Positions 1-64,000 of a stretch of 64,000 nucleotides of DNA are shown here, in pieces. The DNA comes from Akkermansia sp. (GTDB lineage Bacteria > Verrucomicrobiota > Verrucomicrobiia > Verrucomicrobiales > Akkermansiaceae). Each line of letters opens with the position of its first letter. The stretch's first letter is position 1. Location of the stretch: positions 1 to 64,000 of the forward strand of contig JAGBDZ010000061.1 of assembly GCA_017937215.1 (NCBI GenBank), in the 5' to 3' direction. Below the pieces are notes generated by a model. That model was given only the letters and a program-made list of their open reading frames with translations. It was not told where the DNA came from and did not search any database. A program made the translations under genes and the position numbers.

Positions 1-456
1 CTTTATCCTCTCCGGCGCCCCGCCTGGCAGGTTGTTAGCCAGTAGTGCCGCTTCGCAGCAGCCCTCGGCGCCTCGGAAAGTCATACTTGGAAAATTGCCT
101 CGCCCGGCCGGTGAAGCGGCTTGCCGCTCTCTCTTTCGGGCAACCCCGTAGCGGGGTGCGGGGCAAAGCTTATCACAAACCGCATTTCACGTCAAGCGTA
201 TTTTTGACTTTTTTATGCAGAAAATTCATCCCGCCTGCCCTAACCACTATCATTTCGTGTAGGTTAGAGTTGAAAAATTATTTTTTTGATTCAGGACAAA
301 CATGAATTGCCCCCAGCAAATGAAGGACAGAGAGTCTGCGGAATATTAAAGAGAGTTCCCGAAATGCCAGACGCAAATAATAGACAGTGGGCATGGCGCG
401 GCACAAGGCGGCACCATGCCCGGTATTAGCAAATTCGCAGATACAAGGTGCATCCC
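1..456. other. Unassigned left-edge region without a convincing gene
   Basis: I see no credible protein in this stretch. Open frames here are short, start in GC-rich structured sequence and lack recognisable motifs. The first ~170 bases are GC-rich and structured, including a perfect 6-bp hairpin (arms 143-148 and 152-157); 180-300 is AT-rich. An RNA gene or the end of a neighbouring element to the left is possible, but I could not match it to tmRNA, SRP RNA, 6S RNA or RNase P RNA by eye. Confidence 0.4.
389..421 (-). terminator. Hairpin downstream of the Sel1 lipoprotein gene
   Basis: An 8-bp perfect stem (GGGCATGG at 389-396 and CCATGCCC at 414-421) starts about 35 bp past the stop codon of the minus-strand Sel1 gene. 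The loop contains further self-complementary GC-rich sequence. No U-tract follows on the minus strand, so it could be a factor-assisted terminator or an mRNA 3' end stabiliser rather than a classical intrinsic terminator. Confidence 0.45.
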
Positions 457-1761
457 TTACGGTGCAAGCTTTTCTGTGGCCTGCATGTGCCCGGCAGCAG
501 CAGCTTTGCGCCACCAATCACGCGCAGCTTCCGGGTCAGCCTTGATTCCAGCCCCGGACTCAAGGCAGTTTCCCAAGTGAAACATGGCCGAGGGGTTGCC
601 AGTCTCGGCATATTTTCTGTAGATTTCCACAGCAGCTGCACAGTCCTTCGGCACCCCGAGTCCCTTCATAAGGCAAGCGGCATATTCCATGGCACCCAGG
701 ACGTCTCCCTGCTGCGCGGAAAAGGCAAACAGCTTTGCAGCCTGCTGCAAATCCCTGGTGGCACCGTGGCCGCTTGCCACACATTTTCCAAGAAAACAGG
801 CAGCGCGCGGGTGCCCGGCTGCGGCGGCCTTTTTCCAGCACACAGCAGCCTTGGCAGGATTTATCGCCACTCCCAGACCGCGGTCGAAGCACGCCCCCAG
901 CAGGCAGAAGGCTTCAGCATTCCCGCGGGCGGCCGCCTGTTCAAAGCAGCGGACAGCCCCGGGATAATCCTGCTTTACACCATGGCCATCAAACAAGAGC
1001 TTACCCAACTCCAGCAAAGCAACCTCATTTCCGGCCTTGACCGCCACCTTCAGATACGGTATAGCCCGAGCGCAATCCTGGGGAGCACCTCCGTACCCCT
1101 CCATATAAGCACGGGCAACAAACAGGCAAGCCTCCGCATGTTTCTGACCGGCAGCCTGAGTAGCATAATCGAGAGCCTTTGCGGCATCCTTCCGCACGCC
1201 GGCTCCGCGGTCATGGCACACCGCCATACTGTAGGCACCGGCGGGGTTTCCCGCCTCCGCCGCAGCAGTATAATATTCAACCGCCTTGCCCATGTCACGC
1301 TCCAAGCCTCCATAGCCATTGGCATGGGCCATACCCAGCACCACCATGGCATCAGCCCACCGGGCCGCGGCAGCCTGCTGCCAGCACCTCACCGCCAGTA
1401 CGGGGTTCCTATCCGTACCGACGCCCCGGTCATAGCAGAGGCCCAGATGGTAAGCAGCCTCAGCGTGACCGGCCCCTGCCGCGCGCTGCAACATTTCAAA
1501 TCCGGACTTCTGCACATCGGCATCGGGCGAACGCAGCATCCCCCGGCCACGGTGGAATATGGCAGGTGCATAATTCAGCTCAGCCGCCCGCTGCAGCAAC
1601 TCCTCCGCGCGTGCAGCGGCAGCATTATCGGCCGCTGAGGCCCCCAGCTCGAGCGACTCCTCATAAAGGGCCTTTCCCTCGTTCTCTTGCCGGTCACCGC
1701 AGCCCCCGAGCAGCAGGGCCGCAACCGCCCCCGCCAGCAGAAACTTCTTTTCCTTGTTCAT
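457..1761 (-). CDS. Sel1-like repeat lipoprotein
   Basis: This 434-residue protein has a short basic N-terminus (KEKK), a hydrophobic stretch and a lipobox ending LGGC, with the acylated cysteine at residue 21. It is therefore predicted to be a membrane-anchored lipoprotein facing the periplasm. The rest is about ten back-to-back Sel1/TPR-like repeats of ~36 residues, with the typical pattern of a GxxYxxGxG turn followed by AA..AAxxGxxxA helices (for example LGLCYDRGVGTD, LGACFDRGLGVA and LGNCLESGAGIK). Sel1 repeats are solenoids that bind proteins and have no catalytic role of their own. The partner cannot be deduced from sequence. It lies downstream of the giant autotransporter on the same strand, separated by a strong hairpin, so it may be its own unit or partly co-expressed. 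Confidence 0.85.
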   Translation of the reverse strand: MNKEKKFLLAGAVAALLLGGCGDRQENEGKALYEESLELGASAADNAAAARAEELLQRAAELNYAPAIFHRGRGMLRSPDADVQKSGFEMLQRAAGAGHAEAAYHLGLCYDRGVGTDRNPVLAVRCWQQAAAARWADAMVVLGMAHANGYGGLERDMGKAVEYYTAAAEAGNPAGAYSMAVCHDRGAGVRKDAAKALDYATQAAGQKHAEACLFVARAYMEGYGGAPQDCARAIPYLKVAVKAGNEVALLELGKLLFDGHGVKQDYPGAVRCFEQAAARGNAEAFCLLGACFDRGLGVAINPAKAAVCWKKAAAAGHPRAACFLGKCVASGHGATRDLQQAAKLFAFSAQQGDVLGAMEYAACLMKGLGVPKDCAAAVEIYRKYAETGNPSAMFHLGNCLESGAGIKADPEAARDWWRKAAAAGHMQATEKLAP

Positions 1762-1813
1762 ATCGTGTCTTTGCGCTATCAGAATCTTCCTATCTACCGT
1801 CTCCTAACTCATT

Positions 1814-1842
1814 CCCCCCTCCGGCAAAGCACCGGAGGGGGG
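1814..1842 (-). terminator. Strong hairpin after the autotransporter gene
   Basis: A perfect 11-bp GC-rich inverted repeat (arms 1814-1824 and 1832-1842, 7-nt loop) lies 60 bp past the autotransporter stop codon and 52 bp before the Sel1 gene start. On the minus strand the stem is not followed by a U-run, so termination may be partial or factor-dependent. Confidence 0.6.
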
Positions 1843-1902
1843 GAGAGGAAGAAACGGATGCGATGTCCGGCCTGCACCAGGCAGGCCGGACGTACAGATC
1901 CA

Positions 1903-4900
1903 TCAGAACGTGTACTTCAGACCAGCAGAGCCACCCGCCGTCGTCTGCTCAGAACGGAACTCACCGGTCACGTTGCCGAAGATCCCCCACTGGTCACCCA
2001 AGGGAACCAGCAGACCGGCGTTGAGGCGCAGGCCGCAGTTGCCGGCCTCCGGACCGGACAGCTGGAAGCTGTTGCCACCGCCGATGAAAGCGTTGTTCAC
2101 CTTCGTAGTGCTATCACCCGTATCGGCCACAAACATAGCCTCTGCGGAGAAGTAGCCCGGGTTCACCGTCTGGTCACCGAAGCGGTAGGTATAACGGGCA
2201 CCTACACCGAAGGTGAAGGAAGCCACGTCATCGAACGAGGAGCGCAGGCCGGCATTGCCCATGCCATCTTCCTCCATGTTATCCACCTGGGCAAACAGAG
2301 CCTCGGCCATCACCAGGCTGGAGAGGGAGTAGCTCTCCGTCTGCCAGATGGCGTAGGTCGTCTCATAGCTCATGGTGAATGCCATGGCATCCGTGCTGCC
2401 CTCAGCCGTGCCGGAGTAGCCGTGGCCAGGGGCATTCACACCCACCATGCGCTCCGTATCCATGCTGAAGAAGGCGGCACCGATCGAGCCCATCTGGGCG
2501 AAACGACCGCGGCGGTGCAACAGTCCCACATCGAGGAACACGCCGTCGGAATCAATCTTGGTTGCGCCGCAGTCGGCATCAGCCTGAGAGAAGGACAAAG
2601 CAGCCCCGAAGGTCCACTCATCATTAATAGCATGAGCCACGGTGAACATAGCACCGATGCTGTCGCGGTTGTACTCAGCGGCATTGCCATCCTCATTCAC
2701 GGTGGAGGAACCACCAGTCACTGAGGCGGAGACCGAGGTGGATTCCACATCGCTCAGACGAATTCCGCTGGGGGCATAGCGACGCTGCAAGCCGGCGGCC
2801 ACGCTCTGCAGCGTGCTGCGCAGCGTCTGCAGGTGTTCCTTGGTCTCATCGGCGATGAGCTTCGGCGCAGCAGCCAGGCCGGCACCGCTCAGACTCTCCA
2901 AGGCAGCCAAGGCAGCTTCCTCAGAGCGAGTGTGCTCCAGGGCATCCATCACGGCACCCAGTTCACCCACCGGGGCATCCAGCGCAGCCAGGGCATCAGC
3001 CGTGGCAGACTGGTTCTCGGTCTTGCCGGCTGCACCCTTATAGTTCCTGGAGAACACGATGTCACCACCTTCGGCATGCACGTTCAGCGTGTCGTAGCTG
3101 TGCAGCACCTCCGCAGCAAAGGAGCCCTTCACTGAGCCGGTCACCACAGAGTGGCGTTCCTGGTCAGCCACATTGGCCTCATTCGTGCCCATGTCGTTCA
3201 GCTGCAGCACAGCACCATCAATGCTCAGTACCCCGCTGTTGCGGATCTGGTCAGAGCCGCTGCGCTGGCCGAGCTTCACATCGGCCACCACGATGGAACC
3301 GGCATCAATGCTGCCGCCGTTCACCGCCACAGAGCCCATATTCTTCTCACCTGCAATCTGCATAGTGGAGTCCTTCAGGGTCAGCGTACCCAGCGTGGCA
3401 CCGGCGGCGGCATCCAGCTTGGAGCCATCCACCTTCACACCACCGATTGCGGTATCACCGGCCAGCACGAGCGTATCGCCACCGGTCTTCACGATGGAGC
3501 CTACGCCAGTCACCGTGCCCACCAGCTTCACGCCCTTGCCGGCATTCAGCGTGCCGGCAATGTCCAGCGTCTTACCGGTCAGAGTCACCTCGGAGGCATC
3601 CAAGTTGCCATCGATGGAAAGCTCACCGGCGGCAGCCGTCACGTCTGCGCTCACCGTACCATCACCGGCCAGGGTAATATCGCCAGTGTTGGAAACCACC
3701 TTGCCGGCAATATCCAGGTCACCGGCAGTCACCACCGAGCCCTCAGCCGTCAAGGTTGCACCTGTGGCCACCGCCAGATTCTTCACTGCGGCAGAACCGA
3801 CCTTGGAATCCGTGCTCACCGTGGTATCGCCCGCCTCCAGAGCACCGGAGATGGTGGAGTTGGACAGAGCAGCAGCACCCGTGGCCGTCACAGAGCCCTT
3901 CACCTCAGCATCGGTCAGCGTAGCGGCATCCGCTGTGGTCACGGAGCCAGTGATGGTGCCGTTGTGCACCGTCACAGCGCCGGAAGCGTTGGTCACAGAA
4001 CCAATGAGCTTGCCACCGCGAGTTACGTCTACCGTGGAAGCACCGGTGATATCGCCGGAAATCTTACCACCATCGGTCACGCTCACGGAATCAGAGGCAG
4101 CCACATCGCCGGTGAGCGTACCGTCGGTGGTCACGCTCACCGTGGTGGCTCCGGTCACACTACCGGCTGTCACCGTAGCTCCGGCTGTGACGCTCACCGC
4201 ACCGGCTTCAGTGATGCCGGCGGCAGTCACCGCAGCACCGTCGGAAGCAGACAGTCCATCATTGTTCAGCTCAATGGTGCCGACATTCTTGAAGGTTGCG
4301 GCATCCACCGTCAGGCCACCCGAGATATTGGCACCGCCCTTGTTGGTTACCTCTGCACCATCGCTCAGGCTCATGCCACCTTCGGCCACGCTGATAGCGT
4401 CCACATCTGTACCGGTGATGGTCACATCCAGGTCAGAGCCGCTCAGAATCAGGCCCTTGTCAGCCTTCAGCTCAGCCATCTTGCCATCGATATTGTTCAG
4501 TTTCACCGTGGTGGAATGGAAGCTTCCTTCCACCGCAACCGTGCCGTTAGTCAGCGTAGTTGTGCCGTGTACAGTCACATTAGCAGCGGCCAGCGTACCA
4601 GTGTTCACGCTCAGGTCATTGCCCACGTTCACATCCCCCTTCACCGTCACATTGCCGATGGTGATCATGTCTCCGGTCACATTCATGCCGGAACCGATGG
4701 TGGCGTTGGTCAGCGTAGCGTTGGCCACAGTGTTGCCGTTGTCTGCATTCACAGCATCGGTCTTAGTGTCCTTCACAATGAGGTCACCCTCGGTAGACAT
4801 GGTGATACTACCGATGGAAGTCCCATTCAGCTCAACCTTGGTAGCACCGCCCGTGATGCACCCAATGCTGCCGCCGCCGGTCACAATCTCACCATCGGAG

Positions 4901-7900
4901 TTCAGCGAACCAGTGATATTGGCATTCGTCAGCTCAGCACCGCTGGCACCGGACACAGAGTCGATGGTGCCATTTGTAGCGGTGAGCTTGCCGGTCATCC
5001 CGATGGCCCCCACCGTGGTGTTGGTGGTGCTCACATCGTTGGCACCGGTGATGCTGCCGATGTTGCCACCAGTGGCCACCACATCAGCATCCGGGCCACT
5101 CATGGCCAACTCACCCGTGATAGAGGCTGCATTCAGCACAGCACCGGTAGCACCGGTCACGGAAGCAGCGGTCAGCGTGCCATCAGCGGCATCCAGTGAG
5201 CCGGTCAGCACCACAGCCCCGGTGGTGATGGTGCCGCCATTGGAAATCTCCATAGAGCCGGCAACAATCTCATTGGCACCATTGCTGATAGTGCCGCCGT
5301 CAGCCTTCACCGCACCGTTGGCGGCATAGATGCTGCCGTTGGCCGTGATGGTGGCACCATCCTCTGCGGTCACACTGGCTGCACTGCTGGTAATTCCCTG
5401 AGCAGAGCTGATAGTGCCGCCGTTGGTTGCGACTACACCATTGTCGGCAGAAATGCCACCCTGCGTGGTTGTGATAGTGGAAGCATCTGCCACGACCTGG
5501 GACGTTGTGGAAATCGTGTTAGTAGTCAGGCTTGATGCCTCACCATTCAGGGCTTCGGCCCGTACCTCGTTCGTCAGGTTGGTCAGGCCCGTGCCCACTA
5601 CGGCTTCAGAACCCTTCAGTACAAGACCCGTCACGCCGGTAAGCTCAGCAATCTTCAGATCCGAGTTTTCCAGAACCAGCGTTGCAGTATCTACATTCAC
5701 ACCGTCCAGCTTACCTCCATTCTTCAGCGTCAGCTCGTCCGTCACCGTCACATCCGTTGACTTCAGAGTAGCCTTCGTGCCATCGATGGTCAGGTCATTT
5801 ACCGTCACCTCAGAAGCATCCACTGTAGAAGCCCCGGCGATGGTCAGGCTATCCAGATCCACCTTGTTGGCAGTCAGCTTGGAACTACCGTCTGCAGTGG
5901 CATCCAGAGTCAGGTTGGTGCCGCTCACGTTGCCGGTAATGGCAAGCGTGGAATTGGTAAGCACCAGGCCAGTGCCGCTGTTGATCTGCAGGTTTGCAGC
6001 CGTCCAATTCTGGTTGCTGGCAGTATCAGCCTCAGTTGCATCAGCGTTGCCCACAATGATTCCCTTCTCTGCCGTGATGCTGGTGTAGGCATTAGCACCG
6101 GTCAGGGAGGCGATGGTTACGCTGCTGGAGGCAGACTCAATGGTGTTCACCAGGGTAGCATCGGGAGTACCCTCAACTGCCCCCATCTCACCAATCACGA
6201 TTGCACCGTTACCGGTAGCACCGCCGGTGGTACCCACCTTTACCGTGGTTCCCTGTGCCGTCATCGCATCGATGGTGATGGCTACATCATCCGGGCTGAC
6301 AGTGCCGCGGGCAATGAGTTCCTGACCAGTGCCGGCAAGCGTGCCGACGCTGATAATGCCGCCATCCACCTCCGTACCGGAGCCCTGCAGCACACCGACG
6401 ATGTACACATCGCCCGTGGTGGCAGTCAGGGTGTTATCTGAGCCGTCAACTCCACCGGTAATGATGATGTCGCCCTCAGCGGTGGTCACCGTATTCTGCC
6501 CGGCACCGGCAATGGAAGTCACCGTCACATCGCCTTTAGCCGTGAGCGCGTTCTCAGCGCCCATGATGGCACCGGTAGTAATCTCACCATTGGTTGCAGT
6601 CAGTTCGTTCGAATTGCCGGTAATGGAGCCGCTCACAATGCCGGCGGTCTCGGAAAGCAGCTTGTTGCTGTTGCCAGTGATATCCCCGGTCTCGATGGAT
6701 TCGGTGGCGGTAAGCTCGTTGCCGTCACCATTGACAGCCCCGGTCTCAATCGTGGTGCCGGTCAGTGTATTGCCGTCGCCCGCGATGGATTCGGTCAAGA
6801 TATCGCCGTTCACTGCGGTCAGCTTATTCGCATCGCCGGTAATGGTTCCAGTAGTCAGCGTAGCACCATCACCCTCCACCTCGATACCATTGGCAGTCAG
6901 GATATTACCATTACCTTCGATAGCACCGGTGGTGACAGTGGCTGCAGCAACCAGCTCATTGTATTCACCATCAATAGCGCCGGTGGTGATGAAGCCTTCC
7001 TCAGATGCCAGCGTGTTACAGTCGCCAGTGATGGCACCAGTAGCGATATTACCCATGGCGGTCAAGGTATTGCCCTTGCCCTCCTGTCCAGCGGCGGTGG
7101 CATCATCGGCACTAGTAATGGTCCCGGCCTGAATGCCGCCGGTTTCAGAAGTCAGCGTATTGCCGTTCCCCTGAAGTGCACCTTGCAGGTAGATACCCTC
7201 ACCAACACTGTTCGTCCCCTTGGCCAGCAGCGTGTTCCCAGTGCCGGCGAGAGAAACCCCATCCGTGGCATCCAGGATGATGCGGCCCGTGTCGGCAGTC
7301 AGTGTGTTCTGGTCACCGGCAATGCCTCCGGCAATGCGGATTCCGTACTGAGAAGCACTCATACCGTGAGAAGTCAGCTCGTTGGCATCGCCCGTCAGCT
7401 TACCATCCACATTGATGGAAGCCGCGGCTTCCAGCTCGTTGGCATCGCCGGTGATGGCACCTGAATTCACAGCCCCGCGGGTGGAAAGCAGGATGTTACC
7501 ATTGGCATCAGTGCCGTCCACGCCAATACCGCCAAGGGCGATGTTGTTATCAGCGGTCAGCTGGTTATCACTACCGGTCAACTTGCCACTAATGGTGATG
7601 AAACCGGTATTCGCCACAGCGGCATACTCCGCATTCCAGCCTGCTTTCTCATCATCGGCCAGAGCATTGTAGGCCTCCGGAGTAATTTCGGCACCGTCCT
7701 TCCAGTACCTGGCGACGGTGGACAGCTCGTAAGCGTTGATATCAGTCTTGTTGGCACTGAAATCGCGAAGCACGGTAAGGGAGGCTATGCCATCATCCTT
7801 AGTTTCCACGGCACCCAGCGTAGCCGAGGCACTGGCCTGGTAGGTAGCATCCACAGCCAGCGTAAGCTGACCGGTGGGCAGCACCGTGTAGTCTTTTCCA

Positions 7901-10900
7901 TCGAGATTAACGATGGAACCAGGTTTTGTCTCGCCGACGATCGGAGCGGTAATCGCAGACAGGAAATCATCCTCCGCATCGGTCAACCCGGCAAGGGCCT
8001 CGGAAACAATGGCACCGGTATTCTCAACCGCGCCCGTGCCGAGCGTAGTGGTGGTGTACTCAAAGTTGTACTTGGCCACCACGTCGCCATCGTTGAGCAC
8101 ACTGCCGGCAGGAAGCAGCTCCAGCGAGCCCTCGGCGTTCTCCTTATAGAGCTTCATCCCCTCTGCCACGGTCACTGTATTACCCTGGCCGCAGTTTACC
8201 TTGTACATATAGGCCTTGGCTCCCTCCACGGCAGTGGTGGTGCCGGCTTCCGTGCTGGCAACGGTTGCCAGGCGAGTCAGTCCGCCGGTCTGGATGGTGG
8301 AGCGGCTATCCAGCTGGGCCACCCCCGTCTGGTGGGCATCTGTCAGATCACGCAGCTTCACATTGGCATCCACTGCGTCTGCAGAAGCACCCAGTGCATC
8401 ACCCACAGCGGCTACATCGCCCAGGATGACGGTACCGCCATTCAGCCCAAGACTCAGGTAATCACCATTATTCAGCTTCGGCGTAGTAAGTTCTCCATTC
8501 ACCACGTTGATGATACCGTGAGCAACATAGTTCACAGCCGGACCGATAGAAGCCACAGCAGAGCTGGTGGAGCCATTGCCCACGAGGCTCAGCACACCTT
8601 CGTTGTCGAACTTAAGCTCATCAATACGAGCATTGCCCTTGATGGTTACCTCAGTACCCTTGTAATCATCGATGATGTATGACTTGCCGGCACCTTCACC
8701 AGCCCCGCGGACCTGGAGAGTATCGATATAGGCATCGCCGTTGATGACAACAGAGGAAAGGTCGGCTCCCTCCGTATACAGATCGCCAGCATTCACCTTC
8801 ATGGTCTTAACGAATGCTGTTCCGTCAATCGAGATCTCTGCCCCCTTCTTCACATTCACCGTGCCGAAGTAGTTATACTGATTTTCAGGATTTCGATTAT
8901 TTCCGGCAGCCCCAGACTGACCATTGTTTGCCCAGATATTCTTAATAGCAATGGTTGAACCATCGATATTCAGCGTACTTGAGTTTTCATAAGCCCCACC
9001 GGCCTTACTATTCACATCCGCCAGTTGAGCAGCGGAAACCGTGCCATCCCCTGCCAGTGCATACACGTTGGTCAAATTCAGAGTCTGGTCTTTGCCCATG
9101 GCGGTTTTGGTAGCGACCTGCACATTGGCATTTGCAACACTCAGCGTTGCTGCAGCACCGGAAATATCCAGCGTACCTTCCGTCACCAGCGAAGCATCAT
9201 GGTTCCCGGCAGACTGAATATCGCCATCCAGATTCACGGAAGAATCATCGGTAATCGTCATATCTCCCTTGGAGTACAGGTTCACATCATCCAGCAGCCG
9301 GCTGCCGGTGATGGTCAGCGCACCATTCCTGATGTTCACGTCCGCGCCGGAAACTGTGCTACCCGTGATGCTGCTGGCATCTGTAGCTGAAAGAACGGTC
9401 TTCGTGTAGGTCTCTATGGCATTTCCCTCAGCATCCGTACCAGCCAGCGCGGCGGCAGCAATGGTGGAATCCGTCACAGAGAGCGCACCGGCGCCAGTAG
9501 TGACAGTGGCGGCACTGATGAGGTATCCATCGATAATGATATCACCGGCAGCTGTCGTGATTTCTGATTCACTGATGCTTTTCTCAAATACGCGTTCAGA
9601 AACCAATACATCCATGTTCACGCGGCTGCTCCAATTATCCGCTAACCATGCAAAATCTGCGGTCTTATATGCAGCCAGCTGTACCGCAGAAGAGAACGTG
9701 AGCTCGTAATCACGGGAACTGGGGGATATGGACACATCGTCAAATATGAATGTCGCGTTGCCGTTTTCCACTGTGCATGAGGTGGAGCTGGCCACAACCT
9801 GGCCACCTTTCTTGAGGGTCATCACCGTAGAATCGGCAATGCTGTGCCCGCTGCGAATCTGAACTGTCACCGAGGTCAGCTTGCCAGCCTCCGGAGCAAC
9901 ACCAATCGCCGTCAGACCCTTCTTCAACTTGATACTAGAGTATTCACCACCATTAGGCGGTAAGTCTCCGATATAAGAGGGCTCAGACGCCGCTGCATGT
10001 TCAACAATTGCGCACGTGCTATTCAGATCAATAGAACCGCTCCTGGTGGAAATCACCACATTGGAAAGAGTAGAATCGGTCACCTTGACATCTCCATAAG
10101 GCACATCGGCTGTCACAGGAGTGCCGGCCAGAGAGGACTCCTTGGTTACGGCAGCAGGTGCCACATCGGAGTAGGAGATGGAGCCGTCTTCCCCGATGGT
10201 GGCAGAAACGCCGCTCTTGATGGTAGCGTTGGCGAGGGTGCTATCGGATATGATGATGGAACCGCCGATGGTGGAGTCGAAGTCGGACACATCCTGATTG
10301 CTGATACCCCTGGTAGAGAGAGCAATACCATCGATGGTGACGGAGGAGAGCTTGATATCGCCCTCGAGGTCAAGCACGCGGGTGCCGTTGACATTGGCAT
10401 CGCTGCCAGAAATTTCCATGTGTGCACCGCCAATCACAACACTGTCGGTCAGGGCACCGCCGTCCTCTACGGTGATGGAGCCCTCATTGCCGGTGATGGT
10501 GGAGCCGGTGATGGTGGAGCCGGCTCCACTGACGGTGATGCCGTCGATACCATCGGCCTCAGCCCCGATAATAGAGCCAGACTCGATAGTGCCACCATTC
10601 TGCACAGTGAGACTGCCGGAAACATTTTCAAGATCGGCACCGTTCACAGTGGAAGCATCGACGGTGACGTTATTGGCACCATCGATAGAGCCACCTTCGA
10701 TAGAGGCCCCATTCTGCACAAGCACATTGCCCTCTGCGGTCACATCAACACCCACGATTGCAGACTCATCAACCGTGAGATCGCCACCGACATTGACGGT
10801 GATGCCGGCGTTATCGTCGGAGGTATCATCAGGTGTGCCACTGTCGTTGGGAATATCAGTGATAGTGGAGTTGCCGGTGAGGGTGAGATCGCCGGTGGCA

Positions 10901-11991
10901 ACGATGGAGGCACCATCTGTGACATCAATATTGTTGAGGGTAATATCACCCTTATCGGGGGAAGCGGACTGGTCGGCAGTGGTGTTCACCGAGCCGGTAA
11001 TGGTGCCGTTGTCGAGGAAGATATCCCCACCAGTGGAGGTGACGGAGCCGGCAAGAGCTTCTACATTGCCGGTACCTGTGGTGGTGCGGGAAAGAATATC
11101 ACCGGAAGCAATGATAGCGGAGTCTGCATCAATATGGAGCGTGCCGCCGATAGTCACATTACCGTCAATATCCGCCGAGCTGGCATTAAACTTGAGGTCG
11201 TTCACGGCCACATGCCCGTCAATATCTGCAACAGTATTGGCAAGACCGAGGTTGCCCGCATTTTCAAGATTGGCACCAGCCATAGCAGCGACGTTGCTCC
11301 CGGTAATATACAGAGAGCCCTTGCCGGAAACAGCCCCCAAATCCAGGACGGAATCTGCTGCCTCTGTGTTATCGATGCTGAGTTCGGAATCAGAGGAAAG
11401 CCTGGTCGAGGCAGTCTCAATGCTCACGTTTTCCAGAGCAACGGCAGAGTAGCCGGCGACCAGGCGGGAATTCACCTCAAGCGCATCATTGGCCGTGATG
11501 CTGGTCGGGCCTGCCACGGCATCGCCCTTGGTGACAACGCTGTTATTAAACTGAACAACATCTGCCGTGAGGGAGGTGTTGCCTTCAAACTGGGTCTCAT
11601 ATGTGGTAGTCCCCGGAGTAGGGCTGGAAACCTCGAAGGTGAGATATCCATCATCTGTTACGGTCTCAGTGAAAGGAGTCCAGGAAGAATCGCCCGGAAC
11701 GAACTCAGTCGTGGAGAGAGTGCCATCGGCTTCCAATTCATACCACTTGTTATCGATAGACTGCGCGATAGCTACAGCCTTTGTATCATCGGTATAGTAG
11801 TATGTCTTGGTAGCTTCTTGGGCAATGTAGGTATTGCCGCTGAGCCCGGGGGTTCCAGATGTAAACACATGGTCATTCTTACCAAATTCCGTATAGGTAT
11901 TGGCACCGTATGCGTTGTACACGCTGGCACTGACAGCGATTACTGCCGCTATGAGGCTGGCACGCAGTTTTACAGGCAGATGTAATTTCAT
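1903..11991 (-). CDS. Giant type V autotransporter with repetitive beta-helix passenger
   Basis: This 3362-residue surface protein begins with a Sec signal peptide (MKLHLPVKLRASL, hydrophobic core, predicted cleavage after AYGA near residue 30). The passenger is Gly/Thr/Ser/Asp-rich and built of short repeats typical of a right-handed beta-helix. One array at residues ~1480-1900 (DNA ~6300-7560) uses units like ITGDANELTA and a second at ~2550-2760 (DNA ~3700-4330) uses units like VTGATTVSVT. A non-repetitive domain interrupts it at ~680-800. An LxxLSG-type helical linker (~2990-3070) leads into a C-terminal autotransporter beta-barrel (~3090-3362) that ends in the hallmark aromatic residue (GLKYTF). 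Export is via Sec, then barrel insertion by BAM. The function is probably adhesion or surface display. Expression is probably phase-variable because an invertible segment lies just upstream. Confidence 0.92.
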   Translation of the reverse strand: MKLHLPVKLRASLIAAVIAVSASVYNAYGANTYTEFGKNDHVFTSGTPGLSGNTYIAQEATKTYYYTDDTKAVAIAQSIDNKWYELEADGTLSTTEFVPGDSSWTPFTETVTDDGYLTFEVSSPTPGTTTYETQFEGNTSLTADVVQFNNSVVTKGDAVAGPTSITANDALEVNSRLVAGYSAVALENVSIETASTRLSSDSELSIDNTEAADSVLDLGAVSGKGSLYITGSNVAAMAGANLENAGNLGLANTVADIDGHVAVNDLKFNASSADIDGNVTIGGTLHIDADSAIIASGDILSRTTTGTGNVEALAGSVTSTGGDIFLDNGTITGSVNTTADQSASPDKGDITLNNIDVTDGASIVATGDLTLTGNSTITDIPNDSGTPDDTSDDNAGITVNVGGDLTVDESAIVGVDVTAEGNVLVQNGASIEGGSIDGANNVTVDASTVNGADLENVSGSLTVQNGGTIESGSIIGAEADGIDGITVSGAGSTITGSTITGNEGSITVEDGGALTDSVVIGGAHMEISGSDANVNGTRVLDLEGDIKLSSVTIDGIALSTRGISNQDVSDFDSTIGGSIIISDSTLANATIKSGVSATIGEDGSISYSDVAPAAVTKESSLAGTPVTADVPYGDVKVTDSTLSNVVISTRSGSIDLNSTCAIVEHAAASEPSYIGDLPPNGGEYSSIKLKKGLTAIGVAPEAGKLTSVTVQIRSGHSIADSTVMTLKKGGQVVASSTSCTVENGNATFIFDDVSISPSSRDYELTFSSAVQLAAYKTADFAWLADNWSSRVNMDVLVSERVFEKSISESEITTAAGDIIIDGYLISAATVTTGAGALSVTDSTIAAAALAGTDAEGNAIETYTKTVLSATDASSITGSTVSGADVNIRNGALTITGSRLLDDVNLYSKGDMTITDDSSVNLDGDIQSAGNHDASLVTEGTLDISGAAATLSVANANVQVATKTAMGKDQTLNLTNVYALAGDGTVSAAQLADVNSKAGGAYENSSTLNIDGSTIAIKNIWANNGQSGAAGNNRNPENQYNYFGTVNVKKGAEISIDGTAFVKTMKVNAGDLYTEGADLSSVVINGDAYIDTLQVRGAGEGAGKSYIIDDYKGTEVTIKGNARIDELKFDNEGVLSLVGNGSTSSAVASIGPAVNYVAHGIINVVNGELTTPKLNNGDYLSLGLNGGTVILGDVAAVGDALGASADAVDANVKLRDLTDAHQTGVAQLDSRSTIQTGGLTRLATVASTEAGTTTAVEGAKAYMYKVNCGQGNTVTVAEGMKLYKENAEGSLELLPAGSVLNDGDVVAKYNFEYTTTTLGTGAVENTGAIVSEALAGLTDAEDDFLSAITAPIVGETKPGSIVNLDGKDYTVLPTGQLTLAVDATYQASASATLGAVETKDDGIASLTVLRDFSANKTDINAYELSTVARYWKDGAEITPEAYNALADDEKAGWNAEYAAVANTGFITISGKLTGSDNQLTADNNIALGGIGVDGTDANGNILLSTRGAVNSGAITGDANELEAAASINVDGKLTGDANELTSHGMSASQYGIRIAGGIAGDQNTLTADTGRIILDATDGVSLAGTGNTLLAKGTNSVGEGIYLQGALQGNGNTLTSETGGIQAGTITSADDATAAGQEGKGNTLTAMGNIATGAITGDCNTLASEEGFITTGAIDGEYNELVAAATVTTGAIEGNGNILTANGIEVEGDGATLTTGTITGDANKLTAVNGDILTESIAGDGNTLTGTTIETGAVNGDGNELTATESIETGDITGNSNKLLSETAGIVSGSITGNSNELTATNGEITTGAIMGAENALTAKGDVTVTSIAGAGQNTVTTAEGDIIITGGVDGSDNTLTATTGDVYIVGVLQGSGTEVDGGIISVGTLAGTGQELIARGTVSPDDVAITIDAMTAQGTTVKVGTTGGATGNGAIVIGEMGAVEGTPDATLVNTIESASSSVTIASLTGANAYTSITAEKGIIVGNADATEADTASNQNWTAANLQINSGTGLVLTNSTLAITGNVSGTNLTLDATADGSSKLTANKVDLDSLTIAGASTVDASEVTVNDLTIDGTKATLKSTDVTVTDELTLKNGGKLDGVNVDTATLVLENSDLKIAELTGVTGLVLKGSEAVVGTGLTNLTNEVRAEALNGEASSLTTNTISTTSQVVADASTITTTQGGISADNGVVATNGGTISSAQGITSSAASVTAEDGATITANGSIYAANGAVKADGGTISNGANEIVAGSMEISNGGTITTGAVVLTGSLDAADGTLTAASVTGATGAVLNAASITGELAMSGPDADVVATGGNIGSITGANDVSTTNTTVGAIGMTGKLTATNGTIDSVSGASGAELTNANITGSLNSDGEIVTGGGSIGCITGGATKVELNGTSIGSITMSTEGDLIVKDTKTDAVNADNGNTVANATLTNATIGSGMNVTGDMITIGNVTVKGDVNVGNDLSVNTGTLAAANVTVHGTTTLTNGTVAVEGSFHSTTVKLNNIDGKMAELKADKGLILSGSDLDVTITGTDVDAISVAEGGMSLSDGAEVTNKGGANISGGLTVDAATFKNVGTIELNNDGLSASDGAAVTAAGITEAGAVSVTAGATVTAGSVTGATTVSVTTDGTLTGDVAASDSVSVTDGGKISGDITGASTVDVTRGGKLIGSVTNASGAVTVHNGTITGSVTTADAATLTDAEVKGSVTATGAAALSNSTISGALEAGDTTVSTDSKVGSAAVKNLAVATGATLTAEGSVVTAGDLDIAGKVVSNTGDITLAGDGTVSADVTAAAGELSIDGNLDASEVTLTGKTLDIAGTLNAGKGVKLVGTVTGVGSIVKTGGDTLVLAGDTAIGGVKVDGSKLDAAAGATLGTLTLKDSTMQIAGEKNMGSVAVNGGSIDAGSIVVADVKLGQRSGSDQIRNSGVLSIDGAVLQLNDMGTNEANVADQERHSVVTGSVKGSFAAEVLHSYDTLNVHAEGGDIVFSRNYKGAAGKTENQSATADALAALDAPVGELGAVMDALEHTRSEEAALAALESLSGAGLAAAPKLIADETKEHLQTLRSTLQSVAAGLQRRYAPSGIRLSDVESTSVSASVTGGSSTVNEDGNAAEYNRDSIGAMFTVAHAINDEWTFGAALSFSQADADCGATKIDSDGVFLDVGLLHRRGRFAQMGSIGAAFFSMDTERMVGVNAPGHGYSGTAEGSTDAMAFTMSYETTYAIWQTESYSLSSLVMAEALFAQVDNMEEDGMGNAGLRSSFDDVASFTFGVGARYTYRFGDQTVNPGYFSAEAMFVADTGDSTTKVNNAFIGGGNSFQLSGPEAGNCGLRLNAGLLVPLGDQWGIFGNVTGEFRSEQTTAGGSAGLKYTF

Positions 11992-12088
11992 ATCTGTTAA
12001 TCAGTTGTTGTTTTGTATAGTGGAAGAAACTTGGAACAGGCAGCTGAACCATGAAGAGACAATCCGGCCTTGTAGCAAGTCCATCGTG

Positions 12089-12094
12089 ATTCTA
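12089..12094 (-). promoter_or_regulatory. Fixed -10 element (TAGAAT) of the autotransporter, outside the invertible segment
   Basis: On the minus strand TAGAAT lies 4 bp beyond the left inverted repeat, on the autotransporter side. In the orientation given here the hexamer 17 bp upstream is ACATTT, which matches the -35 consensus at none of six positions. If the segment flips, that hexamer becomes TTGACT with exactly 17 bp spacing. This would make a near-consensus sigma70 promoter with a leader of about 90 nt. Confidence 0.65.
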
Positions 12095-12098
12095 CGGC

Positions 12099-12112
12099 TT
12101 TGTAATCCGTAA
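12099..12112. repeat. Left inverted repeat (IRL) of the putative invertible segment
   Basis: The 14-bp sequence TTTGTAATCCGTAA is the exact reverse complement of 12241-12254. It flanks 128 bp of AT-rich, non-coding DNA between two divergent genes, one of which is a tyrosine recombinase. Confidence 0.85.
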
Positions 12113-12240
12113 AATGTTAACTTAAAATCACGCTTTTTCAATAGATTATATTTCTGTAGTCTTTGCATAGTCTATATCGCACGGAAAGCAGTTCCTGCTT
12201 GCAATATTTTCTTTTCTGAATAACTGATTTCATGCTTGAC
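12113..12240. promoter_or_regulatory. Putative invertible promoter segment (inverton)
   Basis: This 128-bp AT-rich segment is bounded by perfect 14-bp inverted repeats. At its right edge it carries TTGAC (12236-12240), which with the first T of the repeat gives TTGACT pointing outward. In the present orientation this -35 faces the recombinase and meets only AGATAC at 17 bp, a poor -10. After inversion it would face the autotransporter and meet TAGAAT. The segment also contains a minus-strand TATAAT (12145-12150) with TAGACT 18 bp upstream (12169-12174). That is a second, possibly weaker promoter that faces the autotransporter in the present orientation. Confidence 0.7.
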
Positions 12241-12254
12241 TTACGGATTACAAA
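12241..12254. repeat. Right inverted repeat (IRR) of the putative invertible segment
   Basis: TTACGGATTACAAA is a perfect 14-bp inverted copy of 12099-12112. It ends 12 bp before the recombinase start codon, so the recombinase gene lies directly outside its presumed substrate. Confidence 0.85.
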
Positions 12255-12266
12255 AGCGAGATACCA

Positions 12267-13274
12267 ATGAAGATTGAACTAACCGAAAACGAGATTGCGG
12301 CACTGGCTCTGCTGAAGAGCAGCGGGGTAGAGGCGCTGGAGGCAGCGCAAGTTGCATGCCGCGCCCTGAAAATCGGACGAGGACGAGTGAAGCGCACGCT
12401 CCGCTGCCTGACGGAAGGAGAAAAAGCTCTGCGCCAGCAGGAACGCACGGTTTCGTTTCAAAAAGCAGTCGAAGCGGCGCTGGAGGCGCGGCGGGAAAGG
12501 CGGGTGCGGACGGTCGACGACTTCCGGTATTTCACGCGGCGGTTCATGAAGCGTTGCCCGGGGATGGCGCGGCGGAAGGTGCGGGCGATAACGCCGCAGG
12601 AGTGTGCGCAGTACATTGAGCAGGCGTTTGATACGCCGAGGCAGCGGCAGAAGGCGCGCTTAATCCTCAGCGGGGTGTTCGGCACGGCGGTGAAGCGGGG
12701 CTGGTGCAGTGAGAATCCGGTGGCGAAGGTGGAGGTGCCGCGGGTGGTGGAGAAGCAAGTACCGATTCTTTCGCCGCAGGAGATTTCCGACTTAAAGCAG
12801 ACAGCGGCGAGCTACCGGGGCGGCAGCTGCGCGGCGGCGGTGGGGATGATGCTGTATGCCGGTATCCGCCCGCACGAGGTGGCGCGGCTGAGCTGGGAGC
12901 AGGTTGATTTGCAGGAGCGGGCGATTTATGTTATGCCGCAGCACAGCAAGACGGGCGGTGCGCGCCGGGTGACGATTCATAAGCCGCTGCTGCGGATATT
13001 GCGGGCGCACCGGCGGGCGGATGCGGAGAAAATATGTCCGCCGGACTGGCTGCGGCACTGGCGGGAACTGCGAAAAGCGGCGGGGTGGGACTCCCCTGCC
13101 CATCCCTGGCCGCAGGATGCGCTGCGGCATACCTTTGCGAGCTATCACCTGAGCCATTTCCGCAGCTTTGCGGAGCTGCAACTCGAAATCGGGCACCGGG
13201 ATGCGACGCTGCTGCGCACGCGGTATGTGGACCAGCGCGGGGTACACTCCTCTGCCCAGTTCTGGGCAGCGTGA
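12267..13274 (+). CDS. Tyrosine recombinase, probable invertase of the adjacent promoter segment
   Basis: This 335-residue phage-integrase-family protein has an N-terminal SAM-like DNA-binding region (~60-145) and a C-terminal catalytic domain (~165-325). The catalytic set reads R201 (in GIRPHEV), K228 (in SKTGG), R287 (in DALRHTF), H310 (in IGHRD) and Y320 (in RYVD). The position that is usually the first His of the HxxR box is D284, an uncommon but tolerated change in this family. The start lies 12 bp from the right inverted repeat, and no phage structural or excision genes lie nearby. That favours a dedicated site-specific invertase over a prophage integrase. No good Shine-Dalgarno or promoter is obvious in the current orientation, so its own expression may also depend on the switch. 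Confidence 0.85.
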   Translation: MKIELTENEIAALALLKSSGVEALEAAQVACRALKIGRGRVKRTLRCLTEGEKALRQQERTVSFQKAVEAALEARRERRVRTVDDFRYFTRRFMKRCPGMARRKVRAITPQECAQYIEQAFDTPRQRQKARLILSGVFGTAVKRGWCSENPVAKVEVPRVVEKQVPILSPQEISDLKQTAASYRGGSCAAAVGMMLYAGIRPHEVARLSWEQVDLQERAIYVMPQHSKTGGARRVTIHKPLLRILRAHRRADAEKICPPDWLRHWRELRKAAGWDSPAHPWPQDALRHTFASYHLSHFRSFAELQLEIGHRDATLLRTRYVDQRGVHSSAQFWAA

Positions 13275-13279
13275 AAGGG

Positions 13280-13307
13280 ATTGACGAATGACTATTGACC
13301 ATTGACA
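13280..13307. repeat. Heptamer tandem repeat, ATTGACN x4
   Basis: The four units are ATTGACG, AATGACT, ATTGACC and ATTGACA. They start 5 bp after the recombinase stop codon. The same heptamer family recurs at 15253-15287, 42974-43000 and 45424-45458. Confidence 0.75.
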
Positions 13308-13414
13308 AATAGGAAGTTTGAGCGTCCGCTGGGCGTGGAGAGGATATTTTTTCTTTTTAGCTTTCACTCGCTCGGACGAAGGGGAAATCACCCAGTAGCA
13401 TTCTCTTTTTCCGG

Positions 13415-13444
13415 TTGACTAATATCCCCCATTTTTGATAGCAT
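13415..13444 (+). promoter_or_regulatory. Promoter of the sulfatase gene, near-leaderless
   Basis: TTGACT (13415-13420) and TAGCAT (13439-13444) are separated by 18 bp. The ATG at 13451 follows the -10 by only 6 nt, so transcription would start at or next to the start codon. A TAATAC at 13444-13449 is a less well-spaced alternative -10. Confidence 0.5.
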
Positions 13445-13450
13445 AATACT

Positions 13451-15250
13451 ATGTTCAAGTTTACATCGTTTCTGATGACGGTGACGGCGCTTTGCTGCGC
13501 AGCGGCGGATATGCGGCCGAACCTGCTCTTCATCATCACGGATGACCACTCGCCGGAGGTGCTGGGGAGCTGCGATGCGGATACGCCGATGCCGATGCCG
13601 GGGTTCCGCCGGCTGGCGAATGAGGGCATGGTGTTCGACCGCTCGTATTGCGCGAATTCGCTCTGCGGGCCTTCACGCGCCTGCATGCTGACGGGGCGGC
13701 ACTCGCACAACAACGGTTTCCTGTATAACTACGGCGGCCCGGCTTTCAACGGGGCGCAGCCGACTTATCCGAAGATGCTGCAGGCCGCGGGCTACCAGAC
13801 GGGTATTGTGGGCAAGTGGCATCTCATCTCGCAGCCCACGGGGTTTGATTCGTGGCAGGTTTTCCCGAGCCAGGGCGATTACTGGAACCCGACTTTCCAC
13901 CAGGCGGGGGTGAATGGCCGCACCACGTCCCACCAGGACCGCGGCTATGTGACCGACCTGGTGACGACGAAGGCGATTGACTGGATGGAGAACCGCGACA
14001 AGAGCAAGCCCTTTGCGCTGATTGTGGGGCACAAGGCACCGCACCGCAACTGGATTCCGGCACCGCGCCACCTGAAGGCGGTGAAGGAATACGTTTCCAA
14101 GCTCACCCCGCCGGACACGCTGATGGATGATTACGCCAACCGCCCGGAGTTCATGCACCACAACCGCCAGAGCGTGCTGTGGGATATGTGCAACTGGAAT
14201 GATAACCACCTCATCCAGAAGGAGATTCCTTTCGATGTGATGAAGGAGATTGTGCCGAAGTGGGCGCTGCGCGGCATGGTGGACCGCGGGGTGTTCAAGG
14301 AGAATGGCGGGGTGCCGGTGGATTTCGACTGGGATGCCCACAAGCCTATGTTTGCAGCCCGCAACAATTTCGGCTGGGGGCTGGATTTCCTGGACCCGGG
14401 GCTGCGCGAGGTGTACGAGGATTTCTTCACGACCCGCACGCGCGAATTCGTGGAGGCGTTCCGCGCCGGCAAAGTGCAGACGGAGCGCGACATGGCCGAA
14501 TGCCGCTGGCGCTGGTATATGGAGGATTACCTGGGCACCCTGCTTTCGGTGGACCAGTCCATTTCCAGCCTGCTGGATTACCTGGACCGTCACGGGCTTT
14601 CAGAAAACACGCTGGTCATCTACGTGGGTGACCAGGGCTTCTACCTGGGCGAGCACGGCATGTACGACAAGCGCTGGATTTTTGAGCAGAGCTTCCGCAT
14701 GCCGCTGGTGATGCGCTGGAAGGGCCGCATTGCCGCCGGCACGCGCTCCCAGGCCATGGTGCAGAATATCGACTACGCGCCCACCATCCTGGAGGTGGCC
14801 GGGGCAAACACGCCGGAGAACACGCGCACCATGGAGGGTATTTCCCTGACCCCGCTTTTTGCCACCGGTGAGGCTCCGGAGTTTGCAGACCGCCCGCTCT
14901 ACTATGCCTTCTACGAGCAACCCGGCGAGCACAATGCCCCGCGCCACGATGGCCTGCGCACACAGCGCTATACCTTCGCCCGCATCTGGACACCCACCGG
15001 CGATGAACGCCACAGCGGCACCCGCAAACCGGAAAACGAGTGGATGCTCATCGATAACGAGAAGGACCCGAAGCAGATGCGCAACGTGGCCCAGGACCCG
15101 GAGTATGCCGGGGTGATGCAGCAGCTCACGGAGACCTACCACAAGCTGCGCGCCCAGTACCGAGTGCCGGCAGACTGCCCCGGCAGCGGCCAGCGCATCC
15201 CGGACTACAAGCCCTCCTGGGGCCCCGGCGAGGACGACCGGATTAAGTGA
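13451..15250 (+). CDS. Secreted Cys-type sulfatase
   Basis: This 599-residue protein has an N-terminal signal peptide (MFKFTSFLMTVTALCCAAA). A metal-binding DD pair lies at residues 31-32. The sulfatase signature CGPSRACMLTGR places the catalytic Cys at residue 72, to be oxidised to formylglycine. Further family motifs include GKWH, KAPHRNW and GDQGFYLGEHGMYDKRW. It fits the alkaline-phosphatase superfamily sulfatases (group S1) that remove sulfate esters from glycans. In a mucus-dwelling bacterium the likely substrates are sulfated mucin O-glycans, but the exact linkage cannot be read from sequence. A Cys-type enzyme needs the radical-SAM maturase anSME, which is not in this window. A clear terminator follows. 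Confidence 0.93.
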   Translation: MFKFTSFLMTVTALCCAAADMRPNLLFIITDDHSPEVLGSCDADTPMPMPGFRRLANEGMVFDRSYCANSLCGPSRACMLTGRHSHNNGFLYNYGGPAFNGAQPTYPKMLQAAGYQTGIVGKWHLISQPTGFDSWQVFPSQGDYWNPTFHQAGVNGRTTSHQDRGYVTDLVTTKAIDWMENRDKSKPFALIVGHKAPHRNWIPAPRHLKAVKEYVSKLTPPDTLMDDYANRPEFMHHNRQSVLWDMCNWNDNHLIQKEIPFDVMKEIVPKWALRGMVDRGVFKENGGVPVDFDWDAHKPMFAARNNFGWGLDFLDPGLREVYEDFFTTRTREFVEAFRAGKVQTERDMAECRWRWYMEDYLGTLLSVDQSISSLLDYLDRHGLSENTLVIYVGDQGFYLGEHGMYDKRWIFEQSFRMPLVMRWKGRIAAGTRSQAMVQNIDYAPTILEVAGANTPENTRTMEGISLTPLFATGEAPEFADRPLYYAFYEQPGEHNAPRHDGLRTQRYTFARIWTPTGDERHSGTRKPENEWMLIDNEKDPKQMRNVAQDPEYAGVMQQLTETYHKLRAQYRVPADCPGSGQRIPDYKPSWGPGEDDRIK

Positions 15251-15252
15251 GA

Positions 15253-15287
15253 ATTGACTATTTACCATTGACGATTGACTATTGATT
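15253..15287. repeat. Heptamer tandem repeat, ATTGACN x5
   Basis: Five in-register units (ATTGACT, ATTTACC, ATTGACG, ATTGACT, ATTGATT) sit between the sulfatase stop codon and its terminator hairpin. Confidence 0.75.
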
Positions 15288-15292
15288 CTGTA

Positions 15293-15326
15293 ACGCGTCT
15301 TTCCTACATGGGAAAGGCGCGTTTTT
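15293..15326 (+). terminator. Rho-independent terminator of the sulfatase gene
   Basis: A 12-bp stem with one G-T pair (arms 15293-15304 and 15311-15322) is followed by TTTTT. Confidence 0.85.
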
Positions 15327-15328
15327 GC

Positions 15329-15356
15329 TTGATTTCGGCAGGTATGAGAGTAGACT
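15329..15356 (+). promoter_or_regulatory. Promoter of the SAH-hydrolase-like gene
   Basis: TTGATT (15329-15334) and TAGACT (15351-15356) are spaced 16 bp apart. The ATG at 15366 is 9 nt after the -10, so the predicted leader is only ~2 nt. Confidence 0.5.
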
Positions 15357-15365
15357 GAACACAGG

Positions 15366-16433
15366 ATGAATGAGCCAGCAGAGAAAATTCGCGAGTATCT
15401 GAAGCAGTTTTACCGCCCGGAGGAGTGGCCGACCCTGCGCTGGCAAGCGGAGGAGTGGAGCAAGAGCCGCCCGCTGGAGGGGTTGCGGGTGCTGGACGGC
15501 ACACCGATTTACCGCAACACGCTGGGTAAGTACATGGCGCTGCTGGCCGCCGGGGCGGAGGTATGGGTGCCGGCGCGCCCGGGCATGCCCTCCGATTCTG
15601 CCACCATGCACCAGCTGGAGGAGTTCGGGATTCACCGCGCACCGCGCGGGATGGATGATTTCGATATCCTGCTGGATTGCTCCGGCCAGTTCTGCGAGCT
15701 GCACCCGCGGCTGGGCGCCGCGGAGCTGACGCGCACCGGAGTGCACCGCTATGTGCACCCGCACCACCCGGTGATTCTGGCGGATTCCGGCCGAATCAAA
15801 CGCATCGAGACCGTGCTGGGCACCGGCGAGGGCTTTTTCCGCGCCCTGAAGCAACTGGGGTATACGGAGCTTAAGGGGCAGAAACTCCTCATCATCGGCT
15901 TCGGCAAAGTGGGACGCGGTGTGCTTCACCAGGCCCTGAAGGAAGGTATGAATGCCACCGTAGCGGATGTGGTGAACAAGAGCAGAGTCCTGCCGGAGAG
16001 GGTGCGTTTTGTGGATGCCACGGATATGGCGGCTCTCAACACAGCCATTCTGAGTTCCTGGTGCGCGGTGACCGTGACCGGCCGCATTGCGGCCCTGCGC
16101 CGCGGACTGAAGGCAGAGCACATCATCCCCTCCCCCGTGCTGCTGGCCAATCTGGGCGTAGAAGACGAATACGGCCCCATCATCCCCGAATGGCGCGTGC
16201 TGAACCGCAAGAAGCCGCTCAATTTTCTGCTGGAGGAACCCACCGCCATGCGCTACATGGAAACCACTATGGCCCTGCACAATGCCTGCGCCCTGGAACT
16301 CCTCACCGCCGATCTGCCGCGCGGCTGTCTGCTCCCCTTCGCTGATGTGGAGGAACGGCTGCTGAGCATAGCCTGCTCCCGCGGTCTCATCGGAGAGGAT
16401 GTAAAGCTGGTGACCGAAGGCGAGTGGGCATAG
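15366..16433 (+). CDS. S-adenosylhomocysteine-hydrolase-like NAD-binding protein
   Basis: This 355-residue cytoplasmic protein resembles the NAD-binding half of S-adenosylhomocysteine hydrolase and related 2-hydroxyacid-dehydrogenase Rossmann folds. It has a TGEGFFRAL segment (~153-161) like the region before the NAD fold, then the dinucleotide motif GFGKVGRG (GxGxxG at 178-183), and a C-terminal ILLANLG-like strand. It is shorter than true SAH hydrolases (~430-480 residues) and lacks their full substrate-binding part, so hydrolysis of SAH is unlikely to be its reaction. The substrate is unknown. It has its own promoter and sits between a sulfatase and a membrane protein with no clear pathway link. 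A dehydrogenase or a regulatory pseudo-enzyme are the alternatives. Confidence 0.7.
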   Translation: MNEPAEKIREYLKQFYRPEEWPTLRWQAEEWSKSRPLEGLRVLDGTPIYRNTLGKYMALLAAGAEVWVPARPGMPSDSATMHQLEEFGIHRAPRGMDDFDILLDCSGQFCELHPRLGAAELTRTGVHRYVHPHHPVILADSGRIKRIETVLGTGEGFFRALKQLGYTELKGQKLLIIGFGKVGRGVLHQALKEGMNATVADVVNKSRVLPERVRFVDATDMAALNTAILSSWCAVTVTGRIAALRRGLKAEHIIPSPVLLANLGVEDEYGPIIPEWRVLNRKKPLNFLLEEPTAMRYMETTMALHNACALELLTADLPRGCLLPFADVEERLLSIACSRGLIGEDVKLVTEGEWA

Positions 16434-16440
16434 TGCAAAC

Positions 16441-16469
16441 TTGACAGCGGCGGGGCGGGGGCATACAAT
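16441..16469 (+). promoter_or_regulatory. Consensus sigma70 promoter of the 16484 membrane protein
   Basis: TTGACA (16441-16446), a 17-bp G-rich spacer and TACAAT (16464-16469). The ATG at 16484 follows after 14 nt, giving a leader of about 7 nt. Confidence 0.7.
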
Positions 16470-16483
16470 ACAAAAAAGCTGAA

Positions 16484-17602
16484 ATGGATAAGATATTCAT
16501 AGCGTTTCGATACTTGCTCTGCCTGCTGGGCGCGGCAGGGTTGCTGTATACTTTCTCGTACCCGGATGCAGTTATCCCACCCAACCCGGCACTGGAGGAA
16601 ATGGAAGGTGTGCATTGGTACACGCTCAAACCCTTTGTGTGGGTGCTGCCGGCGCTGTTCATGGAGCTGGTAAGTGGCGTTGGGCCGCGGCGCAACATGG
16701 TATGGTTCGGGGCGCTGTTCAGCGTGCTTGGGCTGGCGCTGGCCGGCTATCCGGTGCTGCAAGCCCACTGGCCGGAGTATGTGGAACCGACCTTCAGCTA
16801 CCAGGGCGGCATGCTGGCTGCCGGGCTGGTGCACTATGTAGTATTTCTGGCGGTCAGCGTTGCGTTCCGCCTGGTTCTGCTGAATTACATGTTCCCACCG
16901 GAGGAACTACAGGAACAGCTCGAAATCGGTTTTGTCTCAGCCTCTGCCCTGGACCCCGCCCACGCGCGCACAGTGAAGGAAATTGCAGCCGAGGAGAAGA
17001 GACCGGAACACAAGTTTCAATTCAAAGCAGGTGATGCGCGCAATGCCCTGCGCTGGCGTTTATTGATGCGCCGCATGTTCCTGCGCAGCGTGGCGGCCAA
17101 TTGTTGCATGGCCGGTGGTCTGTTACTGCTTCTGCTCTGGTTCTTTCTGTATCCGCAACCCACAGCCGAGGAAGCACTGCAACGAGACAAGGCCCGTATG
17201 TTCGAGCACAGGGTGAATCCACACGGGCAGCCCCTGGCCACCACCGCAGCAGTGCACGCCTCTGCGCGCGTGATGAAGCATATCTCCGACTTCGAATCGC
17301 TTAGCGGCATGAGCCGCGAACAGGCTGAGCAATGGCTGGGAATGAATACTGTGCCCGAGGGCTACCGCGCCTGGCTGCGCGACGAACGCCCCATCAAGGT
17401 TCCCTCGGCCAATTATATGTACGAAAATCGAACCCGATTCCTCACCGTTACCAACGGCCGCTACCTCTGCGTGCTCTATATCCGCACCAACGAAGCAGAT
17501 GAAAGCATCGTGGTGGCAGAGCTGCAGGATGCCGGCTGGGATGCCGTGGCAGATGAGCAGCGCCGCCGCATGGGTACCGACTGGGGCGCCATTTACCGCT
17601 GA
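16484..17602 (+). CDS. Polytopic membrane protein of unknown function
   Basis: I do not recognise this 372-residue protein. It has four hydrophobic segments in its first half (around residues 5-25, 45-60, 70-85 and 105-130) and a fifth around 205-225 (CCMAGGLLLLLLWFFLY). Between the fourth and fifth lies a charged cytoplasmic or periplasmic section, and after the fifth a soluble domain of ~140 residues containing a W-x-x-x-N-rich stretch. No catalytic motif is visible. It is followed after 8 nt by a thioesterase gene, so the two are probably co-transcribed from the strong promoter at 16441-16469. Confidence 0.7.
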   Translation: MDKIFIAFRYLLCLLGAAGLLYTFSYPDAVIPPNPALEEMEGVHWYTLKPFVWVLPALFMELVSGVGPRRNMVWFGALFSVLGLALAGYPVLQAHWPEYVEPTFSYQGGMLAAGLVHYVVFLAVSVAFRLVLLNYMFPPEELQEQLEIGFVSASALDPAHARTVKEIAAEEKRPEHKFQFKAGDARNALRWRLLMRRMFLRSVAANCCMAGGLLLLLLWFFLYPQPTAEEALQRDKARMFEHRVNPHGQPLATTAAVHASARVMKHISDFESLSGMSREQAEQWLGMNTVPEGYRAWLRDERPIKVPSANYMYENRTRFLTVTNGRYLCVLYIRTNEADESIVVAELQDAGWDAVADEQRRRMGTDWGAIYR

Positions 17603-17610
17603 TTCCAATT

Positions 17611-18003
17611 ATGCCCGCTTTCATTTACAAACGCCGCATTGCCTTCCATGAGACAGACGCCGCCGGCGTGGTCTACTTTGCCAACTTCTTTCACCTGGCA
17701 GAGGAGGCCGAGACCCACGCCATCGCCTCGCTTAACTGTATAGTCACCCGAGACGGCTACCTTTACCCCCGTGTCCGCGTAGAAGCCGACTACCTGGCAC
17801 CACTGCATTTCTTTGACGAGGTAGCAGTACACTGCAACATCGACAAAATAGGCTCCAGCTCAATACACTGGAAATTTGATATCATCGGGCCAGATGGTCT
17901 TTGTGCCGCAGTGAAAGCTATTTCTGCCCGGCGGAAGCTCGATGGTTCTGCCGCCCCTTACTCCGATGAAGAGCGCGCAGCTTACTCGGTTCTATTACAG
18001 TGA
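17611..18003 (+). CDS. Acyl-CoA thioesterase, 4HBT (YbgC/FadM-like) hotdog protein
   Basis: This 130-residue single hotdog-domain protein has the family motif FHETDAAGVVYFANFF at residues 12-27, in which D16 is the expected catalytic acid of YbgC-type 4-hydroxybenzoyl-CoA thioesterases. It would hydrolyse acyl-CoA or aryl-CoA thioesters in the cytoplasm. The exact acyl chain cannot be predicted, and a 1,4-dihydroxy-2-naphthoyl-CoA hydrolase role in menaquinone synthesis is possible. It follows the membrane-protein gene by 8 nt. Its last 86 bp overlap, tail to tail, the 3' end of the convergent hydrolase gene. Confidence 0.88.
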   Translation: MPAFIYKRRIAFHETDAAGVVYFANFFHLAEEAETHAIASLNCIVTRDGYLYPRVRVEADYLAPLHFFDEVAVHCNIDKIGSSSIHWKFDIIGPDGLCAAVKAISARRKLDGSAAPYSDEERAAYSVLLQ

Positions 18004-19630
18004 CGGCGGGGTTCTTCTCGGCATACTCGCCAAGGATACGCTTCATTTCATTGGCCGTTTCCATGCAGTCCTGCACAGAGTGATCAGAAGGCACAATCGT
18101 CTCCGTACCCCAGGCGATATGACTTGACCAGTAAGGCACTACGCCATCCGAGGATTCAGGTGTATCCCCCTTCCCCTGGTCACCGATGATGGAGTGAGTC
18201 GGCACATTCCGGACCTCGAGTCCCTGCAAACCGGAGATGGAGTAGCTATCCGGCTTGAGCTGGTTCACGCTGGTAAACCACAGGTAGGCATCCTGTGGGT
18301 TGAGCAGGAGAATATCCTGCTGGAGGGTGGCAAGATTGTAGGCCTCCTTGAGCAGATTCTGCGGCAGACTGACCAATTTAGTCAGGAAGGTAGCCAGGCG
18401 GTATTTAGCCACCGGAGCTCCCCGGTGCGGCGTGGCCATGTAAACGACCATGCCGGCTTCGACCGGTTCAAAGAAATAATCCTTGCGCAGCGGCTCAATG
18501 GCCGGGTCCGGCAGAGGCTCGTGCACATAGCGCTTATCGAGGTACTGCGCGAGCGCCGCCTCGGGGATATCAGAAGCTTTAAGAAGATTCCACGGTTCCT
18601 TGCACTGGCTGTAGTGCGTGATAAGGCCGCCCATGGAATGCCCCACCACCACCATCTTGTCCCAGTTGGGATTCCGGTGGTGCGGGTCAACCTGGTCGCG
18701 CAGCGCTCTGATGGATTCGCGGTAGGCACGGGCAGTAACCGTCCAGGCCACCCCGGTGGGGTAGTTGAAATACCAGAACTGGTAATTCCTGCGGATTTCC
18801 GGATCGGCATAAAGACGATTGACCAGGTTATCGAAGGTACCGGCGGAGGACATGAGCCCATGGGTGAGGATAACCGGAATCTTGTTCGGGTTGTACACCT
18901 GAATGGATGAAAGGCCGGTGGTATTACGCAGCTCCTGCGGATGGAGCAGCCCGAGCCAGCGGTCGTCCTTCACGCGCGTGAGATTCCAGTACACCTCCAG
19001 CAGGGCGCTCCAGTCTGCCGCCAGCGGATACCTCAACTTACCGACGGTGATGAAATCCTCGCGATTGCGGGGCACAGCCCGGAAGCAGGGCTTGCCATCG
19101 GCTGTGAAAGTCATGACGGCGGTAAGCGTGCTCACAGTGCCGCGGGTCGCAATGTTGAACACATTTTCCGTGCCGGGTTTAATTTTCCCCTCGGGGATGA
19201 CCCCGACCAGCGGCACGCCCACACCGGGCAGAGTGTAGCGCTCCTTCAGTGCAGAGAGCTCCACATCTGCCGCGGGCACTATATCCTCATGCAGACCCAG
19301 AAACTTGCGGATTTGCTCATCGTTCTGGAACTGGAATTCAAAGTCGTCGTATTCGGGCAGCTTGTGTGCTTTGAGTGCATCGTAGCGCAAGCGGCGCACC
19401 AGGGTGAGGAGGTCCTTGTTATACTGGTGCAGTGCCAGCGCGCGTTCGCGGTCGCCCAGGTCCGGGTCAGCCAGCTGATTCCAGCTCACACGCAGGCGGC
19501 CCACCAAGTCAGCATCTCCCTGATTCTGGCGCGAGGGAATAGGCAATTCAGCCGTGGGAATCAACGGAGCTGAACACCCCAGCAGGAAAAGGGCGCTCAG
19601 GCAGAGATACAGCAGACGAACACGATGCAT
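17918..19630 (-). CDS. Lipoprotein alpha/beta hydrolase (lipase-like)
   Basis: This 570-residue protein has a lipoprotein signal peptide with lipobox LLGC (Cys19), so it is anchored in an envelope membrane. A central alpha/beta-hydrolase domain carries the oxyanion segment VILTHGLMSSAGTFDNL (~residues 243-260) and the nucleophile elbow GHSMGG (~327-332). A C-terminal DHSVQD segment probably supplies the catalytic His. The overall organisation resembles secreted esterase/lipase proteins that act on lipid or acyl esters, though the substrate is unknown. A near-perfect promoter puts the transcription start on the A of the ATG, suggesting a leaderless mRNA. The 3' end overlaps the convergent thioesterase gene by 86 bp. 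Confidence 0.87.
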   Translation of the reverse strand: MHRVRLLYLCLSALFLLGCSAPLIPTAELPIPSRQNQGDADLVGRLRVSWNQLADPDLGDRERALALHQYNKDLLTLVRRLRYDALKAHKLPEYDDFEFQFQNDEQIRKFLGLHEDIVPAADVELSALKERYTLPGVGVPLVGVIPEGKIKPGTENVFNIATRGTVSTLTAVMTFTADGKPCFRAVPRNREDFITVGKLRYPLAADWSALLEVYWNLTRVKDDRWLGLLHPQELRNTTGLSSIQVYNPNKIPVILTHGLMSSAGTFDNLVNRLYADPEIRRNYQFWYFNYPTGVAWTVTARAYRESIRALRDQVDPHHRNPNWDKMVVVGHSMGGLITHYSQCKEPWNLLKASDIPEAALAQYLDKRYVHEPLPDPAIEPLRKDYFFEPVEAGMVVYMATPHRGAPVAKYRLATFLTKLVSLPQNLLKEAYNLATLQQDILLLNPQDAYLWFTSVNQLKPDSYSISGLQGLEVRNVPTHSIIGDQGKGDTPESSDGVVPYWSSHIAWGTETIVPSDHSVQDCMETANEMKRILGEYAEKNPAVTVIEPSKLRALHRSKGRQNHRASAGQK

Positions 19631-19636
19631 GCAGCT

Positions 19637-19665
19637 ATTTTAGCGTCCACCAGCCACATTGTCAA
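19637..19665 (-). promoter_or_regulatory. Sigma70 promoter giving a leaderless transcript of the lipoprotein hydrolase
   Basis: On the minus strand TTGACA (19660-19665), a 17-bp spacer and TAAAAT (19637-19642) are followed by only 6 nt (AGCTGC) before the ATG at 19630-19628. A start site 7 nt past the -10 would fall on the A of the ATG. Confidence 0.75.
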
Positions 19666-19776
19666 AGCGTTATTTCGCTTAACAGCAAAACGTATAGGAG
19701 AATAGAAGCAAAGCCGGAGGAAATGGCGGGAAATGCATCGTAGCACAGGACCTCAGCCCCTAATTAAACGGGGCAC

Positions 19777-19812
19777 AAAAAAGGCAGGTTCCTGTTCGGA
19801 ACCTGCCTTTTT
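19777..19812. terminator. Bidirectional terminator at the end of the S10 operon
   Basis: A 10-bp stem (GGCAGGTTCC at 19783-19792, partner 19798-19807) is flanked by an A-run on the left and a T-run on the right. It works as an intrinsic terminator for the minus-strand operon 50 bp after rplN and could also stop plus-strand transcription. Confidence 0.9.
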
Positions 19813-19861
19813 CTGTGTAAGGAGTGTGGAAGTGATAAACTTCAACAAATACCCTTCCGCC

Positions 19862-20230
19862 TTACAGCACCTCGGGAGCGAGGGACACGATCTTCATGAA
19901 ACCTTTTTCACGAAGTTCGCGAGCCACCGGCCCGAAGATACGGGTACCACGCGGGTTGTTATCCTTATCGATAACCACCACGGCGTTGGTGTCGAAACGA
20001 AGCACGGAGCCATCGTCGCGACGGATGGGGGCGGCGGTACGCACCACCACAGCCTTCACCACCGTACCCTTCTTCACAGAAGCGGTCGGGATGGATTCGC
20101 GGATGTGGCAGGTGATGATATCGCCGATGTGAGCCTGGTCAGCACCGCTCTTGCCGATCACGCCAATCATCTTGGCAGTGCGGGCGCCGGTGTTGTCGGC
20201 CACCTGAACGAGGGATTCCATCTGGAGCAT
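19862..20230 (-). CDS. rplN: Ribosomal protein uL14
   Basis: This 122-residue protein is full length for L14, with the signature [20 protein letters not shown] at the N-terminus and [23 protein letters not shown] at the C-terminus. It binds 23S rRNA at the subunit interface. In most bacteria rplN is followed by rplX and rplE. Here it is the last gene, followed by a strong terminator. An AGGA-type ribosome-binding site lies about 13 nt upstream. Confidence 0.98.
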
Positions 20231-20258
20231 AGTAGGTAATGTCCTTTCTGGTTTGAGA

Positions 20259-20531
20259 TTAGTGTTTCAGGATTTCCACGAGCTCCCAGCGCTTCAGCGC
20301 GGAAAGCGGGCGGGTTTCACGGATGCGCACCTTGTCGCCGACCTTGGCGGTCTCGTTCTCGTCGTGAGCATAGAACTTCTTGCTCTTCTTCACGATTTTC
20401 TTGAACACGGGGTGCGGAACGCGGGCCACGTACTCCACAACGATGGTCTTGCTCATCTTGGTGGAGACAACAACGCCGACGCGTGTCTTACGAAGGCCCT
20501 GGGGCTTGGTCGTAGTAGTTTCTTCGCTCAT
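20259..20531 (-). CDS. rpsQ: Ribosomal protein uS17
   Basis: This 90-residue protein is the primary 16S rRNA-binding protein S17, recognised by [21 protein letters not shown] and [18 protein letters not shown]. It begins 28 nt before rplN in operon order. An AAGGA sequence lies 9 nt upstream of the ATG, one of the few clear ribosome-binding sites in this operon. Confidence 0.97.
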
Positions 20532-20559
20532 ATTCTAAGTCCTTGGGTTTTCGTTTGAG

Positions 20560-20763
20560 TTAGGCCTCGGCGCTGCCCTCGCCCTGAACGGTCAGGGCGC
20601 AGGCGAGTTCCTTGCGGACGATGCGGATGCGCTGGTTGTTCTCCAGCTGGCCGGTGGCCTGCTGGATGCGCAGGTTGAAGTACTCCTCGCGCAGGCCACG
20701 GATGTGGGCGGCGAGCTCCTTGGCGGGCATACCGCGGAAGTCTTTAGCTTTCTTTACAGGCAT
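20560..20763 (-). CDS. rpmC: Ribosomal protein uL29
   Basis: This 67-residue protein has the L29 helical hairpin core (ELAAHIRGLREEYFNLR, then ATGQLENNQRIRIVRKELA). L29 sits beside the peptide exit tunnel, near the SRP and trigger-factor docking site. It lies between rplP and rpsQ, as in the standard S10 order, and no Shine-Dalgarno is visible upstream. Confidence 0.95.
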   Translation of the reverse strand: MPVKKAKDFRGMPAKELAAHIRGLREEYFNLRIQQATGQLENNQRIRIVRKELACALTVQGEGSAEA

Positions 20764-20793
20764 AATAGTGTAATTTTTGAATGGTTACTAGTT

Positions 20794-21228
20794 TTAGGCC
20801 TGGGGTTCAACACCCTGGCGATAGACGAAACGAGTGCGGATACCCAGCTTGTTGGAGGCGAGGCGGAGAGCCTCACGAGCAGCGGACTCAGTCACACCAC
20901 CCACCTCGAACATGATGTTGCCGGGGCGGCAGACGGCCACCCAACCCTCAACAGCACCCTTACCCTTACCCATACGGGTGTCCGGCGGACGCTTGGTGAA
21001 GGACTTCTGCGGGAAGATGCGGATGTACACGCGGCCCTTACGGCGCAGGTAACGGTTGATGGCAATACGGCAAGCCTCGATCTGGTTGTTGGTCACCCAG
21101 CCGCGGGTGAGAACCTGCAGACCAAAGTCGCCAAAGGCAACATAGTCACCGCTGGTTGCATTGCCGCCGCGGTTGCCGCGGTGCATCTTGCGGTGGTTGT
21201 CCTTAATACGTTTGGGCATTAAAGGCAT
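20794..21228 (-). CDS. rplP: Ribosomal protein uL16
   Basis: This 144-residue protein is slightly longer than the common 137-residue L16 because the start reads MPLMPKR. The internal Met at residue 4 would give the usual MPKR start. The family core is intact: the arginine hydroxylation/tRNA-contacting loop and [11 protein letters not shown] are present. L16 organises the A-site side of the 50S subunit. AGGAG lies 9 nt before the first ATG, which supports the longer start. Confidence 0.97.
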
Positions 21229-21269
21229 AGTCTTATTCTCCTATTGTTAAAGTTTCGTGTGTTCAGACA

Positions 21270-22001
21270 TTAGGCGTCGCGGCGGGAATCGCGGCGGGGA
21301 CGCGGGGCACGGTTCTGACGGCCACCACCCATCTGCGGGGCACCGGCAACCTCGGGGCGCTTGTTGATCCAGCACTTGATACCGATGATACCGTACAGCG
21401 TACGGGCCTCGGCAAAGCCGTAATCAATCGGGGCGCGCAGAGTCTGCAACGGCACTTTACCCTCGCGGTACTGCTCAGCACGGGCGATATCAGCACCACC
21501 CAGACGACCGGCGCAACGCACGCGGATACCCTCGGCACCGAAGTCCATGGCCACCTGCACGGCGCGCTTCATGGCGCGGCGGAAGGAAACGCGGCGCTCA
21601 AGCTGCGTGGCGATGTTCTCGGCCACAAGCTGGGCGTCGAGCTCCGGCTGGCGGATTTCCATGATATCGAGCTTGACCTGGGCGCCACTGCACAGCTTGG
21701 AGAGGGCGGCGGTCATTTCCTCGATGTTCTTGCCCTTGGGCCCGATGATAAGGCCGGGACGAGCGGTGGCGATGGTCACGCGGACGCTGTTCCATGCGCG
21801 CTCGATGGTGATGCGGGAAATCGCGGGCGTGGAGCCCTTGAGATCCTTGTTGAGGTCCGCGGTGTAGTCCTTGATGAACTTGCGGATCTTGAGGTCCTCG
21901 TGGAGCTTCGTGGCATAGTCCTTGCCCGTAGCATACCACTTGGAACGCCAGTCTTTAGTAACGGCAAGACGGAAGCCGATAGGATTTACTTTCTGACCCA
22001 T
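21270..22001 (-). CDS. rpsC: Ribosomal protein uS3
   Basis: This 243-residue protein has the N-terminal KH domain with the GxxG-type [10 protein letters not shown] loop and the S3 C-terminal domain ([29 protein letters not shown]). The C-terminal tail is Arg-rich ([14 protein letters not shown]). S3 forms part of the mRNA entry channel. No Shine-Dalgarno precedes the ATG; the 23-nt gap after rplV is A/T-rich. Confidence 0.98.
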
Positions 22002-22024
22002 AGTGTTATGTTAGTTTGTTATGG

Positions 22025-22363
22025 TTATGCCTCTTTGTTTGCGAGGATGATAGTAATGTGGGAGGTGCGCTTGCGGATCATGTTAGCGGAACCGCGGGCG
22101 CGGGCCATCGTACGGCGGAAGGTGGGACCTTCGTCCACCATCACGCTCTTGAGCACGAGCTCATCAGCGGACAGGCCGTTGTTGTTCTCGGCGTTGGCCA
22201 CAGCGGCCTTCAGGGTCTTATTCAGGAGATAAGCGCCCTTCTTGGGGGTGTAGCTCAGCACGTCGGTAGCCTGGGTCACAGACATACCCTGGACGGCGGC
22301 GGCTACGTCGCGCATCTTCTTCGCAGAGATGCGAGCATTCTTGTATACTGCTTTCACTTCCAT
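22025..22363 (-). CDS. rplV: Ribosomal protein uL22
   Basis: This 112-residue protein carries the L22 core (KNARISAKKMRDVAAAVQGM) and the extended loop that lines the exit tunnel (DEGPTFRRTMARARGSANMIRKRTSHITIIL). In this operon it is separated from rpsS by an inserted envelope-protein gene, which is not the standard arrangement. The start context lacks a Shine-Dalgarno. Confidence 0.97.
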   Translation of the reverse strand: MEVKAVYKNARISAKKMRDVAAAVQGMSVTQATDVLSYTPKKGAYLLNKTLKAAVANAENNNGLSADELVLKSVMVDEGPTFRRTMARARGSANMIRKRTSHITIILANKEA

Positions 22364-22385
22364 TGTTATGGTATTTGTTGAAGAA

Positions 22386-23096
22386 TTAGTCGTTTGTTTT
22401 CACGGACACGCGGTCACCTACTGCGATGCTGAGCACCGGGTTGAGGTAGCGCTGAACCAACATGCCGGAGACGCTCTTGCGAACGTCTGTCACCAGCGTG
22501 GTGGCAATCACCTGGTCGCCGCGGAAAATTTCCATGGGCATGCCCACTTCCACCCCGCCCTTGCGGCCGGCGTTGATGACGATGAGCCCGGATTCGGAGT
22601 CGATGCTGAGCACCTTGGCCTCATCCAGCGTGCCATCAAACTCGCTCTGCTGCTTCTGGCGGAGGCCCAGGGCCACCTCCAGTTCCTGCAGGGCGGTCTC
22701 CAGAGCCTGCCGGGCGGTCTCATCCTCCACCATGGCACTGCGCTTGTACTCTGCCACTGCAGAGGCAAGGCGCAGGCTGCCCTGGCGCACCTCGTCCAGC
22801 TCGGTCCGGGTGGATTCGAGCATGGCCGCGATTTCGATGAGTTTTTCCTCCTGGCCGCCCAGGGCGGTGCCACCGAGCGCCTCGAGGCGCGCACTGACTT
22901 CCCTGAGCTGCTTGCGGGCTGCATCTGCATCTGCCCGGGCAAGCATGTAGCTTTCGCGGAGACTGGCCACCTGGCGTTCCAGCTGGTCGGTTTTGCGGTC
23001 CGTAGCACCATTTCCACCCTCACCGGCGCCGGCGCAGGTACCCGCGGCCAGAGCGGCCAGGGTCACAAGGCAGGAGCTGAGGTGAGCTGCGGTCAT
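22386..23096 (-). CDS. Exported coiled-coil protein inserted in the S10 operon
   Basis: This 236-residue protein is unrelated to any ribosomal protein. It starts with a hydrophobic export signal (residues ~4-24, LSSCLVTLAALAAGTCAGAG). A long charged coiled coil follows (~35-155, heptads rich in Glu, Arg, Leu and Ala). It ends in a compact beta-rich domain (~158-236) with the pattern of a small barrel (AKVLSIDSESGLIVINAG, KGGVEVGMPMEIF, SIAVGDRVSV), similar in layout to FlgT C-terminal or MreC-type barrels. The domain likeness is a visual judgement. It lies 22 nt after rpsS and 22 nt before rplV, on the same strand, so it must share the ribosomal transcript. The function is unknown; an envelope or periplasmic scaffold made in step with growth is plausible. 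Confidence 0.8.
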   Translation of the reverse strand: MTAAHLSSCLVTLAALAAGTCAGAGEGGNGATDRKTDQLERQVASLRESYMLARADADAARKQLREVSARLEALGGTALGGQEEKLIEIAAMLESTRTELDEVRQGSLRLASAVAEYKRSAMVEDETARQALETALQELEVALGLRQKQQSEFDGTLDEAKVLSIDSESGLIVINAGRKGGVEVGMPMEIFRGDQVIATTLVTDVRKSVSGMLVQRYLNPVLSIAVGDRVSVKTND

Positions 23097-23118
23097 GGTT
23101 CAGTTTCGGTTAATCTTA

Positions 23119-23388
23119 TTACTTCTTGCCGATGCCGCCGTGAGCCTTGAAGATTCGCGTAGGAGCGAATTCGCCGAGCTTGTGGCCCACCATGTTCTCC
23201 GTCACGTACACCGTGGCGAAAGACTTACCGGTGTGCACCAGGAAAGTGAGACCGACGAAATCCGGAATCACCATGGAGGCGCGGCTCCAGGTCTTGATCG
23301 GCTTGCGATCCCCGCTCTGCAGCTGGGCGTCAACCTTGTCGAGAAGAGGCTGGCTTACGAAGGGTCCTTTTTTGAGGGAACGTCCCAT
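23119..23388 (-). CDS. rpsS: Ribosomal protein uS19
   Basis: This 89-residue protein has S19 hallmarks: [11 protein letters not shown] at the start, [21 protein letters not shown], and [10 protein letters not shown] near the end. S19 sits in the 30S head and contacts the A-site finger. No Shine-Dalgarno precedes the ATG. Confidence 0.98.
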
Positions 23389-23415
23389 TGTTCTTAGAAA
23401 TGTTTGTGGTTAAAA

Positions 23416-24249
23416 TTACTTGGCTTTGCGGCGCTGCACGATGAACACATCGGAGGGCTTGCGGAGACGGCGGGTCTTCTGGCCCTTGACGTGACCCCAG
23501 GGGGACTTCAGGTGCTGACGACCACCACCGGACTTGGACTTACCTTCACCACCACCGTTGGGGTGGTCGACGGGGTTCATACACATACCGCGCACGGTCG
23601 GACGGATACCCATCCAACGGGTGCGACCGGCCTTACCGGAGGACTCGTTCATGTGCTGAGTGTTGCCCACCTGACCGATGGTGCAGTAGCACTCCACACG
23701 GAACTTGCGGATTTCGCCGGAAGGCATCTTAACCAGGGCGTACTCACCATCACGGTTGGAGAGCACAGCCTGCTGACCGGCGGAGCGAGCAATCTTACCA
23801 CCGGAACCGGGACGAATCTCGATGTTGTGAATAGCAGTACCCAGGGGTACATTCTTGAGGGGCATTGCGTTGCCCACCTTGGGAGCCACGTTCTCACCGC
23901 TCTGCACCGTCATGCCGACGGTCAGGCCCACAGGAGCCAGGATGTAGCTCTTGGTGCCATCAGCGTACTGGATGAGGGCGATGCGGCAGGTGCGGTTCGG
24001 ATCATACTCAATACCGATGACGGTAGCAGCTTCCGTGCGGGTGCGGCGGAAGTCCACCAGGCGGTAGTGGTACTTGTGGCCACCGCCGATGTGGCGGGTG
24101 GTGATGCGGCCGTTGTTGTTGCGGCCACCGCTCTTGCGGATGGGCTGCAGGAGGCTCTTTTCAGGCTTGGACTTGGTGATCTCGTCGAATGCGGGCAGAA
24201 CCTTGTAACGGTTGGACGGAGTGGTAGGCTTAAATGACTTGAGGGACAT
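23416..24249 (-). CDS. rplB: Ribosomal protein uL2
   Basis: This 277-residue protein is full length for L2, with the OB/SH3 folds and the conserved C-terminal [19 protein letters not shown] loop needed for peptidyl-transferase centre assembly. The preceding [18 protein letters not shown] motif is also intact. It lies between rplW and rpsS as expected. Confidence 0.98.
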
Positions 24250-24282
24250 GATAGCTTACTTTCTATTTGCGTGTTCCAATTA

Positions 24283-24567
24283 TCAGACAAGGTCCAGAGA
24301 CTCACCGTCAGCCAGGCGCACGAATGCCTTCTTCCAGGCGGGTGCGGTGCCGGCATCCTTCGTGCGCTTGCGGCGCACCTTGCCATCATAGTTAGCGGTG
24401 CGGACGGAGGCAACCTTCTTGCCGAAGGCCTTCTCCACAGCCTGCTTGATCTCGATCTTGGTGGCCTTCACCGCCACTTCGAGCGTAAGCACGCCGTTCT
24501 CCTCGTGCATCACGGTTGCCTTTTCGGAAACGCGCGGCTTCTTGATTACGTCGTAGATATCGTTCAT
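24283..24567 (-). CDS. rplW: Ribosomal protein uL23
   Basis: This 94-residue protein carries the L23 pattern DVIKKPRVSEKATVMHEENG and VEKAFGKKVASVRTANYDGK. L23 is the docking site for trigger factor and SRP at the tunnel exit. It starts 2 nt after the rplD stop codon, so the two are probably translationally coupled. Confidence 0.96.
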   Translation of the reverse strand: MNDIYDVIKKPRVSEKATVMHEENGVLTLEVAVKATKIEIKQAVEKAFGKKVASVRTANYDGKVRRKRTKDAGTAPAWKKAFVRLADGESLDLV

Positions 24568-24569
24568 GA

Positions 24570-25178
24570 TTACTTGGTGCGGTTGGCGATGATTTCCATA
24601 GCGGACTCCACGATGACGACCTTGCGGGCATCCAGCAGCTGCTCCACGTTCACCTCAGCGGCGGACATGAGGAGCACCTCGGCCACGTTGCGGCCGGCGC
24701 GCTTGGTCATCTCGTCGAAATTGTCGGCGATGATGAGGATCTTCTTACCCTCAGCAATCTCGGACACAGCGGCGACGAAGGACTTCGTCTTGCCGTCCTC
24801 GATGGAGAAGGAAGGAACGGTCACGACCTTACCACCGGTGATGATGTCGCCCAGCACGCGGCGCAGAGCCAGCTTGCGGGTGGACTTGTTCACCTTCTTG
24901 GAGTAGTCGCAGGGGCGGGGACCGAACACCACGCCACCACCCACAAAGATGGGGGACTGGTGGTCGCCGTGACGGGCATTACCCGTGCCCTTCTGGCGGT
25001 AGATCTTGCGGTTGTTACCAGCAACCTCACCGCGGGTCTTCGTGTTGGCGGAGCCGGTGCGGCGGTTGGCGCGGTAGGCAGTCACCAGGTCGTGCACGGC
25101 CTGGCTACCCTTCTCGGGGCCCACCGTCACGAGGCCGGCGGCGTTGGCTGCCTCGATTGTCAGTGTATTAGCGGACAT
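24570..25178 (-). CDS. rplD: Ribosomal protein uL4
   Basis: This 202-residue protein has the L4 extended loop (TKTRGEVAGNNRKIYRQKGTGNARHGD) that lines the exit tunnel, followed by the globular alpha/beta part. In E. coli L4 also represses the S10 operon by binding its leader. Whether that loop exists here cannot be told, because this operon begins with rpsL. An AGGA lies ~11 nt upstream of the start. Confidence 0.97.
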   Translation of the reverse strand: MSANTLTIEAANAAGLVTVGPEKGSQAVHDLVTAYRANRRTGSANTKTRGEVAGNNRKIYRQKGTGNARHGDHQSPIFVGGGVVFGPRPCDYSKKVNKSTRKLALRRVLGDIITGGKVVTVPSFSIEDGKTKSFVAAVSEIAEGKKILIIADNFDEMTKRAGRNVAEVLLMSAAEVNVEQLLDARKVVIVESAMEIIANRTK

Positions 25179-25203
25179 AGATAGGTTTTCCTAGTTCGTT
25201 TGT

Positions 25204-25848
25204 TTATTTACCGTTCTTCTTCTTGGCCGGACGGACCACAACGTAGGAACCCTTGGCGCCGGGCACGGGGCCGGACACGAGGATCACGTTGTCATCCTTG
25301 CGCACCTGAACGACTTTCAGGTTCTGCACGGTCTTGCGCTCGTTACCCTGGTGGCCGGGCATCTTCTGGCCCTTCCACACACGGGACGGCGTGGCGCAGG
25401 CGCCCACACCACCGGTACGGCGGTGCATCATGGAGCCGTGCGTCATGGGAGAGCCATGGAAGTTATGACGACGCATAACACCCTGGAAGCCCTTACCCTT
25501 GGACGTGCCGATCACGTCCACCCAGGCACCTTCCTCAAAGAGGGTGCAACCGGGATGCTCAGCGCCCTCTGCGGGCAGCTCGGCGGCGTCCACGCGGAAC
25601 TCCTTGAGGAGCTTGGCGGGGGCGATGCCCAGCTTCTTGAAGTGGCCAGCAACCGGCTTGGAAAGGCGGCTCTCCTTCTGAGCGTCGAAAGCCACCTGGA
25701 TGGCGCAGTAACCATCCTTCTCCTCGGTCTTGATCTGGCCGTAAGTGTTGCCGGTCACGTCGATAACCGTGACGGGAATCATGGCGCCGGTCTCCTTGTT
25801 GAAGACGCGGGTCATGCCAACCTTCTTACCAATAAGTCCTAAAGACAT
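25204..25848 (-). CDS. rplC: Ribosomal protein uL3
   Basis: This 214-residue protein starts with GLIGKKVGMTRVFNKETGA and contains the tunnel-region loop GKGFQGVMRRHNFHGSPMTHGS, including the Gln that is methylated by PrmB in some bacteria. The C-terminus has the basic VVRPAKKKNGK tail. The start codon is preceded by an A/T-rich stretch without a Shine-Dalgarno. Confidence 0.98.
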   Translation of the reverse strand: MSLGLIGKKVGMTRVFNKETGAMIPVTVIDVTGNTYGQIKTEEKDGYCAIQVAFDAQKESRLSKPVAGHFKKLGIAPAKLLKEFRVDAAELPAEGAEHPGCTLFEEGAWVDVIGTSKGKGFQGVMRRHNFHGSPMTHGSMMHRRTGGVGACATPSRVWKGQKMPGHQGNERKTVQNLKVVQVRKDDNVILVSGPVPGAKGSYVVVRPAKKKNGK

Positions 25849-25894
25849 GTTATTAAAAAATCTGTGTTAAGGTTCGTAATGAAACGGGCGGGGA

Positions 25895-26203
25895 TCAGAT
25901 CTTGATCGTGATGTCCACACCAGCGGGCAGGTTGAGCTTCTTGAGCTCTTCCACCGTGCGGGAGGTCGGCTCAACGATGTCGAGCAGGCGCTTGTGGGTA
26001 CGGATTTCGAACTGGTCGGCAGATTTCTTATTAACATGGACCGAGCGGTTCACAGAGAACTTCTCGATACGAGTCGGCAAAGGAATCGGCCCGGCGACTT
26101 TGGCACCTGTACGCTTAGCGGTCTCGACGATCTCGGAAGCGGAGCGGTCGATAGCGCGGCTGTCAAATGCACGGAGACGGATGCGGATTTTGGGACTTTG
26201 CAT
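25895..26203 (-). CDS. rpsJ: Ribosomal protein uS10
   Basis: This 102-residue protein is a canonical S10 ([30 protein letters not shown] is spread over residues 5-34; [17 protein letters not shown] follows). Besides its ribosomal role, S10 (NusE) takes part in transcription antitermination with NusB. It follows fusA directly; the tuf gene that usually lies between them is absent. Confidence 0.97.
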
Positions 26204-26243
26204 GAACGTGCGGTTATGTTTAGGTTAATATTGTTTGGTTGGT

Positions 26244-28427
26244 TTACTTGTTACCACCGCGAGCCTTGACGATGTCGTTGACAAGGTTCTGGGGTACTTG
26301 TTCGAAGTGAGAGGGTTCCATGGAGTAGGAGGCCAGACCCTTGGAGAGGGTACGGATGTCGGTGGAGTAACCGAACATCTCGGCCAGCGGCACATCGGCG
26401 GTGAGCACACACTCAGCACCCTTGTGCTCCATGTTCTTCACCATGGCGCGGCGGCGGTTGAGGTCGCCCATGATATCGCCCTGGTTTTCAGCGGGGGTCA
26501 CCACTTCCACGGCCATGATGGGCTCCAGCAGCACCGGGCTGCACTTGGCAAAGGCGTTCTTCATAGCGAAGATAGCAGCCATCTTGAAGGCGTTTTCGTT
26601 GGAGTCCACTTCGTGGTAGGAGCCGTCAATCACGTCCACCTCCACGTCCTCCACGGGGTAACCCGCAACGGAACCGGAGTTCATGGCTTCGTTCAGACCG
26701 GCGTACACAGCGTTCATGTACTCCTTGGGAATGGCACCACCAACAATCTTGTTGGCAATCTTGAGACCGGAACCGCGCTCGCCGGGACGCATGGCAATCA
26801 CCACGTCACCGTACTGACCACGACCACCGGACTGCTTCACCAGCTTACCCTGCACGCGGTCAGCAGAACCGGTGATGGTTTCGCGGTAGGCAATCTGGGG
26901 CTTGCCGGTGTTGGCCTCCACCTTGAACTCGCGCTTGAGGCGGTCCACGATGATGTCGAGGTGAAGCTCACCCATGCCGGCGATGATGGTCTGACCGGTT
27001 TCTTCATCGGTCTTCACGCGGAAGGTGGGGTCCTCAGCAGAGAGGCGCTGCAGAGCGTTGGACATCTTCTCCTGGTCGCCCTTGGTGAGGGGTTCCACGG
27101 CCATGGAAATCACGGTGTCCGGGAAGGTGGGGGGCTCGAGCGTGTAGTCGAAGTCGTCGGAAGCCAGGGTATCACCCGTGGTGGCGTTCTTCAGACCCAC
27201 GATGGCGGCGATATCGCCGGAGTACACGGCGTCCACGTCGGTGTGCACATTGGCCTGGATCTGGAGCAGACGGCCCACGCGCTCACGCTTGCGGGTACGG
27301 GGATTGTACACGGTATCGCCCTTGCGCACCACGCCGGTGTAGACGCGGATGAACACCAGGGAGCCCACGAACTTGTCGGCCCAGAGCTTGAATGCCAGCA
27401 CCACGGGCTTGTCGTTGTCGGAGGGGTCAATCGTCTTCACGTCGAACACCTCGTAGCCGTTCTCGTCGAGACCGGAGGCAATCGTGCTGGTCACAGTGGC
27501 CTGCTTACACTCCAGCGGGCTGGGGAGGTAGTCCACCACAGCGTCCAGGAGGCCCTGCACACCCTTGTTCTTGAAAGCGGAACCACCAGCCACGGGGATG
27601 AACTTGTTGGCGATGGTAGCGCGGCGGATAGCCTGCTTCAGGGTCGGGGCATCGATGGGCTCCTCCATGAGGAAGAGTTCGCCGAGCTCGTCGTCCACAT
27701 TGGCCACGCACTCCTTGAGCTCCTCGAGGTAGGATTCACCGATTTCCTTGAGCTCGCCCTCCAGGTCCTTGATCTCATAGGTGGAACCCTGGCGGTCGGA
27801 ATCGCTGTAGAAGATAGCCTTCTGGTTCACCACGTCAATCTGGCCGCAGAGCTGGTCCTCAGCACCGATGGGCACCAGAATGGGAGCAGCGTTGGCACCC
27901 AGCTTGGTGCGGATATCGTTGAGCACGTTGGCGAAGTTGGCGCCGGTGCGGTCCATCTTGTTCACAAAGCAGATGCGGGGCACCTCGTACTTGTTGGCCT
28001 GGCGCCACACCGTCTGCGTCTGGGGCTGCACGCCGGCAACACCACAGAACACCACGATGGCGCCGTCGAGCACGCGCAGGGAACGCTCCACCTCAGCGGT
28101 GAAGTCCACGTGCCCGGGGGTATCGATAACGTTGAGCTGGAAGTTCTCGTTCTCGAAAAGCTTGTGGCAGCCCTCTGCGGGCAGCTGTTTCCAGTTGGTC
28201 GTAACGGCAGCGGAGGTAATGGTGATACCACGCTCCTGCTCCTGCTCCATCCAGTCGGTCGTCGCAGAACCCTCGTGGGTCTCGCCGATCTTGTGGATCA
28301 TGCCGGTGTAGAACAGGATGCGCTCGGAAAGCGTGGTCTTGCCGCCGTCAATGTGAGCAGCGATACCGAAGTTACGGTAGCGCTCAAGCGGTGCCTTGCG
28401 GTCAGGGCTGCTATAGTTGTTAGCCAT
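26244..28427 (-). CDS. fusA: Elongation factor G
   Basis: This 727-residue protein is a full-length translocase GTPase. G motifs are AHIDGGKTT (G1, with Gly where most EF-G proteins have Ala), ERGITI (G2 region), DTPGHVDF (G3) and NKMD (G4). The C-terminal domains IV and V are complete (GRGQYGDV, EPIMAVEV). It moves tRNA and mRNA after peptide transfer in the cytoplasm. It lies between rpsG and rpsJ with about 40-60 nt gaps and no Shine-Dalgarno. It is about 25-30 residues longer than E. coli EF-G. Confidence 0.98.
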   Translation of the reverse strand: MANNYSSPDRKAPLERYRNFGIAAHIDGGKTTLSERILFYTGMIHKIGETHEGSATTDWMEQEQERGITITSAAVTTNWKQLPAEGCHKLFENENFQLNVIDTPGHVDFTAEVERSLRVLDGAIVVFCGVAGVQPQTQTVWRQANKYEVPRICFVNKMDRTGANFANVLNDIRTKLGANAAPILVPIGAEDQLCGQIDVVNQKAIFYSDSDRQGSTYEIKDLEGELKEIGESYLEELKECVANVDDELGELFLMEEPIDAPTLKQAIRRATIANKFIPVAGGSAFKNKGVQGLLDAVVDYLPSPLECKQATVTSTIASGLDENGYEVFDVKTIDPSDNDKPVVLAFKLWADKFVGSLVFIRVYTGVVRKGDTVYNPRTRKRERVGRLLQIQANVHTDVDAVYSGDIAAIVGLKNATTGDTLASDDFDYTLEPPTFPDTVISMAVEPLTKGDQEKMSNALQRLSAEDPTFRVKTDEETGQTIIAGMGELHLDIIVDRLKREFKVEANTGKPQIAYRETITGSADRVQGKLVKQSGGRGQYGDVVIAMRPGERGSGLKIANKIVGGAIPKEYMNAVYAGLNEAMNSGSVAGYPVEDVEVDVIDGSYHEVDSNENAFKMAAIFAMKNAFAKCSPVLLEPIMAVEVVTPAENQGDIMGDLNRRRAMVKNMEHKGAECVLTADVPLAEMFGYSTDIRTLSKGLASYSMEPSHFEQVPQNLVNDIVKARGGNK

Positions 28428-28487
28428 ATAGTAATATGAATTGTCTTAAAGTTCAGAGATTACATTCAAAACTTCCAGCAGGCGGTC

Positions 28488-28961
28488 TTACCAGCGGAAG
28501 TGGGCGAAGGCACGGTTGGCCTGGGCCATCTTGTGCACATCATCGCGCTTGCGCACGGCAGCACCCTGGTTGGCAGCGGCTTCCTTGATTTCGTTAGCCA
28601 GAGCCTTAGCCATGGGGATACCCTTGCGGTTGCGGGCGTAGTTGATGATCCAGCGCATGGCAAGAGCCTCGGAGCGGTCAGGAGCCACTTCCAACGGCAC
28701 CTGGTAGGTAGCACCACCCACGCGGCGGCTCTTCACCTCCACACGGGGCTTGGCATTCTCGATGGCGCGGGTCAGAACCTCCAGCGGGCTCACGGTATCA
28801 GTACCTTCGTTGGCCATATCGATAGCCTTGTACACGATACGCTCAGCCAGGGAGCGCTTGCCGTCCAGCATCACCTTGCAAATCAGGCGGCCAACGAGCA
28901 CGGAATCGTAACGAGAGTCACGACGTTCAATCTTCTTGTAGACGCGTTTGCGACGAGCCAT
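28488..28961 (-). CDS. rpsG: Ribosomal protein uS7
   Basis: This 157-residue protein matches S7 (MARRKRVYKK start, DSRYDSVLVGRLICKVMLDGK, and VGGATYQVPLEV). S7 nucleates the 30S head and represses the str operon in E. coli. No Shine-Dalgarno is visible 5' of the ATG. Confidence 0.98.
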   Translation of the reverse strand: MARRKRVYKKIERRDSRYDSVLVGRLICKVMLDGKRSLAERIVYKAIDMANEGTDTVSPLEVLTRAIENAKPRVEVKSRRVGGATYQVPLEVAPDRSEALAMRWIINYARNRKGIPMAKALANEIKEAAANQGAAVRKRDDVHKMAQANRAFAHFRW

Positions 28962-28992
28962 AGTCTTAAATTTCTTTGTTCAGTGTTGATTC

Positions 28993-29397
28993 TTAGCGCT
29001 TCTTAGCGGGAGCGGCGGCGGCACCGGCCTTCGGGCGCTTGGCACCGTACTTCGAACGGCCACGGCGGCGCTTGTCAACGCCAAGGCAGTCCAGAGCACC
29101 ACGAACGATATGATAACGAACACCGGGAAGGTCCTTCACACGACCACCACGCACAAGCACGATGGAGTGCTCCTGCAGGTTGTGGCCTTCACCGCCAATG
29201 TAGGCGATTACTTCTTCACCGTTGGTAAGGCGAACCTTAGCAACTTTACGCAGAGCGGAGTTCGGCTTCTTCGGCGTGCGGGTCATCACCTGCAGGCAAA
29301 CGCCACGGCGCTGCGGGCAGCTGTGAAGAGCGCGAGACTTCGACTTCTCTTCCGGTACTGTACGTCCCTTGCGGACGAGCTGATTAATAGTCGGCAT
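28993..29397 (-). CDS. rpsL: Ribosomal protein uS12
   Basis: This 134-residue protein is the first gene of the operon. It holds the S12 loops [19 protein letters not shown] and [14 protein letters not shown]. The lysines whose replacement gives streptomycin resistance in E. coli are both wild type here, so no such resistance is expected from S12. The C-terminus has an Ala/Lys-rich tail slightly longer than usual. No Shine-Dalgarno precedes the ATG. Confidence 0.98.
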
Positions 29398-29894
29398 GTT
29401 ACTTATTTATGATTTTGTTTTTCAAGGTTTTACGGCTTGTTTCTCCACCTCCTCATCCCTCGAGGCACGTGGTACATCACTTCACCGGCTTACCCGATAA
29501 AGCCCTGAGGACAGTATATCCCTATACAATCCGCGGGTCGCGCTAGTTTACCCGAATTTTCCCATAAAGCAAGCCTTTTCTTTGAAATTCAACAGAATTT
29601 TTAAAATTTTTCACCCCCTCAAACCACGAATTTAAACCACTTCCCCACCCTACTCTGCTCCGCCTCCCGAATTCACTAAAAAAATTTATTTTTGGCCATC
29701 ATGACAGAAAAATCCACCCCGGCCCCCCCCCCGCGAGGGGTGATTCCGGGTGCCGGGCCGGGGATGGAGAACGAAAAAAAGTCCGCGGCAAAGCCGCCTG
29801 AAATACCCCCTCACGCACGCACACGTACGCGTGTACATACAATCAGGGCAGCAGCACGCCGCCACCATAAAATCCAAAATCCAGAATCCCGCCC
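29398..29894. other. Intergenic region: str/S10 operon leader plus low-complexity DNA
   Basis: I find no convincing gene here. The right half of the operon promoter region lies at ~29400-29530. On the minus strand a TATACT (29513-29518) is a -10 candidate without a good -35, giving a leader of ~110 nt before rpsL. This leader contains complementary GAGG/CCTC blocks and a CTCGAG palindrome, so a regulatory fold is possible. From 29540 to 29720 the DNA is AT-rich, followed by a C-rich tract and short GC hairpins before the ABC permease stop codon. Confidence 0.45.
29774..29797 (-). terminator. Possible weak terminator after the ABC transporter genes
   Basis: On the minus strand a short 5-bp stem (arms 29785-29789 and 29793-29797) is followed 4 nt later by a run of seven T (complement of 29774-29780). 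The stem is short, so this is tentative. Confidence 0.35.
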
Positions 29895-31229
29895 CTATTT
29901 CCGGCGGGAGAGGGCGTAGAAGCCGCCCAGCAGCGCCGCCAGCCAGAGCACCTTCACCCCCAGCAGAAACAGCAGACAAGCCGTGGCCGGGAGCCGCACC
30001 AGCAGATCCGGCCCCGGCAGCAGAGGCAGCAGCTCCCCCCAGGGGAGGCCCGGGGGCACACCCAGCATCAGCCACCCACATAAGGTCCCCTCTGCAGTCA
30101 GCCCCACCAGGAACACAATCGCACCCAGCCGGCGGCGCAGCGCTTGGCACAGCAGTGCCAGCGCCAGCAGACACACCGCCAGCGCCACCCAGAAATACGC
30201 ATAAGCCAGCCACAGCGCCGGCCCCGCCAGAGAATCCCCCGCCGCAGCGAACACCCAAAGCCCACCGAGCGCCTCATACCCGACCTCCCGGAACAGCGGC
30301 ACCAGAGCCAGCGCACATATACCCACCGCCGCCACCAGCCACAGCGCCGCCCCCCACAGCCCGCGGCGGCTCACCCCCGCCAGCGCACCATCCACCGATG
30401 GCACCGGGCACAGCAAACCCCAGCACGCCATCAGCAGCACAAAGCAACAGGCCCAGGCAGCCACCCGCCCGCAGAACACCGACTCCCCGCCGCACAGCAT
30501 CACCCCGGCCAGCAGCAGCACCGCCCCCAGGCTCAGCCAGCGCACCGCCACCGAGCAATTCTCCGCCAGGAGCGCATAAGGCCGCCGTGCCTCCGCCAGG
30601 AACGTGAGCATCATCACCCCATGCGCCAGCAGCAGCACCACCAGCTGCGGGGCGCAAGCCGAAGCATCCGGGCAGAAGTGCAGCGACTCCCCCAGCCAGA
30701 TAGCCTCCACCTGCTGCATCAAAAACGCCGCAATGAACCACAGAATGCGCACGCCGCCATCAGCCTTGCAGAAGGCCTGTGCCAGCGCCACAAACAGCCA
30801 GCCCTGCGAAACCACCAGCACATACGGCAGCCACTCCGCCGCCCGCAGCTCACCCGCCGGCCGCAGCCACAGCAGCACCGCAAACATCAGCGCCGCCAGC
30901 ACCAGCACCTGCAGCGCACCGCTCAGCCACATCCCCCACACCACGCGCCAGGAACTCAGCCGCGTGAGGCGGATGAAATTCAACCCCGGCGCGCGCGTCT
31001 CTGCCTCCACCACCAGCCCCATCCGCAGCGGCACCACCAGGCAGCCCAGCAGCGTCGCCATCGACAGCCCGAACGCCCGCGACTCAGCCAAGGCACCCGG
31101 GTCCACATTCAGCGCCAGCAGCACCAGCACCACCAGCGCCACCACCAGATACTTCGGCGAGCGCAGCAACTGCCGCACATCGCGCACCAGCACCGCCGGC
31201 AACCAATCCGGTAAAAAATCCTTATTCAT
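29895..31229 (-). CDS. ABC transporter permease, ABC-2-like membrane protein
   Basis: This 444-residue protein is very hydrophobic, with about ten to twelve predicted membrane segments and a basic cytoplasmic N-terminus (VLVRDVRQLLRSPKY) typical of ABC-2-type permeases. The start codon overlaps the end of the ATPase gene by 8 nt, so the two are translationally coupled and form one exporter-type transporter. The substrate cannot be inferred. The gene is strongly biased to Leu, Ala, Val and Gly and to high GC. Confidence 0.75.
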   Translation of the reverse strand: MNKDFLPDWLPAVLVRDVRQLLRSPKYLVVALVVLVLLALNVDPGALAESRAFGLSMATLLGCLVVPLRMGLVVEAETRAPGLNFIRLTRLSSWRVVWGMWLSGALQVLVLAALMFAVLLWLRPAGELRAAEWLPYVLVVSQGWLFVALAQAFCKADGGVRILWFIAAFLMQQVEAIWLGESLHFCPDASACAPQLVVLLLAHGVMMLTFLAEARRPYALLAENCSVAVRWLSLGAVLLLAGVMLCGGESVFCGRVAAWACCFVLLMACWGLLCPVPSVDGALAGVSRRGLWGAALWLVAAVGICALALVPLFREVGYEALGGLWVFAAAGDSLAGPALWLAYAYFWVALAVCLLALALLCQALRRRLGAIVFLVGLTAEGTLCGWLMLGVPPGLPWGELLPLLPGPDLLVRLPATACLLFLLGVKVLWLAALLGGFYALSRRK

Positions 31230-32166
31230 GGCTATCCATCAGGTTAATCACAGTCTTCTCCAGCGACTCGCGGCACTCCGCCACCCCCAGCAGCAGGTGC
31301 TCCGCCGCCAGCCCGCGCAGCTGCAGCGCCAGCGGCTCACCCGGCTCACCCGCATACACCGCCCGCACCCGGTCCGGCGCCAGCAGCGCAGGCTCCCTCC
31401 AATCCGGCAGCAACTGCAGCGCCGCCTGCAGCGCCTCGCCACCGCACCCGGCCACGCTGAACTCATACACCAACCGCCGCTCCGCGGGCGGTGGGGCCAG
31501 CTCATCGCAAGCCGCCTGGCGCAGCACACGCCCCCTATCCATCAGCAGAAACGAATCGCACATCTCCGCCAGCTCCGAAACAATGTGAGAGGAAATAAGC
31601 AGCGTCTTCCCCTGCCGCTGCAACTCGCGCACACAGCGCTTGAACTCCACACGCGCCCGTGGGTCCAGCCCCGCCGCCGGCTCATCCATCACCAGCAGCT
31701 CCGGGTCACCCACCAGCATGCGCGCCAGACTCACCCGCTGCGCCTCGCCCTTCGAAAGCTTATTCACATATCGCAGCCGCATCTCTGCCAGTCCGCAGAA
31801 CTCCAGCACGCGCTGCACCTCCGCCCGCCGGGCCACCCCGCGCAGCCCCGCCGCCCGCGCATAAAAATCCACATACTCCCACACCTGCGTATGCGCCGGC
31901 GGGGCAAAGGCATCCGGCATCCACCCGATGCGCCCGCGCACATGCTGCGGCTCCAGCGCCGCATCCACCCCATCGAACCACACACCCCCCGCATCCGCCG
32001 CATCCAGCCCCACCAGAATCCGCATCATCGTCGACTTCCCTGCCCCATTCGCCCCAATCACCCCCACAGACTGCCCACGCAGCAGCTCAAACGAAACATC
32101 CCGCACCGCCTGCACCGCCCCGAACGAACGCCGCAGCCCCCGCACACTTAACAACGCACTACCCAT
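31222..32166 (-). CDS. ABC transporter ATP-binding protein
   Basis: I chose the ATG at 32166, giving 314 residues that begin MGSALLSVRGLRRSFGAV. An upstream ATG at 32256 would add 30 residues with no family match. Motifs are Walker A GANGAGKS (38-45), a degenerate signature LSKGEAQ in place of LSGGQ, Walker B LLVMDEP, and the switch His in LLISSH. It matches the CcmA/ABC-2 exporter ATPase type, with a C-terminal extension of ~90 residues. It works with the overlapping permease gene. Confidence 0.88.
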   Translation of the reverse strand: MGSALLSVRGLRRSFGAVQAVRDVSFELLRGQSVGVIGANGAGKSTMMRILVGLDAADAGGVWFDGVDAALEPQHVRGRIGWMPDAFAPPAHTQVWEYVDFYARAAGLRGVARRAEVQRVLEFCGLAEMRLRYVNKLSKGEAQRVSLARMLVGDPELLVMDEPAAGLDPRARVEFKRCVRELQRQGKTLLISSHIVSELAEMCDSFLLMDRGRVLRQAACDELAPPPAERRLVYEFSVAGCGGEALQAALQLLPDWREPALLAPDRVRAVYAGEPGEPLALQLRGLAAEHLLLGVAECRESLEKTVINLMDSHE

Positions 32167-32308
32167 ACCACCGCATTCTACCACACCACCCCGCCCATGC
32201 AAAGCATAATCTCCACACCCCCGCTGCCATTTTGCCGCACATTTTTGGCTCGCCAATTCACCCGGACTCGTGCAGAAAATGTGTGCAACCCCGCCAAAAA
32301 CGCTACCC

Positions 32309-32328
32309 CCCTCCGGCAGGATTTGAAC
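32309..32328. repeat. Dispersed 20-bp repeat, copy 1 (tRNA T-arm-like)
   Basis: CCCTCCGGCAGGATTTGAAC matches 34377-34396 at 18 of 20 positions in the same orientation. On the minus strand it contains GTTCAAATCC, which looks like a tRNA T-loop, but there is no complete tRNA around it. Confidence 0.6.
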
Positions 32329-32358
32329 CGCCCTGCTTCACAAAAGGCCCCCCACCAT

Positions 32359-33087
32359 TTACTGGCGCTTTTGCTTCAATTCATGCAGCGCATTCATATA
32401 CCCTGCGGTAATAATGCCGGCGGGGAGAGCAATGAGGGCAATCCCCAGAAGAGAGGAAAGCATGGTCACACAGCGGCCAAGCATGGTCACGGGGTAAATA
32501 TCACCATAGCCCACGGTGGTCAGGGAGACGGTAGCCCAGTAGAGCGCATCGAAAAACGAAGGGTAGGTCTGCGGCTCCACATTAAAAATCACCAAGGCCG
32601 AAAGCAGGATATACCCCACTGCCAGATAACACACAGCAAGCAGCGAATCACGGGAATCACGCATCGTGCGCAACACCAGCACCATATTCTGCGAATGATG
32701 TGCCACCTTGAAAACTGCAGCAAGCCGCAGCAGACGCAGCCCCCTGGACAAGCGGAGCAGCCGGAAACCATCGTGCACAAACGACATCGCCGGCAGAATG
32801 GAGAGCAAGTCTACAATCGCCTGCAGGGTGAAAGGATATCGCAAAAACGCCCAGATTGAGCGCCTTCCGCTTCGCAAATCCTCTGTCAACCAGTTCAGCA
32901 GGTAATCCAGCACGAAAAACGCCACAACCACCTTATCCGTCACCGCAAATACGGCGTAATTTTCCTTAAATGCCAGCGGCAGCAGACTGACCACCACCAG
33001 CAACAGCATGAACTGATTATACACCCTGGATGCCACCCCACCGCGGTCGCGCACCTCTACCACCTCAAATATTTTCTCGCGTATCAT
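32359..33087 (-). CDS. Voltage-gated potassium channel (Kv-like, six-helix)
   Basis: This 242-residue protein has the complete architecture of a prokaryotic voltage-gated K+ channel. Helices S1-S3 lie at ~26-45, 50-68 and 87-103. The S4 voltage sensor has Arg at exactly every third position (R109, R112, R115, R118 and R121), followed by K127. After the S4-S5 linker and S5 comes the pore helix with selectivity filter TTVGYGD (190-196) and then S6. It would assemble as a tetramer in the inner membrane. A GGAG ribosome-binding site lies upstream, overlapping the region after the neighbouring gene's terminator. No regulatory RCK domain follows. Confidence 0.92.
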   Translation of the reverse strand: MIREKIFEVVEVRDRGGVASRVYNQFMLLLVVVSLLPLAFKENYAVFAVTDKVVVAFFVLDYLLNWLTEDLRSGRRSIWAFLRYPFTLQAIVDLLSILPAMSFVHDGFRLLRLSRGLRLLRLAAVFKVAHHSQNMVLVLRTMRDSRDSLLAVCYLAVGYILLSALVIFNVEPQTYPSFFDALYWATVSLTTVGYGDIYPVTMLGRCVTMLSSLLGIALIALPAGIITAGYMNALHELKQKRQ

Positions 33088-33108
33088 ACACTCTTCTCCA
33101 TCAGCATG

Positions 33109-33135
33109 AAAAAAGGCCCCGGATTTTCCGGGGCT
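33109..33135 (-). terminator. Terminator of the HSDR_N-like gene
   Basis: A 7-bp GC stem (GCCCCGG at 33116-33122 and CCGGGGC at 33128-33134) is followed on the minus strand by a U-run, the complement of the A-run at 33109-33114. Confidence 0.8.
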
Positions 33136-33153
33136 TGATTAAGCGGAAAGAGG

Positions 33154-34251
33154 TCACAGATATAATTTCGCATACTCGATAAGCTCATCGGCATGCTTAT
33201 AGATATCGACCACGCTCCCCAGAGATATTCTGTTTTCGTTCCTCTCCTTATCAAGCAGAATAAGAGTTGTCTGTTTATTATTAAAACGGAAACGGCAGAG
33301 AGGCTTACGCACATTAAAATCGAGAAGGACGCCACAATAATTGCGAGTATCCTTCAGGAACACCCGCTTGGGATCCACAACCTGCGCAAGAATGGCACGC
33401 ACGATATGATAAGCCTCCAGCTCCTCTTCTGTTGTTTCGATACCATCGTCCTCTTTGGCTGCAACAGTTTCCGTTACGTCGGAAGACGGTGCAGGGACCA
33501 CCTCCGGCGCAGGAGCATCCATAGATGTCCCGGTATTCACGCCATCCAGAGCATTCTGCAAGCGCTCACTGATGCGATTATTCAACCATTCACGGAAAGC
33601 CTGGCCAACCAACGTTGTAAACTGCGCGCGGCGGTCAGGAGTGAGCATGCCGCCATATACCTGTTTCGCAAAAAGGCGCACAAACTCCTCTGAGGGAGAC
33701 TCCAGCTCCTTGCTGAACAAATGACGAATTTGCTTCTTGTACTTCAACTCGGAAGCGTTGCTCAAAATATTCTCCAAATCAAACATCGACTTCGAGAACT
33801 TCTTGAGCTCATTTACCTTCCGGGCATCCAAATCCTCCAGCGAGAATTCAAAAAATGGTCGGTCATCCATCTTGTTAGGCGCCTCAATATCCGTATAAAA
33901 CTGATATTCAACACCATTAGTCAATATTGCGAAACGCGCCTCCGTACATGCAAAATAGCGGTAAAGCTGAGATGCGTGCTTGATATTGAGAGCCGCATTG
34001 ATAGACTTGCACTCAATCAAAATGGCAGGCTGCCCATCACGCATAATAACATAGTCCACCTTTTCCCCCTTTTTAGTACCCACATCAGCCGTATATTCCG
34101 GCACAACCTCAAACGGATCAAACACGTTGTACCCCAAAGCCTGCAACACGGGCATGATGAGTGCATTCTTAGTAGCCTCCTCGGTCTGCACCGTTTCACG
34201 CAGACGAGGCAAGCGAGATGCCAACTGAGTGAGAGAATCTATAATATCCAT
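33154..34251 (-). CDS. Stand-alone type I restriction HSDR_N-like nuclease
   Basis: This 365-residue protein has a PD-(D/E)XK nuclease domain in its first ~130 residues: E25, D66 (KVDYVIM), E80 and K82 (ILIECKS), matching the HsdR N-terminal family. No helicase motifs follow, so it is not a full HsdR subunit. The middle (~240-285) is Glu/Pro/Thr-rich and looks like a flexible linker. The C-terminal ~80 residues form a separate small domain. Such stand-alone proteins are common in bacteria and are often annotated as restriction endonucleases, but their role is not settled. It is the last gene of the defence island and has its own promoter. Confidence 0.8.
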   Translation of the reverse strand: MDIIDSLTQLASRLPRLRETVQTEEATKNALIMPVLQALGYNVFDPFEVVPEYTADVGTKKGEKVDYVIMRDGQPAILIECKSINAALNIKHASQLYRYFACTEARFAILTNGVEYQFYTDIEAPNKMDDRPFFEFSLEDLDARKVNELKKFSKSMFDLENILSNASELKYKKQIRHLFSKELESPSEEFVRLFAKQVYGGMLTPDRRAQFTTLVGQAFREWLNNRISERLQNALDGVNTGTSMDAPAPEVVPAPSSDVTETVAAKEDDGIETTEEELEAYHIVRAILAQVVDPKRVFLKDTRNYCGVLLDFNVRKPLCRFRFNNKQTTLILLDKERNENRISLGSVVDIYKHADELIEYAKLYL

Positions 34252-34263
34252 AATTTCAAGAAC

Positions 34264-34291
34264 ATTCTACCATCCAACCCTGTTTTTACAA
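34264..34291 (-). promoter_or_regulatory. Promoter of the HSDR_N-like gene
   Basis: On the minus strand TTGTAA (34286-34291) and TAGAAT (34264-34269) are 16 bp apart. The start codon follows the -10 by 12 nt, so the leader is only about 5 nt. Confidence 0.5.
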
Positions 34292-34376
34292 GACAAAAAG
34301 TAGCTATAACCGTTTTTTGATACTTCTGCCTCTGAGCAAAAATCCTTATTTGATTCAAAATAAACACCACCATCAT

Positions 34377-34396
34377 CCCTCCGGCGGAATTTGAAC
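34377..34396. repeat. Dispersed 20-bp repeat, copy 2 (tRNA T-arm-like)
   Basis: CCCTCCGGCGGAATTTGAAC is an 18/20 match to 32309-32328. The two direct copies bracket the K+ channel and HSDR_N genes, as attachment-site scars would. Confidence 0.6.
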
Positions 34397-34410
34397 AAGC
34401 TCTGATTTTT

Positions 34411-34442
34411 CCAAAAATTAACCCCCGCTTATACAGCGGGGG
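34411..34442 (-). terminator. Terminator of the DUF262/DUF1524 gene
   Basis: A perfect 7-bp stem (CCCCCGC at 34422-34428 and GCGGGGG at 34436-34442) starts 8 nt after the stop codon. On the minus strand it is followed by a T-rich tail (TTAATTTTT). Confidence 0.85.
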
Positions 34443-34450
34443 CATGTATT

Positions 34451-36997
34451 TTACCATTGATTCGAGAATTGTCCGGTAATATAGGGCACCAGAATATCGT
34501 AAAACTTCTTGCTCCAGTCAGCATGGAACTTGGCCATCTGTAGCCAATCGGTCTCGTTTTCTATACTTACCTTTTCGAGCTGGTATTCAATCTTGGAGGA
34601 CTTAATACCCTCGCCGCGAAGCCATGCTAAAGAAGCTCCCAACTTGGTTTCTATTTCGTCCTTATGTGCATATAACATGTCGAAAATCCGCTTATTATCT
34701 TCGACATTGTTCTTCGCTATGTAAAGTTCGATTCGGGCTCCATCTCTGTTAGCCACACAGCTTATGCTAACGCCTTGTACACCTATAAAGCCGCTTATCC
34801 AGTTTTGCTTCGATGGGTTTACATTGCTGAAAGCACCTTTTCCATGAACCTCGTGTATGAAATCCAAAGCGTATGCCCAGTACCGCTTTCTCCGCTCATA
34901 ACGGGTATCAGCTTCTGCCTTATTTTCCTCATTTTCGTCACGCAGATAGAATACCAAATCAGAGAAGTCTATTTCGTAGGCTTGGAAAACTCTCCTTATT
35001 ACGAAAAGCTTGCTGGGGGTGTCGTTACCAGTATAGACATGTATACCATTGGCTATTTTTACGCTCTTGGAGAACCCCTCCCCTGTAGGTCTGAAATGAG
35101 ATTCCAAACCATACCTATCAGAGTTTGCCATTCTGGTGAGGATTGAGCTATCCTCTGCATACAGCATCTCCAATACCTTTTGGTACATGTCAACCCAGCT
35201 TGATACTGGCTGCTCGGTAGACTTGTATGCGAATTTGGCAATGGAACGACCTATCATCAACTCGTTATCGTCCGCCAGATCAAATGAATCCATTTGCTTC
35301 TCCACTGGAACATACGATGTTTGAGGGGCAGCCCATATAGTGAGAGCTCGGCTGACTAAGTATTGGCTGCGCTCCTCAAGTTCCGTCAAAGTCCATTTAT
35401 CCTTACAGGCAATCCATGTATTCATGCGAATACCGCTATCGATAAATCCGTGCTCCATGTGCTTCTTCTCGTAAAAAGAGGCATTTTTATATTTGGAGTT
35501 GTAAGCTGTTAGCGTCAGATTGGCAATTCGGTGCAGCCATTCATCATGTATCTGGGCATAATCTTGTCCCAACTCATTATGCCATGTTGGAGTAAGGTGC
35601 TGGGGCATAATATGTTCAATGCTATACGTTCCCTCATCACAATGTCGGTAGACATCCTTATCTTCAACTGTCCCAAAGTTCTCAAGGCGTTCCAGAACGT
35701 ATATCTTATTCTTGCTATTCATGAGGTAAACAGCTCTGCTTGCAAAAGCTGCTATAAACTCATCATTATCAGGGAAGCGGGCCTTCTCTTTTTTGGATAA
35801 AAGCGCGTACTTGTATTTTTCAACATAATTCTCATCTGTTCCGTCATAGCGAATTATCTCTCTGTGCAGTAGCAAGAATATTTTGTTGAGCGCATTAGTC
35901 GGCAGTTCGCAAATATTTCTGCGGAATAGATAATTTTCAGCAACAAGGAATATCTCGGTGACCTGGCTGATGGTAAGTTTCCCCTCATTATACAGGCGTA
36001 AGACTTCGAGGAAGAAAGGTCTTGTTACAGTAGTTTCCAACCTGTTAAGTCTGTAGATGCATGCATCAAGGTTAGCATTGCCTGTTTTTGCCCCGAGCAG
36101 GAAGGCATATCTCTTAGCATAATCCAACATATCGGAGAGAATGGTATCGATACTGAGCTTCCTACTTTCAACATAATCCTTGAAAATGGTGTAGATTTTC
36201 TTTTGCTGAGGAATCTCCTGTTGCTTTACGCTGAGGTAATCTCGAACAAAGGCACTGACATCCAGCTTCGTATACGCTTCTATTCTGTTCCAATACTTCT
36301 CGTAATACTCATTCTGTTGTTTTATGGGTAGCCCCATGAGTATAAAGTTTCGGATTTTATCGCCCTCACTCAAATCCAAACCGGTAGAATTCAGACTTTC
36401 AAAAATCATTTGAGGGTCGTCATCTGCTTCCAGTTGAATGTTGATTATGTACAGCTTGTATATAGCATCAAATAGCTCATCCAGAGTAACCTCCTGTTTT
36501 TGGAGCTTCTCGTAGAAGTAATTGTAGTTGAGCGTCAGATTGGATTCTTTTATGTGTTCATCAGTAGCTGAGAACAATTTAGAAAAAGCGAGCTGGTCAT
36601 CCTTAACGTGTTTCAGCTTGATACGCGTTTCTTCAGGCTGCCATTTATTTACAAGGAAATCCTCCCAGATACATTGCTTTAGAGTGGGGTCTTTCGAGGT
36701 GAGTATCCCCTTATCCATGAGGTTATACATAGCAAGCAGTATCAACGATACTGTAGTAAGACGTTGTTGGCCGTCAATCACGATGAAGGACACATACCGC
36801 CCGTCAGGCACATTGGCGGATACAATACTCCCAAAGAAGTGGCTCTTTCTGCCTGTCTTCGCTATTTTCACCAAATCAGCATAGAGTTGCCTACAGTTCT
36901 CTTCTTTCCAATCATAATTCCTTTGGTACACAGGAATGATAAAGCGGGTATTAGAGTTCCCCATGTACCGAACAAACTGACATTCTGAACCTTTCAT
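34451..36997 (-). CDS. GmrSD-like DUF262/DUF1524 defence nuclease with DUF4268 tail
   Basis: This 848-residue protein has an N-terminal DUF262 (ParB/GmrS-like) domain, with the NTP-linked DGQQR motif at 75-79 and IPVYQRNYDW before it. A central-to-late DUF1524 (GmrD, HNH-type nuclease) domain carries EHIMPQHL at ~464 and later IANLTL and N-rich residues. The C-terminal ~140 residues resemble DUF4268. Fused GmrS-GmrD proteins act as type IV restriction systems against modified phage DNA, such as glucosylated hydroxymethylcytosine. The DUF4268 tail is less usual and may give target specificity. It has a good ribosome-binding site (GAGAGGG, 5-11 nt upstream) and AT-rich composition unlike the surrounding housekeeping genes. 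Confidence 0.85.
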   Translation of the reverse strand: MKGSECQFVRYMGNSNTRFIIPVYQRNYDWKEENCRQLYADLVKIAKTGRKSHFFGSIVSANVPDGRYVSFIVIDGQQRLTTVSLILLAMYNLMDKGILTSKDPTLKQCIWEDFLVNKWQPEETRIKLKHVKDDQLAFSKLFSATDEHIKESNLTLNYNYFYEKLQKQEVTLDELFDAIYKLYIINIQLEADDDPQMIFESLNSTGLDLSEGDKIRNFILMGLPIKQQNEYYEKYWNRIEAYTKLDVSAFVRDYLSVKQQEIPQQKKIYTIFKDYVESRKLSIDTILSDMLDYAKRYAFLLGAKTGNANLDACIYRLNRLETTVTRPFFLEVLRLYNEGKLTISQVTEIFLVAENYLFRRNICELPTNALNKIFLLLHREIIRYDGTDENYVEKYKYALLSKKEKARFPDNDEFIAAFASRAVYLMNSKNKIYVLERLENFGTVEDKDVYRHCDEGTYSIEHIMPQHLTPTWHNELGQDYAQIHDEWLHRIANLTLTAYNSKYKNASFYEKKHMEHGFIDSGIRMNTWIACKDKWTLTELEERSQYLVSRALTIWAAPQTSYVPVEKQMDSFDLADDNELMIGRSIAKFAYKSTEQPVSSWVDMYQKVLEMLYAEDSSILTRMANSDRYGLESHFRPTGEGFSKSVKIANGIHVYTGNDTPSKLFVIRRVFQAYEIDFSDLVFYLRDENEENKAEADTRYERRKRYWAYALDFIHEVHGKGAFSNVNPSKQNWISGFIGVQGVSISCVANRDGARIELYIAKNNVEDNKRIFDMLYAHKDEIETKLGASLAWLRGEGIKSSKIEYQLEKVSIENETDWLQMAKFHADWSKKFYDILVPYITGQFSNQW

Positions 36998-37180
36998 TTT
37001 AGCCCTCTCTGTTAAAAGTATTTAGAGTCTATGCCGTATCTTTATTTCGCCTGCATTGATTCTCACGCTCTTGTCTGCCTCCGTTCTACCATAAATATGA
37101 CTCAAGGTAAAGGAAATATGACATCGGAGATGAAACTTGATAAAAGTTAACAGGGGTAAATTTCGATTAGGTGCTATGCG

Positions 37181-38458
37181 TCATTCTAGTTCTAATTTAT
37201 CTATGGATATAGACAATTCAGCATGGTTAGGATTATTTGTTTGTGCAAACTTCCTAATCAAACATTCCAAACGATAAATTAAATCATCATAGGTAATAAT
37301 ATCAACGATATTAGCATATTTCCTTCTAATAATCTCAAAATCGTTTTTTTGTTCATCAGACAGATTCACAGAACGCCCCATGATTACCATCCCCCTTGGA
37401 TTTGTTATTCGCACCTTCATGTTAGCCACTACTGAGTCGCATTTGCGTTTCTTATAAATCTGCGTAGTTAATAATTTTTCTCCTTCCTTACCCATCCTTT
37501 TCAAATGGTATATGTACTTTTCAACCTGCATAATAGCCCCGGTTAAATCTTTGCTCGGCACATAATTATCTCTATATTTTCCGCTGCTTAATAAGGGGAT
37601 TGTATCGCTAGGTTTTTTTATCTCTATTACATCGATATTTCCGTTAACATCGAAAAGCGCAATATCAATAAACCGATTTTCCGCCTTTTCTCTTACTGTT
37701 CCTTTTATGCACAATTCTTTTACTGCTGCAACATATTTGGGATAAATAAGAGTAATGATTTGTATAATTTCATTTCTCCAAATATTCTCAGCATAAGAGT
37801 CTTCGTTTTGAATCATTTTCTGTAACCTAGCGAGAATGAAACTGTATTTCTCGGTTTCATATTCAGCTACAGATTCAAGAGTATTCTCAATAGTCGTTCT
37901 TTTATTTTGTCTCGTTAAGTGTTTCTCATAGAGTTTACCATAGTCTTTAACGTTGTCAAAATAGTCATTTAAGAGATTGCTAATCCTTTTGCGAGTATAG
38001 AGAAATAATTCAGTTTTGGAGGGGCAGCTATCCACCAAATTGATAAATTCCATATATGGTATTGATTTGTTGCCGCCTTCTCCAATTACAACTTGCTCCT
38101 GTATAGTATCTTCGATTGCTCTAAATAGATTATTCGCAACAATTATGCTAAATCTCTTTTTAGAGATTTCTTTATCTTTTAGAATAAGAATATTACTACT
38201 CGTGCGGAAAACGTGAGCAGGTATTTCATAGTACTCATCTTTGAGCCTAGCTATAATGAATTGGACAGAGGTTGAATCGCTTAGCTCATCGTATTCCTGT
38301 TCTTTAATATCCTCGCGTTGAAAATAGAAATGCGCATTTTTAATGGAAACAAATCCTTTTTCGTCAATTTTTTCATTAATCCACTCCGCCTTACCTGATG
38401 GCACATAATTTAAAATGATTAAATCACCGATGTATTCTGTGTCAACTTTCATGTACAA
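37181..38458 (-). CDS. sduA: Shedu defence protein SduA (DUF4263)
   Basis: This 425-residue protein has a variable N-terminal part (1-190) and a C-terminal DUF4263 nuclease domain (~200-340). The PD-(D/E)XK residues are D265 (RFIDIALFD), E279 and K281 (IDVIEIKKP), with Q311 in the following AIMQVEKYIYHL helix. This matches Shedu, a single-gene anti-phage system known to nick DNA. It starts 6 nt past the stop codon of the MmeI-like gene on the same strand, so both are very likely co-transcribed. This contrasts with the stand-alone placement of many Shedu genes. It is AT-rich, like the rest of the island. Confidence 0.85.
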   Translation of the reverse strand: MYMKVDTEYIGDLIILNYVPSGKAEWINEKIDEKGFVSIKNAHFYFQREDIKEQEYDELSDSTSVQFIIARLKDEYYEIPAHVFRTSSNILILKDKEISKKRFSIIVANNLFRAIEDTIQEQVVIGEGGNKSIPYMEFINLVDSCPSKTELFLYTRKRISNLLNDYFDNVKDYGKLYEKHLTRQNKRTTIENTLESVAEYETEKYSFILARLQKMIQNEDSYAENIWRNEIIQIITLIYPKYVAAVKELCIKGTVREKAENRFIDIALFDVNGNIDVIEIKKPSDTIPLLSSGKYRDNYVPSKDLTGAIMQVEKYIYHLKRMGKEGEKLLTTQIYKKRKCDSVVANMKVRITNPRGMVIMGRSVNLSDEQKNDFEIIRRKYANIVDIITYDDLIYRLECLIRKFAQTNNPNHAELSISIDKLELE

Positions 38459-38464
38459 TCTATC

Positions 38465-41212
38465 TTAGTTAAGTTTTATTAGCTCGTTATATTTCTCGAA
38501 CAGGAAAGCTACACGTTCCGCATCATCTGCAAACTTGCGACCATAGGCTTTCTCTACCGCCGCGTCCAATTTGAGGTGCGCTTTATACAAAGGAGTAGTT
38601 TTCATCCAAACCGGATCGTACATCTCAGCTAGGCTGCTTCCAGCAAGTGCGTTTCTCTCATCGAGTACAGCAGATGCAGCAGCCTCAATGGCGCTCCGTT
38701 CTTTTTCGCCACATTCCGGCCAAGGGAATGTATTGTACACAATCTCCTTGGAGTATCGATAATCGCTTTTCAATCTGCCAGCAACTGTTCGCATCCACGC
38801 CATGTGCATGGAGGAAGTGAGAACGCCAAAGTGGAACAGGGTTGCATTCGGGATTATCTGGACGGCATTGCTGGCAATACTCCTCTCCGACAGGAAACCG
38901 ATAGGTATATAGAGCCTGTTTTCCGATGAAACGCTTGGGATAATGAGATAATCCGAATAGGGGTGAGCAATCTGGGCAAAGATAGCCGGCACTTTGGCAT
39001 AGCCTTTAGTCGTTTTTGCTTTGCTGGAGAGTCTGAACGATTCTACTGCTGCTATCCTTTCTTTCAGGATTTTGCTGTTACGAATGATGGAGAAAGGCTC
39101 ATTATGCAACCAGATGCAGTAGCGGCTCTTTCCTTTGATAAACTCCTCTGCTCCGATAAATGGCCGAATGACGGAAGCCAGTTCCGGTTCTTGCGCGAGG
39201 ATTTCTTCTCGTTCCTGTGGAGTAAGGACAAATAAACCGCCATCACGGGGCTGACTTCCGAATTTCATTTCCGGCACATTACAAAGAGGCTTCTTCTGCG
39301 CTTCTACATATATACAAGCTCCGGCATGCAAATAAGGGCTGATGCTGGTGACTTGCTTCTCTACTGGTTCTCCCTGTATATCTGGATAGGAATAGAGCAG
39401 TTTAGTCTTTCTCTCATGTAAGGCAAAGCCTACTATTACGCAATACACGGCGGCTTTACCTCTGGCCTCATTGTTCCATTTGAAGGTCTGGTGGGCAAAG
39501 TTGAGTTTGATACCATGTTCTTTCAACAATACTCCCCACAGGATGGGAACCTGAACACCCTGACATATGGAGTTTGTTGACACAAAGGCTACTTCTATCG
39601 GTGTATCTTGTATGTACTGGGCAGATTTCTTGTACCAGCAGGTTACATAGTCTAAATCCTGTACATCCTTAACGTCACCAAAAAGCTGTTCCACCTCTTT
39701 CTTCTGGGGACTGCCTTGGTCCATCATTCTGGCTCCAATAAAAGGAGGGTTCCCTAGGATATAACTTAGCTTCTCTTTTGGCACCACGCTTTCCCAATCA
39801 ATCTGTAGAGCGTTTCCGCAAACGATAGTAGCCGAAGCCGTGAGAGGAATACGTGCAAAGGCCTCGCCGAAGTAGTTGCCGACCTCGATATTCATCTGAT
39901 GGTCCATGAGCCACATGGCCACCTGAGCAATCTGCGCTGGGAACTCCTCAATCTCTATGCCGTAGAACTGGTTTACGTTCACGAGGCATACGTCATTGGC
40001 CGAGAGCATCCAGCCTGTGCCGGAGGCTTCCAGCTTCTCACGTTCTGCAATCACGGAAAGCTCCAAGCGGCGCAGCTCGCGGTAAGCCACCACAAGGAAG
40101 TTGCCACAACCACATGCAGGGTCGAGGAAGTTAAGCTCTGTGAGCTTCTTGTGGAAAGCTTGCAAGCGCGAGGCTTTTCTGTTCGACTTATCATGCTGAA
40201 TGCTCTCGAACTCCTCTCGCAGTCCATCCATGAACAATGAATTGATTAGCTTGAGGATATTGCGCTCGCTGGTATAGTGTGCGCCCAGGGCTCGGCGTTC
40301 ATCCGCATTCATCACACTTTGGAACATAGAGCCGAAAATGGCAGGAGAGATGCGGCTCCAGTCCAGAGCACAGCAGTCCAGCACAGCCTGACGCATATCG
40401 CTATCAAACGCCGGCATGGGCAGGAACTCTGCAAACAAGCCTCCATTCACATAGGGAAATTCCGTTACGCTGGCATCGCGGGTGCAAAGACGGTTTTTCT
40501 CCGGGGTGTTGAGTACCTGGAAGAGCTGAGCCAGCAGAGGAGCAAGATCACGACCATCCTCTGCTGTGCAATTGAGAATGTAGGAACGGAATGAATCTTT
40601 ACGGAAAATGCCGGTATCTTCTGCAAACAGGCAGAAAAGAAGTCGCACCAGATACACTTCCAGCGGATGCCCGATATAGCCGATAGCTTTGAGACGGTCG
40701 TGCAGTTTGCCCAGCAACTCAGCGGCCTGGACATTGACGGGGTCTTCTTCCTGATACTCGCGCTGCTCATAGCCTGCAAGAAAATGGAAGAGATGGATAT
40801 ACTGCGGCAACTCAGAAAGGGTAAACGTCGTCAGCTGGCCATCTTTGCAGAGGTCATAGAAATGCCAGTTCTCGAAGTCACATACAAGAATAGCCTTGGG
40901 GAACTCGTGGTGAGCTAGCGACTCAGCATATCGCTTGGCTTGTTCGTATGCCTTGGACAAGTCCTTGCCACGAGACTTCATCTCAATCAGAATGTGACCT
41001 TTCCAGAACAAATCAATATATCCGCTCCCACCATCTGCACATTTCACCTTATGCTCAAAAATGGCTACACGCTTACGGCTTACCCCCAGAACATGAAAAA
41101 AATCAATCAGGAAAGATTGAGCTTCGGCCTCCTCACGCTCTGTATCTTTCCAGTTGACAGCAAACTTAGCGGCGCGGGAGCTAATTTCATTCTGACTCAG
41201 GGTAACAGCCAT
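38465..41212 (-). CDS. MmeI-like type IIL fused restriction endonuclease-methyltransferase
   Basis: I placed the start at the ATG at 41212 (915 residues, MAVTLSQNEI). The upstream ATG at 41338 adds 42 residues unlike the family. The N-terminal nuclease has D67-x9-E77-x-K79 (YIDLFWKGHILIEMK), the same spacing as the catalytic site of MmeI. A helical connector leads to a gamma-class N6-adenine methyltransferase with motif I DPACGCGNFL (~360) and motif IV NPPF (~485). The rest (~620-915) is the target-recognition and C-terminal region. Such enzymes methylate one strand of their site for protection and cut ~20 bp away when it is unmethylated. The recognition site cannot be derived by eye. Confidence 0.88.
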   Translation of the reverse strand: MAVTLSQNEISSRAAKFAVNWKDTEREEAEAQSFLIDFFHVLGVSRKRVAIFEHKVKCADGGSGYIDLFWKGHILIEMKSRGKDLSKAYEQAKRYAESLAHHEFPKAILVCDFENWHFYDLCKDGQLTTFTLSELPQYIHLFHFLAGYEQREYQEEDPVNVQAAELLGKLHDRLKAIGYIGHPLEVYLVRLLFCLFAEDTGIFRKDSFRSYILNCTAEDGRDLAPLLAQLFQVLNTPEKNRLCTRDASVTEFPYVNGGLFAEFLPMPAFDSDMRQAVLDCCALDWSRISPAIFGSMFQSVMNADERRALGAHYTSERNILKLINSLFMDGLREEFESIQHDKSNRKASRLQAFHKKLTELNFLDPACGCGNFLVVAYRELRRLELSVIAEREKLEASGTGWMLSANDVCLVNVNQFYGIEIEEFPAQIAQVAMWLMDHQMNIEVGNYFGEAFARIPLTASATIVCGNALQIDWESVVPKEKLSYILGNPPFIGARMMDQGSPQKKEVEQLFGDVKDVQDLDYVTCWYKKSAQYIQDTPIEVAFVSTNSICQGVQVPILWGVLLKEHGIKLNFAHQTFKWNNEARGKAAVYCVIVGFALHERKTKLLYSYPDIQGEPVEKQVTSISPYLHAGACIYVEAQKKPLCNVPEMKFGSQPRDGGLFVLTPQEREEILAQEPELASVIRPFIGAEEFIKGKSRYCIWLHNEPFSIIRNSKILKERIAAVESFRLSSKAKTTKGYAKVPAIFAQIAHPYSDYLIIPSVSSENRLYIPIGFLSERSIASNAVQIIPNATLFHFGVLTSSMHMAWMRTVAGRLKSDYRYSKEIVYNTFPWPECGEKERSAIEAAASAVLDERNALAGSSLAEMYDPVWMKTTPLYKAHLKLDAAVEKAYGRKFADDAERVAFLFEKYNELIKLN

Positions 41213-41579
41213 GCCCGTTATACTACCAAATACAAAACGGCTGCGCAAGGGATGTTGTGCAGATTTATGCCATGATGCCGCAATGAAATCGGAAAGAGAA
41301 TGCGGGATTTCAAGGCAAATATTGCAAAATATAGTCAAATATAGTCAAATATAGCGCCGTATAGCAATTTTTAATTATGCGTTACTATATTTCATTATAA
41401 AAGCATATTTTCCCAGAGAAAGCGGGGGCAGAACGACCAGTACACCATCATGCCCCGGTGGGGGATAGAGCAAATCATCCATCAGCCCACGATGAAACGC
41501 CTTGCTGCAAAAACGATATTGCGCTGCGCGCAACGATATCCGCCGGCAGAAGACGGCGAACGGGGAGACGGGGGAGGAA

Positions 41580-41621
41580 TTCTACTTTCAACATTCAAAA
41601 TTCTACATTATACATTCAGCG
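41580..41621. repeat. Heptamer tandem repeat, TTCWACA-like x6
   Basis: The six in-register 7-bp units are TTCTACT, TTCAACA, TTCAAAA, TTCTACA, TTATACA and TTCAGCG. They end 11 bp before the purC -35 element. Confidence 0.65.
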
Positions 41622-41632
41622 TTCCTTTGGGC

Positions 41633-41692
41633 TTGACTTTAGGGAATGTGTGAGTATACTTTCCGCGGGGAGAGAAACCGAAAAGCCCCCGC
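41633..41692 (+). promoter_or_regulatory. purC promoter and short leader hairpin
   Basis: TTGACT (41633-41638) and TATACT (41655-41660) are 16 bp apart. The ~35-nt leader can fold into a 6-bp stem (GCGGGG at 41665-41670 with CCCCGC at 41687-41692). I see no known purine riboswitch or PurR-like operator. Confidence 0.6.
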
Positions 41693-41700
41693 ATACAATC

Positions 41701-42405
41701 ATGGAACCTATTTACGAAGGCAAAGCCAAGAGACTGTTCACTACGGAAGATCCGAATGTTCTGCGTATGGAGTATAAGGACTCCGCCACCGCTTTCAATG
41801 GCGTGAAGAAGGAGGACTTCGAGAACAAGGGCCGTTTTAACAAGGCTATCACCCTCATCATCTACCGCATGCTTGAGGATAAGGGCGTGCAGACGCACCT
41901 GGTGGATGATGTGGACGACATCAACCTGCTGGTGAAGAAGGTTTCCATTATGCCGCTGGAGGTCATCGTGCGCAACGTGGCCGCCGGTTCGTTCTCGAAG
42001 CGCATGGGCGTGGCCGAGGGCACGCAGTTCAAGAAGCCCATCGTGGAGTTCTCTTACAAGGACGACGCGCTGAACGACCCCTTCATCAACGATGACTACG
42101 CCCGCGAGATGGGCGCCGCCACCGAGGAAGAGTGCGCTTCCATCAAGCAGATGGCCCTGCTCATCAACGAGACGCTCAAGGAGTTCTTCATGACCGCCAA
42201 CCTGCGCCTCATCGACTTCAAGATTGAGTTTGGCCGTCTGGCCAGCGACCCGAGCCAGATTGTGCTGGCCGACGAGATTTCCCCGGATACCTGCCGCCTG
42301 TGGGATGTAGCCACCGGCAAGAAGATGGACAAGGACCGCTTCCGCCAGGGTCTGGGTGGTTTCATGGAGGCCTATGCCGACGTGCTGAACCGCCTGCAGA
42401 AGTAA
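41701..42405 (+). CDS. purC: Phosphoribosylaminoimidazole-succinocarboxamide synthase
   Basis: I use the ATG at 41701 (234 residues, MEPIYEGKAKRLF), which is the family start. Longer frames reach back into repeats and the promoter. Motifs include KDSATAFNG, the VRNVAAGSFSKR substrate loop and LIDFKIEFGR with LADEISPDTCRLWD. It joins CAIR and aspartate with ATP to give SAICAR in purine synthesis. It is the first gene of a purC, purS-like, purL, purQ cluster on the same strand. Confidence 0.96.
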   Translation: MEPIYEGKAKRLFTTEDPNVLRMEYKDSATAFNGVKKEDFENKGRFNKAITLIIYRMLEDKGVQTHLVDDVDDINLLVKKVSIMPLEVIVRNVAAGSFSKRMGVAEGTQFKKPIVEFSYKDDALNDPFINDDYAREMGAATEEECASIKQMALLINETLKEFFMTANLRLIDFKIEFGRLASDPSQIVLADEISPDTCRLWDVATGKKMDKDRFRQGLGGFMEAYADVLNRLQK

Positions 42406-42490
42406 AGTTTACCCCCATGCCACCGGCGGACGCGTGCCACCGGTGGCTTTTTCCTTACCCGCGCGCCCGCGCAAAACACAACATAACATT

Positions 42491-42940
42491 ATGGCAACAC
42501 TGACGTTTGAAGTATTCAGCCGATTCCAGTCGGCCACGGACGCCAACAAGCTGCTCTACACGCCGATTGCAGACCAGCTTACGTACAACCACACCCGCCT
42601 GTACACCATCGAGTGCGAGGGAGACACCGAAGCCGCCGCAGCCTACATGCGCAGCGTGCTGGTGGATTCCATCTCGCAGAAGGTGCAGGAGGACGGCACC
42701 CCCGCCCTGAGCGGCGAGCTGTTCAGCATTTCCTACGGCATCAAGAAGGGTGCGCTGGACCTGGAGAAAGAGGCTATCCTCACCAACTATCGCGGTCGCA
42801 AGGGCCTGCCCTTCGACATCACCGCTCTGACCATCACGCAGAAGATTTACGTGTTCGGCCAGGGGGATGCTGCCGCGCTGTCGGCACGTTTCTGCAAGGA
42901 CGTGTGCAACCCCGCCATCCACACCTGGAAAATCAACTAA
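42491..42940 (+). CDS. PurS-like small protein of the FGAM synthase gene set
   Basis: This 149-residue protein lies between purC and purL, where PurS is encoded in many bacteria. Small PurS proteins (~80 residues) bridge PurL and PurQ in the FGAM synthase complex. This protein is nearly twice as long. It shows two alternating beta-alpha blocks (FEVFSRFQSATDAN... and LTITQKIYVFGQGDAAALSARFCKD), as expected if two PurS-like halves were joined. The assignment rests mainly on position and length pattern rather than on a strong motif, so I leave the symbol empty. ATG at 42491 follows an AT-rich context without a Shine-Dalgarno. Confidence 0.6.
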   Translation: MATLTFEVFSRFQSATDANKLLYTPIADQLTYNHTRLYTIECEGDTEAAAAYMRSVLVDSISQKVQEDGTPALSGELFSISYGIKKGALDLEKEAILTNYRGRKGLPFDITALTITQKIYVFGQGDAAALSARFCKDVCNPAIHTWKIN

Positions 42941-42944
42941 AAGT

Positions 42945-42965
42945 ACGAATTACGAAGTACGAATT
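42945..42965. repeat. Heptamer tandem repeat, ACGAAKT x3
   Basis: The units are ACGAATT, ACGAAGT and ACGAATT. They begin 4 bp after the purS-like stop codon. Confidence 0.6.
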
Positions 42966-42973
42966 AAAAAATT

Positions 42974-43000
42974 CAATCGTCATTTGTCAATAGTCAATTC
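42974..43000. repeat. Heptamer tandem repeat, ATTGACN family (inverted), x3-4
   Basis: CAATCGT, CATTTGT, CAATAGT and a partial CAATTC are the reverse complement of the ATTGACN family. The array ends 8 bp before the purL ATG. Confidence 0.7.
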
Positions 43001-43007
43001 AAAAATT

Positions 43008-45401
43008 ATGGCAACATATCGTACCATTCCTGTTCGTAATCTGAGCGAGGCCGAGCTGACGGAGCTGAGCCAGAACATGAAACTTTCCCTTTCCACCGAG
43101 GATATGCTGGTGGTGCAGCAGATTTTCTGCGAGATTGACCGCGACCCCACGGATGTGGAGCTTGAGGTGATTGCCCAGACCTGGTCGGAGCACTGCAAGC
43201 ACCGCATTTTCGCCGCCACGGTGCAGCACACGGTGGATGGGCAGACGGAGGAGATTAAGAGCATGTACAAGACCTTCATCCAGCGCCCGACCAAGGAAAT
43301 CATGGCGCAGAAGCCGGGTTTTGTGCTGAGCTGCTTCGTGGACAACGCCGGCTTCATCAAGCTGGATGACAAGCTTTCCGTGTGCCTGAAGGCCGAGACG
43401 CACAACCACCCCTCCGCCATTGAGCCCTACGCCGGTGCCAACACGGGTCTGGGCGGCGTGATTCGCGACATTCTGGGCGCCGGCAAGGGTGCCAAGCCCA
43501 TCGCCAACCTGGATGTGTTCTGCTTCGGCGCCCCGGACACCCCGCAGGAGATGGTGGAAGGCCACAACATCATCCACCCGCTGGGCATCATGCGCGGCGT
43601 GGTGCATGGCGTGCGCGACTACGGCAACCGCATGGGTATTCCCACCACGAGCGGCGCCATCCAGTTCGACCCCACCTACATCTACAACCCGCTTGTGTTC
43701 TGCGGCACCGCCGGCGTGATTCCGCAGGAGGACATTGCCAAGGAGATGAAGCCCGGTCTGGCCGTGGTGGTCATCGGTGGCCGCACCGGCAAGGACGGTC
43801 TGCACGGCGCCACCTTCTCCTCCGCCGCCATGGGCGAGGCCTCTGCCGAGGAGGACCAGCAGGCGGTGCAGATTGGCAACCCCATCGAAGAGAAGAAGAC
43901 GCTGGACGTGATTCTGGAAGCCCGCGAGCGCGGCCTCATCGAGTTCGTGACAGACTGCGGCGCCGGTGGTTTCTCCTCCGCCGCGGGTGAAATGCTTTCC
44001 GAGACGGGCGGCAACCTGTACCTGGAGCGCGCCCCGCTCAAGGAGACCAACATGCTTTCCTGGCAGATTTTCCTTTCCGAGTCCCAGGAGCGTATGGTGC
44101 TGGCCGTGAAGCCGGAGAACCTGGATGAGCTGCAGAAGCTGGCCGATACCTTCCAGACGGAAATGACCGTGCTGGGCGAATCGAACGACAGCGGTGTGCT
44201 GCGCGTGTGGCACAACGGCGAGTGCGTGGTGGAGATGGATAACTCCAAGCTGCACGATGCCCCCACCAAGCACCTCACCTCCGTGTTCAACAAGGGCGAG
44301 GCCAAGACCGGGCTCACTCTGGACGACAGCAACCTGGCCGGCGACCTGAAGCAGCTCTTCGGCGATTTCGCCATCGTTTCCCGCGAGCCCATCATCCGCG
44401 AGTACGACCACGAGGTGCAGGGCAACACGGTGCTCAAGCCTCTGGCCGGCGCCAGCGCCGATGCCCCGCAGGATGCCTCCGTCATCGATATCGACGGTTC
44501 GGATAAGCTCATGTCCCTGGCTCTGGCCATTCTGCCGGAATGGGGCAAGACCGATCCCTTCGCCATGGGTACCGGCACGGTGGATGAAACCGTGCGCCAG
44601 CTGGTGCTGGCCGGTACCAACCCTGACAAGATTGCCCTGCTGGATAATTTCTGCATGGGCAACCCCGAGGAACCCACCGAGCTGGGCCGCATCGTGGAAT
44701 GCGCCAAGGGTATCCGCGAGGCCGCCCTGGCCTACGGCGCCCCCTACGTTTCCGGTAAGGACAGCTTCTACAACTACTTCGAGACCGAAGAGGGCCCGGT
44801 GAACATCCCCGTGACCTTTCTCTGCTCCGGTTTCGGTGTGGTGGAGGATGCCGCCCACGTGCGCGGTGCTTCCCTGCGCCGCAGCAACAGCGCCATCTTC
44901 ATGGTGGGCAACACCGAGGACGAAATGGGTGCCTCCGTCTATGCCCGCGTGAAGGGAATCTCCGGCGCCAAGGTGCCGCAGACCGACTGCGCCAAGAACT
45001 ACGAGCTCTACAAGGCCTACTACGAGAAGGCCCTCACCCAGGGTCTGGTGCTTTCTGCCCACGACCTCTCCGAGGGTGGTCTTGCCGTGGCCGCTGCTGA
45101 GATGGCCTTCTCCGGCAGCGGCGGCATGCAGATTGACCTGGATGCCCTGCCCACCACGGGCGGCTGGCAGAACAACGCCGTGCCCTGCTTCTCCGAAAGC
45201 ACCGGCCGCTTCCTCGTGGAGGTGGATGAGGACATGGCCGCTGAGTTCCAGGCTGCCATGGCCGGCTTCCCCTGCGCCCGCATCGGCTCCGCCACCACCG
45301 ACGGTCAGCTCACCATCACTGCCAAGGGCAGCACCGTGCTGCAGGCTGAGATTGCCGAGCTGAAGAGCATCTGGAAAAACGGTTTGACTCCCTTCTATTA
45401 A
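43008..45401 (+). CDS. purL: Phosphoribosylformylglycinamidine synthase, synthetase subunit
   Basis: The start at 43008 (MATYRTIPVRNLSE) gives 797 residues, the length of the small, multi-subunit type of PurL. Signature segments are WSEHCKHR near the N-terminus, AETHNHPSAIEPYAGANTGLGG (~130; only key residues needed here are H, N and E) and DCGAGGFSSAAGEMLSE in the middle. PurL uses ATP to convert FGAR to FGAM with ammonia supplied by PurQ. The gene is followed by purQ; no glutaminase domain is fused. A heptamer array sits directly upstream in place of a ribosome-binding site. Confidence 0.96.
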   Translation: MATYRTIPVRNLSEAELTELSQNMKLSLSTEDMLVVQQIFCEIDRDPTDVELEVIAQTWSEHCKHRIFAATVQHTVDGQTEEIKSMYKTFIQRPTKEIMAQKPGFVLSCFVDNAGFIKLDDKLSVCLKAETHNHPSAIEPYAGANTGLGGVIRDILGAGKGAKPIANLDVFCFGAPDTPQEMVEGHNIIHPLGIMRGVVHGVRDYGNRMGIPTTSGAIQFDPTYIYNPLVFCGTAGVIPQEDIAKEMKPGLAVVVIGGRTGKDGLHGATFSSAAMGEASAEEDQQAVQIGNPIEEKKTLDVILEARERGLIEFVTDCGAGGFSSAAGEMLSETGGNLYLERAPLKETNMLSWQIFLSESQERMVLAVKPENLDELQKLADTFQTEMTVLGESNDSGVLRVWHNGECVVEMDNSKLHDAPTKHLTSVFNKGEAKTGLTLDDSNLAGDLKQLFGDFAIVSREPIIREYDHEVQGNTVLKPLAGASADAPQDASVIDIDGSDKLMSLALAILPEWGKTDPFAMGTGTVDETVRQLVLAGTNPDKIALLDNFCMGNPEEPTELGRIVECAKGIREAALAYGAPYVSGKDSFYNYFETEEGPVNIPVTFLCSGFGVVEDAAHVRGASLRRSNSAIFMVGNTEDEMGASVYARVKGISGAKVPQTDCAKNYELYKAYYEKALTQGLVLSAHDLSEGGLAVAAAEMAFSGSGGMQIDLDALPTTGGWQNNAVPCFSESTGRFLVEVDEDMAAEFQAAMAGFPCARIGSATTDGQLTITAKGSTVLQAEIAELKSIWKNGLTPFY

Positions 45402-45423
45402 TAGAACCAGCTAGTCACACTCC

Positions 45424-45458
45424 CAATTGTCAATCGTCAATAGTAAATCGTCAATCAA
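45424..45458. repeat. Heptamer tandem repeat, ATTGACN family (inverted), x5
   Basis: The five units are CAATTGT, CAATCGT, CAATAGT, AAATCGT and CAATCAA. The last unit ends directly before the purQ ATG, so the repeat forms the translation initiation region. Confidence 0.75.
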
Positions 45459-45459
45459 T

Positions 45460-46167
45460 ATGCCTCACGCATTACTTCTCAAATACCCCGGCACCAACTG
45501 CGACGTGGAAACCGCCCGCGCGCTGAACGCCGCCGGTTTCTCCACCCAGGTGCAGCCCATCGCCACCGCCACCCCGGCCCACGTGGCCAAGGCCCAGCTC
45601 GTCGTGTTCTCCGGTGGGTTCTCCTACGGCGACTACGTGATGAGCGGCCGCCTGGCCCAGCTGGAAACCGAGCGTTTCCTGGGCGATGCCCTGCAGAAGC
45701 ACCACGCCAATGGCGGCTTCCTCTTCGGCATCTGCAACGGCTTCCAGATTCTCACGAAGCTGGGCATCCTGCCCAAGGCCTCCCTCATCTGGAACAAGAG
45801 CGAGCGCTTCGAATGCATGTGGGACAAGCTGGTGAAGGTGGCTCCGAACTGCCCCTATACCACCTACCTGCCTGAGAATTTCGAGCTCCCCTCTGCCCAC
45901 GCAGAAGGCCGCCTCGTCTGCGAACCCGGCGATGCCCAGAAATACCTCGACTCCGGCTGCGTCGCACTGCAGTATGCCGATAACCACAACGGCTCCGAGC
46001 TCCGCATCGCCGGCCTCATGGACCCCACCGGCCGCGCCATGGGCCTCATGCCCCACCCCGAACGCTTCCTCAAGCCCCGCCACCACTACGACCCCGATTG
46101 GTCCGGTGACCCCGACTGGGGCTGGGGCTACTACTTCTTCAAGGGCGCTTATGATGCCTTGAAGTAA
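45460..46167 (+). CDS. purQ: Phosphoribosylformylglycinamidine synthase, glutaminase subunit
   Basis: I set the start at ATG 45460 (235 residues, MPHALLLKYPGTNCD). The upstream ATG at 45427 would translate the repeat array. It is a class I glutamine amidotransferase with the nucleophile elbow GICNGFQ (Cys ~ residue 90) and the C-terminal His/Glu in LMPHPERF. It releases ammonia from glutamine for PurL. A strong terminator follows, ending the purine cluster. Confidence 0.96.
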   Translation: MPHALLLKYPGTNCDVETARALNAAGFSTQVQPIATATPAHVAKAQLVVFSGGFSYGDYVMSGRLAQLETERFLGDALQKHHANGGFLFGICNGFQILTKLGILPKASLIWNKSERFECMWDKLVKVAPNCPYTTYLPENFELPSAHAEGRLVCEPGDAQKYLDSGCVALQYADNHNGSELRIAGLMDPTGRAMGLMPHPERFLKPRHHYDPDWSGDPDWGWGYYFFKGAYDALK

Positions 46168-46191
46168 CTAGCTATCAGTGCTTTTTCACGC

Positions 46192-46228
46192 ATCCGCCGC
46201 GGTTCCGACGAGCCGCGGCGGATTTTTT
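46192..46228 (+). terminator. Rho-independent terminator of the purine cluster
   Basis: A perfect 11-bp GC-rich stem (arms 46192-46202 and 46213-46223) is followed by six T. Confidence 0.93.
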
Positions 46229-46229
46229 A

Positions 46230-46257
46230 TTGACAACTCCCTTGCATACGGTTAAAT
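46230..46257 (+). promoter_or_regulatory. Promoter of the abiE operon
   Basis: TTGACA (46230-46235), a 16-bp spacer and TTAAAT (46252-46257). The ATG of the antitoxin gene follows after 50 nt. Confidence 0.65.
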
Positions 46258-46277
46258 TGAGCTCACGTAACAAAACG

Positions 46278-46301
46278 ACATCACTTACCCCGCACTGATG
46301 T
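46278..46301. promoter_or_regulatory. Putative AbiEi operator (inverted repeat)
   Basis: ACATCA (46278-46283) and TGATGT (46296-46301) form a perfect 6-bp inverted repeat with a 12-bp centre between the promoter and the antitoxin start. AbiEi antitoxins are known to repress their own operon by binding inverted repeats upstream. This is an inference from position. Confidence 0.5.
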
Positions 46302-46307
46302 ATATTT

Positions 46308-46898
46308 ATGCACTCTAACGAGCACAGCAACAAGTCTGGCAATAACCGCGGTACAGGTTATGTGACCAGGAAAGAACTAAAAAGTCACCGGGACTACGTC
46401 CACCTGCTGCAACAGGTGGACAACGGAGAAATGATTCGGGTGAAAGCAGGAATCTATGCCCATCCGGATACACTCGGCGAATCTGTGCCCGACATCAGCA
46501 GAATCATCCCCGGGGGCATACTCTGCCTTTACAGCGCGTGGAGCCACCACCAGCTCAGCACGCAGATTCCCACAAGTATCTGCGTTGCGGTGAAAAGAGG
46601 CAGAAAAATAGTTCTGCCGGCCTACCCCATCATCACCCTGTACCGTATCAGCGATGCCTTCCTGAATCTAGGCCTCATCCACGAGCAGGTATGCAATCAC
46701 CTTCTACCTGTATATGACCTGGAACGCTGTGTGTGCGATGCTTTGAGATATCGGAACAAAATCGGCATGGAAACCTGCTCAGAAATTCTTCACCAATACC
46801 TGCGGCATCCCAAGCGAAATCTTGACAAGCTTCACAGCTACGCAACGCAGCTCCGAGTCAACTCCGTACTTTCCACTTACCTGCAGATTACCCTGTAA
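46308..46898 (+). CDS. abiEi: AbiEi-like antitoxin of a type IV toxin-antitoxin pair
   Basis: This 196-residue protein begins with a winged-helix DNA-binding part (YVTRKELKSHRDYVHLLQQV, then GEMIRVKAGIYAHP) typical of AbiEi antitoxins. An alpha/beta domain follows with YSAWSHHQLSTQIP and a DLERCVCDALRYRNKIG segment. In characterised AbiE systems the antitoxin represses the operon and counteracts the toxin without binding it. The toxin gene starts one nucleotide after its stop codon. The pair is less GC-rich than its neighbours, suggesting transfer. Confidence 0.85.
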   Translation: MHSNEHSNKSGNNRGTGYVTRKELKSHRDYVHLLQQVDNGEMIRVKAGIYAHPDTLGESVPDISRIIPGGILCLYSAWSHHQLSTQIPTSICVAVKRGRKIVLPAYPIITLYRISDAFLNLGLIHEQVCNHLLPVYDLERCVCDALRYRNKIGMETCSEILHQYLRHPKRNLDKLHSYATQLRVNSVLSTYLQITL

Positions 46899-46899
46899 T

Positions 46900-47775
46900 A
46901 TGGAGAAGACAAACAACATAGGTAAGTCAATCCGAACAAAACTGCTCAACATTGCACAGAGCAATGGGGTGAACTACCAGGTGTTGCTCATCCGCTACAT
47001 TCAGGAACGGCTCTTATACCGGCTCTCGCAGTCAACACAGCGAAAACATTTTGTACTGAAAGGAGGCGCCCTTCTCTACGCCATTCAGGACTTAAAAGCA
47101 AGGCCTACGCTGGATTTGGATTTTCTGGGGCAGAACATCCGCAACAATAAAGAAGACCTGTTGCAGGCTTTCTGGGAAATTGCATTGATTCCCTGTCCGG
47201 AAGATGCAGTTACATTCGACCCTGAAAGTTTGTCGGCCTACGAAATTACAGTCAACCGCAAATACCAGGGAATCAGCATTCAAATTACTGCACACCTGGA
47301 CTCCATAAGACAACTTATTTCCATGGATATAGGTTTTGGAGACATTATTACCCCAGGAGCGCAGAATCTCGACTACCCACTAGCTCTCAGCAACCTTCCA
47401 CAAGCCTCCATACTCGCATATTCGATTGAAACCCTACTGGCTGAAAAATTCGAAGCTATGATTTCGCTTGGTGAAGACAATAGCCGGATGAAAGATTTTT
47501 TTGATGTATATACCATTCTTCATTCATTCTGCATCAACGATTCCATATTGAAAGAGGCCATTTATCAGACCTTTCAGAACCGACACACACACTACACCGA
47601 AACGCCCACCTTGTTTTCCGACTCATTCGCGGAATCTCACAAACGGGAACTTCAATGGAATAACTTTCTAAAGAAGATTCAGTACAACTCTCCCTTGTCC
47701 TTTTTCGAAGTCCATCGCTACATCTGCCACCGCTTCAGGCCCCTCCTGCCTGATGGAACAAATCTGACAAACTAA
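46900..47775 (+). CDS. abiEii: AbiEii-like nucleotidyltransferase toxin
   Basis: I use the ATG at 46900 (291 residues), one nucleotide past the antitoxin stop codon (TAATATG). The longer frame from 46822 overlaps the antitoxin gene. It has the AbiEii/DUF1814 nucleotidyltransferase core: KGGALL (54-59), RPTLDLDFLG with D72 and D74, DIGFGD, LAEKFEAM and RMKDFFDVY. AbiEii toxins add nucleotides to cellular RNA acceptors such as tRNA and stop growth during phage infection. The SNF2 helicase gene starts 4 nt after its stop codon. Confidence 0.88.
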   Translation: MEKTNNIGKSIRTKLLNIAQSNGVNYQVLLIRYIQERLLYRLSQSTQRKHFVLKGGALLYAIQDLKARPTLDLDFLGQNIRNNKEDLLQAFWEIALIPCPEDAVTFDPESLSAYEITVNRKYQGISIQITAHLDSIRQLISMDIGFGDIITPGAQNLDYPLALSNLPQASILAYSIETLLAEKFEAMISLGEDNSRMKDFFDVYTILHSFCINDSILKEAIYQTFQNRHTHYTETPTLFSDSFAESHKRELQWNNFLKKIQYNSPLSFFEVHRYICHRFRPLLPDGTNLTN

Positions 47776-47779
47776 GCCG

Positions 47780-50443
47780 TTGAATAATCAACCCACCTTT
47801 TCGTTGAGCCTGGCCGGTGGGCGGCCGGGCGTGGTGCCGGCGGGGGCATTTCCCCGGCTGGAGCGGGCGTTTGCGCGCAGCGCAGGGGCGGGCATGCTGG
47901 ATTTGCTGCGCCACGGGCTGCCGCTGGGGGCGGGGCCTTTCCCGGCCTGGCTGCGGGAGCGGGCGCAGGAGGTGCTCATGCAGCACCTGCGCCGTCTGAG
48001 GCGGGGGGATGATACCGCACCGCAGCTCTCACCGCAACAGGCAGCAGCCTGGCTGGAGGGCATGCCACCGGTCTATGGCGGCGCCGTCACCGCCGGCATG
48101 CTCTGCGAGTGGTTTGCCACCCTGGGACCGGCTCTGGCCTGGCTGGCAGAGCGAGAGCTCACCACCCCCGAAAAGTGGCTGTCAGGGCTGGGCGAGGGCT
48201 GGCAGCAGCTGGGTACCTTGTGCTTCCACCTGGCCGAAAACGGCGGCGAGGGCGCAGAAACGCACCCCTTTGCCTTTCTGGCCACCTTCATTCACCGCGC
48301 CGGGCAGGATGGCAAACCCCGCCATGCGCCGCTGGCCCTGGCCAGGCAGCTGTATGCCAACGATGCCGGCAGCCTCGCCACCCTGCTGCGCCCGCTGCAG
48401 CAGGCTGCGGCGGCAAATCCTTTTCTGAACCAGCTCATCAACAGTGGGGATATCTACAAACCCTGCGCCTGGGGGCCGCGGCAGGCCTACGATTTTCTGG
48501 AAAGCCTGCCGATGCTGGAGCAGGCCGGCATCGAAACCCGCATGGTGAACCTCTGGCAAAGCCGCCCGCCGCGCGTGGAGCTGGAGGTGCAGCTGCAACC
48601 CGGCAGCGAAAGCCAGAAACCCGACCGCGCCCCCGCGCTGAATATCTCCACGCTGCTGCGCTTCAGTCCCCGCGTGGTGCTGGGGAACTACGCCCTCACC
48701 GAAACCGAGCTGGAGGAACTGCTGGCCGGCGAGGACGGCCTCATCCGCTTCCGCGGCGAGTGGGTGCGGCTTGATAAAGAAAAGCTCGAAAAGCTGCTCA
48801 ACAGCTGGCGACAGGCCACCCGCATGGCTGCCGGGGGCATCCCCCTGCTGGCCGGGCTGCGATGGCTGCTGGGCAAGCACAGCAACGCTCTGCCCAACAT
48901 TCCCCCGCCGGATGAAGACGGCATGCGCGCCCTCGCTTCCCCCGCCCTGCAGGAGGCCCTGCAGCAACTCTGTGTGAGCCCGCAGGAACCGCAGCTGCCT
49001 GAGCGGCTCGCCGGCATCCTGCGTCCCTACCAAAAGGATGGCGTCCGCTTCCTGCTGGGAGTGACCGAGGCTGGTTTCGGCGCCTGTCTGGCGGATGATA
49101 TGGGCCTCGGTAAAACCCTGCAAGTCATTGCCTGGCTGACGCATCTGCATGCCACCGGGGCACTGGCGGGGCGAGCCGCGCTCATCGTGGCCCCGGCCTC
49201 GCTGCTCACCAACTGGCAGGACGAACTGCGCCGTTTTGCCCCGCAGCTGGACACCCTGGTGCTGCACCCGGATATGCTGAACCGCCAGGATACCGATTAC
49301 CTGCAGAAGAACCCCGGCTGGCTTCTGCAGCGGGCGCATGTGGCGCTCACCACCTACGGCATGGCCACGCGCCTGGCCGAGCTGCTGGCTGCCGAAACTC
49401 TGCCCGCCCTGGTGCTGGATGAGGCCCAGGCCATCAAAAATGCGGACTCACAGCGCACCCGCGCTCTCCTGCAGCTCTGCTCGCCGCGCCGCGTGGCGCT
49501 CACCGGCACCCCGGTGGAAAACTCGCTGGGCGAGCTGCGCAGCCTCTTCCACTTCCTCACCCCCGGACTGCTGGGCAGCGAAAAGGAATTCAACGCCCTG
49601 GTGCAGAAAATGGGCACCGATTACACCCCGCTGCGCAAGCTGGTGCGCCCCTTCATGCTGCGCCGCCTCAAGACCGACCCGAACCTGCTGCCGGAGCTGC
49701 CACCCAAGACCGAGCAGCCGGCCTACTGCCTGCTCACCCCGGAGCAGACCCGCCTCTATGCCCGCGAGGTGGAGAAACTGCAAGCCATTGTGCACGAGCC
49801 GGACCCGCAGACGCGCCTCACCCTGCTGCTACCTATCCTGAGCCACCTGAAACAAATCTGCAACCACCCCGCCCAGTACCTGGGCGAAAGCTACTACGAC
49901 CCCGCCCAGAGCGGCAAGATGACACGCATGGGTCACCTGGCGCGGCAGATTGCCGCAGCGGGAGACGCCGCGCTCATTTTCACCCAGTACCGCAGCATGA
50001 TGGAACCGCTGCACGACTTCCTGGCCGGCATCTTCGGCGCCCCCGGTCTGGTGCTGCACGGCGGAACCCCCATTGCCGAGCGGCGGGAGCTGGTGCAGCA
50101 GTTCCAGCACCTCGGCGGGCCGCCCTTCTTCCTGCTCTCGCTCAAGGCGGCAGGCACCGGGCTCACCCTCACGCGGGCGCGCCACGTCATCCACTTCGAC
50201 CGCTGGTGGAACCCCGCCGTGGAAAACCAGGCCAGCGACCGCGCCTACCGCATCGGCCAGCAGAACCCGGTCATCATCCACCCGCTCATCTGCCGCGGCA
50301 CCATCGAGGAAAACATCCACCACATGCTCACCCGCAAGCGCGATATGGCCGATAAGCTCCTCTCCGGCGGACTGGAAAAACTCCTCCTCCACCTCACCCC
50401 GCAGGAGCTCTGTGAGCTCATCGGTGGGAGAGAAAAGCCATAG
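47780..50443 (+). CDS. SNF2-family DEAD/DEAH helicase-like ATPase
   Basis: This 887-residue protein starts at a TTG codon 4 nt after the toxin gene. The first ~400 residues lack a recognised domain. The SNF2 motor follows: ADDMGLGKTLQ (Walker A, ~440), DEAQ (~547), LTGTPVEN (motif III), then FTQYRSMM, LKAAGTGLTL and RWWNPAVENQASDRAYRIGQ in the second lobe (~810-830). It would use ATP to remodel DNA-protein complexes. Bacterial SNF2 proteins include RapA-type recyclers and defence components. This one is co-oriented and nearly contiguous with abiE. Its high GC resembles the chromosome rather than abiE, so the neighbourhood may be accidental. Confidence 0.85.
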   Translation: MNNQPTFSLSLAGGRPGVVPAGAFPRLERAFARSAGAGMLDLLRHGLPLGAGPFPAWLRERAQEVLMQHLRRLRRGDDTAPQLSPQQAAAWLEGMPPVYGGAVTAGMLCEWFATLGPALAWLAERELTTPEKWLSGLGEGWQQLGTLCFHLAENGGEGAETHPFAFLATFIHRAGQDGKPRHAPLALARQLYANDAGSLATLLRPLQQAAAANPFLNQLINSGDIYKPCAWGPRQAYDFLESLPMLEQAGIETRMVNLWQSRPPRVELEVQLQPGSESQKPDRAPALNISTLLRFSPRVVLGNYALTETELEELLAGEDGLIRFRGEWVRLDKEKLEKLLNSWRQATRMAAGGIPLLAGLRWLLGKHSNALPNIPPPDEDGMRALASPALQEALQQLCVSPQEPQLPERLAGILRPYQKDGVRFLLGVTEAGFGACLADDMGLGKTLQVIAWLTHLHATGALAGRAALIVAPASLLTNWQDELRRFAPQLDTLVLHPDMLNRQDTDYLQKNPGWLLQRAHVALTTYGMATRLAELLAAETLPALVLDEAQAIKNADSQRTRALLQLCSPRRVALTGTPVENSLGELRSLFHFLTPGLLGSEKEFNALVQKMGTDYTPLRKLVRPFMLRRLKTDPNLLPELPPKTEQPAYCLLTPEQTRLYAREVEKLQAIVHEPDPQTRLTLLLPILSHLKQICNHPAQYLGESYYDPAQSGKMTRMGHLARQIAAAGDAALIFTQYRSMMEPLHDFLAGIFGAPGLVLHGGTPIAERRELVQQFQHLGGPPFFLLSLKAAGTGLTLTRARHVIHFDRWWNPAVENQASDRAYRIGQQNPVIIHPLICRGTIEENIHHMLTRKRDMADKLLSGGLEKLLLHLTPQELCELIGGREKP

Positions 50444-50477
50444 CTCCAACTATTCACTTTTGTGCCGCAATTTGCGC

Positions 50478-50506
50478 TTGCCACGGGGTGGCGAAACAGG
50501 TAGACT
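50478..50506 (+). promoter_or_regulatory. recA promoter
   Basis: TTGCCA (50478-50483), a 17-bp spacer and TAGACT (50501-50506). The chosen ATG at 50516 is 9 nt downstream, so the leader is ~2 nt. No obvious LexA-type operator was recognised. Confidence 0.5.
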
Positions 50507-50515
50507 GTGAGGCAT

Positions 50516-51550
50516 ATGAGCAAAGAGATTTCCCCCGATATGGACAAGGTGATGGCGCAGCGTCAGCGTGCGCTGGATGCCGCCATGCTCCAGATTCAGA
50601 AAGATTTTGGTGAGAACGCCATCATGCGTCTTGGCGACCGCAAGACCATGGAGGTGGAAACAATCCCGACCGGCAACCTGCTTATCGACCGCGCCCTGGG
50701 AGTGGGCGGTTTCCCGCGCGGCCGAATCGTGGAGGTTTTCGGTCCCGAATCCTCCGGTAAGACCACGCTCACGCTGACTGTGATTGCCCAGGCCCAGAAG
50801 GCCGGTGGTCTGGCAGCCTTCATCGATGTGGAGCACGCCCTGGACCCCGCCTATGCCGCCAAGCTGGGTGTGAACCTGGATGACCTGCTGGTCTCCCAGC
50901 CGAACAGCGGCGAAGAAGCCCTGCAGATCTGCGAGGCTCTGGTGCGTTCCAACGCTATCGACGTGGTGGTGGTGGACTCCGTGGCCGCTCTGGTGACCAA
51001 GCAGGAGCTGGAAGGGGATATCGGCGACAGCACGGTGGGCGCCCAGGCGCGCCTGATGAGCGCCGCTCTGCGCAAGCTCACTTCCCTCATTTCCAAGGCC
51101 CGCACCATCTGCATCTTCACCAACCAGATTCGCGAGAAGATTGGCGTGATGTTCGGCAACCCGGAGACAACCCCCGGCGGCCGCGCCCTGAAGTTCTATG
51201 CCTCCGTGCGCTGCGATATCCGCCGCATCGGTCAGATTAAGGGCACGGACGGCTCCGTTTCCGGCAACCGCACCAAGCTGAAGGTGGTCAAGAACAAGGT
51301 GGCCCCGCCCTTCAAGGAGTGCGAGTTCGACATCATGTACAACGAGGGCATCTCCTCCGTGGGCAGCCTTATCGACCTGGCCATGGAGTTCGATATCGTG
51401 CAGAAGCGCGGTTCCTGGTTCAGCTACAACGGCGGGCAGCTTGCCCAAGGCCGCGACGGCGCCAAGGAAGCCCTGCGCAACAACGCTGAGCTCTACGCCG
51501 AAATCGAAGCCAAAGTGCGCGAGAAAATGGACGCCGCCGGCACCAAGTAA
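50516..51550 (+). CDS. recA: Recombinase A
   Basis: This 344-residue protein is a canonical RecA. It has Walker A GPESSGKT (76-83), Walker B-type [11 protein letters not shown], loop L1/L2 regions and [19 protein letters not shown]. It forms ATP-dependent filaments on single-stranded DNA for homologous recombination and SOS signalling. I chose ATG 50516 over the in-frame GTG at 50507, because that GTG would overlap the promoter -10 by position. A strong terminator follows. Confidence 0.98.
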
Positions 51551-51565
51551 CACTTTAATCTCATG

Positions 51566-51593
51566 GGCGGCCGGCACCACCGGCCGCCTTTTT
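51566..51593 (+). terminator. Rho-independent terminator of recA
   Basis: A perfect 9-bp GC stem (GGCGGCCGG at 51566-51574, partner 51580-51588) is followed by TTTTT. The next start codon lies only 5 nt further on, leaving no room for a separate ribosome-binding site. Confidence 0.92.
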
Positions 51594-51597
51594 CCTT

Positions 51598-52146
51598 ATG
51601 CCCGCAGCAGAAACGCAGCTTATTCCCCTGCCCCCGCGCCCTGCCGGTGCCACACCGGCAGAGATGGAGGCCTACGCTGTACGCTGCCTGGCTCACCTGC
51701 ACCTGGAGGGCTGGAGCTTCGGCTGGGACAAAACCTCGCGCCGCCTGGGCTGCTGCAAGATGCAGCAGCGGCGCATCAGCCTCTCGCGCTATTACGCAGA
51801 AGCCTACGCAACCAAGGAGCCGGAGCAGCTCTGGCGCACCCTCCTGCACGAACTGGCACACGCCCTGGCCTGGGTGCACCACCAGAGCCACGGCCACAGC
51901 CCGGTCTGGAAGCGCTACTGCGCTGCCCTGGGCATTCCCGGTGAGCGGGCCGGAGTGCGCGGCATCGAGTTTGAGGCGCCGCGGTGCCAGCCCCGCTTCC
52001 AGCTCTGCCACAGCGAAACCGGAGAAATCTTCCGCAGCTATACCCGGCGCCCGCGGCAAAGCGCAGCCAGTCTGCGCCGCTGCTACATCCCCGGCCGCAA
52101 GGCGGAAACGCTGGGCAAGCTCGTCGTCAGACCCATTGCATCGTAA
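51598..52146 (+). CDS. SprT-like zinc metalloprotease-fold protein
   Basis: This 182-residue protein contains a zinc-binding HELAH motif (84-88) within LLHELAHALAWVHHQSHGHSPVWK, with H100 as a possible third ligand. This is the pattern of SprT/Spartan-like domains. The C-terminus has Cys and Arg residues, which may form a degenerate zinc ribbon as in SprT. Eukaryotic Spartan cleaves DNA-protein crosslinks; bacterial SprT is uncharacterised. The start codon sits immediately behind the recA terminator, so it is either leaderless or relies on read-through. Confidence 0.8.
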   Translation: MPAAETQLIPLPPRPAGATPAEMEAYAVRCLAHLHLEGWSFGWDKTSRRLGCCKMQQRRISLSRYYAEAYATKEPEQLWRTLLHELAHALAWVHHQSHGHSPVWKRYCAALGIPGERAGVRGIEFEAPRCQPRFQLCHSETGEIFRSYTRRPRQSAASLRRCYIPGRKAETLGKLVVRPIAS

Positions 52147-52157
52147 TATTTCCCATC

Positions 52158-54716
52158 ATGGCACGCTACAAGGCACCGCAGGATGACTACCCCGAGCCCG
52201 CACCGCGGGAGCGGGTGGATTACCGCATGCAGCCGCCGCCCCGCCGCCGGCAGGCACCGGCCCGCAGCAGCTATGATGATTACCAGGAATATGAGGAACC
52301 CGCCCCCCGCCCAGCCCCCCGCCGCGCCTGGGAAAGCGAGGAACCGGCCTACGAACCGCTGCCGGAGGACGTGAACCCCATCCGCGAGTTCCAGCGACCG
52401 CCACGCAAGGGCACCGGATGCCTGCGGGCGGTGTGGCTCATGTTCACCCTGCCGCTGCGCATGGTATTCTGGGCACTGCGCAACCTGCCGAAAATCGTTC
52501 TCATTCCCACGAAAATCATTCTGAGTCTGGCCTTTGTGGGGCTGGTGCTGGGCAGTATACTGGCAGTGGTCTACGGTGTGAAAGCCGGCCGCTACGACCT
52601 CACGCAGGTCACCCGCATGCCGGAACGCACCATCGTACTGGACCGCAAGGGCAACGAAATCGGTACCCTGCACGGTGAAAACCGCCGCAGCATTGCCAAC
52701 ATTCACGAGGAAGTGCCGCGCTACATGATAGACGCGCTGGTGATGCAGGAAGACCGCTCATTCTGGACCCACGGCGGCATAGACCCCCGCGGTCTGCTGC
52801 GCGCCGTGGCCCAGGTTTTCAAGCACCACCGCACCACCCAGGGCGCCTCCACCCTGACCATGCAGCTGGCCAAAAACACCTACAACCACCACGAGCGTAA
52901 TTTCGATGCCAAGTTCACCGAAATGGCCCTGGCCCGCCGCATCGAATCCACCTACGACAAGGAAACCATCCTCAAGTGCTACCTGAACCGCGTATTCTGG
53001 GGACACACCTTCCTGGGGCTCAAGCAGGCAGCCTACGGCTACTTCGACAAGCTGCCACGCGACCTCACCGTGGGCGAAGCCGCCATGCTGGCCGGCATCA
53101 TCTGCAGCCCGAATCAATTCTCGCCCTACCGCAACATCTCAGCCGCCAGGGTGCAGCGCGACAAGGTGCTGAAGCTCATGTACGAGCATGGCAAAATCAC
53201 CCGCAATGAGTACGAGTTTGCCATGAAGGAGCCGCTGGTAACCCGCAAGCCGGAGCGCCGCGGCAACGACAACTACGCACTGGACCTGGTGCGCACCGAG
53301 GTGGACCACCTGCTCTCCCTGCTGGATTCGAAGGATGAGCGTCTGAAGGAAGAAGTGGTGGTTTCCGGCGGGCTGCGCGTGCAGACCACCCTGGATATCG
53401 ACCTGCAGGACGACGCCATGCGCGAGATTGATGCGCGGCTCACGGCCATGTTCGAGAAACAGAAGGGCTGGAAACACCAGACCCGCGCCCAGTTCAAGGC
53501 CCTGAAAGCCAAAACACCTCAGGAAGAAGCTGACAAACTGCGTCCGAAATACCTCCAGGCCGCCTGCGCAGTCATCGACAACGCCACCGGCGCCCTGCTG
53601 GCAGTGGTAGGCGGACGCGACAGCACCGAATCCCCCCTGAACCGCGCGCTCCAGAGCCGCCGCCAAGTGGGTTCCGTGTTCAAACCGCTGGTATATGCTG
53701 CATTCTTTGAGCGGGGTTACGGCCCGCGCTCCCTGCTGTCGGACAACTCCATCATGCGCGGAGAAATCGCCGGAGCCCCGCACTGGCGCCCCCGCAACTC
53801 AGATGGCAGGTTCACCGGCAACCACCCCGCTGCCTGGGGTCTGCTGAAGAGCCGCAACACCATGGCTGTGCGCGCCGGCAATATTGCGGGCCTGCAGAAT
53901 GTCATCAACACCGCGCTCTACGCCGGGTTCCCCCGCCCTGCCAAAACACCCGGCCCTACCATCTACCTGGGCACCTGGGAGGCCTCGCCCCTGGAAGTGG
54001 CCGGCGCCTTCACCGCCTTTGCAAATGGCGGCGTGCGCCCCACTCCCTTTATCATCCAGCATATCACGGATAAGGACGGCCGCGTGGTGTGGCAGAACAC
54101 CCCCAGCGCCCGCCGCGTGTGCTCCACCCGCTCTGCGAATGCCGTTTCTGCCGTGCTGCAGCAGATCACGAAGCCCGGCGGCACAGCCGGCAGCGTGCAG
54201 CGCCTGGGCTTCAAGTACCCCTGCGGCGGCAAGACCGGCACCACCAACAACTACACCAATGCCTGGTTCTGCGGATTCACCACCGACCTGACCGCTGCGG
54301 TGTGGGTAGGCTTCGACCGCCCCACCATGATTGCGGATAAGGCATACGGCGGCACCGTGGCCCTGCCTCTCTGGGTGGGGGTCATGCAGTGCGCCGCTGC
54401 CCGTGGCTATCAGATGAAGGGCATCCGCACCGCCCCCGCCGCCGGTCGTAACAGCGGCATCCGACTCTGCCGCACCTCCGGTATGCTGGCTCACTCCGGC
54501 TGCGAGTATGAAGGCAAGGCCTACATTGAAACCATGGCCGATTTCACCAAGCAGCGCCCGCTCTGCACCGTGCATGCCGAACTGGCCGAAGACCCGGATG
54601 CCGCCAGCGGCGTAGAAGAAGTGGCCGAAGACCCGGACTCCACCCCGGATATCGACGGCTCGGCAGATGAAATCATCAACTCCCTGCCCCAGGACGACGT
54701 AGCCGAGGAAGTGTAA
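52158..54716 (+). CDS. Class A penicillin-binding protein (PBP1A-type)
   Basis: The start at 52158 gives 852 residues. A long Pro/Arg/Tyr-rich cytoplasmic tail (~1-95) precedes one membrane anchor (~110-140). The GT51 glycosyltransferase domain has EDRSFWTHGGID (catalytic Glu ~198) and QGASTLTMQLAKN. The transpeptidase domain has SRRQVGSVFKP (Ser ~503), SRN and KTGTTNN (~692). It polymerises and crosslinks peptidoglycan outside the inner membrane. The acidic C-terminal tail (EDPDAASGVEEVAEDPDS) is unusual and may bind a partner. It follows the SprT-like gene by 11 nt. Confidence 0.95.
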   Translation: MARYKAPQDDYPEPAPRERVDYRMQPPPRRRQAPARSSYDDYQEYEEPAPRPAPRRAWESEEPAYEPLPEDVNPIREFQRPPRKGTGCLRAVWLMFTLPLRMVFWALRNLPKIVLIPTKIILSLAFVGLVLGSILAVVYGVKAGRYDLTQVTRMPERTIVLDRKGNEIGTLHGENRRSIANIHEEVPRYMIDALVMQEDRSFWTHGGIDPRGLLRAVAQVFKHHRTTQGASTLTMQLAKNTYNHHERNFDAKFTEMALARRIESTYDKETILKCYLNRVFWGHTFLGLKQAAYGYFDKLPRDLTVGEAAMLAGIICSPNQFSPYRNISAARVQRDKVLKLMYEHGKITRNEYEFAMKEPLVTRKPERRGNDNYALDLVRTEVDHLLSLLDSKDERLKEEVVVSGGLRVQTTLDIDLQDDAMREIDARLTAMFEKQKGWKHQTRAQFKALKAKTPQEEADKLRPKYLQAACAVIDNATGALLAVVGGRDSTESPLNRALQSRRQVGSVFKPLVYAAFFERGYGPRSLLSDNSIMRGEIAGAPHWRPRNSDGRFTGNHPAAWGLLKSRNTMAVRAGNIAGLQNVINTALYAGFPRPAKTPGPTIYLGTWEASPLEVAGAFTAFANGGVRPTPFIIQHITDKDGRVVWQNTPSARRVCSTRSANAVSAVLQQITKPGGTAGSVQRLGFKYPCGGKTGTTNNYTNAWFCGFTTDLTAAVWVGFDRPTMIADKAYGGTVALPLWVGVMQCAAARGYQMKGIRTAPAAGRNSGIRLCRTSGMLAHSGCEYEGKAYIETMADFTKQRPLCTVHAELAEDPDAASGVEEVAEDPDSTPDIDGSADEIINSLPQDDVAEEV

Positions 54717-54760
54717 GGCTTGCACCAGCATCACAGAAACTATCCGTTTTATCAGACGAG

Positions 54761-56335
54761 ATGAACACCATTGATATTGAGAAACACATTATAACGTGCA
54801 GTCTCATATGGCTTTACTCGGCCATCATTCTCTTTCTCGGAGGGTGGGTGCAACCATGGCTTGCCATCCCCATAGCATGTCTCCTGGTATATTGCGGCAT
54901 CAGATGCGTAAGTCACCTCCTCCCTGAGAGGTCACCCATCCCCTTTTCCTCACAAATTATCCAGCTCCTGCTGTTTGCCTGTATGGGTTTTGCCTGCAGT
55001 TTTTTTGCAGGGCATACCGGTCATTTCCCGCAGCACATCCTGGACATGGCCCAGCGCAACGCCGTCTACGGCAATCTCTACCTGCAGGATTGGCCCATAG
55101 TTCTTCCCGACGGTCGCTACCTGGTCTATTATTTCGCATCCTTTCTGCCGGCCGCATTCGCCAGCAAATTAGCAGGAGCAGACCTGGCCCCGGTAATTCT
55201 GATGCTGTGGAATGCTCTGGCCTACTTCCTGGCATTCTCGCTACTCTATTATCACTTCAGGAAGGGCAGCACCACGTGGCTCTGCATCCTGGCTCTCCTT
55301 GTCATCGGAGATCCTATAACACTTCTCTCGCCATTGGCTGATTTCCTCCAACTAATATTCCAAGTACCTGTGCATCTTTCCTCGCAAGTCCATCCCATGA
55401 GCACAGGTGCCAGGTGCACCATCAATCACTGGCCAGCCATCACCCTGTTGACGCTCCTCGTTCTGAACAGGCGGATACCCCATTACAGCATCCCTGTTCT
55501 GGCAGCAATATCACTGCTTTTCTCCTCATTCGGAGCCATCGGTATCCTCCCATTCGTCATATGGAGGTACCTGAACGCCGCTTCCTTTGCTAAGGCTGTC
55601 GTTACCTTTTTCTCTACTATCGAAGGTCTCACTGCACTCCTGGTTGTGGGAATCAGCATACTGTACTACAGCTGCGCCCACGGAGACCTTGTAACAACTC
55701 TTTGCTTCTTTGTTACATACGGGAAACCTGTGTGGTATATCATTCTCAAGAATATTCTTCACATTGGCCTCATTGTTACCGTCCTCTCACTTCCTTTCTG
55801 GTGGAACCAAAAGAAAGATTCCGAACTTTTCAAAGCATGGCTTGTCAGTATTCTCCTTACCAATATCATATTCATCGGCAACGGAGGCCCGAATGAACTT
55901 GCATTCAAAGGTTCCACACCTGCTCTTGTCGTCATATCTGCGATGTGGGCCCAGCGCATAGCATCGTCACAAAAGTTTCACAAAATTATGCTCCTTGCAG
56001 TACTTGTGGCCTTCACATGGCAAGAATTCGATTCCGTGATTATCCCGAGACTGTCCACGTTTGGTCTGAAAGAGGAGCACATCAACAACCCATTCAACGA
56101 TCACTTATACCACCCGGGAACCCTGTTGGACCAGACTGTTGCCCCCTCGAAACCTGCGGTATTACCTCATGTTCTATATGCCACCGATGGTGAGTCCAGG
56201 CAGTATTTTCCATTCAATCTTCTCCCGCCGGAAGATGAAAAGCTCTATCAACGGCCAGCCACTTTCCGGCCTGACAATAAATTTCTACAGCGCAAGCCAT
56301 CAAATTCTGATTTGAAAATCAAGTCCATATTCTGA
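54761..56335 (+). CDS. Polytopic membrane protein, unknown function
   Basis: I do not recognise this 524-residue protein. It has about ten to twelve hydrophobic segments spread over residues 10-415, and a hydrophilic ~100-residue C-terminus. The layout (an early TM pair, a lumenal loop with HFPQHILDMAQRNAVYGNLYLQDWP, then many TMs) resembles membrane glycosyltransferases or flippases of the GT-C type, but no DXD or similar motif is certain. Composition is visibly more AT-rich than the flanking PBP and glycosidase genes, which suggests acquisition. It follows the PBP gene by 44 nt. Confidence 0.65.
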   Translation: MNTIDIEKHIITCSLIWLYSAIILFLGGWVQPWLAIPIACLLVYCGIRCVSHLLPERSPIPFSSQIIQLLLFACMGFACSFFAGHTGHFPQHILDMAQRNAVYGNLYLQDWPIVLPDGRYLVYYFASFLPAAFASKLAGADLAPVILMLWNALAYFLAFSLLYYHFRKGSTTWLCILALLVIGDPITLLSPLADFLQLIFQVPVHLSSQVHPMSTGARCTINHWPAITLLTLLVLNRRIPHYSIPVLAAISLLFSSFGAIGILPFVIWRYLNAASFAKAVVTFFSTIEGLTALLVVGISILYYSCAHGDLVTTLCFFVTYGKPVWYIILKNILHIGLIVTVLSLPFWWNQKKDSELFKAWLVSILLTNIIFIGNGGPNELAFKGSTPALVVISAMWAQRIASSQKFHKIMLLAVLVAFTWQEFDSVIIPRLSTFGLKEEHINNPFNDHLYHPGTLLDQTVAPSKPAVLPHVLYATDGESRQYFPFNLLPPEDEKLYQRPATFRPDNKFLQRKPSNSDLKIKSIF

Positions 56336-56388
56336 TGCTGAGCAGAAAACCCAGCGGCACTTTCGTGTCCGCATGCCTCGTTCTGGTC

Positions 56389-56417
56389 TTGCGCCCGGCA
56401 TTTTGTCCTATTATACT
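56389..56417 (+). promoter_or_regulatory. Promoter of the GHL10-like gene, leaderless GTG
   Basis: TTGCGC (56389-56394), a 17-bp spacer and TATACT (56412-56417). The GTG at 56424 is 6 nt downstream, so the start site would fall on the initiation codon. Confidence 0.5.
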
Positions 56418-56423
56418 GGAACC

Positions 56424-57833
56424 GTGAAGCGCTTGTTCCTCCTTCTTTTTCTGGCGACAGCCTGTCTGGCCCAGGCCTGGCAGCAGGTCAATGACAATGC
56501 ACCCGAACCGGCGCGCGAGTTCCGCGCCGCCTGGGTGGCCACTGTCTTCAATCTGGACTGGCCCAGCCGCGCCGGCCTGCCCGCAGCGCAGCAGAAAGCA
56601 GAGCTGCTCAGCATCATCGAACAGGCCTCCCGCCTGCGGCTCAACGCCATCATCCTGCAAGTGCGCCCGAATGGAGATGCCGTCTACAAATCCAATCTGG
56701 AACCCTGGAGCGCCTGGCTGAGCGGCCCCGGGCAGAACCCCGGATATGACCCGCTGGCCTACGCCATAGCAGAAGCGCACCGCCGCGGCATCGAGGTACA
56801 TGCCTGGTTCAATCCCTTCCGCGCCACGGTGAGCAGCCGCCCGGTGGGGCGTGGCCACGTGGCGCGCCGCCAGCCCGGCTGGATTCTCAAAGCCGGCAGC
56901 ACCACAATCCTGAATCCCGGTCAGCCCCAGGCTCGCGGACATGTGCTTCGCGTCATCATGGATGTGGTGAGGCGCTACAACGTGGACGGTGTGCACCTGG
57001 ACGACTATTTCTACCCCTACCCGCCGCACCACAATGTGCGCGACGGCCGCACACCCGCCCAGCGGCGAGCCGCTATCGATACCTTTGTGCAGGAGCTCTA
57101 CCGCCAGGTCAAGGCCGTGAAACCGCACGTTCGCGTGGGCATCAGCCCCTTCGGTATCTGGCAGCCGGGCGTGCCGGAAAATGTGGAGGCCGGTATCAAC
57201 GCCTACGAAGACCTGGCCTGTGATGCGCGTAAATGGCTGGCCAGGGGGTGGGTGGATTATCTCTCTCCCCAGCTGTACTGGCGCTGCGAAGGCCCACAGA
57301 GCTTCCCGGCGCTCATGCGCTGGTGGAGCGGCATCAATCCCAGCCGCCCGGTCTGGCCCGGCATTGCCTCTGTGCGTATCGACAGCAAGGAAGACCCCGG
57401 CCGCAAGGCCTCTGAAATAGGCCGTCAGATTGCCTATTCGCGCCAGCTGGCACGGCAGAGCAGCGGCCAGCTTTTCTGGAGCTGGAAATCCCTGGGTACC
57501 AACCGTGGCGGCATACAGCGGGAACTGGGCAAATACTACAGCACCGTGGCACTCCCTCCGGCCATGCCCTGGTGCGGCAGCACACGCCCCGCCGCACCGC
57601 TGGTGCAGGCTCAGGATTCCGGCAATGGCTGCACCATCACCTGGCAAGGGCAGGCACGCAAGTGGGTGGTGCAGGTCGGCAGCCGGGGCCGCTGGTTCAC
57701 CATGGATGTACTGCCAGGAAACTGCGGGCGGATCACCCTGCCGGCGCGCGTGGCAAACACGCTGGACCGCATTGCCATACGCCCCATTTCCCCCACCGGC
57801 GTGAGCGGCACCCCCGGGGTTCTGGCCCGATAA
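56424..57833 (+). CDS. Exported GHL10/DUF187-like glycoside hydrolase
   Basis: I use the GTG at 56424, giving 469 residues that begin with a clear signal peptide (MKRLFLLLFLATACLAQAW). The ATG at 56373 lies upstream of the predicted promoter -10. The TIM-barrel region has the family pattern EFRAAWVATVFNLDWP, IILQVRPNGDAVY, GIEVHAWFNPFR, VDGVHLDDYFYPYP and RVGISPFGIWQ, with acidic residues in the LDDYFYPYP loop as likely catalysts. GHL10 proteins (DUF187) are predicted periplasmic glycosidases, possibly on peptidoglycan or other envelope glycans. A short C-terminal beta domain (~400-469) follows. Confidence 0.87.
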   Translation: MKRLFLLLFLATACLAQAWQQVNDNAPEPAREFRAAWVATVFNLDWPSRAGLPAAQQKAELLSIIEQASRLRLNAIILQVRPNGDAVYKSNLEPWSAWLSGPGQNPGYDPLAYAIAEAHRRGIEVHAWFNPFRATVSSRPVGRGHVARRQPGWILKAGSTTILNPGQPQARGHVLRVIMDVVRRYNVDGVHLDDYFYPYPPHHNVRDGRTPAQRRAAIDTFVQELYRQVKAVKPHVRVGISPFGIWQPGVPENVEAGINAYEDLACDARKWLARGWVDYLSPQLYWRCEGPQSFPALMRWWSGINPSRPVWPGIASVRIDSKEDPGRKASEIGRQIAYSRQLARQSSGQLFWSWKSLGTNRGGIQRELGKYYSTVALPPAMPWCGSTRPAAPLVQAQDSGNGCTITWQGQARKWVVQVGSRGRWFTMDVLPGNCGRITLPARVANTLDRIAIRPISPTGVSGTPGVLAR

Positions 57834-57878
57834 CATAAAAAGAGACGAAAATTTCCTGTTTTGGAGCAAAATTTAGGA

Positions 57879-57906
57879 TTGCACTGTACAGCAGGGCTGG
57901 TATAAT
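57879..57906 (+). promoter_or_regulatory. Promoter of the sugar-porter gene
   Basis: TTGCAC (57879-57884), a 16-bp spacer and TATAAT (57901-57906). The ATG at 57917 follows 10 nt later, giving a leader of ~3 nt. Confidence 0.6.
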
Positions 57907-57916
57907 ACCGGACGTT

Positions 57917-59743
57917 ATGAGTACAGACGCAACCAAAGTCGAGCTCCCGAGCTCCGTGAAACGCTATGCCCTTTACCTGATGGTAATGGCAGGCCTTGGT
58001 GGTCTTCTGTATGGCATTGACGTAGGCGTGATTGCCGCCGCTCTGCCGTACATTGAAAAGACCTCTTCCTACACCCCGCAAGAACTGGCCATTGTGGTGG
58101 CCGCCGTGCTTTTCGGCTCCGTTCTTTCCTCCCTGTTCGCCGGCATGCTGGCTGAATGGCTGGGCCGCAAGAAGGTGATTATCATCTCTGCCCTGCTCTT
58201 CACGCTGAGTATCCCCGTCATCTGCTTCTCCAATGGCGTGTTCGAGATGCTGATGGGTGGCCGTATTCTGCAGGGCGCGAGTGCCGGTCTCGTGGGTGTG
58301 GTGGTTCCCATGTACCTGGCTGAATGTCTGGATGCCAACTCCCGCGGCAAGGGTACCGGCATGTTCCAGTTTATGCTTACCGTGGGTCTGGTGTTTGCGG
58401 CCCTCATCGGTCTGGTGACCACCATGTGGGTGGGCGCGGCTGATGATCCCACCGTGACCGCCGAGAGCAAGACGATGGCCTGGCAGGTTATCTTCTGGTG
58501 CTCCGCCATCCCCGGTCTCATCCTTTTCTTCGGTGCTTTCAAGCTGAAGGAATCCCCCCGCTGGCTGTACCGCCGTGGGCAGCGCGAGCTGGCTCTCTGC
58601 TCCCTCGCCTCCAACAATGGTGATGCTGCAGCCAAGGAGATTCTGGATGAAATGATTGCTGCCGACGCTGCCGAGGAAGCCGCCAAGGCCGATATGGCCG
58701 AGGCCGCCAAGGGCGATTCCCTCCTCCAGCGCAAGTATGTGATTCCCTTCATCCTGGCCGTGGTGGTTCTGGCCTGCACGCAGGCTACCGGTATCAACTC
58801 CGTGCTGAACTACTCGGTGAAAATCTTCCAGCAGGCAGGTCTGCAGGGCGACCAGGCTAACTGGGCCGACCTCGCCATCAAGATCACCAACATGGCTATG
58901 ACCATGGTGGCCGTGACCCTGGTGGACAAGAAGGGCCGCACCTTCCTGCTCAAGATGGGCACGCTGGGCATCATCGTGGGTCTGGCCGGTGTGGGTGCCA
59001 TGTTCCTGACCGTGGAAAACAACCGCGTGGACGTGACCTCCCAGGTGGCCGCAGCCGTGCAGGACAACTCCCTGAACATCTCTGCCGCTGACGCCGTGAA
59101 GGCCGCCATGAGCGCCGAGGTGGCCGCTGCTCACCCCGAGTTCATGCAGGGCGAGTCCGTAGCCCCCGGCATGCAGCTGATTGTGACCTACACGCAGGGC
59201 ACTTCCAGCATGCAGGACGTGGCCGAGGTCCGCGCCGATGGTGCTGCTGATGGTTCCGCCATTGCCATCGCTAAGAGCACCGCTCTGGCCCCCAACTTCC
59301 TGGACAAGATCTGCTTCTGGACCACCCCGCTGCCCGAAGGCGCCGTAAAGGAAGTGACCATCACCCGCGCTGAAATCGGCATGAAGCCCAATGCCGTGAC
59401 CGGCTGGATTGTGACCGGCTTCTTCGTGGTGTTCATCTCCTTCTACGCTGCAGGCCCCGGCGTGTGCGTGTGGCTGGCTCTCTCCGAGCTCATGCCCAAC
59501 CGCATCCGTGCTAACGGCATGGCCATTGCCCTGCTCATCAACCAGGGTGTGTCCACCACCATCGCGGGCACCTTCCTGCCCTGGGTGGGTTCCTCCGGCT
59601 ACTCCTCCGTGTTCTTCTGGCTGGCTGGCTTCACGGTGATTTACTTCATCACTGCCGCCTTCTTCCTGCCGGAAACCAAGGGCCGCACCCTCGAGGAAAT
59701 CGAGCAGTACTTCAAGACGGGCAAGATGCCCGAAAAGAACTAA
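57917..59743 (+). CDS. Sugar-porter MFS transporter with large extra loop
   Basis: This 608-residue protein is a sugar-porter-type MFS transporter: GGLLYGIDVGVI in TM1, AEWLGRKKVII after TM2, GRILQGASAGLV in TM4 and PETKGRTLEEIE at the C-terminus. It would import a hexose or related sugar by proton symport across the inner membrane. Between the sixth and last TM group, residues ~367-490 form an extra hydrophilic segment of about 120 residues between TM9 and TM10. Sugar porters usually have a short loop there, although eukaryotic HMIT/GLUT10-type proteins also carry a long one. A terminator follows. Confidence 0.9.
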   Translation: MSTDATKVELPSSVKRYALYLMVMAGLGGLLYGIDVGVIAAALPYIEKTSSYTPQELAIVVAAVLFGSVLSSLFAGMLAEWLGRKKVIIISALLFTLSIPVICFSNGVFEMLMGGRILQGASAGLVGVVVPMYLAECLDANSRGKGTGMFQFMLTVGLVFAALIGLVTTMWVGAADDPTVTAESKTMAWQVIFWCSAIPGLILFFGAFKLKESPRWLYRRGQRELALCSLASNNGDAAAKEILDEMIAADAAEEAAKADMAEAAKGDSLLQRKYVIPFILAVVVLACTQATGINSVLNYSVKIFQQAGLQGDQANWADLAIKITNMAMTMVAVTLVDKKGRTFLLKMGTLGIIVGLAGVGAMFLTVENNRVDVTSQVAAAVQDNSLNISAADAVKAAMSAEVAAAHPEFMQGESVAPGMQLIVTYTQGTSSMQDVAEVRADGAADGSAIAIAKSTALAPNFLDKICFWTTPLPEGAVKEVTITRAEIGMKPNAVTGWIVTGFFVVFISFYAAGPGVCVWLALSELMPNRIRANGMAIALLINQGVSTTIAGTFLPWVGSSGYSSVFFWLAGFTVIYFITAAFFLPETKGRTLEEIEQYFKTGKMPEKN

Positions 59744-59768
59744 TCCACCAATTAGTTTAACCACTTTC

Positions 59769-59811
59769 ACCGGCTCCCCCAACGCCGCTACCGGGGGAGC
59801 CGGTTTGTTTT
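59769..59811 (+). terminator. Rho-independent terminator of the sugar-porter gene
   Basis: A 12-bp perfect stem (arms 59769-59780 and 59793-59804) is followed by TTTGTTTT. Confidence 0.92.
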
Positions 59812-59858
59812 GCGGCCACCTCGAAACAAAAGTTAGCAGATTTATCACAAAATTAGAC

Positions 59859-59888
59859 TGGACTCTAGCATCTGATTTCTGGTAGTAT
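59859..59888 (+). promoter_or_regulatory. Promoter of the CoA-transferase gene
   Basis: TGGACT (59859-59864), an 18-bp spacer and TAGTAT (59883-59888). The ATG at 59909 is preceded by AGGA, so this gene has a short leader with a ribosome-binding site. Confidence 0.5.
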
Positions 59889-59908
59889 GGTGACAGTAAG
59901 CAGGAAAT

Positions 59909-61396
59909 ATGCGATACAAAGTTCTGACAGCGGAAGAGGCAGCGGCCATGATACCGAATGGCGAATGTGTGGGATTCAGCGGATTTGCTAATGCAGGAGC
60001 CCCGAAGGTCATCCCCATGGCCATGGCTGCACATGCCCGGGCAGAACACGAAGCCGGGCGGGAGTGGCGCATCAGCCTCATGAGCGGCGCCACCACCAGC
60101 ACCCTGGTGGCCGGGTGCCTGGCGGGGGAAGACGCCCTCAGCCGCCACATGCCCTACCAATCCAGCCCGGAGACGCGCAAAGCCGCCAATGAAGGCCGCA
60201 TGCACTACAATGACCTGCACGTTTCGCTCATGGCGCAGCAGATGCGCTACGGCCATCTGGAGCGTCCCACCACCGCGGTCATCGAATGCTGCGAAGTGAC
60301 GGACGATGGCGAGCTGACCCTGACCACGAGCGAGGGCAACACACCCACCTTCGGGCTACTGGCAGACCGCATCATCCTGGAGCTGAACTCCTTCCACGAC
60401 CCACGCCAGCTGCGCTGTCTGCATGATATCTTCATACCCAGCGACCCGCCCCAGCGCACCTTTATCCCCCTGAATAACCTGGACGACCGCATCGGCCGCC
60501 CCACCATGAAGGTAGACCCGGAGAAGATAGTGGGCGTGGTGCTCACCCACGAGCCGGACTACATCGCCCCGTTCAAAGACCTTTCAGAAGTCACGCTACA
60601 GATTGGCGAGAACATGCGCAAGTTTCTGGAGGCCGAGTACCTGGCCGGCCGCATTCCGGCGGAGGGCCTGCCGCTGCAGAGTGGCGTGGGCAACGTGGCC
60701 AATGCCGTGCTGGCCAGCGTGGGGCAGTCTACCATCATCCCGCCGTTCAAGATGCACACCGAAGTGCTGCAGGACACTGTAGTGGAGCTCATGAAGCAAG
60801 GCCGCTGCCTGTTTGCCAGCAGTTGCTGTATCCACGTATGCGATGAAACGCTACAGGAAATCTACCAGAACTTCGATTTCTACCGCAGCAAGATTCTGCT
60901 GCGCCCGGTGGAGGTCTCCAACAACCCCGCCATTGCACGCCGCATCGGCCTTATCTGCATGAACACCGCGCTGGAGGTCGATATCTTCGGCAACGTGAAC
61001 TCCACCCACATTGCCGGCACCCACATCATGAACGGTATCGGCGGCAGTGGTGATTTTGCCCGCAGCGCGGCCTACACCATCTTCTCCTGCCCCTCGGTGG
61101 CCAAAGGCGGTGCCATCTCCGCCGTGGTGCCCATGGTCTCCCACACTGACCACACAGAGCACGATGTGCACGTCATCATCACCGAGCAGGGCGTAGCGGA
61201 TTTACGCGGACTTTCCCCCCGCGAACGCGCGGAGGTCATCATCGAGAACTGCGCTCACCCGGAATACCGCCCCTTGCTTCGCAAATACCTGGCCCGCACC
61301 ACCAAAGGGCACACCCCGCACGACCTGCACAAGGCATTCAGCTTCCACAATGCCTTCTCCGACACCGGAGACATGCGCAACGCCGACCTGGACTAA
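59909..61396 (+). CDS. Acetyl-CoA hydrolase/succinyl-CoA:acetate (propionate) CoA-transferase
   Basis: This 495-residue protein belongs to the class I CoA-transferases of the acetyl-CoA hydrolase/succinate CoA-transferase group. The active-site glutamate is E285 in KMHTEVLQD, and the C-terminal half has the oxyanion motif GSGDFARSA. It probably exchanges CoA between succinyl-CoA or propionyl-CoA and acetate in the cytoplasm, a step in acetate/propionate fermentation. The preferred acid cannot be read from the sequence. The gene ends 4 bp inside the convergent RHH gene. Confidence 0.9.
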   Translation: MRYKVLTAEEAAAMIPNGECVGFSGFANAGAPKVIPMAMAAHARAEHEAGREWRISLMSGATTSTLVAGCLAGEDALSRHMPYQSSPETRKAANEGRMHYNDLHVSLMAQQMRYGHLERPTTAVIECCEVTDDGELTLTTSEGNTPTFGLLADRIILELNSFHDPRQLRCLHDIFIPSDPPQRTFIPLNNLDDRIGRPTMKVDPEKIVGVVLTHEPDYIAPFKDLSEVTLQIGENMRKFLEAEYLAGRIPAEGLPLQSGVGNVANAVLASVGQSTIIPPFKMHTEVLQDTVVELMKQGRCLFASSCCIHVCDETLQEIYQNFDFYRSKILLRPVEVSNNPAIARRIGLICMNTALEVDIFGNVNSTHIAGTHIMNGIGGSGDFARSAAYTIFSCPSVAKGGAISAVVPMVSHTDHTEHDVHVIITEQGVADLRGLSPRERAEVIIENCAHPEYRPLLRKYLARTTKGHTPHDLHKAFSFHNAFSDTGDMRNADLD

Positions 61397-61653
61397 GCGC
61401 CTGGTTCCTGCCTGGACTTGGGCGGGCGTCCACCCTTGCTCTCCGGCCGGGGGAACAGTGACTCTCGCGTCAGCATCTCCGCCGGCAGCGAGGCCTGGGC
61501 GGTGCTGCCCGGCTGCTCGCGCAACTGGCGGGCGAACAAGCGTACAGCCGCCAGCATCACCGAGTTGCGGGTTCGCTGGAAATAATCTGCCGTAGAGTTG
61601 GCCTGCTTCAGCAGCTCTGCGGGGCAGCGGAAAGTGACAATTCTGGAGCCCAT
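61393..61653 (-). CDS. Small ribbon-helix-helix-like DNA-binding protein
   Basis: I use the ATG at 61653 (86 residues, MGSRIVTFRCPAELL), because the 12 residues before it have no family match. Residues ~3-45 fit an RHH fold: a beta strand (RIVTFRCP), then two helices (ELLKQANSTADYFQ and TRNSVMLAAVRLFARQL). The tail is Pro/Arg-rich and disordered. RHH proteins bind DNA as dimers and often repress promoters, sometimes as antitoxins. It starts 11 nt after the ankyrin gene, so the two are probably co-transcribed. The 3' end overlaps the convergent CoA-transferase gene by 4 bp. Confidence 0.65.
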   Translation of the reverse strand: MGSRIVTFRCPAELLKQANSTADYFQRTRNSVMLAAVRLFARQLREQPGSTAQASLPAEMLTRESLFPRPESKGGRPPKSRQEPGA

Positions 61654-61664
61654 AATCTCAAAAA

Positions 61665-62300
61665 TCAATGGTGGTGGCCACAGCTGCACTCGCCATGCTC
61701 ATGCCCACAGTTGCATTCATGGTCATGCCCGCAGCTGCACTCATGCTCGCCGCATGAGCAGCAATGCTCAGCTTCCGGGTCATAGTCTGCATCCTCAATT
61801 TCGGGCGGCAGCGGCTCATCATCATCCGGGTGGTACGGCGGTTCCAGTCGCGCGGCCAGCGCGGGGGTGGCAGCCACCTCTGCCGCAAAGCGCCCGTGCA
61901 GATTGCGGGTGCGCAGGTTGGCACCGGCCGCCAGCAACTGGTCTACAATGGATTCATAGCCATAATAGGCCGCCAGATGCAACGGAGGCTGCCCATAGGC
62001 ATTGCGTGCATTCACATCGGCACCGGCCGCCAGAAGCAAGGCAATGAGACCGGTATCCGGCTCAATCCCCACGGAAGCCAGGTCCGGGGCCAGGTCCACC
62101 TCGTCCTGCAAAAGAAGAGTGGCGGCCTGGCGGAGTGTTTCGGGAGCCTCACCATTCATAATGGCATCCAGAAACTCCTGCACAGGTTCGTCAAAATCAT
62201 CCGGGTCCAGGTCAGCAGCCATCTCCTGCAACTCTTCCAGCTGCACGCGGGGCTTCTCGTCCTCCTCCAGAGTCACACTGTTCCATTGCAAATCGCTCAT
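61665..62300 (-). CDS. Ankyrin-repeat protein with Cys/His-rich metal-binding tail
   Basis: The start at 62300 gives 211 residues (MSDLQWNSVTL). The longer frame to 62846 runs antisense to the next gene. Residues ~95-175 hold two to three ankyrin repeats (TGLIALLLAAGADVNARNA, GQPPLHLAAYYGYESIVDQLLAAGANL). The last 34 residues contain 9 Cys and 9 His in the pattern CSCGxH repeated about four times, which is expected to bind several metal ions such as Zn, Ni, Cu or Fe. The N-terminal half is acidic. The combination of a protein-binding solenoid and a metal-binding tail points to metal storage, sensing or delivery to a partner. It has no signal peptide. Confidence 0.8.
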   Translation of the reverse strand: MSDLQWNSVTLEEDEKPRVQLEELQEMAADLDPDDFDEPVQEFLDAIMNGEAPETLRQAATLLLQDEVDLAPDLASVGIEPDTGLIALLLAAGADVNARNAYGQPPLHLAAYYGYESIVDQLLAAGANLRTRNLHGRFAAEVAATPALAARLEPPYHPDDDEPLPPEIEDADYDPEAEHCCSCGEHECSCGHDHECNCGHEHGECSCGHHH

Positions 62301-62401
62301 GGGCGTACTATACCCCAAAATCACCATTCTTACCAGCACAATTAACGTATTCTGCATCAAGTCGGCATTTTGAGCTTTACAATGAACGCCAAAAGTGTAG
62401 C

Positions 62402-64000
62402 ATGGTAGACATGGCCAAGCTCCCCAACCGCACCACTTCAAAACTTCAGATAAAGACCAAGGCAAAGCCCGCTCCCCGGAAATCAGGAAAGGGGTGGATT
62501 GTTGCACTGCTGCTGATAGCCTTGGGCGGCGGTGGCTATTATGGCTACGATTACTACCAGCAAAAGGAAAATGAGCGTAAAGCAGAACTGGCAGCCAAGC
62601 GAGCTCGCCTGGAAGCCGAGAAACGCATGGCCGAAGAAATGGCTCGACTTGCAGCCGAAAAAGCAGAGCAGGACCGATTAGCCGCCGAGAAAGCAGAACG
62701 TGAACGTCTCGCGGCAGAAGAGGAGGCCCGACGCAAAGCCGCCGAAGAAGAGGCCGAACGCCTGCGCAAGCAGAAAGAAGCTGAGTCAGACACACCCGCC
62801 CCGGTAAAAGAGCCGGAGCCGGTGAAAGAAGAGCCCAAGGAAACACCCCAGCCCAGCGCCTACGACAATCCCGTCCCCCTGCATGGTGCAGCCGGTGCAG
62901 GTGCCGGAGCCCGAAAGCAGTTCGATGAGCTGGTGGACAACCTGCTCAAGAATCGCGATTTCGATGCCTTTGAAAAGGCCATGTCGGAGCAAATCAAGGA
63001 AAGCGCCGCCAACTACACCGGCAACAACAAGCTCAACTACGCCCAGTACAAGAACAACCGCAACCTGCTGCAGGCGGTAGACCTCTGCCTGCTCATCCGC
63101 ATGGCCGGTTCAGCGGCGCTCTCCGAAGTGCTGGCCACCGAAGGCAATGACAACGATAACAACGGTATCGACTTCTTCCGCTGGGCTCTGCGAGACAAGA
63201 GCCAGCCGCTTCACCTCTTCATGCAGAACTATCTGATGCAGGAAGGCCTGGATGAAAACGCCGGCCACTCCATCAAGCAGTTCTACACCATCTGGGCTGA
63301 TATCGACCCCAAGGACCGCACCAAATACCTCAACCTGGCCATTGCAGGCGCACTCATCAACCCGCAGCATGCCGAAGCCCGTGGTAGCTACCGCGATGAC
63401 TCCCCGCGCCTCTCCGTGCCGGAAGTCTGCGCCTACTTGCGCGAGAAAGACAAGCAGCGCAAGCTGGTTACGGATATTAAAAAGCTGAGTGTATCCCAAC
63501 TGCTGCATGTGGTGGATGTGCGTCTGCCCCAGAGTGAATTCGACTGGGCTGAGGAAAACGTGAACTACGCCCAGTCTGACTGGGGGGCAGCCTATAACTC
63601 CATCAAGTACGTAATGGAGCGCGCCGCCACCAGTAAGGATCTCTACAAGCTCTACTCCTTCGAGGAAATTCGCGAGGAAGGCGGTGTCTGCCGCGACCAG
63701 GGCTACTTCGCCTGCAACACCGGCAAATGCCGCGGCGTACCGGCCGTGTACATCGTGGGCGATGGCGACCGCGGCCCCCACGCCTGGATGGTAAACCTGG
63801 TAGACAACACACGCTGGGTGCAGACCAACTCCTACGGTTACAACAGCGGCCGCTTCACCAACCCTTGCTCCGGGCGCTCGCAGCATGAATCAGTGCTGCT
63901 CAATGTGGATGCCAAAACCACCGATGCCAAGCTGGCCCCTGCAGCCGATGCCATGGTGCTGGGTTCCTACCTCTCCCGCCTGGGTTGCGCAAAGGAAGCC
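62402..64000 (+). CDS. Membrane-anchored coiled-coil protein with transglutaminase-like domain (partial)
   Basis: This frame runs off the window end and covers 533 codons so far. It has a basic cytoplasmic N-terminus, one TM segment (~32-48), an Ala/Glu/Lys-rich coiled coil (~55-125), a Pro/Glu linker (~128-150), and a soluble region (~165 to end). Residues ~425-480 read like a transglutaminase-like core: C430 (GGVCRDQGYFA), H460 (GPHAWMVNLVD) and a following acidic/Asn position. Such folds include peptide-crosslinking enzymes and cysteine peptidases. The topology suggests a periplasmic enzyme held by an N-terminal anchor. Start at ATG 62402 or 62411; neither has a strong ribosome-binding site. 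Confidence 0.75.
   Translation, partial: MVDMAKLPNRTTSKLQIKTKAKPAPRKSGKGWIVALLLIALGGGGYYGYDYYQQKENERKAELAAKRARLEAEKRMAEEMARLAAEKAEQDRLAAEKAERERLAAEEEARRKAAEEEAERLRKQKEAESDTPAPVKEPEPVKEEPKETPQPSAYDNPVPLHGAAGAGAGARKQFDELVDNLLKNRDFDAFEKAMSEQIKESAANYTGNNKLNYAQYKNNRNLLQAVDLCLLIRMAGSAALSEVLATEGNDNDNNGIDFFRWALRDKSQPLHLFMQNYLMQEGLDENAGHSIKQFYTIWADIDPKDRTKYLNLAIAGALINPQHAEARGSYRDDSPRLSVPEVCAYLREKDKQRKLVTDIKKLSVSQLLHVVDVRLPQSEFDWAEENVNYAQSDWGAAYNSIKYVMERAATSKDLYKLYSFEEIREEGGVCRDQGYFACNTGKCRGVPAVYIVGDGDRGPHAWMVNLVDNTRWVQTNSYGYNSGRFTNPCSGRSQHESVLLNVDAKTTDAKLAPAADAMVLGSYLSRLGCAKEA

Follow-up and report, generated by a model that had tools for sequence, protein, structure and literature searches.

How could 128 bp of DNA between an autotransporter gene and a tyrosine recombinase gene decide whether the autotransporter is made? 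The locus lies in a 64,000-nucleotide stretch of an Akkermansia genome (hereafter the window), which corresponds to contig C19 of a 2.48 Mb assembly in 151 contigs; the closest named records carrying the recombinase are Akkermansia MAGs, mostly from goat, sheep, buffalo and yak gut. A first-pass annotation, made from the sequence alone, had named both neighbours and placed between them a perfect 14-bp inverted repeat with a 128-bp gap. We verified the coordinates and reverse complementarity of the arms, and domain searches bore out the neighbours. PF03797 (Autotransporter beta-domain) was found in the C-terminus of the product of 1903–11991 (E = 5.5e-30), a barrel that marks it as an autotransporter (type V secretion). 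PF00589 (Phage_integrase) was found in the other frame (E = 3.5e-12), which is intact; a phage-integrase-family tyrosine recombinase stands next to the repeat, as for a recombinase-driven promoter inverton. The features of the locus are the following:

1903–11991, minus strand: autotransporter gene, the putative target, 3362 aa (PF03797)
12089–12094 (read 12094–12089), minus strand: −10 hexamer TAGAAT, lying beyond the invertible segment towards the target gene (sequence)
12095–12109, minus strand: target-side recombination site, 15 bp, CGGATT-ACA-AAGCCG (sequence; match to the published motif)
12099–12112, plus strand: left arm of the perfect 14-bp inverted repeat, TTTGTAATCCGTAA (sequence)
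12113–12240, no strand: invertible segment, 128 bp, whose present orientation would be OFF (arms and comparison with related segments)
12145–12174, minus strand: locus-specific internal promoter candidate TAGACT-18-TATAAT (sequence, promoter scores, shuffles)
12183–12195, plus strand: 13-mer GGAAAGCAGTTCC, possible accessory protein site (fixed distance in nine related segments)
12236–12241, plus strand: −35 hexamer TTGACT at the inner right edge, at present facing the recombinase side (sequence)
12241–12254, plus strand: right arm of the perfect 14-bp inverted repeat, TTACGGATTACAAA (sequence)
12244–12258, plus strand: recombinase-side recombination site CGGATT-ACA-AAAGCG, with no −10 after it (sequence and genus comparison)
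12267–13274, plus strand: tyrosine recombinase gene, 335 aa, the likely inverter (PF00589)

The repeat is unlikely to be a chance pairing. It is the single perfect 14-mer inverted pair at 60–300 bp separation in the 64 kb window, dinucleotide shuffles of which gave a mean of 0.1 such pairs per shuffle, and when the intergenic stretch was shuffled 3000 times no 14-mer pair appeared. With the segment inverted, the sequence in front of the autotransporter becomes TTGACT-17-TAGAAT, whereas the −35 slot (12117–12112, minus strand) presently reads ACATTT; the first-pass arithmetic was right in every detail. So was its call of OFF for the reference state, as the assembled orientation leaves the −35 away from the outside −10. 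After a flip the ON junction would read TTGACTTACGGATTACAAAGCCGTAGAAT, with a predicted autotransporter transcription start near 12082.

We propose that the locus is a phase-variation switch in which the recombinase flips the segment, joins a split promoter and turns the autotransporter ON. This reading, to which we assign a probability of roughly 0.86, builds on the sequence anatomy, on its recurrence and polarity in the genus, and on the finding of homologous segments in both orientations. The adjacent tyrosine recombinase would recombine the two inverted 15-bp sites and thereby invert the 128-bp segment. Of a sigma-70-type promoter, the segment would carry just the −35 half, at one edge, while the −10 half would stay in the chromosome just beyond the target-side site, with the recombination site as the 17-bp spacer. 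In the ON orientation TTGACT-17-TAGAAT would be formed and the autotransporter transcribed; in the OFF orientation, that of the assembled genome, the −35 would face the recombinase gene with no −10 there. A search of the recombinase flank for a −10 serving the recombinase's own gene found none.

The double role of the site can be read from its arithmetic. Each arm can be taken as a 15-mer tyrosine-recombinase site with half-sites, and the target-side site agrees with the Akkermansia inverted-repeat motif CGGATT..AATCCG, which PMC13343947 cites from Jiang 2019. Compared with CGGATT-N3-AATCCG, the inner half-site is exact and the outer one degenerate at both ends of the segment; with these paired inverted sites the window locus would be an Akkermansia inverton of the Jiang motif family. 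The inverted order is TTGACT, TA, the 15-bp site and TAGAAT, so the spacer is 2 + 15 = 17 bp; in elements of the type found in A. muciniphila MucT, it is 1 + 15 + 1 = 17. If the proposal is right, the length of the site cannot drift, since it would be constrained twice, as recombinase site and as 17-bp spacer.

The layout recurs widely. The window's own genome contains 16 recombinase matches (15 paralogues besides that of the window), most with inverted-repeat arms of 11–19 bp around about 117–152 bp directly upstream, and the exact −35 edge GCTTGACTTACGGATT occurs at four loci of this genome. All 25 genomes first sampled from the genus, the window's own among them, carry the recombinase family; 14 genomes taken from other families of the order lack it. 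A scan of IMG/VR for GCTTGACTTACGGATTNNNAA gave no match. As box II the family has DALRHT, with Asp where tyrosine recombinases usually have His, and this is kept in most paralogues.

We gathered the regions upstream of about 130 recombinase family members and counted 92 non-redundant elements. Joining the −35-bearing edge to the target flank yielded TAnnnT at a spacing of 16–18 in 82/92 elements, whereas joining it to the recombinase flank did so in 0/92. The flanks are mostly unrelated, and after clustering them the contrast was 72/82 clusters for the target flank and 0/82 for the recombinase flank. Because the −35 edge was chosen from the edge itself and the flanks were read afterwards, this contrast is independent of the choice, except for a few loci corrected by eye: initial ON/OFF ties or wrong assignments at L008, L009, L010, L084, L088 and L134 were amended by hand and three loci were dropped, the uncorrected counts being 84/95 and 2/95. 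The combined promoter score of the ON junction was 11.6, against 4.7, 3.1 and 2.5 at the three remaining junctions (paired Wilcoxon p about 1e-16, a value that is optimistic because the elements are related). The split −35/−10 design, which had been inferred from one locus, is thus strongly supported by sequence across the genus, and the window locus fits it, with a −35 at the inner edge, a −10 beyond the target-side site at 16–18 spacing and none on the other flank.

An ordinary invertible promoter would explain the locus differently: the complete TAGACT-18-TATAAT inside the segment (12174–12169 and 12150–12145, minus strand) would drive the autotransporter now, and the edge −35 would be incidental. 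This candidate scores 12.1, which 12 of 500 segment shuffles also reach, as against 14.0 for the split promoter; its TATAAT is common to the window segment and the closest segment, L148. At the edge that lacks the −35, an outward-reading TATAMT is slightly more frequent than expected (24 of the 92 elements, with 17 expected), mostly in one clade. However, the −35 partner of the TATAAT is not kept in L148, and complete promoters within the 92 segments, scored in both directions, were at shuffle level. A classical invertible promoter, with both −35 and −10 inside, thus does not appear to be a property of the family, and such an explanation leaves the fixed −35 edge and the one-sided −10 unaccounted for; we regard it as unlikely. 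The internal candidate noted at first pass is present in the sequence and may act at this locus, but it is not a general feature.

Under the split-promoter reading the internal candidate could still play a part. It faces the autotransporter now and would face the recombinase once inverted; the OFF state may therefore be leaky, or the recombinase may be fed in the ON state. An extension compatible with the split promoter is a reciprocal switch: once the segment is ON, this promoter would transcribe the recombinase and bias switching from ON to OFF. The preponderance of OFF states in the assemblies (82 OFF and 10 ON over the 92 elements) would agree with such a bias, but these counts can reflect MAG consensus instead, and the internal promoter is not general; we hold the extension to be rather doubtful.

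The constancy of TTGAC beside the site, MucT included, could also mean that it serves recognition by the recombinase instead of acting as a −35; the switch would then work through a terminator or RNA structure. The transcript of the region does fold better than shuffles (z = −3.7), largely owing to the arms. Yet a recognition element would be expected at both edges and TTGAC stands at one, and a −10 spaced by 17 bp and confined to the target flank would not follow from this explanation, which we hold to be very improbable.

The orientation of related segments bears on whether the segment flips. L150 (ON) and L146 (OFF) share 76% identity when one is inverted and 50% in the same orientation; the corresponding values are 73% and 52% for L034 and L036, 80% and 47% for L073 and L105, and 65% and 50% for L010 and L009, both from the window's own genome. 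A search among assemblies for an inverted copy of the exact window locus found none, as would be expected if it were a fossil element whose arms remain after recombination was lost. Against this stand the perfect arms, the intact recombinase frame and the relatives in both states, and we judge a fossil highly unlikely. Flipping at the window locus is instead inferred from the relatives that carry homologous segments in opposite orientation and from published flipping in the genus: A. muciniphila invertons of this inverted-repeat family flip in mice, one of them beside autotransporter genes (PMC11892184).

In the type strain A. muciniphila MucT (2,664,102 bp), where the position of wza agrees with published coordinates, a search for TTGACNNCGGATTNNNAATCCG allowing up to 3 mismatches gave 84 matches and a reversed control 0. 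Here we found 27 further paired elements (within L222–L250) with TTGAC at the same edge. In 21/27 a TA follows at a spacer of exactly 17 on one flank alone, and in none on both, over a background of 5%; mostly it is the flank whose open frame is closer. The MucT −10 keeps this TA and not the final T, perhaps through a different sigma preference or an activator. The position 2,092,093 given in PMC11892184 falls within coding sequence in the assembly examined. L247, 1.96 kb further on, has nearly the arm spacing of the published element and is probably that element in another assembly; it precedes an 1845-aa PF03797 autotransporter.

The recombinase-less cps1 inverton was not counted as support, since the polarity of the split model does not clearly fit its published states. 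It correlates with capsule and was reported in vitro as ON in MucT and OFF in A. massiliensis and A. biwaensis (PMC13343947). Its −35 points away from wza in the MucT assembly and towards wza in several other species, so that its polarity may be opposite to the model. The orientation of this inverton differs between MucT and several other Akkermansia assemblies (L180, L181, L173, L174, L184).

The other putative targets in the window's genome include further autotransporters (L006 with PF03797; L007 and L008, which resemble it in sequence), membrane and glycan-transfer genes (L005, L009, L012 with DUF6056, L017 with GT2) and a gene of sulfatase fold that resembles phosphoethanolamine transferases (L010). 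Another is a restriction-modification gene of the MmeI type (L016), where the −10, TACAAA, does not end in T. Together they form a predicted surface-and-defence regulon. We consider it probable, with a good deal less assurance than for the switch itself, that the genus has a so far undescribed design in which the recombination site is the 17-bp spacer and each flip joins or parts −35 and −10, with an own recombinase at many loci and with autotransporters, surface-glycan and phosphoethanolamine-type transferases and an MmeI-like restriction-modification enzyme as targets. The layout is shared by dozens of loci in the genus, at genes for surface and defence functions. Akkermansia degrades mucin in the gut, where it is abundant; the switches would act on its surface proteins and on a defence enzyme.

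Several known systems share parts of this design. The Bacteroides Mpi/Tsr systems (Krinos 2001, cited in PMC13343947) comprise many surface loci, each with an inverting promoter, and local tyrosine recombinases for outer-surface proteins; they differ in that the promoter is described within the segment and that Mpi, which acts on numerous sites, belongs to the serine recombinases. Hybrid promoters with a −35 in the recombination end and a −10 beyond the junction are found at IS ends and IS circle junctions, but arise by transposition and not by reversible inversion with a dedicated recombinase. An inversion altering a promoter in Mycoplasma bovirhinis was considered as a precedent and set aside: it involves 155-bp repeats, homologous recombination and little change in resistance. 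In E. coli, the invertible element ipuS also neighbours genes for tyrosine recombinases and switches on an autotransporter, UpaE, but it is 260 bp long with 7-bp repeats, has its mapped start and putative promoter inside, and comes with an intervening gene, ipuR (PMC6083910). fimS of the type 1 fimbriae is also a short ON/OFF element inverted by tyrosine recombinases, but with the promoter contained in it (per PMC6083910).

The published Akkermansia invertons (Jiang 2019, as cited in PMC13343947; group 138 in PMC11892184) are like the window locus in genus, site motif and surface-gene targets, autotransporters included, and their flipping was shown by reads. In these two sources the promoter is a motif enriched in the inverton, with no −35 inside/−10 outside split or site-as-spacer described. 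Our literature search, which did not extend to the founding Jiang 2019 paper, returned no description of a promoter split by a recombination site. Akkermansia invertons, their inverted-repeat motif and their flipping are already published; the split promoter may be a new variant of the invertible promoter. If the split design is right, sequence alone would tell whether any such element is ON or OFF, in Akkermansia genomes and metagenomes alike, since a promoter forms at one junction only. It may also account for an Akkermansia inverton promoter motif less significant than the Bacteroides one (PMC11892184), perhaps because half of the promoter lies outside the inverton.

Some further observations concern individual elements. 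At L016 and L031 (G000:C17:17301) an element precedes an MmeI-like restriction-modification gene, which suggests phase-variable phage defence. At L163 (about 1380–1530; G000:C20:3634), outside the recombinase matches and with a degenerate second arm, TTGACATACGGATTCTGAAAGCG-TATAAA stands in an assembled ON-like state before a membrane-protein-like frame. Finally, in nine related, otherwise diverged segments, that of the window included, a GGAAAGCWGTWCC-like 13-mer keeps a fixed distance of 57–59 nt to the inner −35 edge; its loci are 12183–12195 and L005, L009, L010, L016, L034, L036, L146, L148 and L150, the distance at L016 being 100 nt, and it is possibly a site for an accessory or regulator protein.
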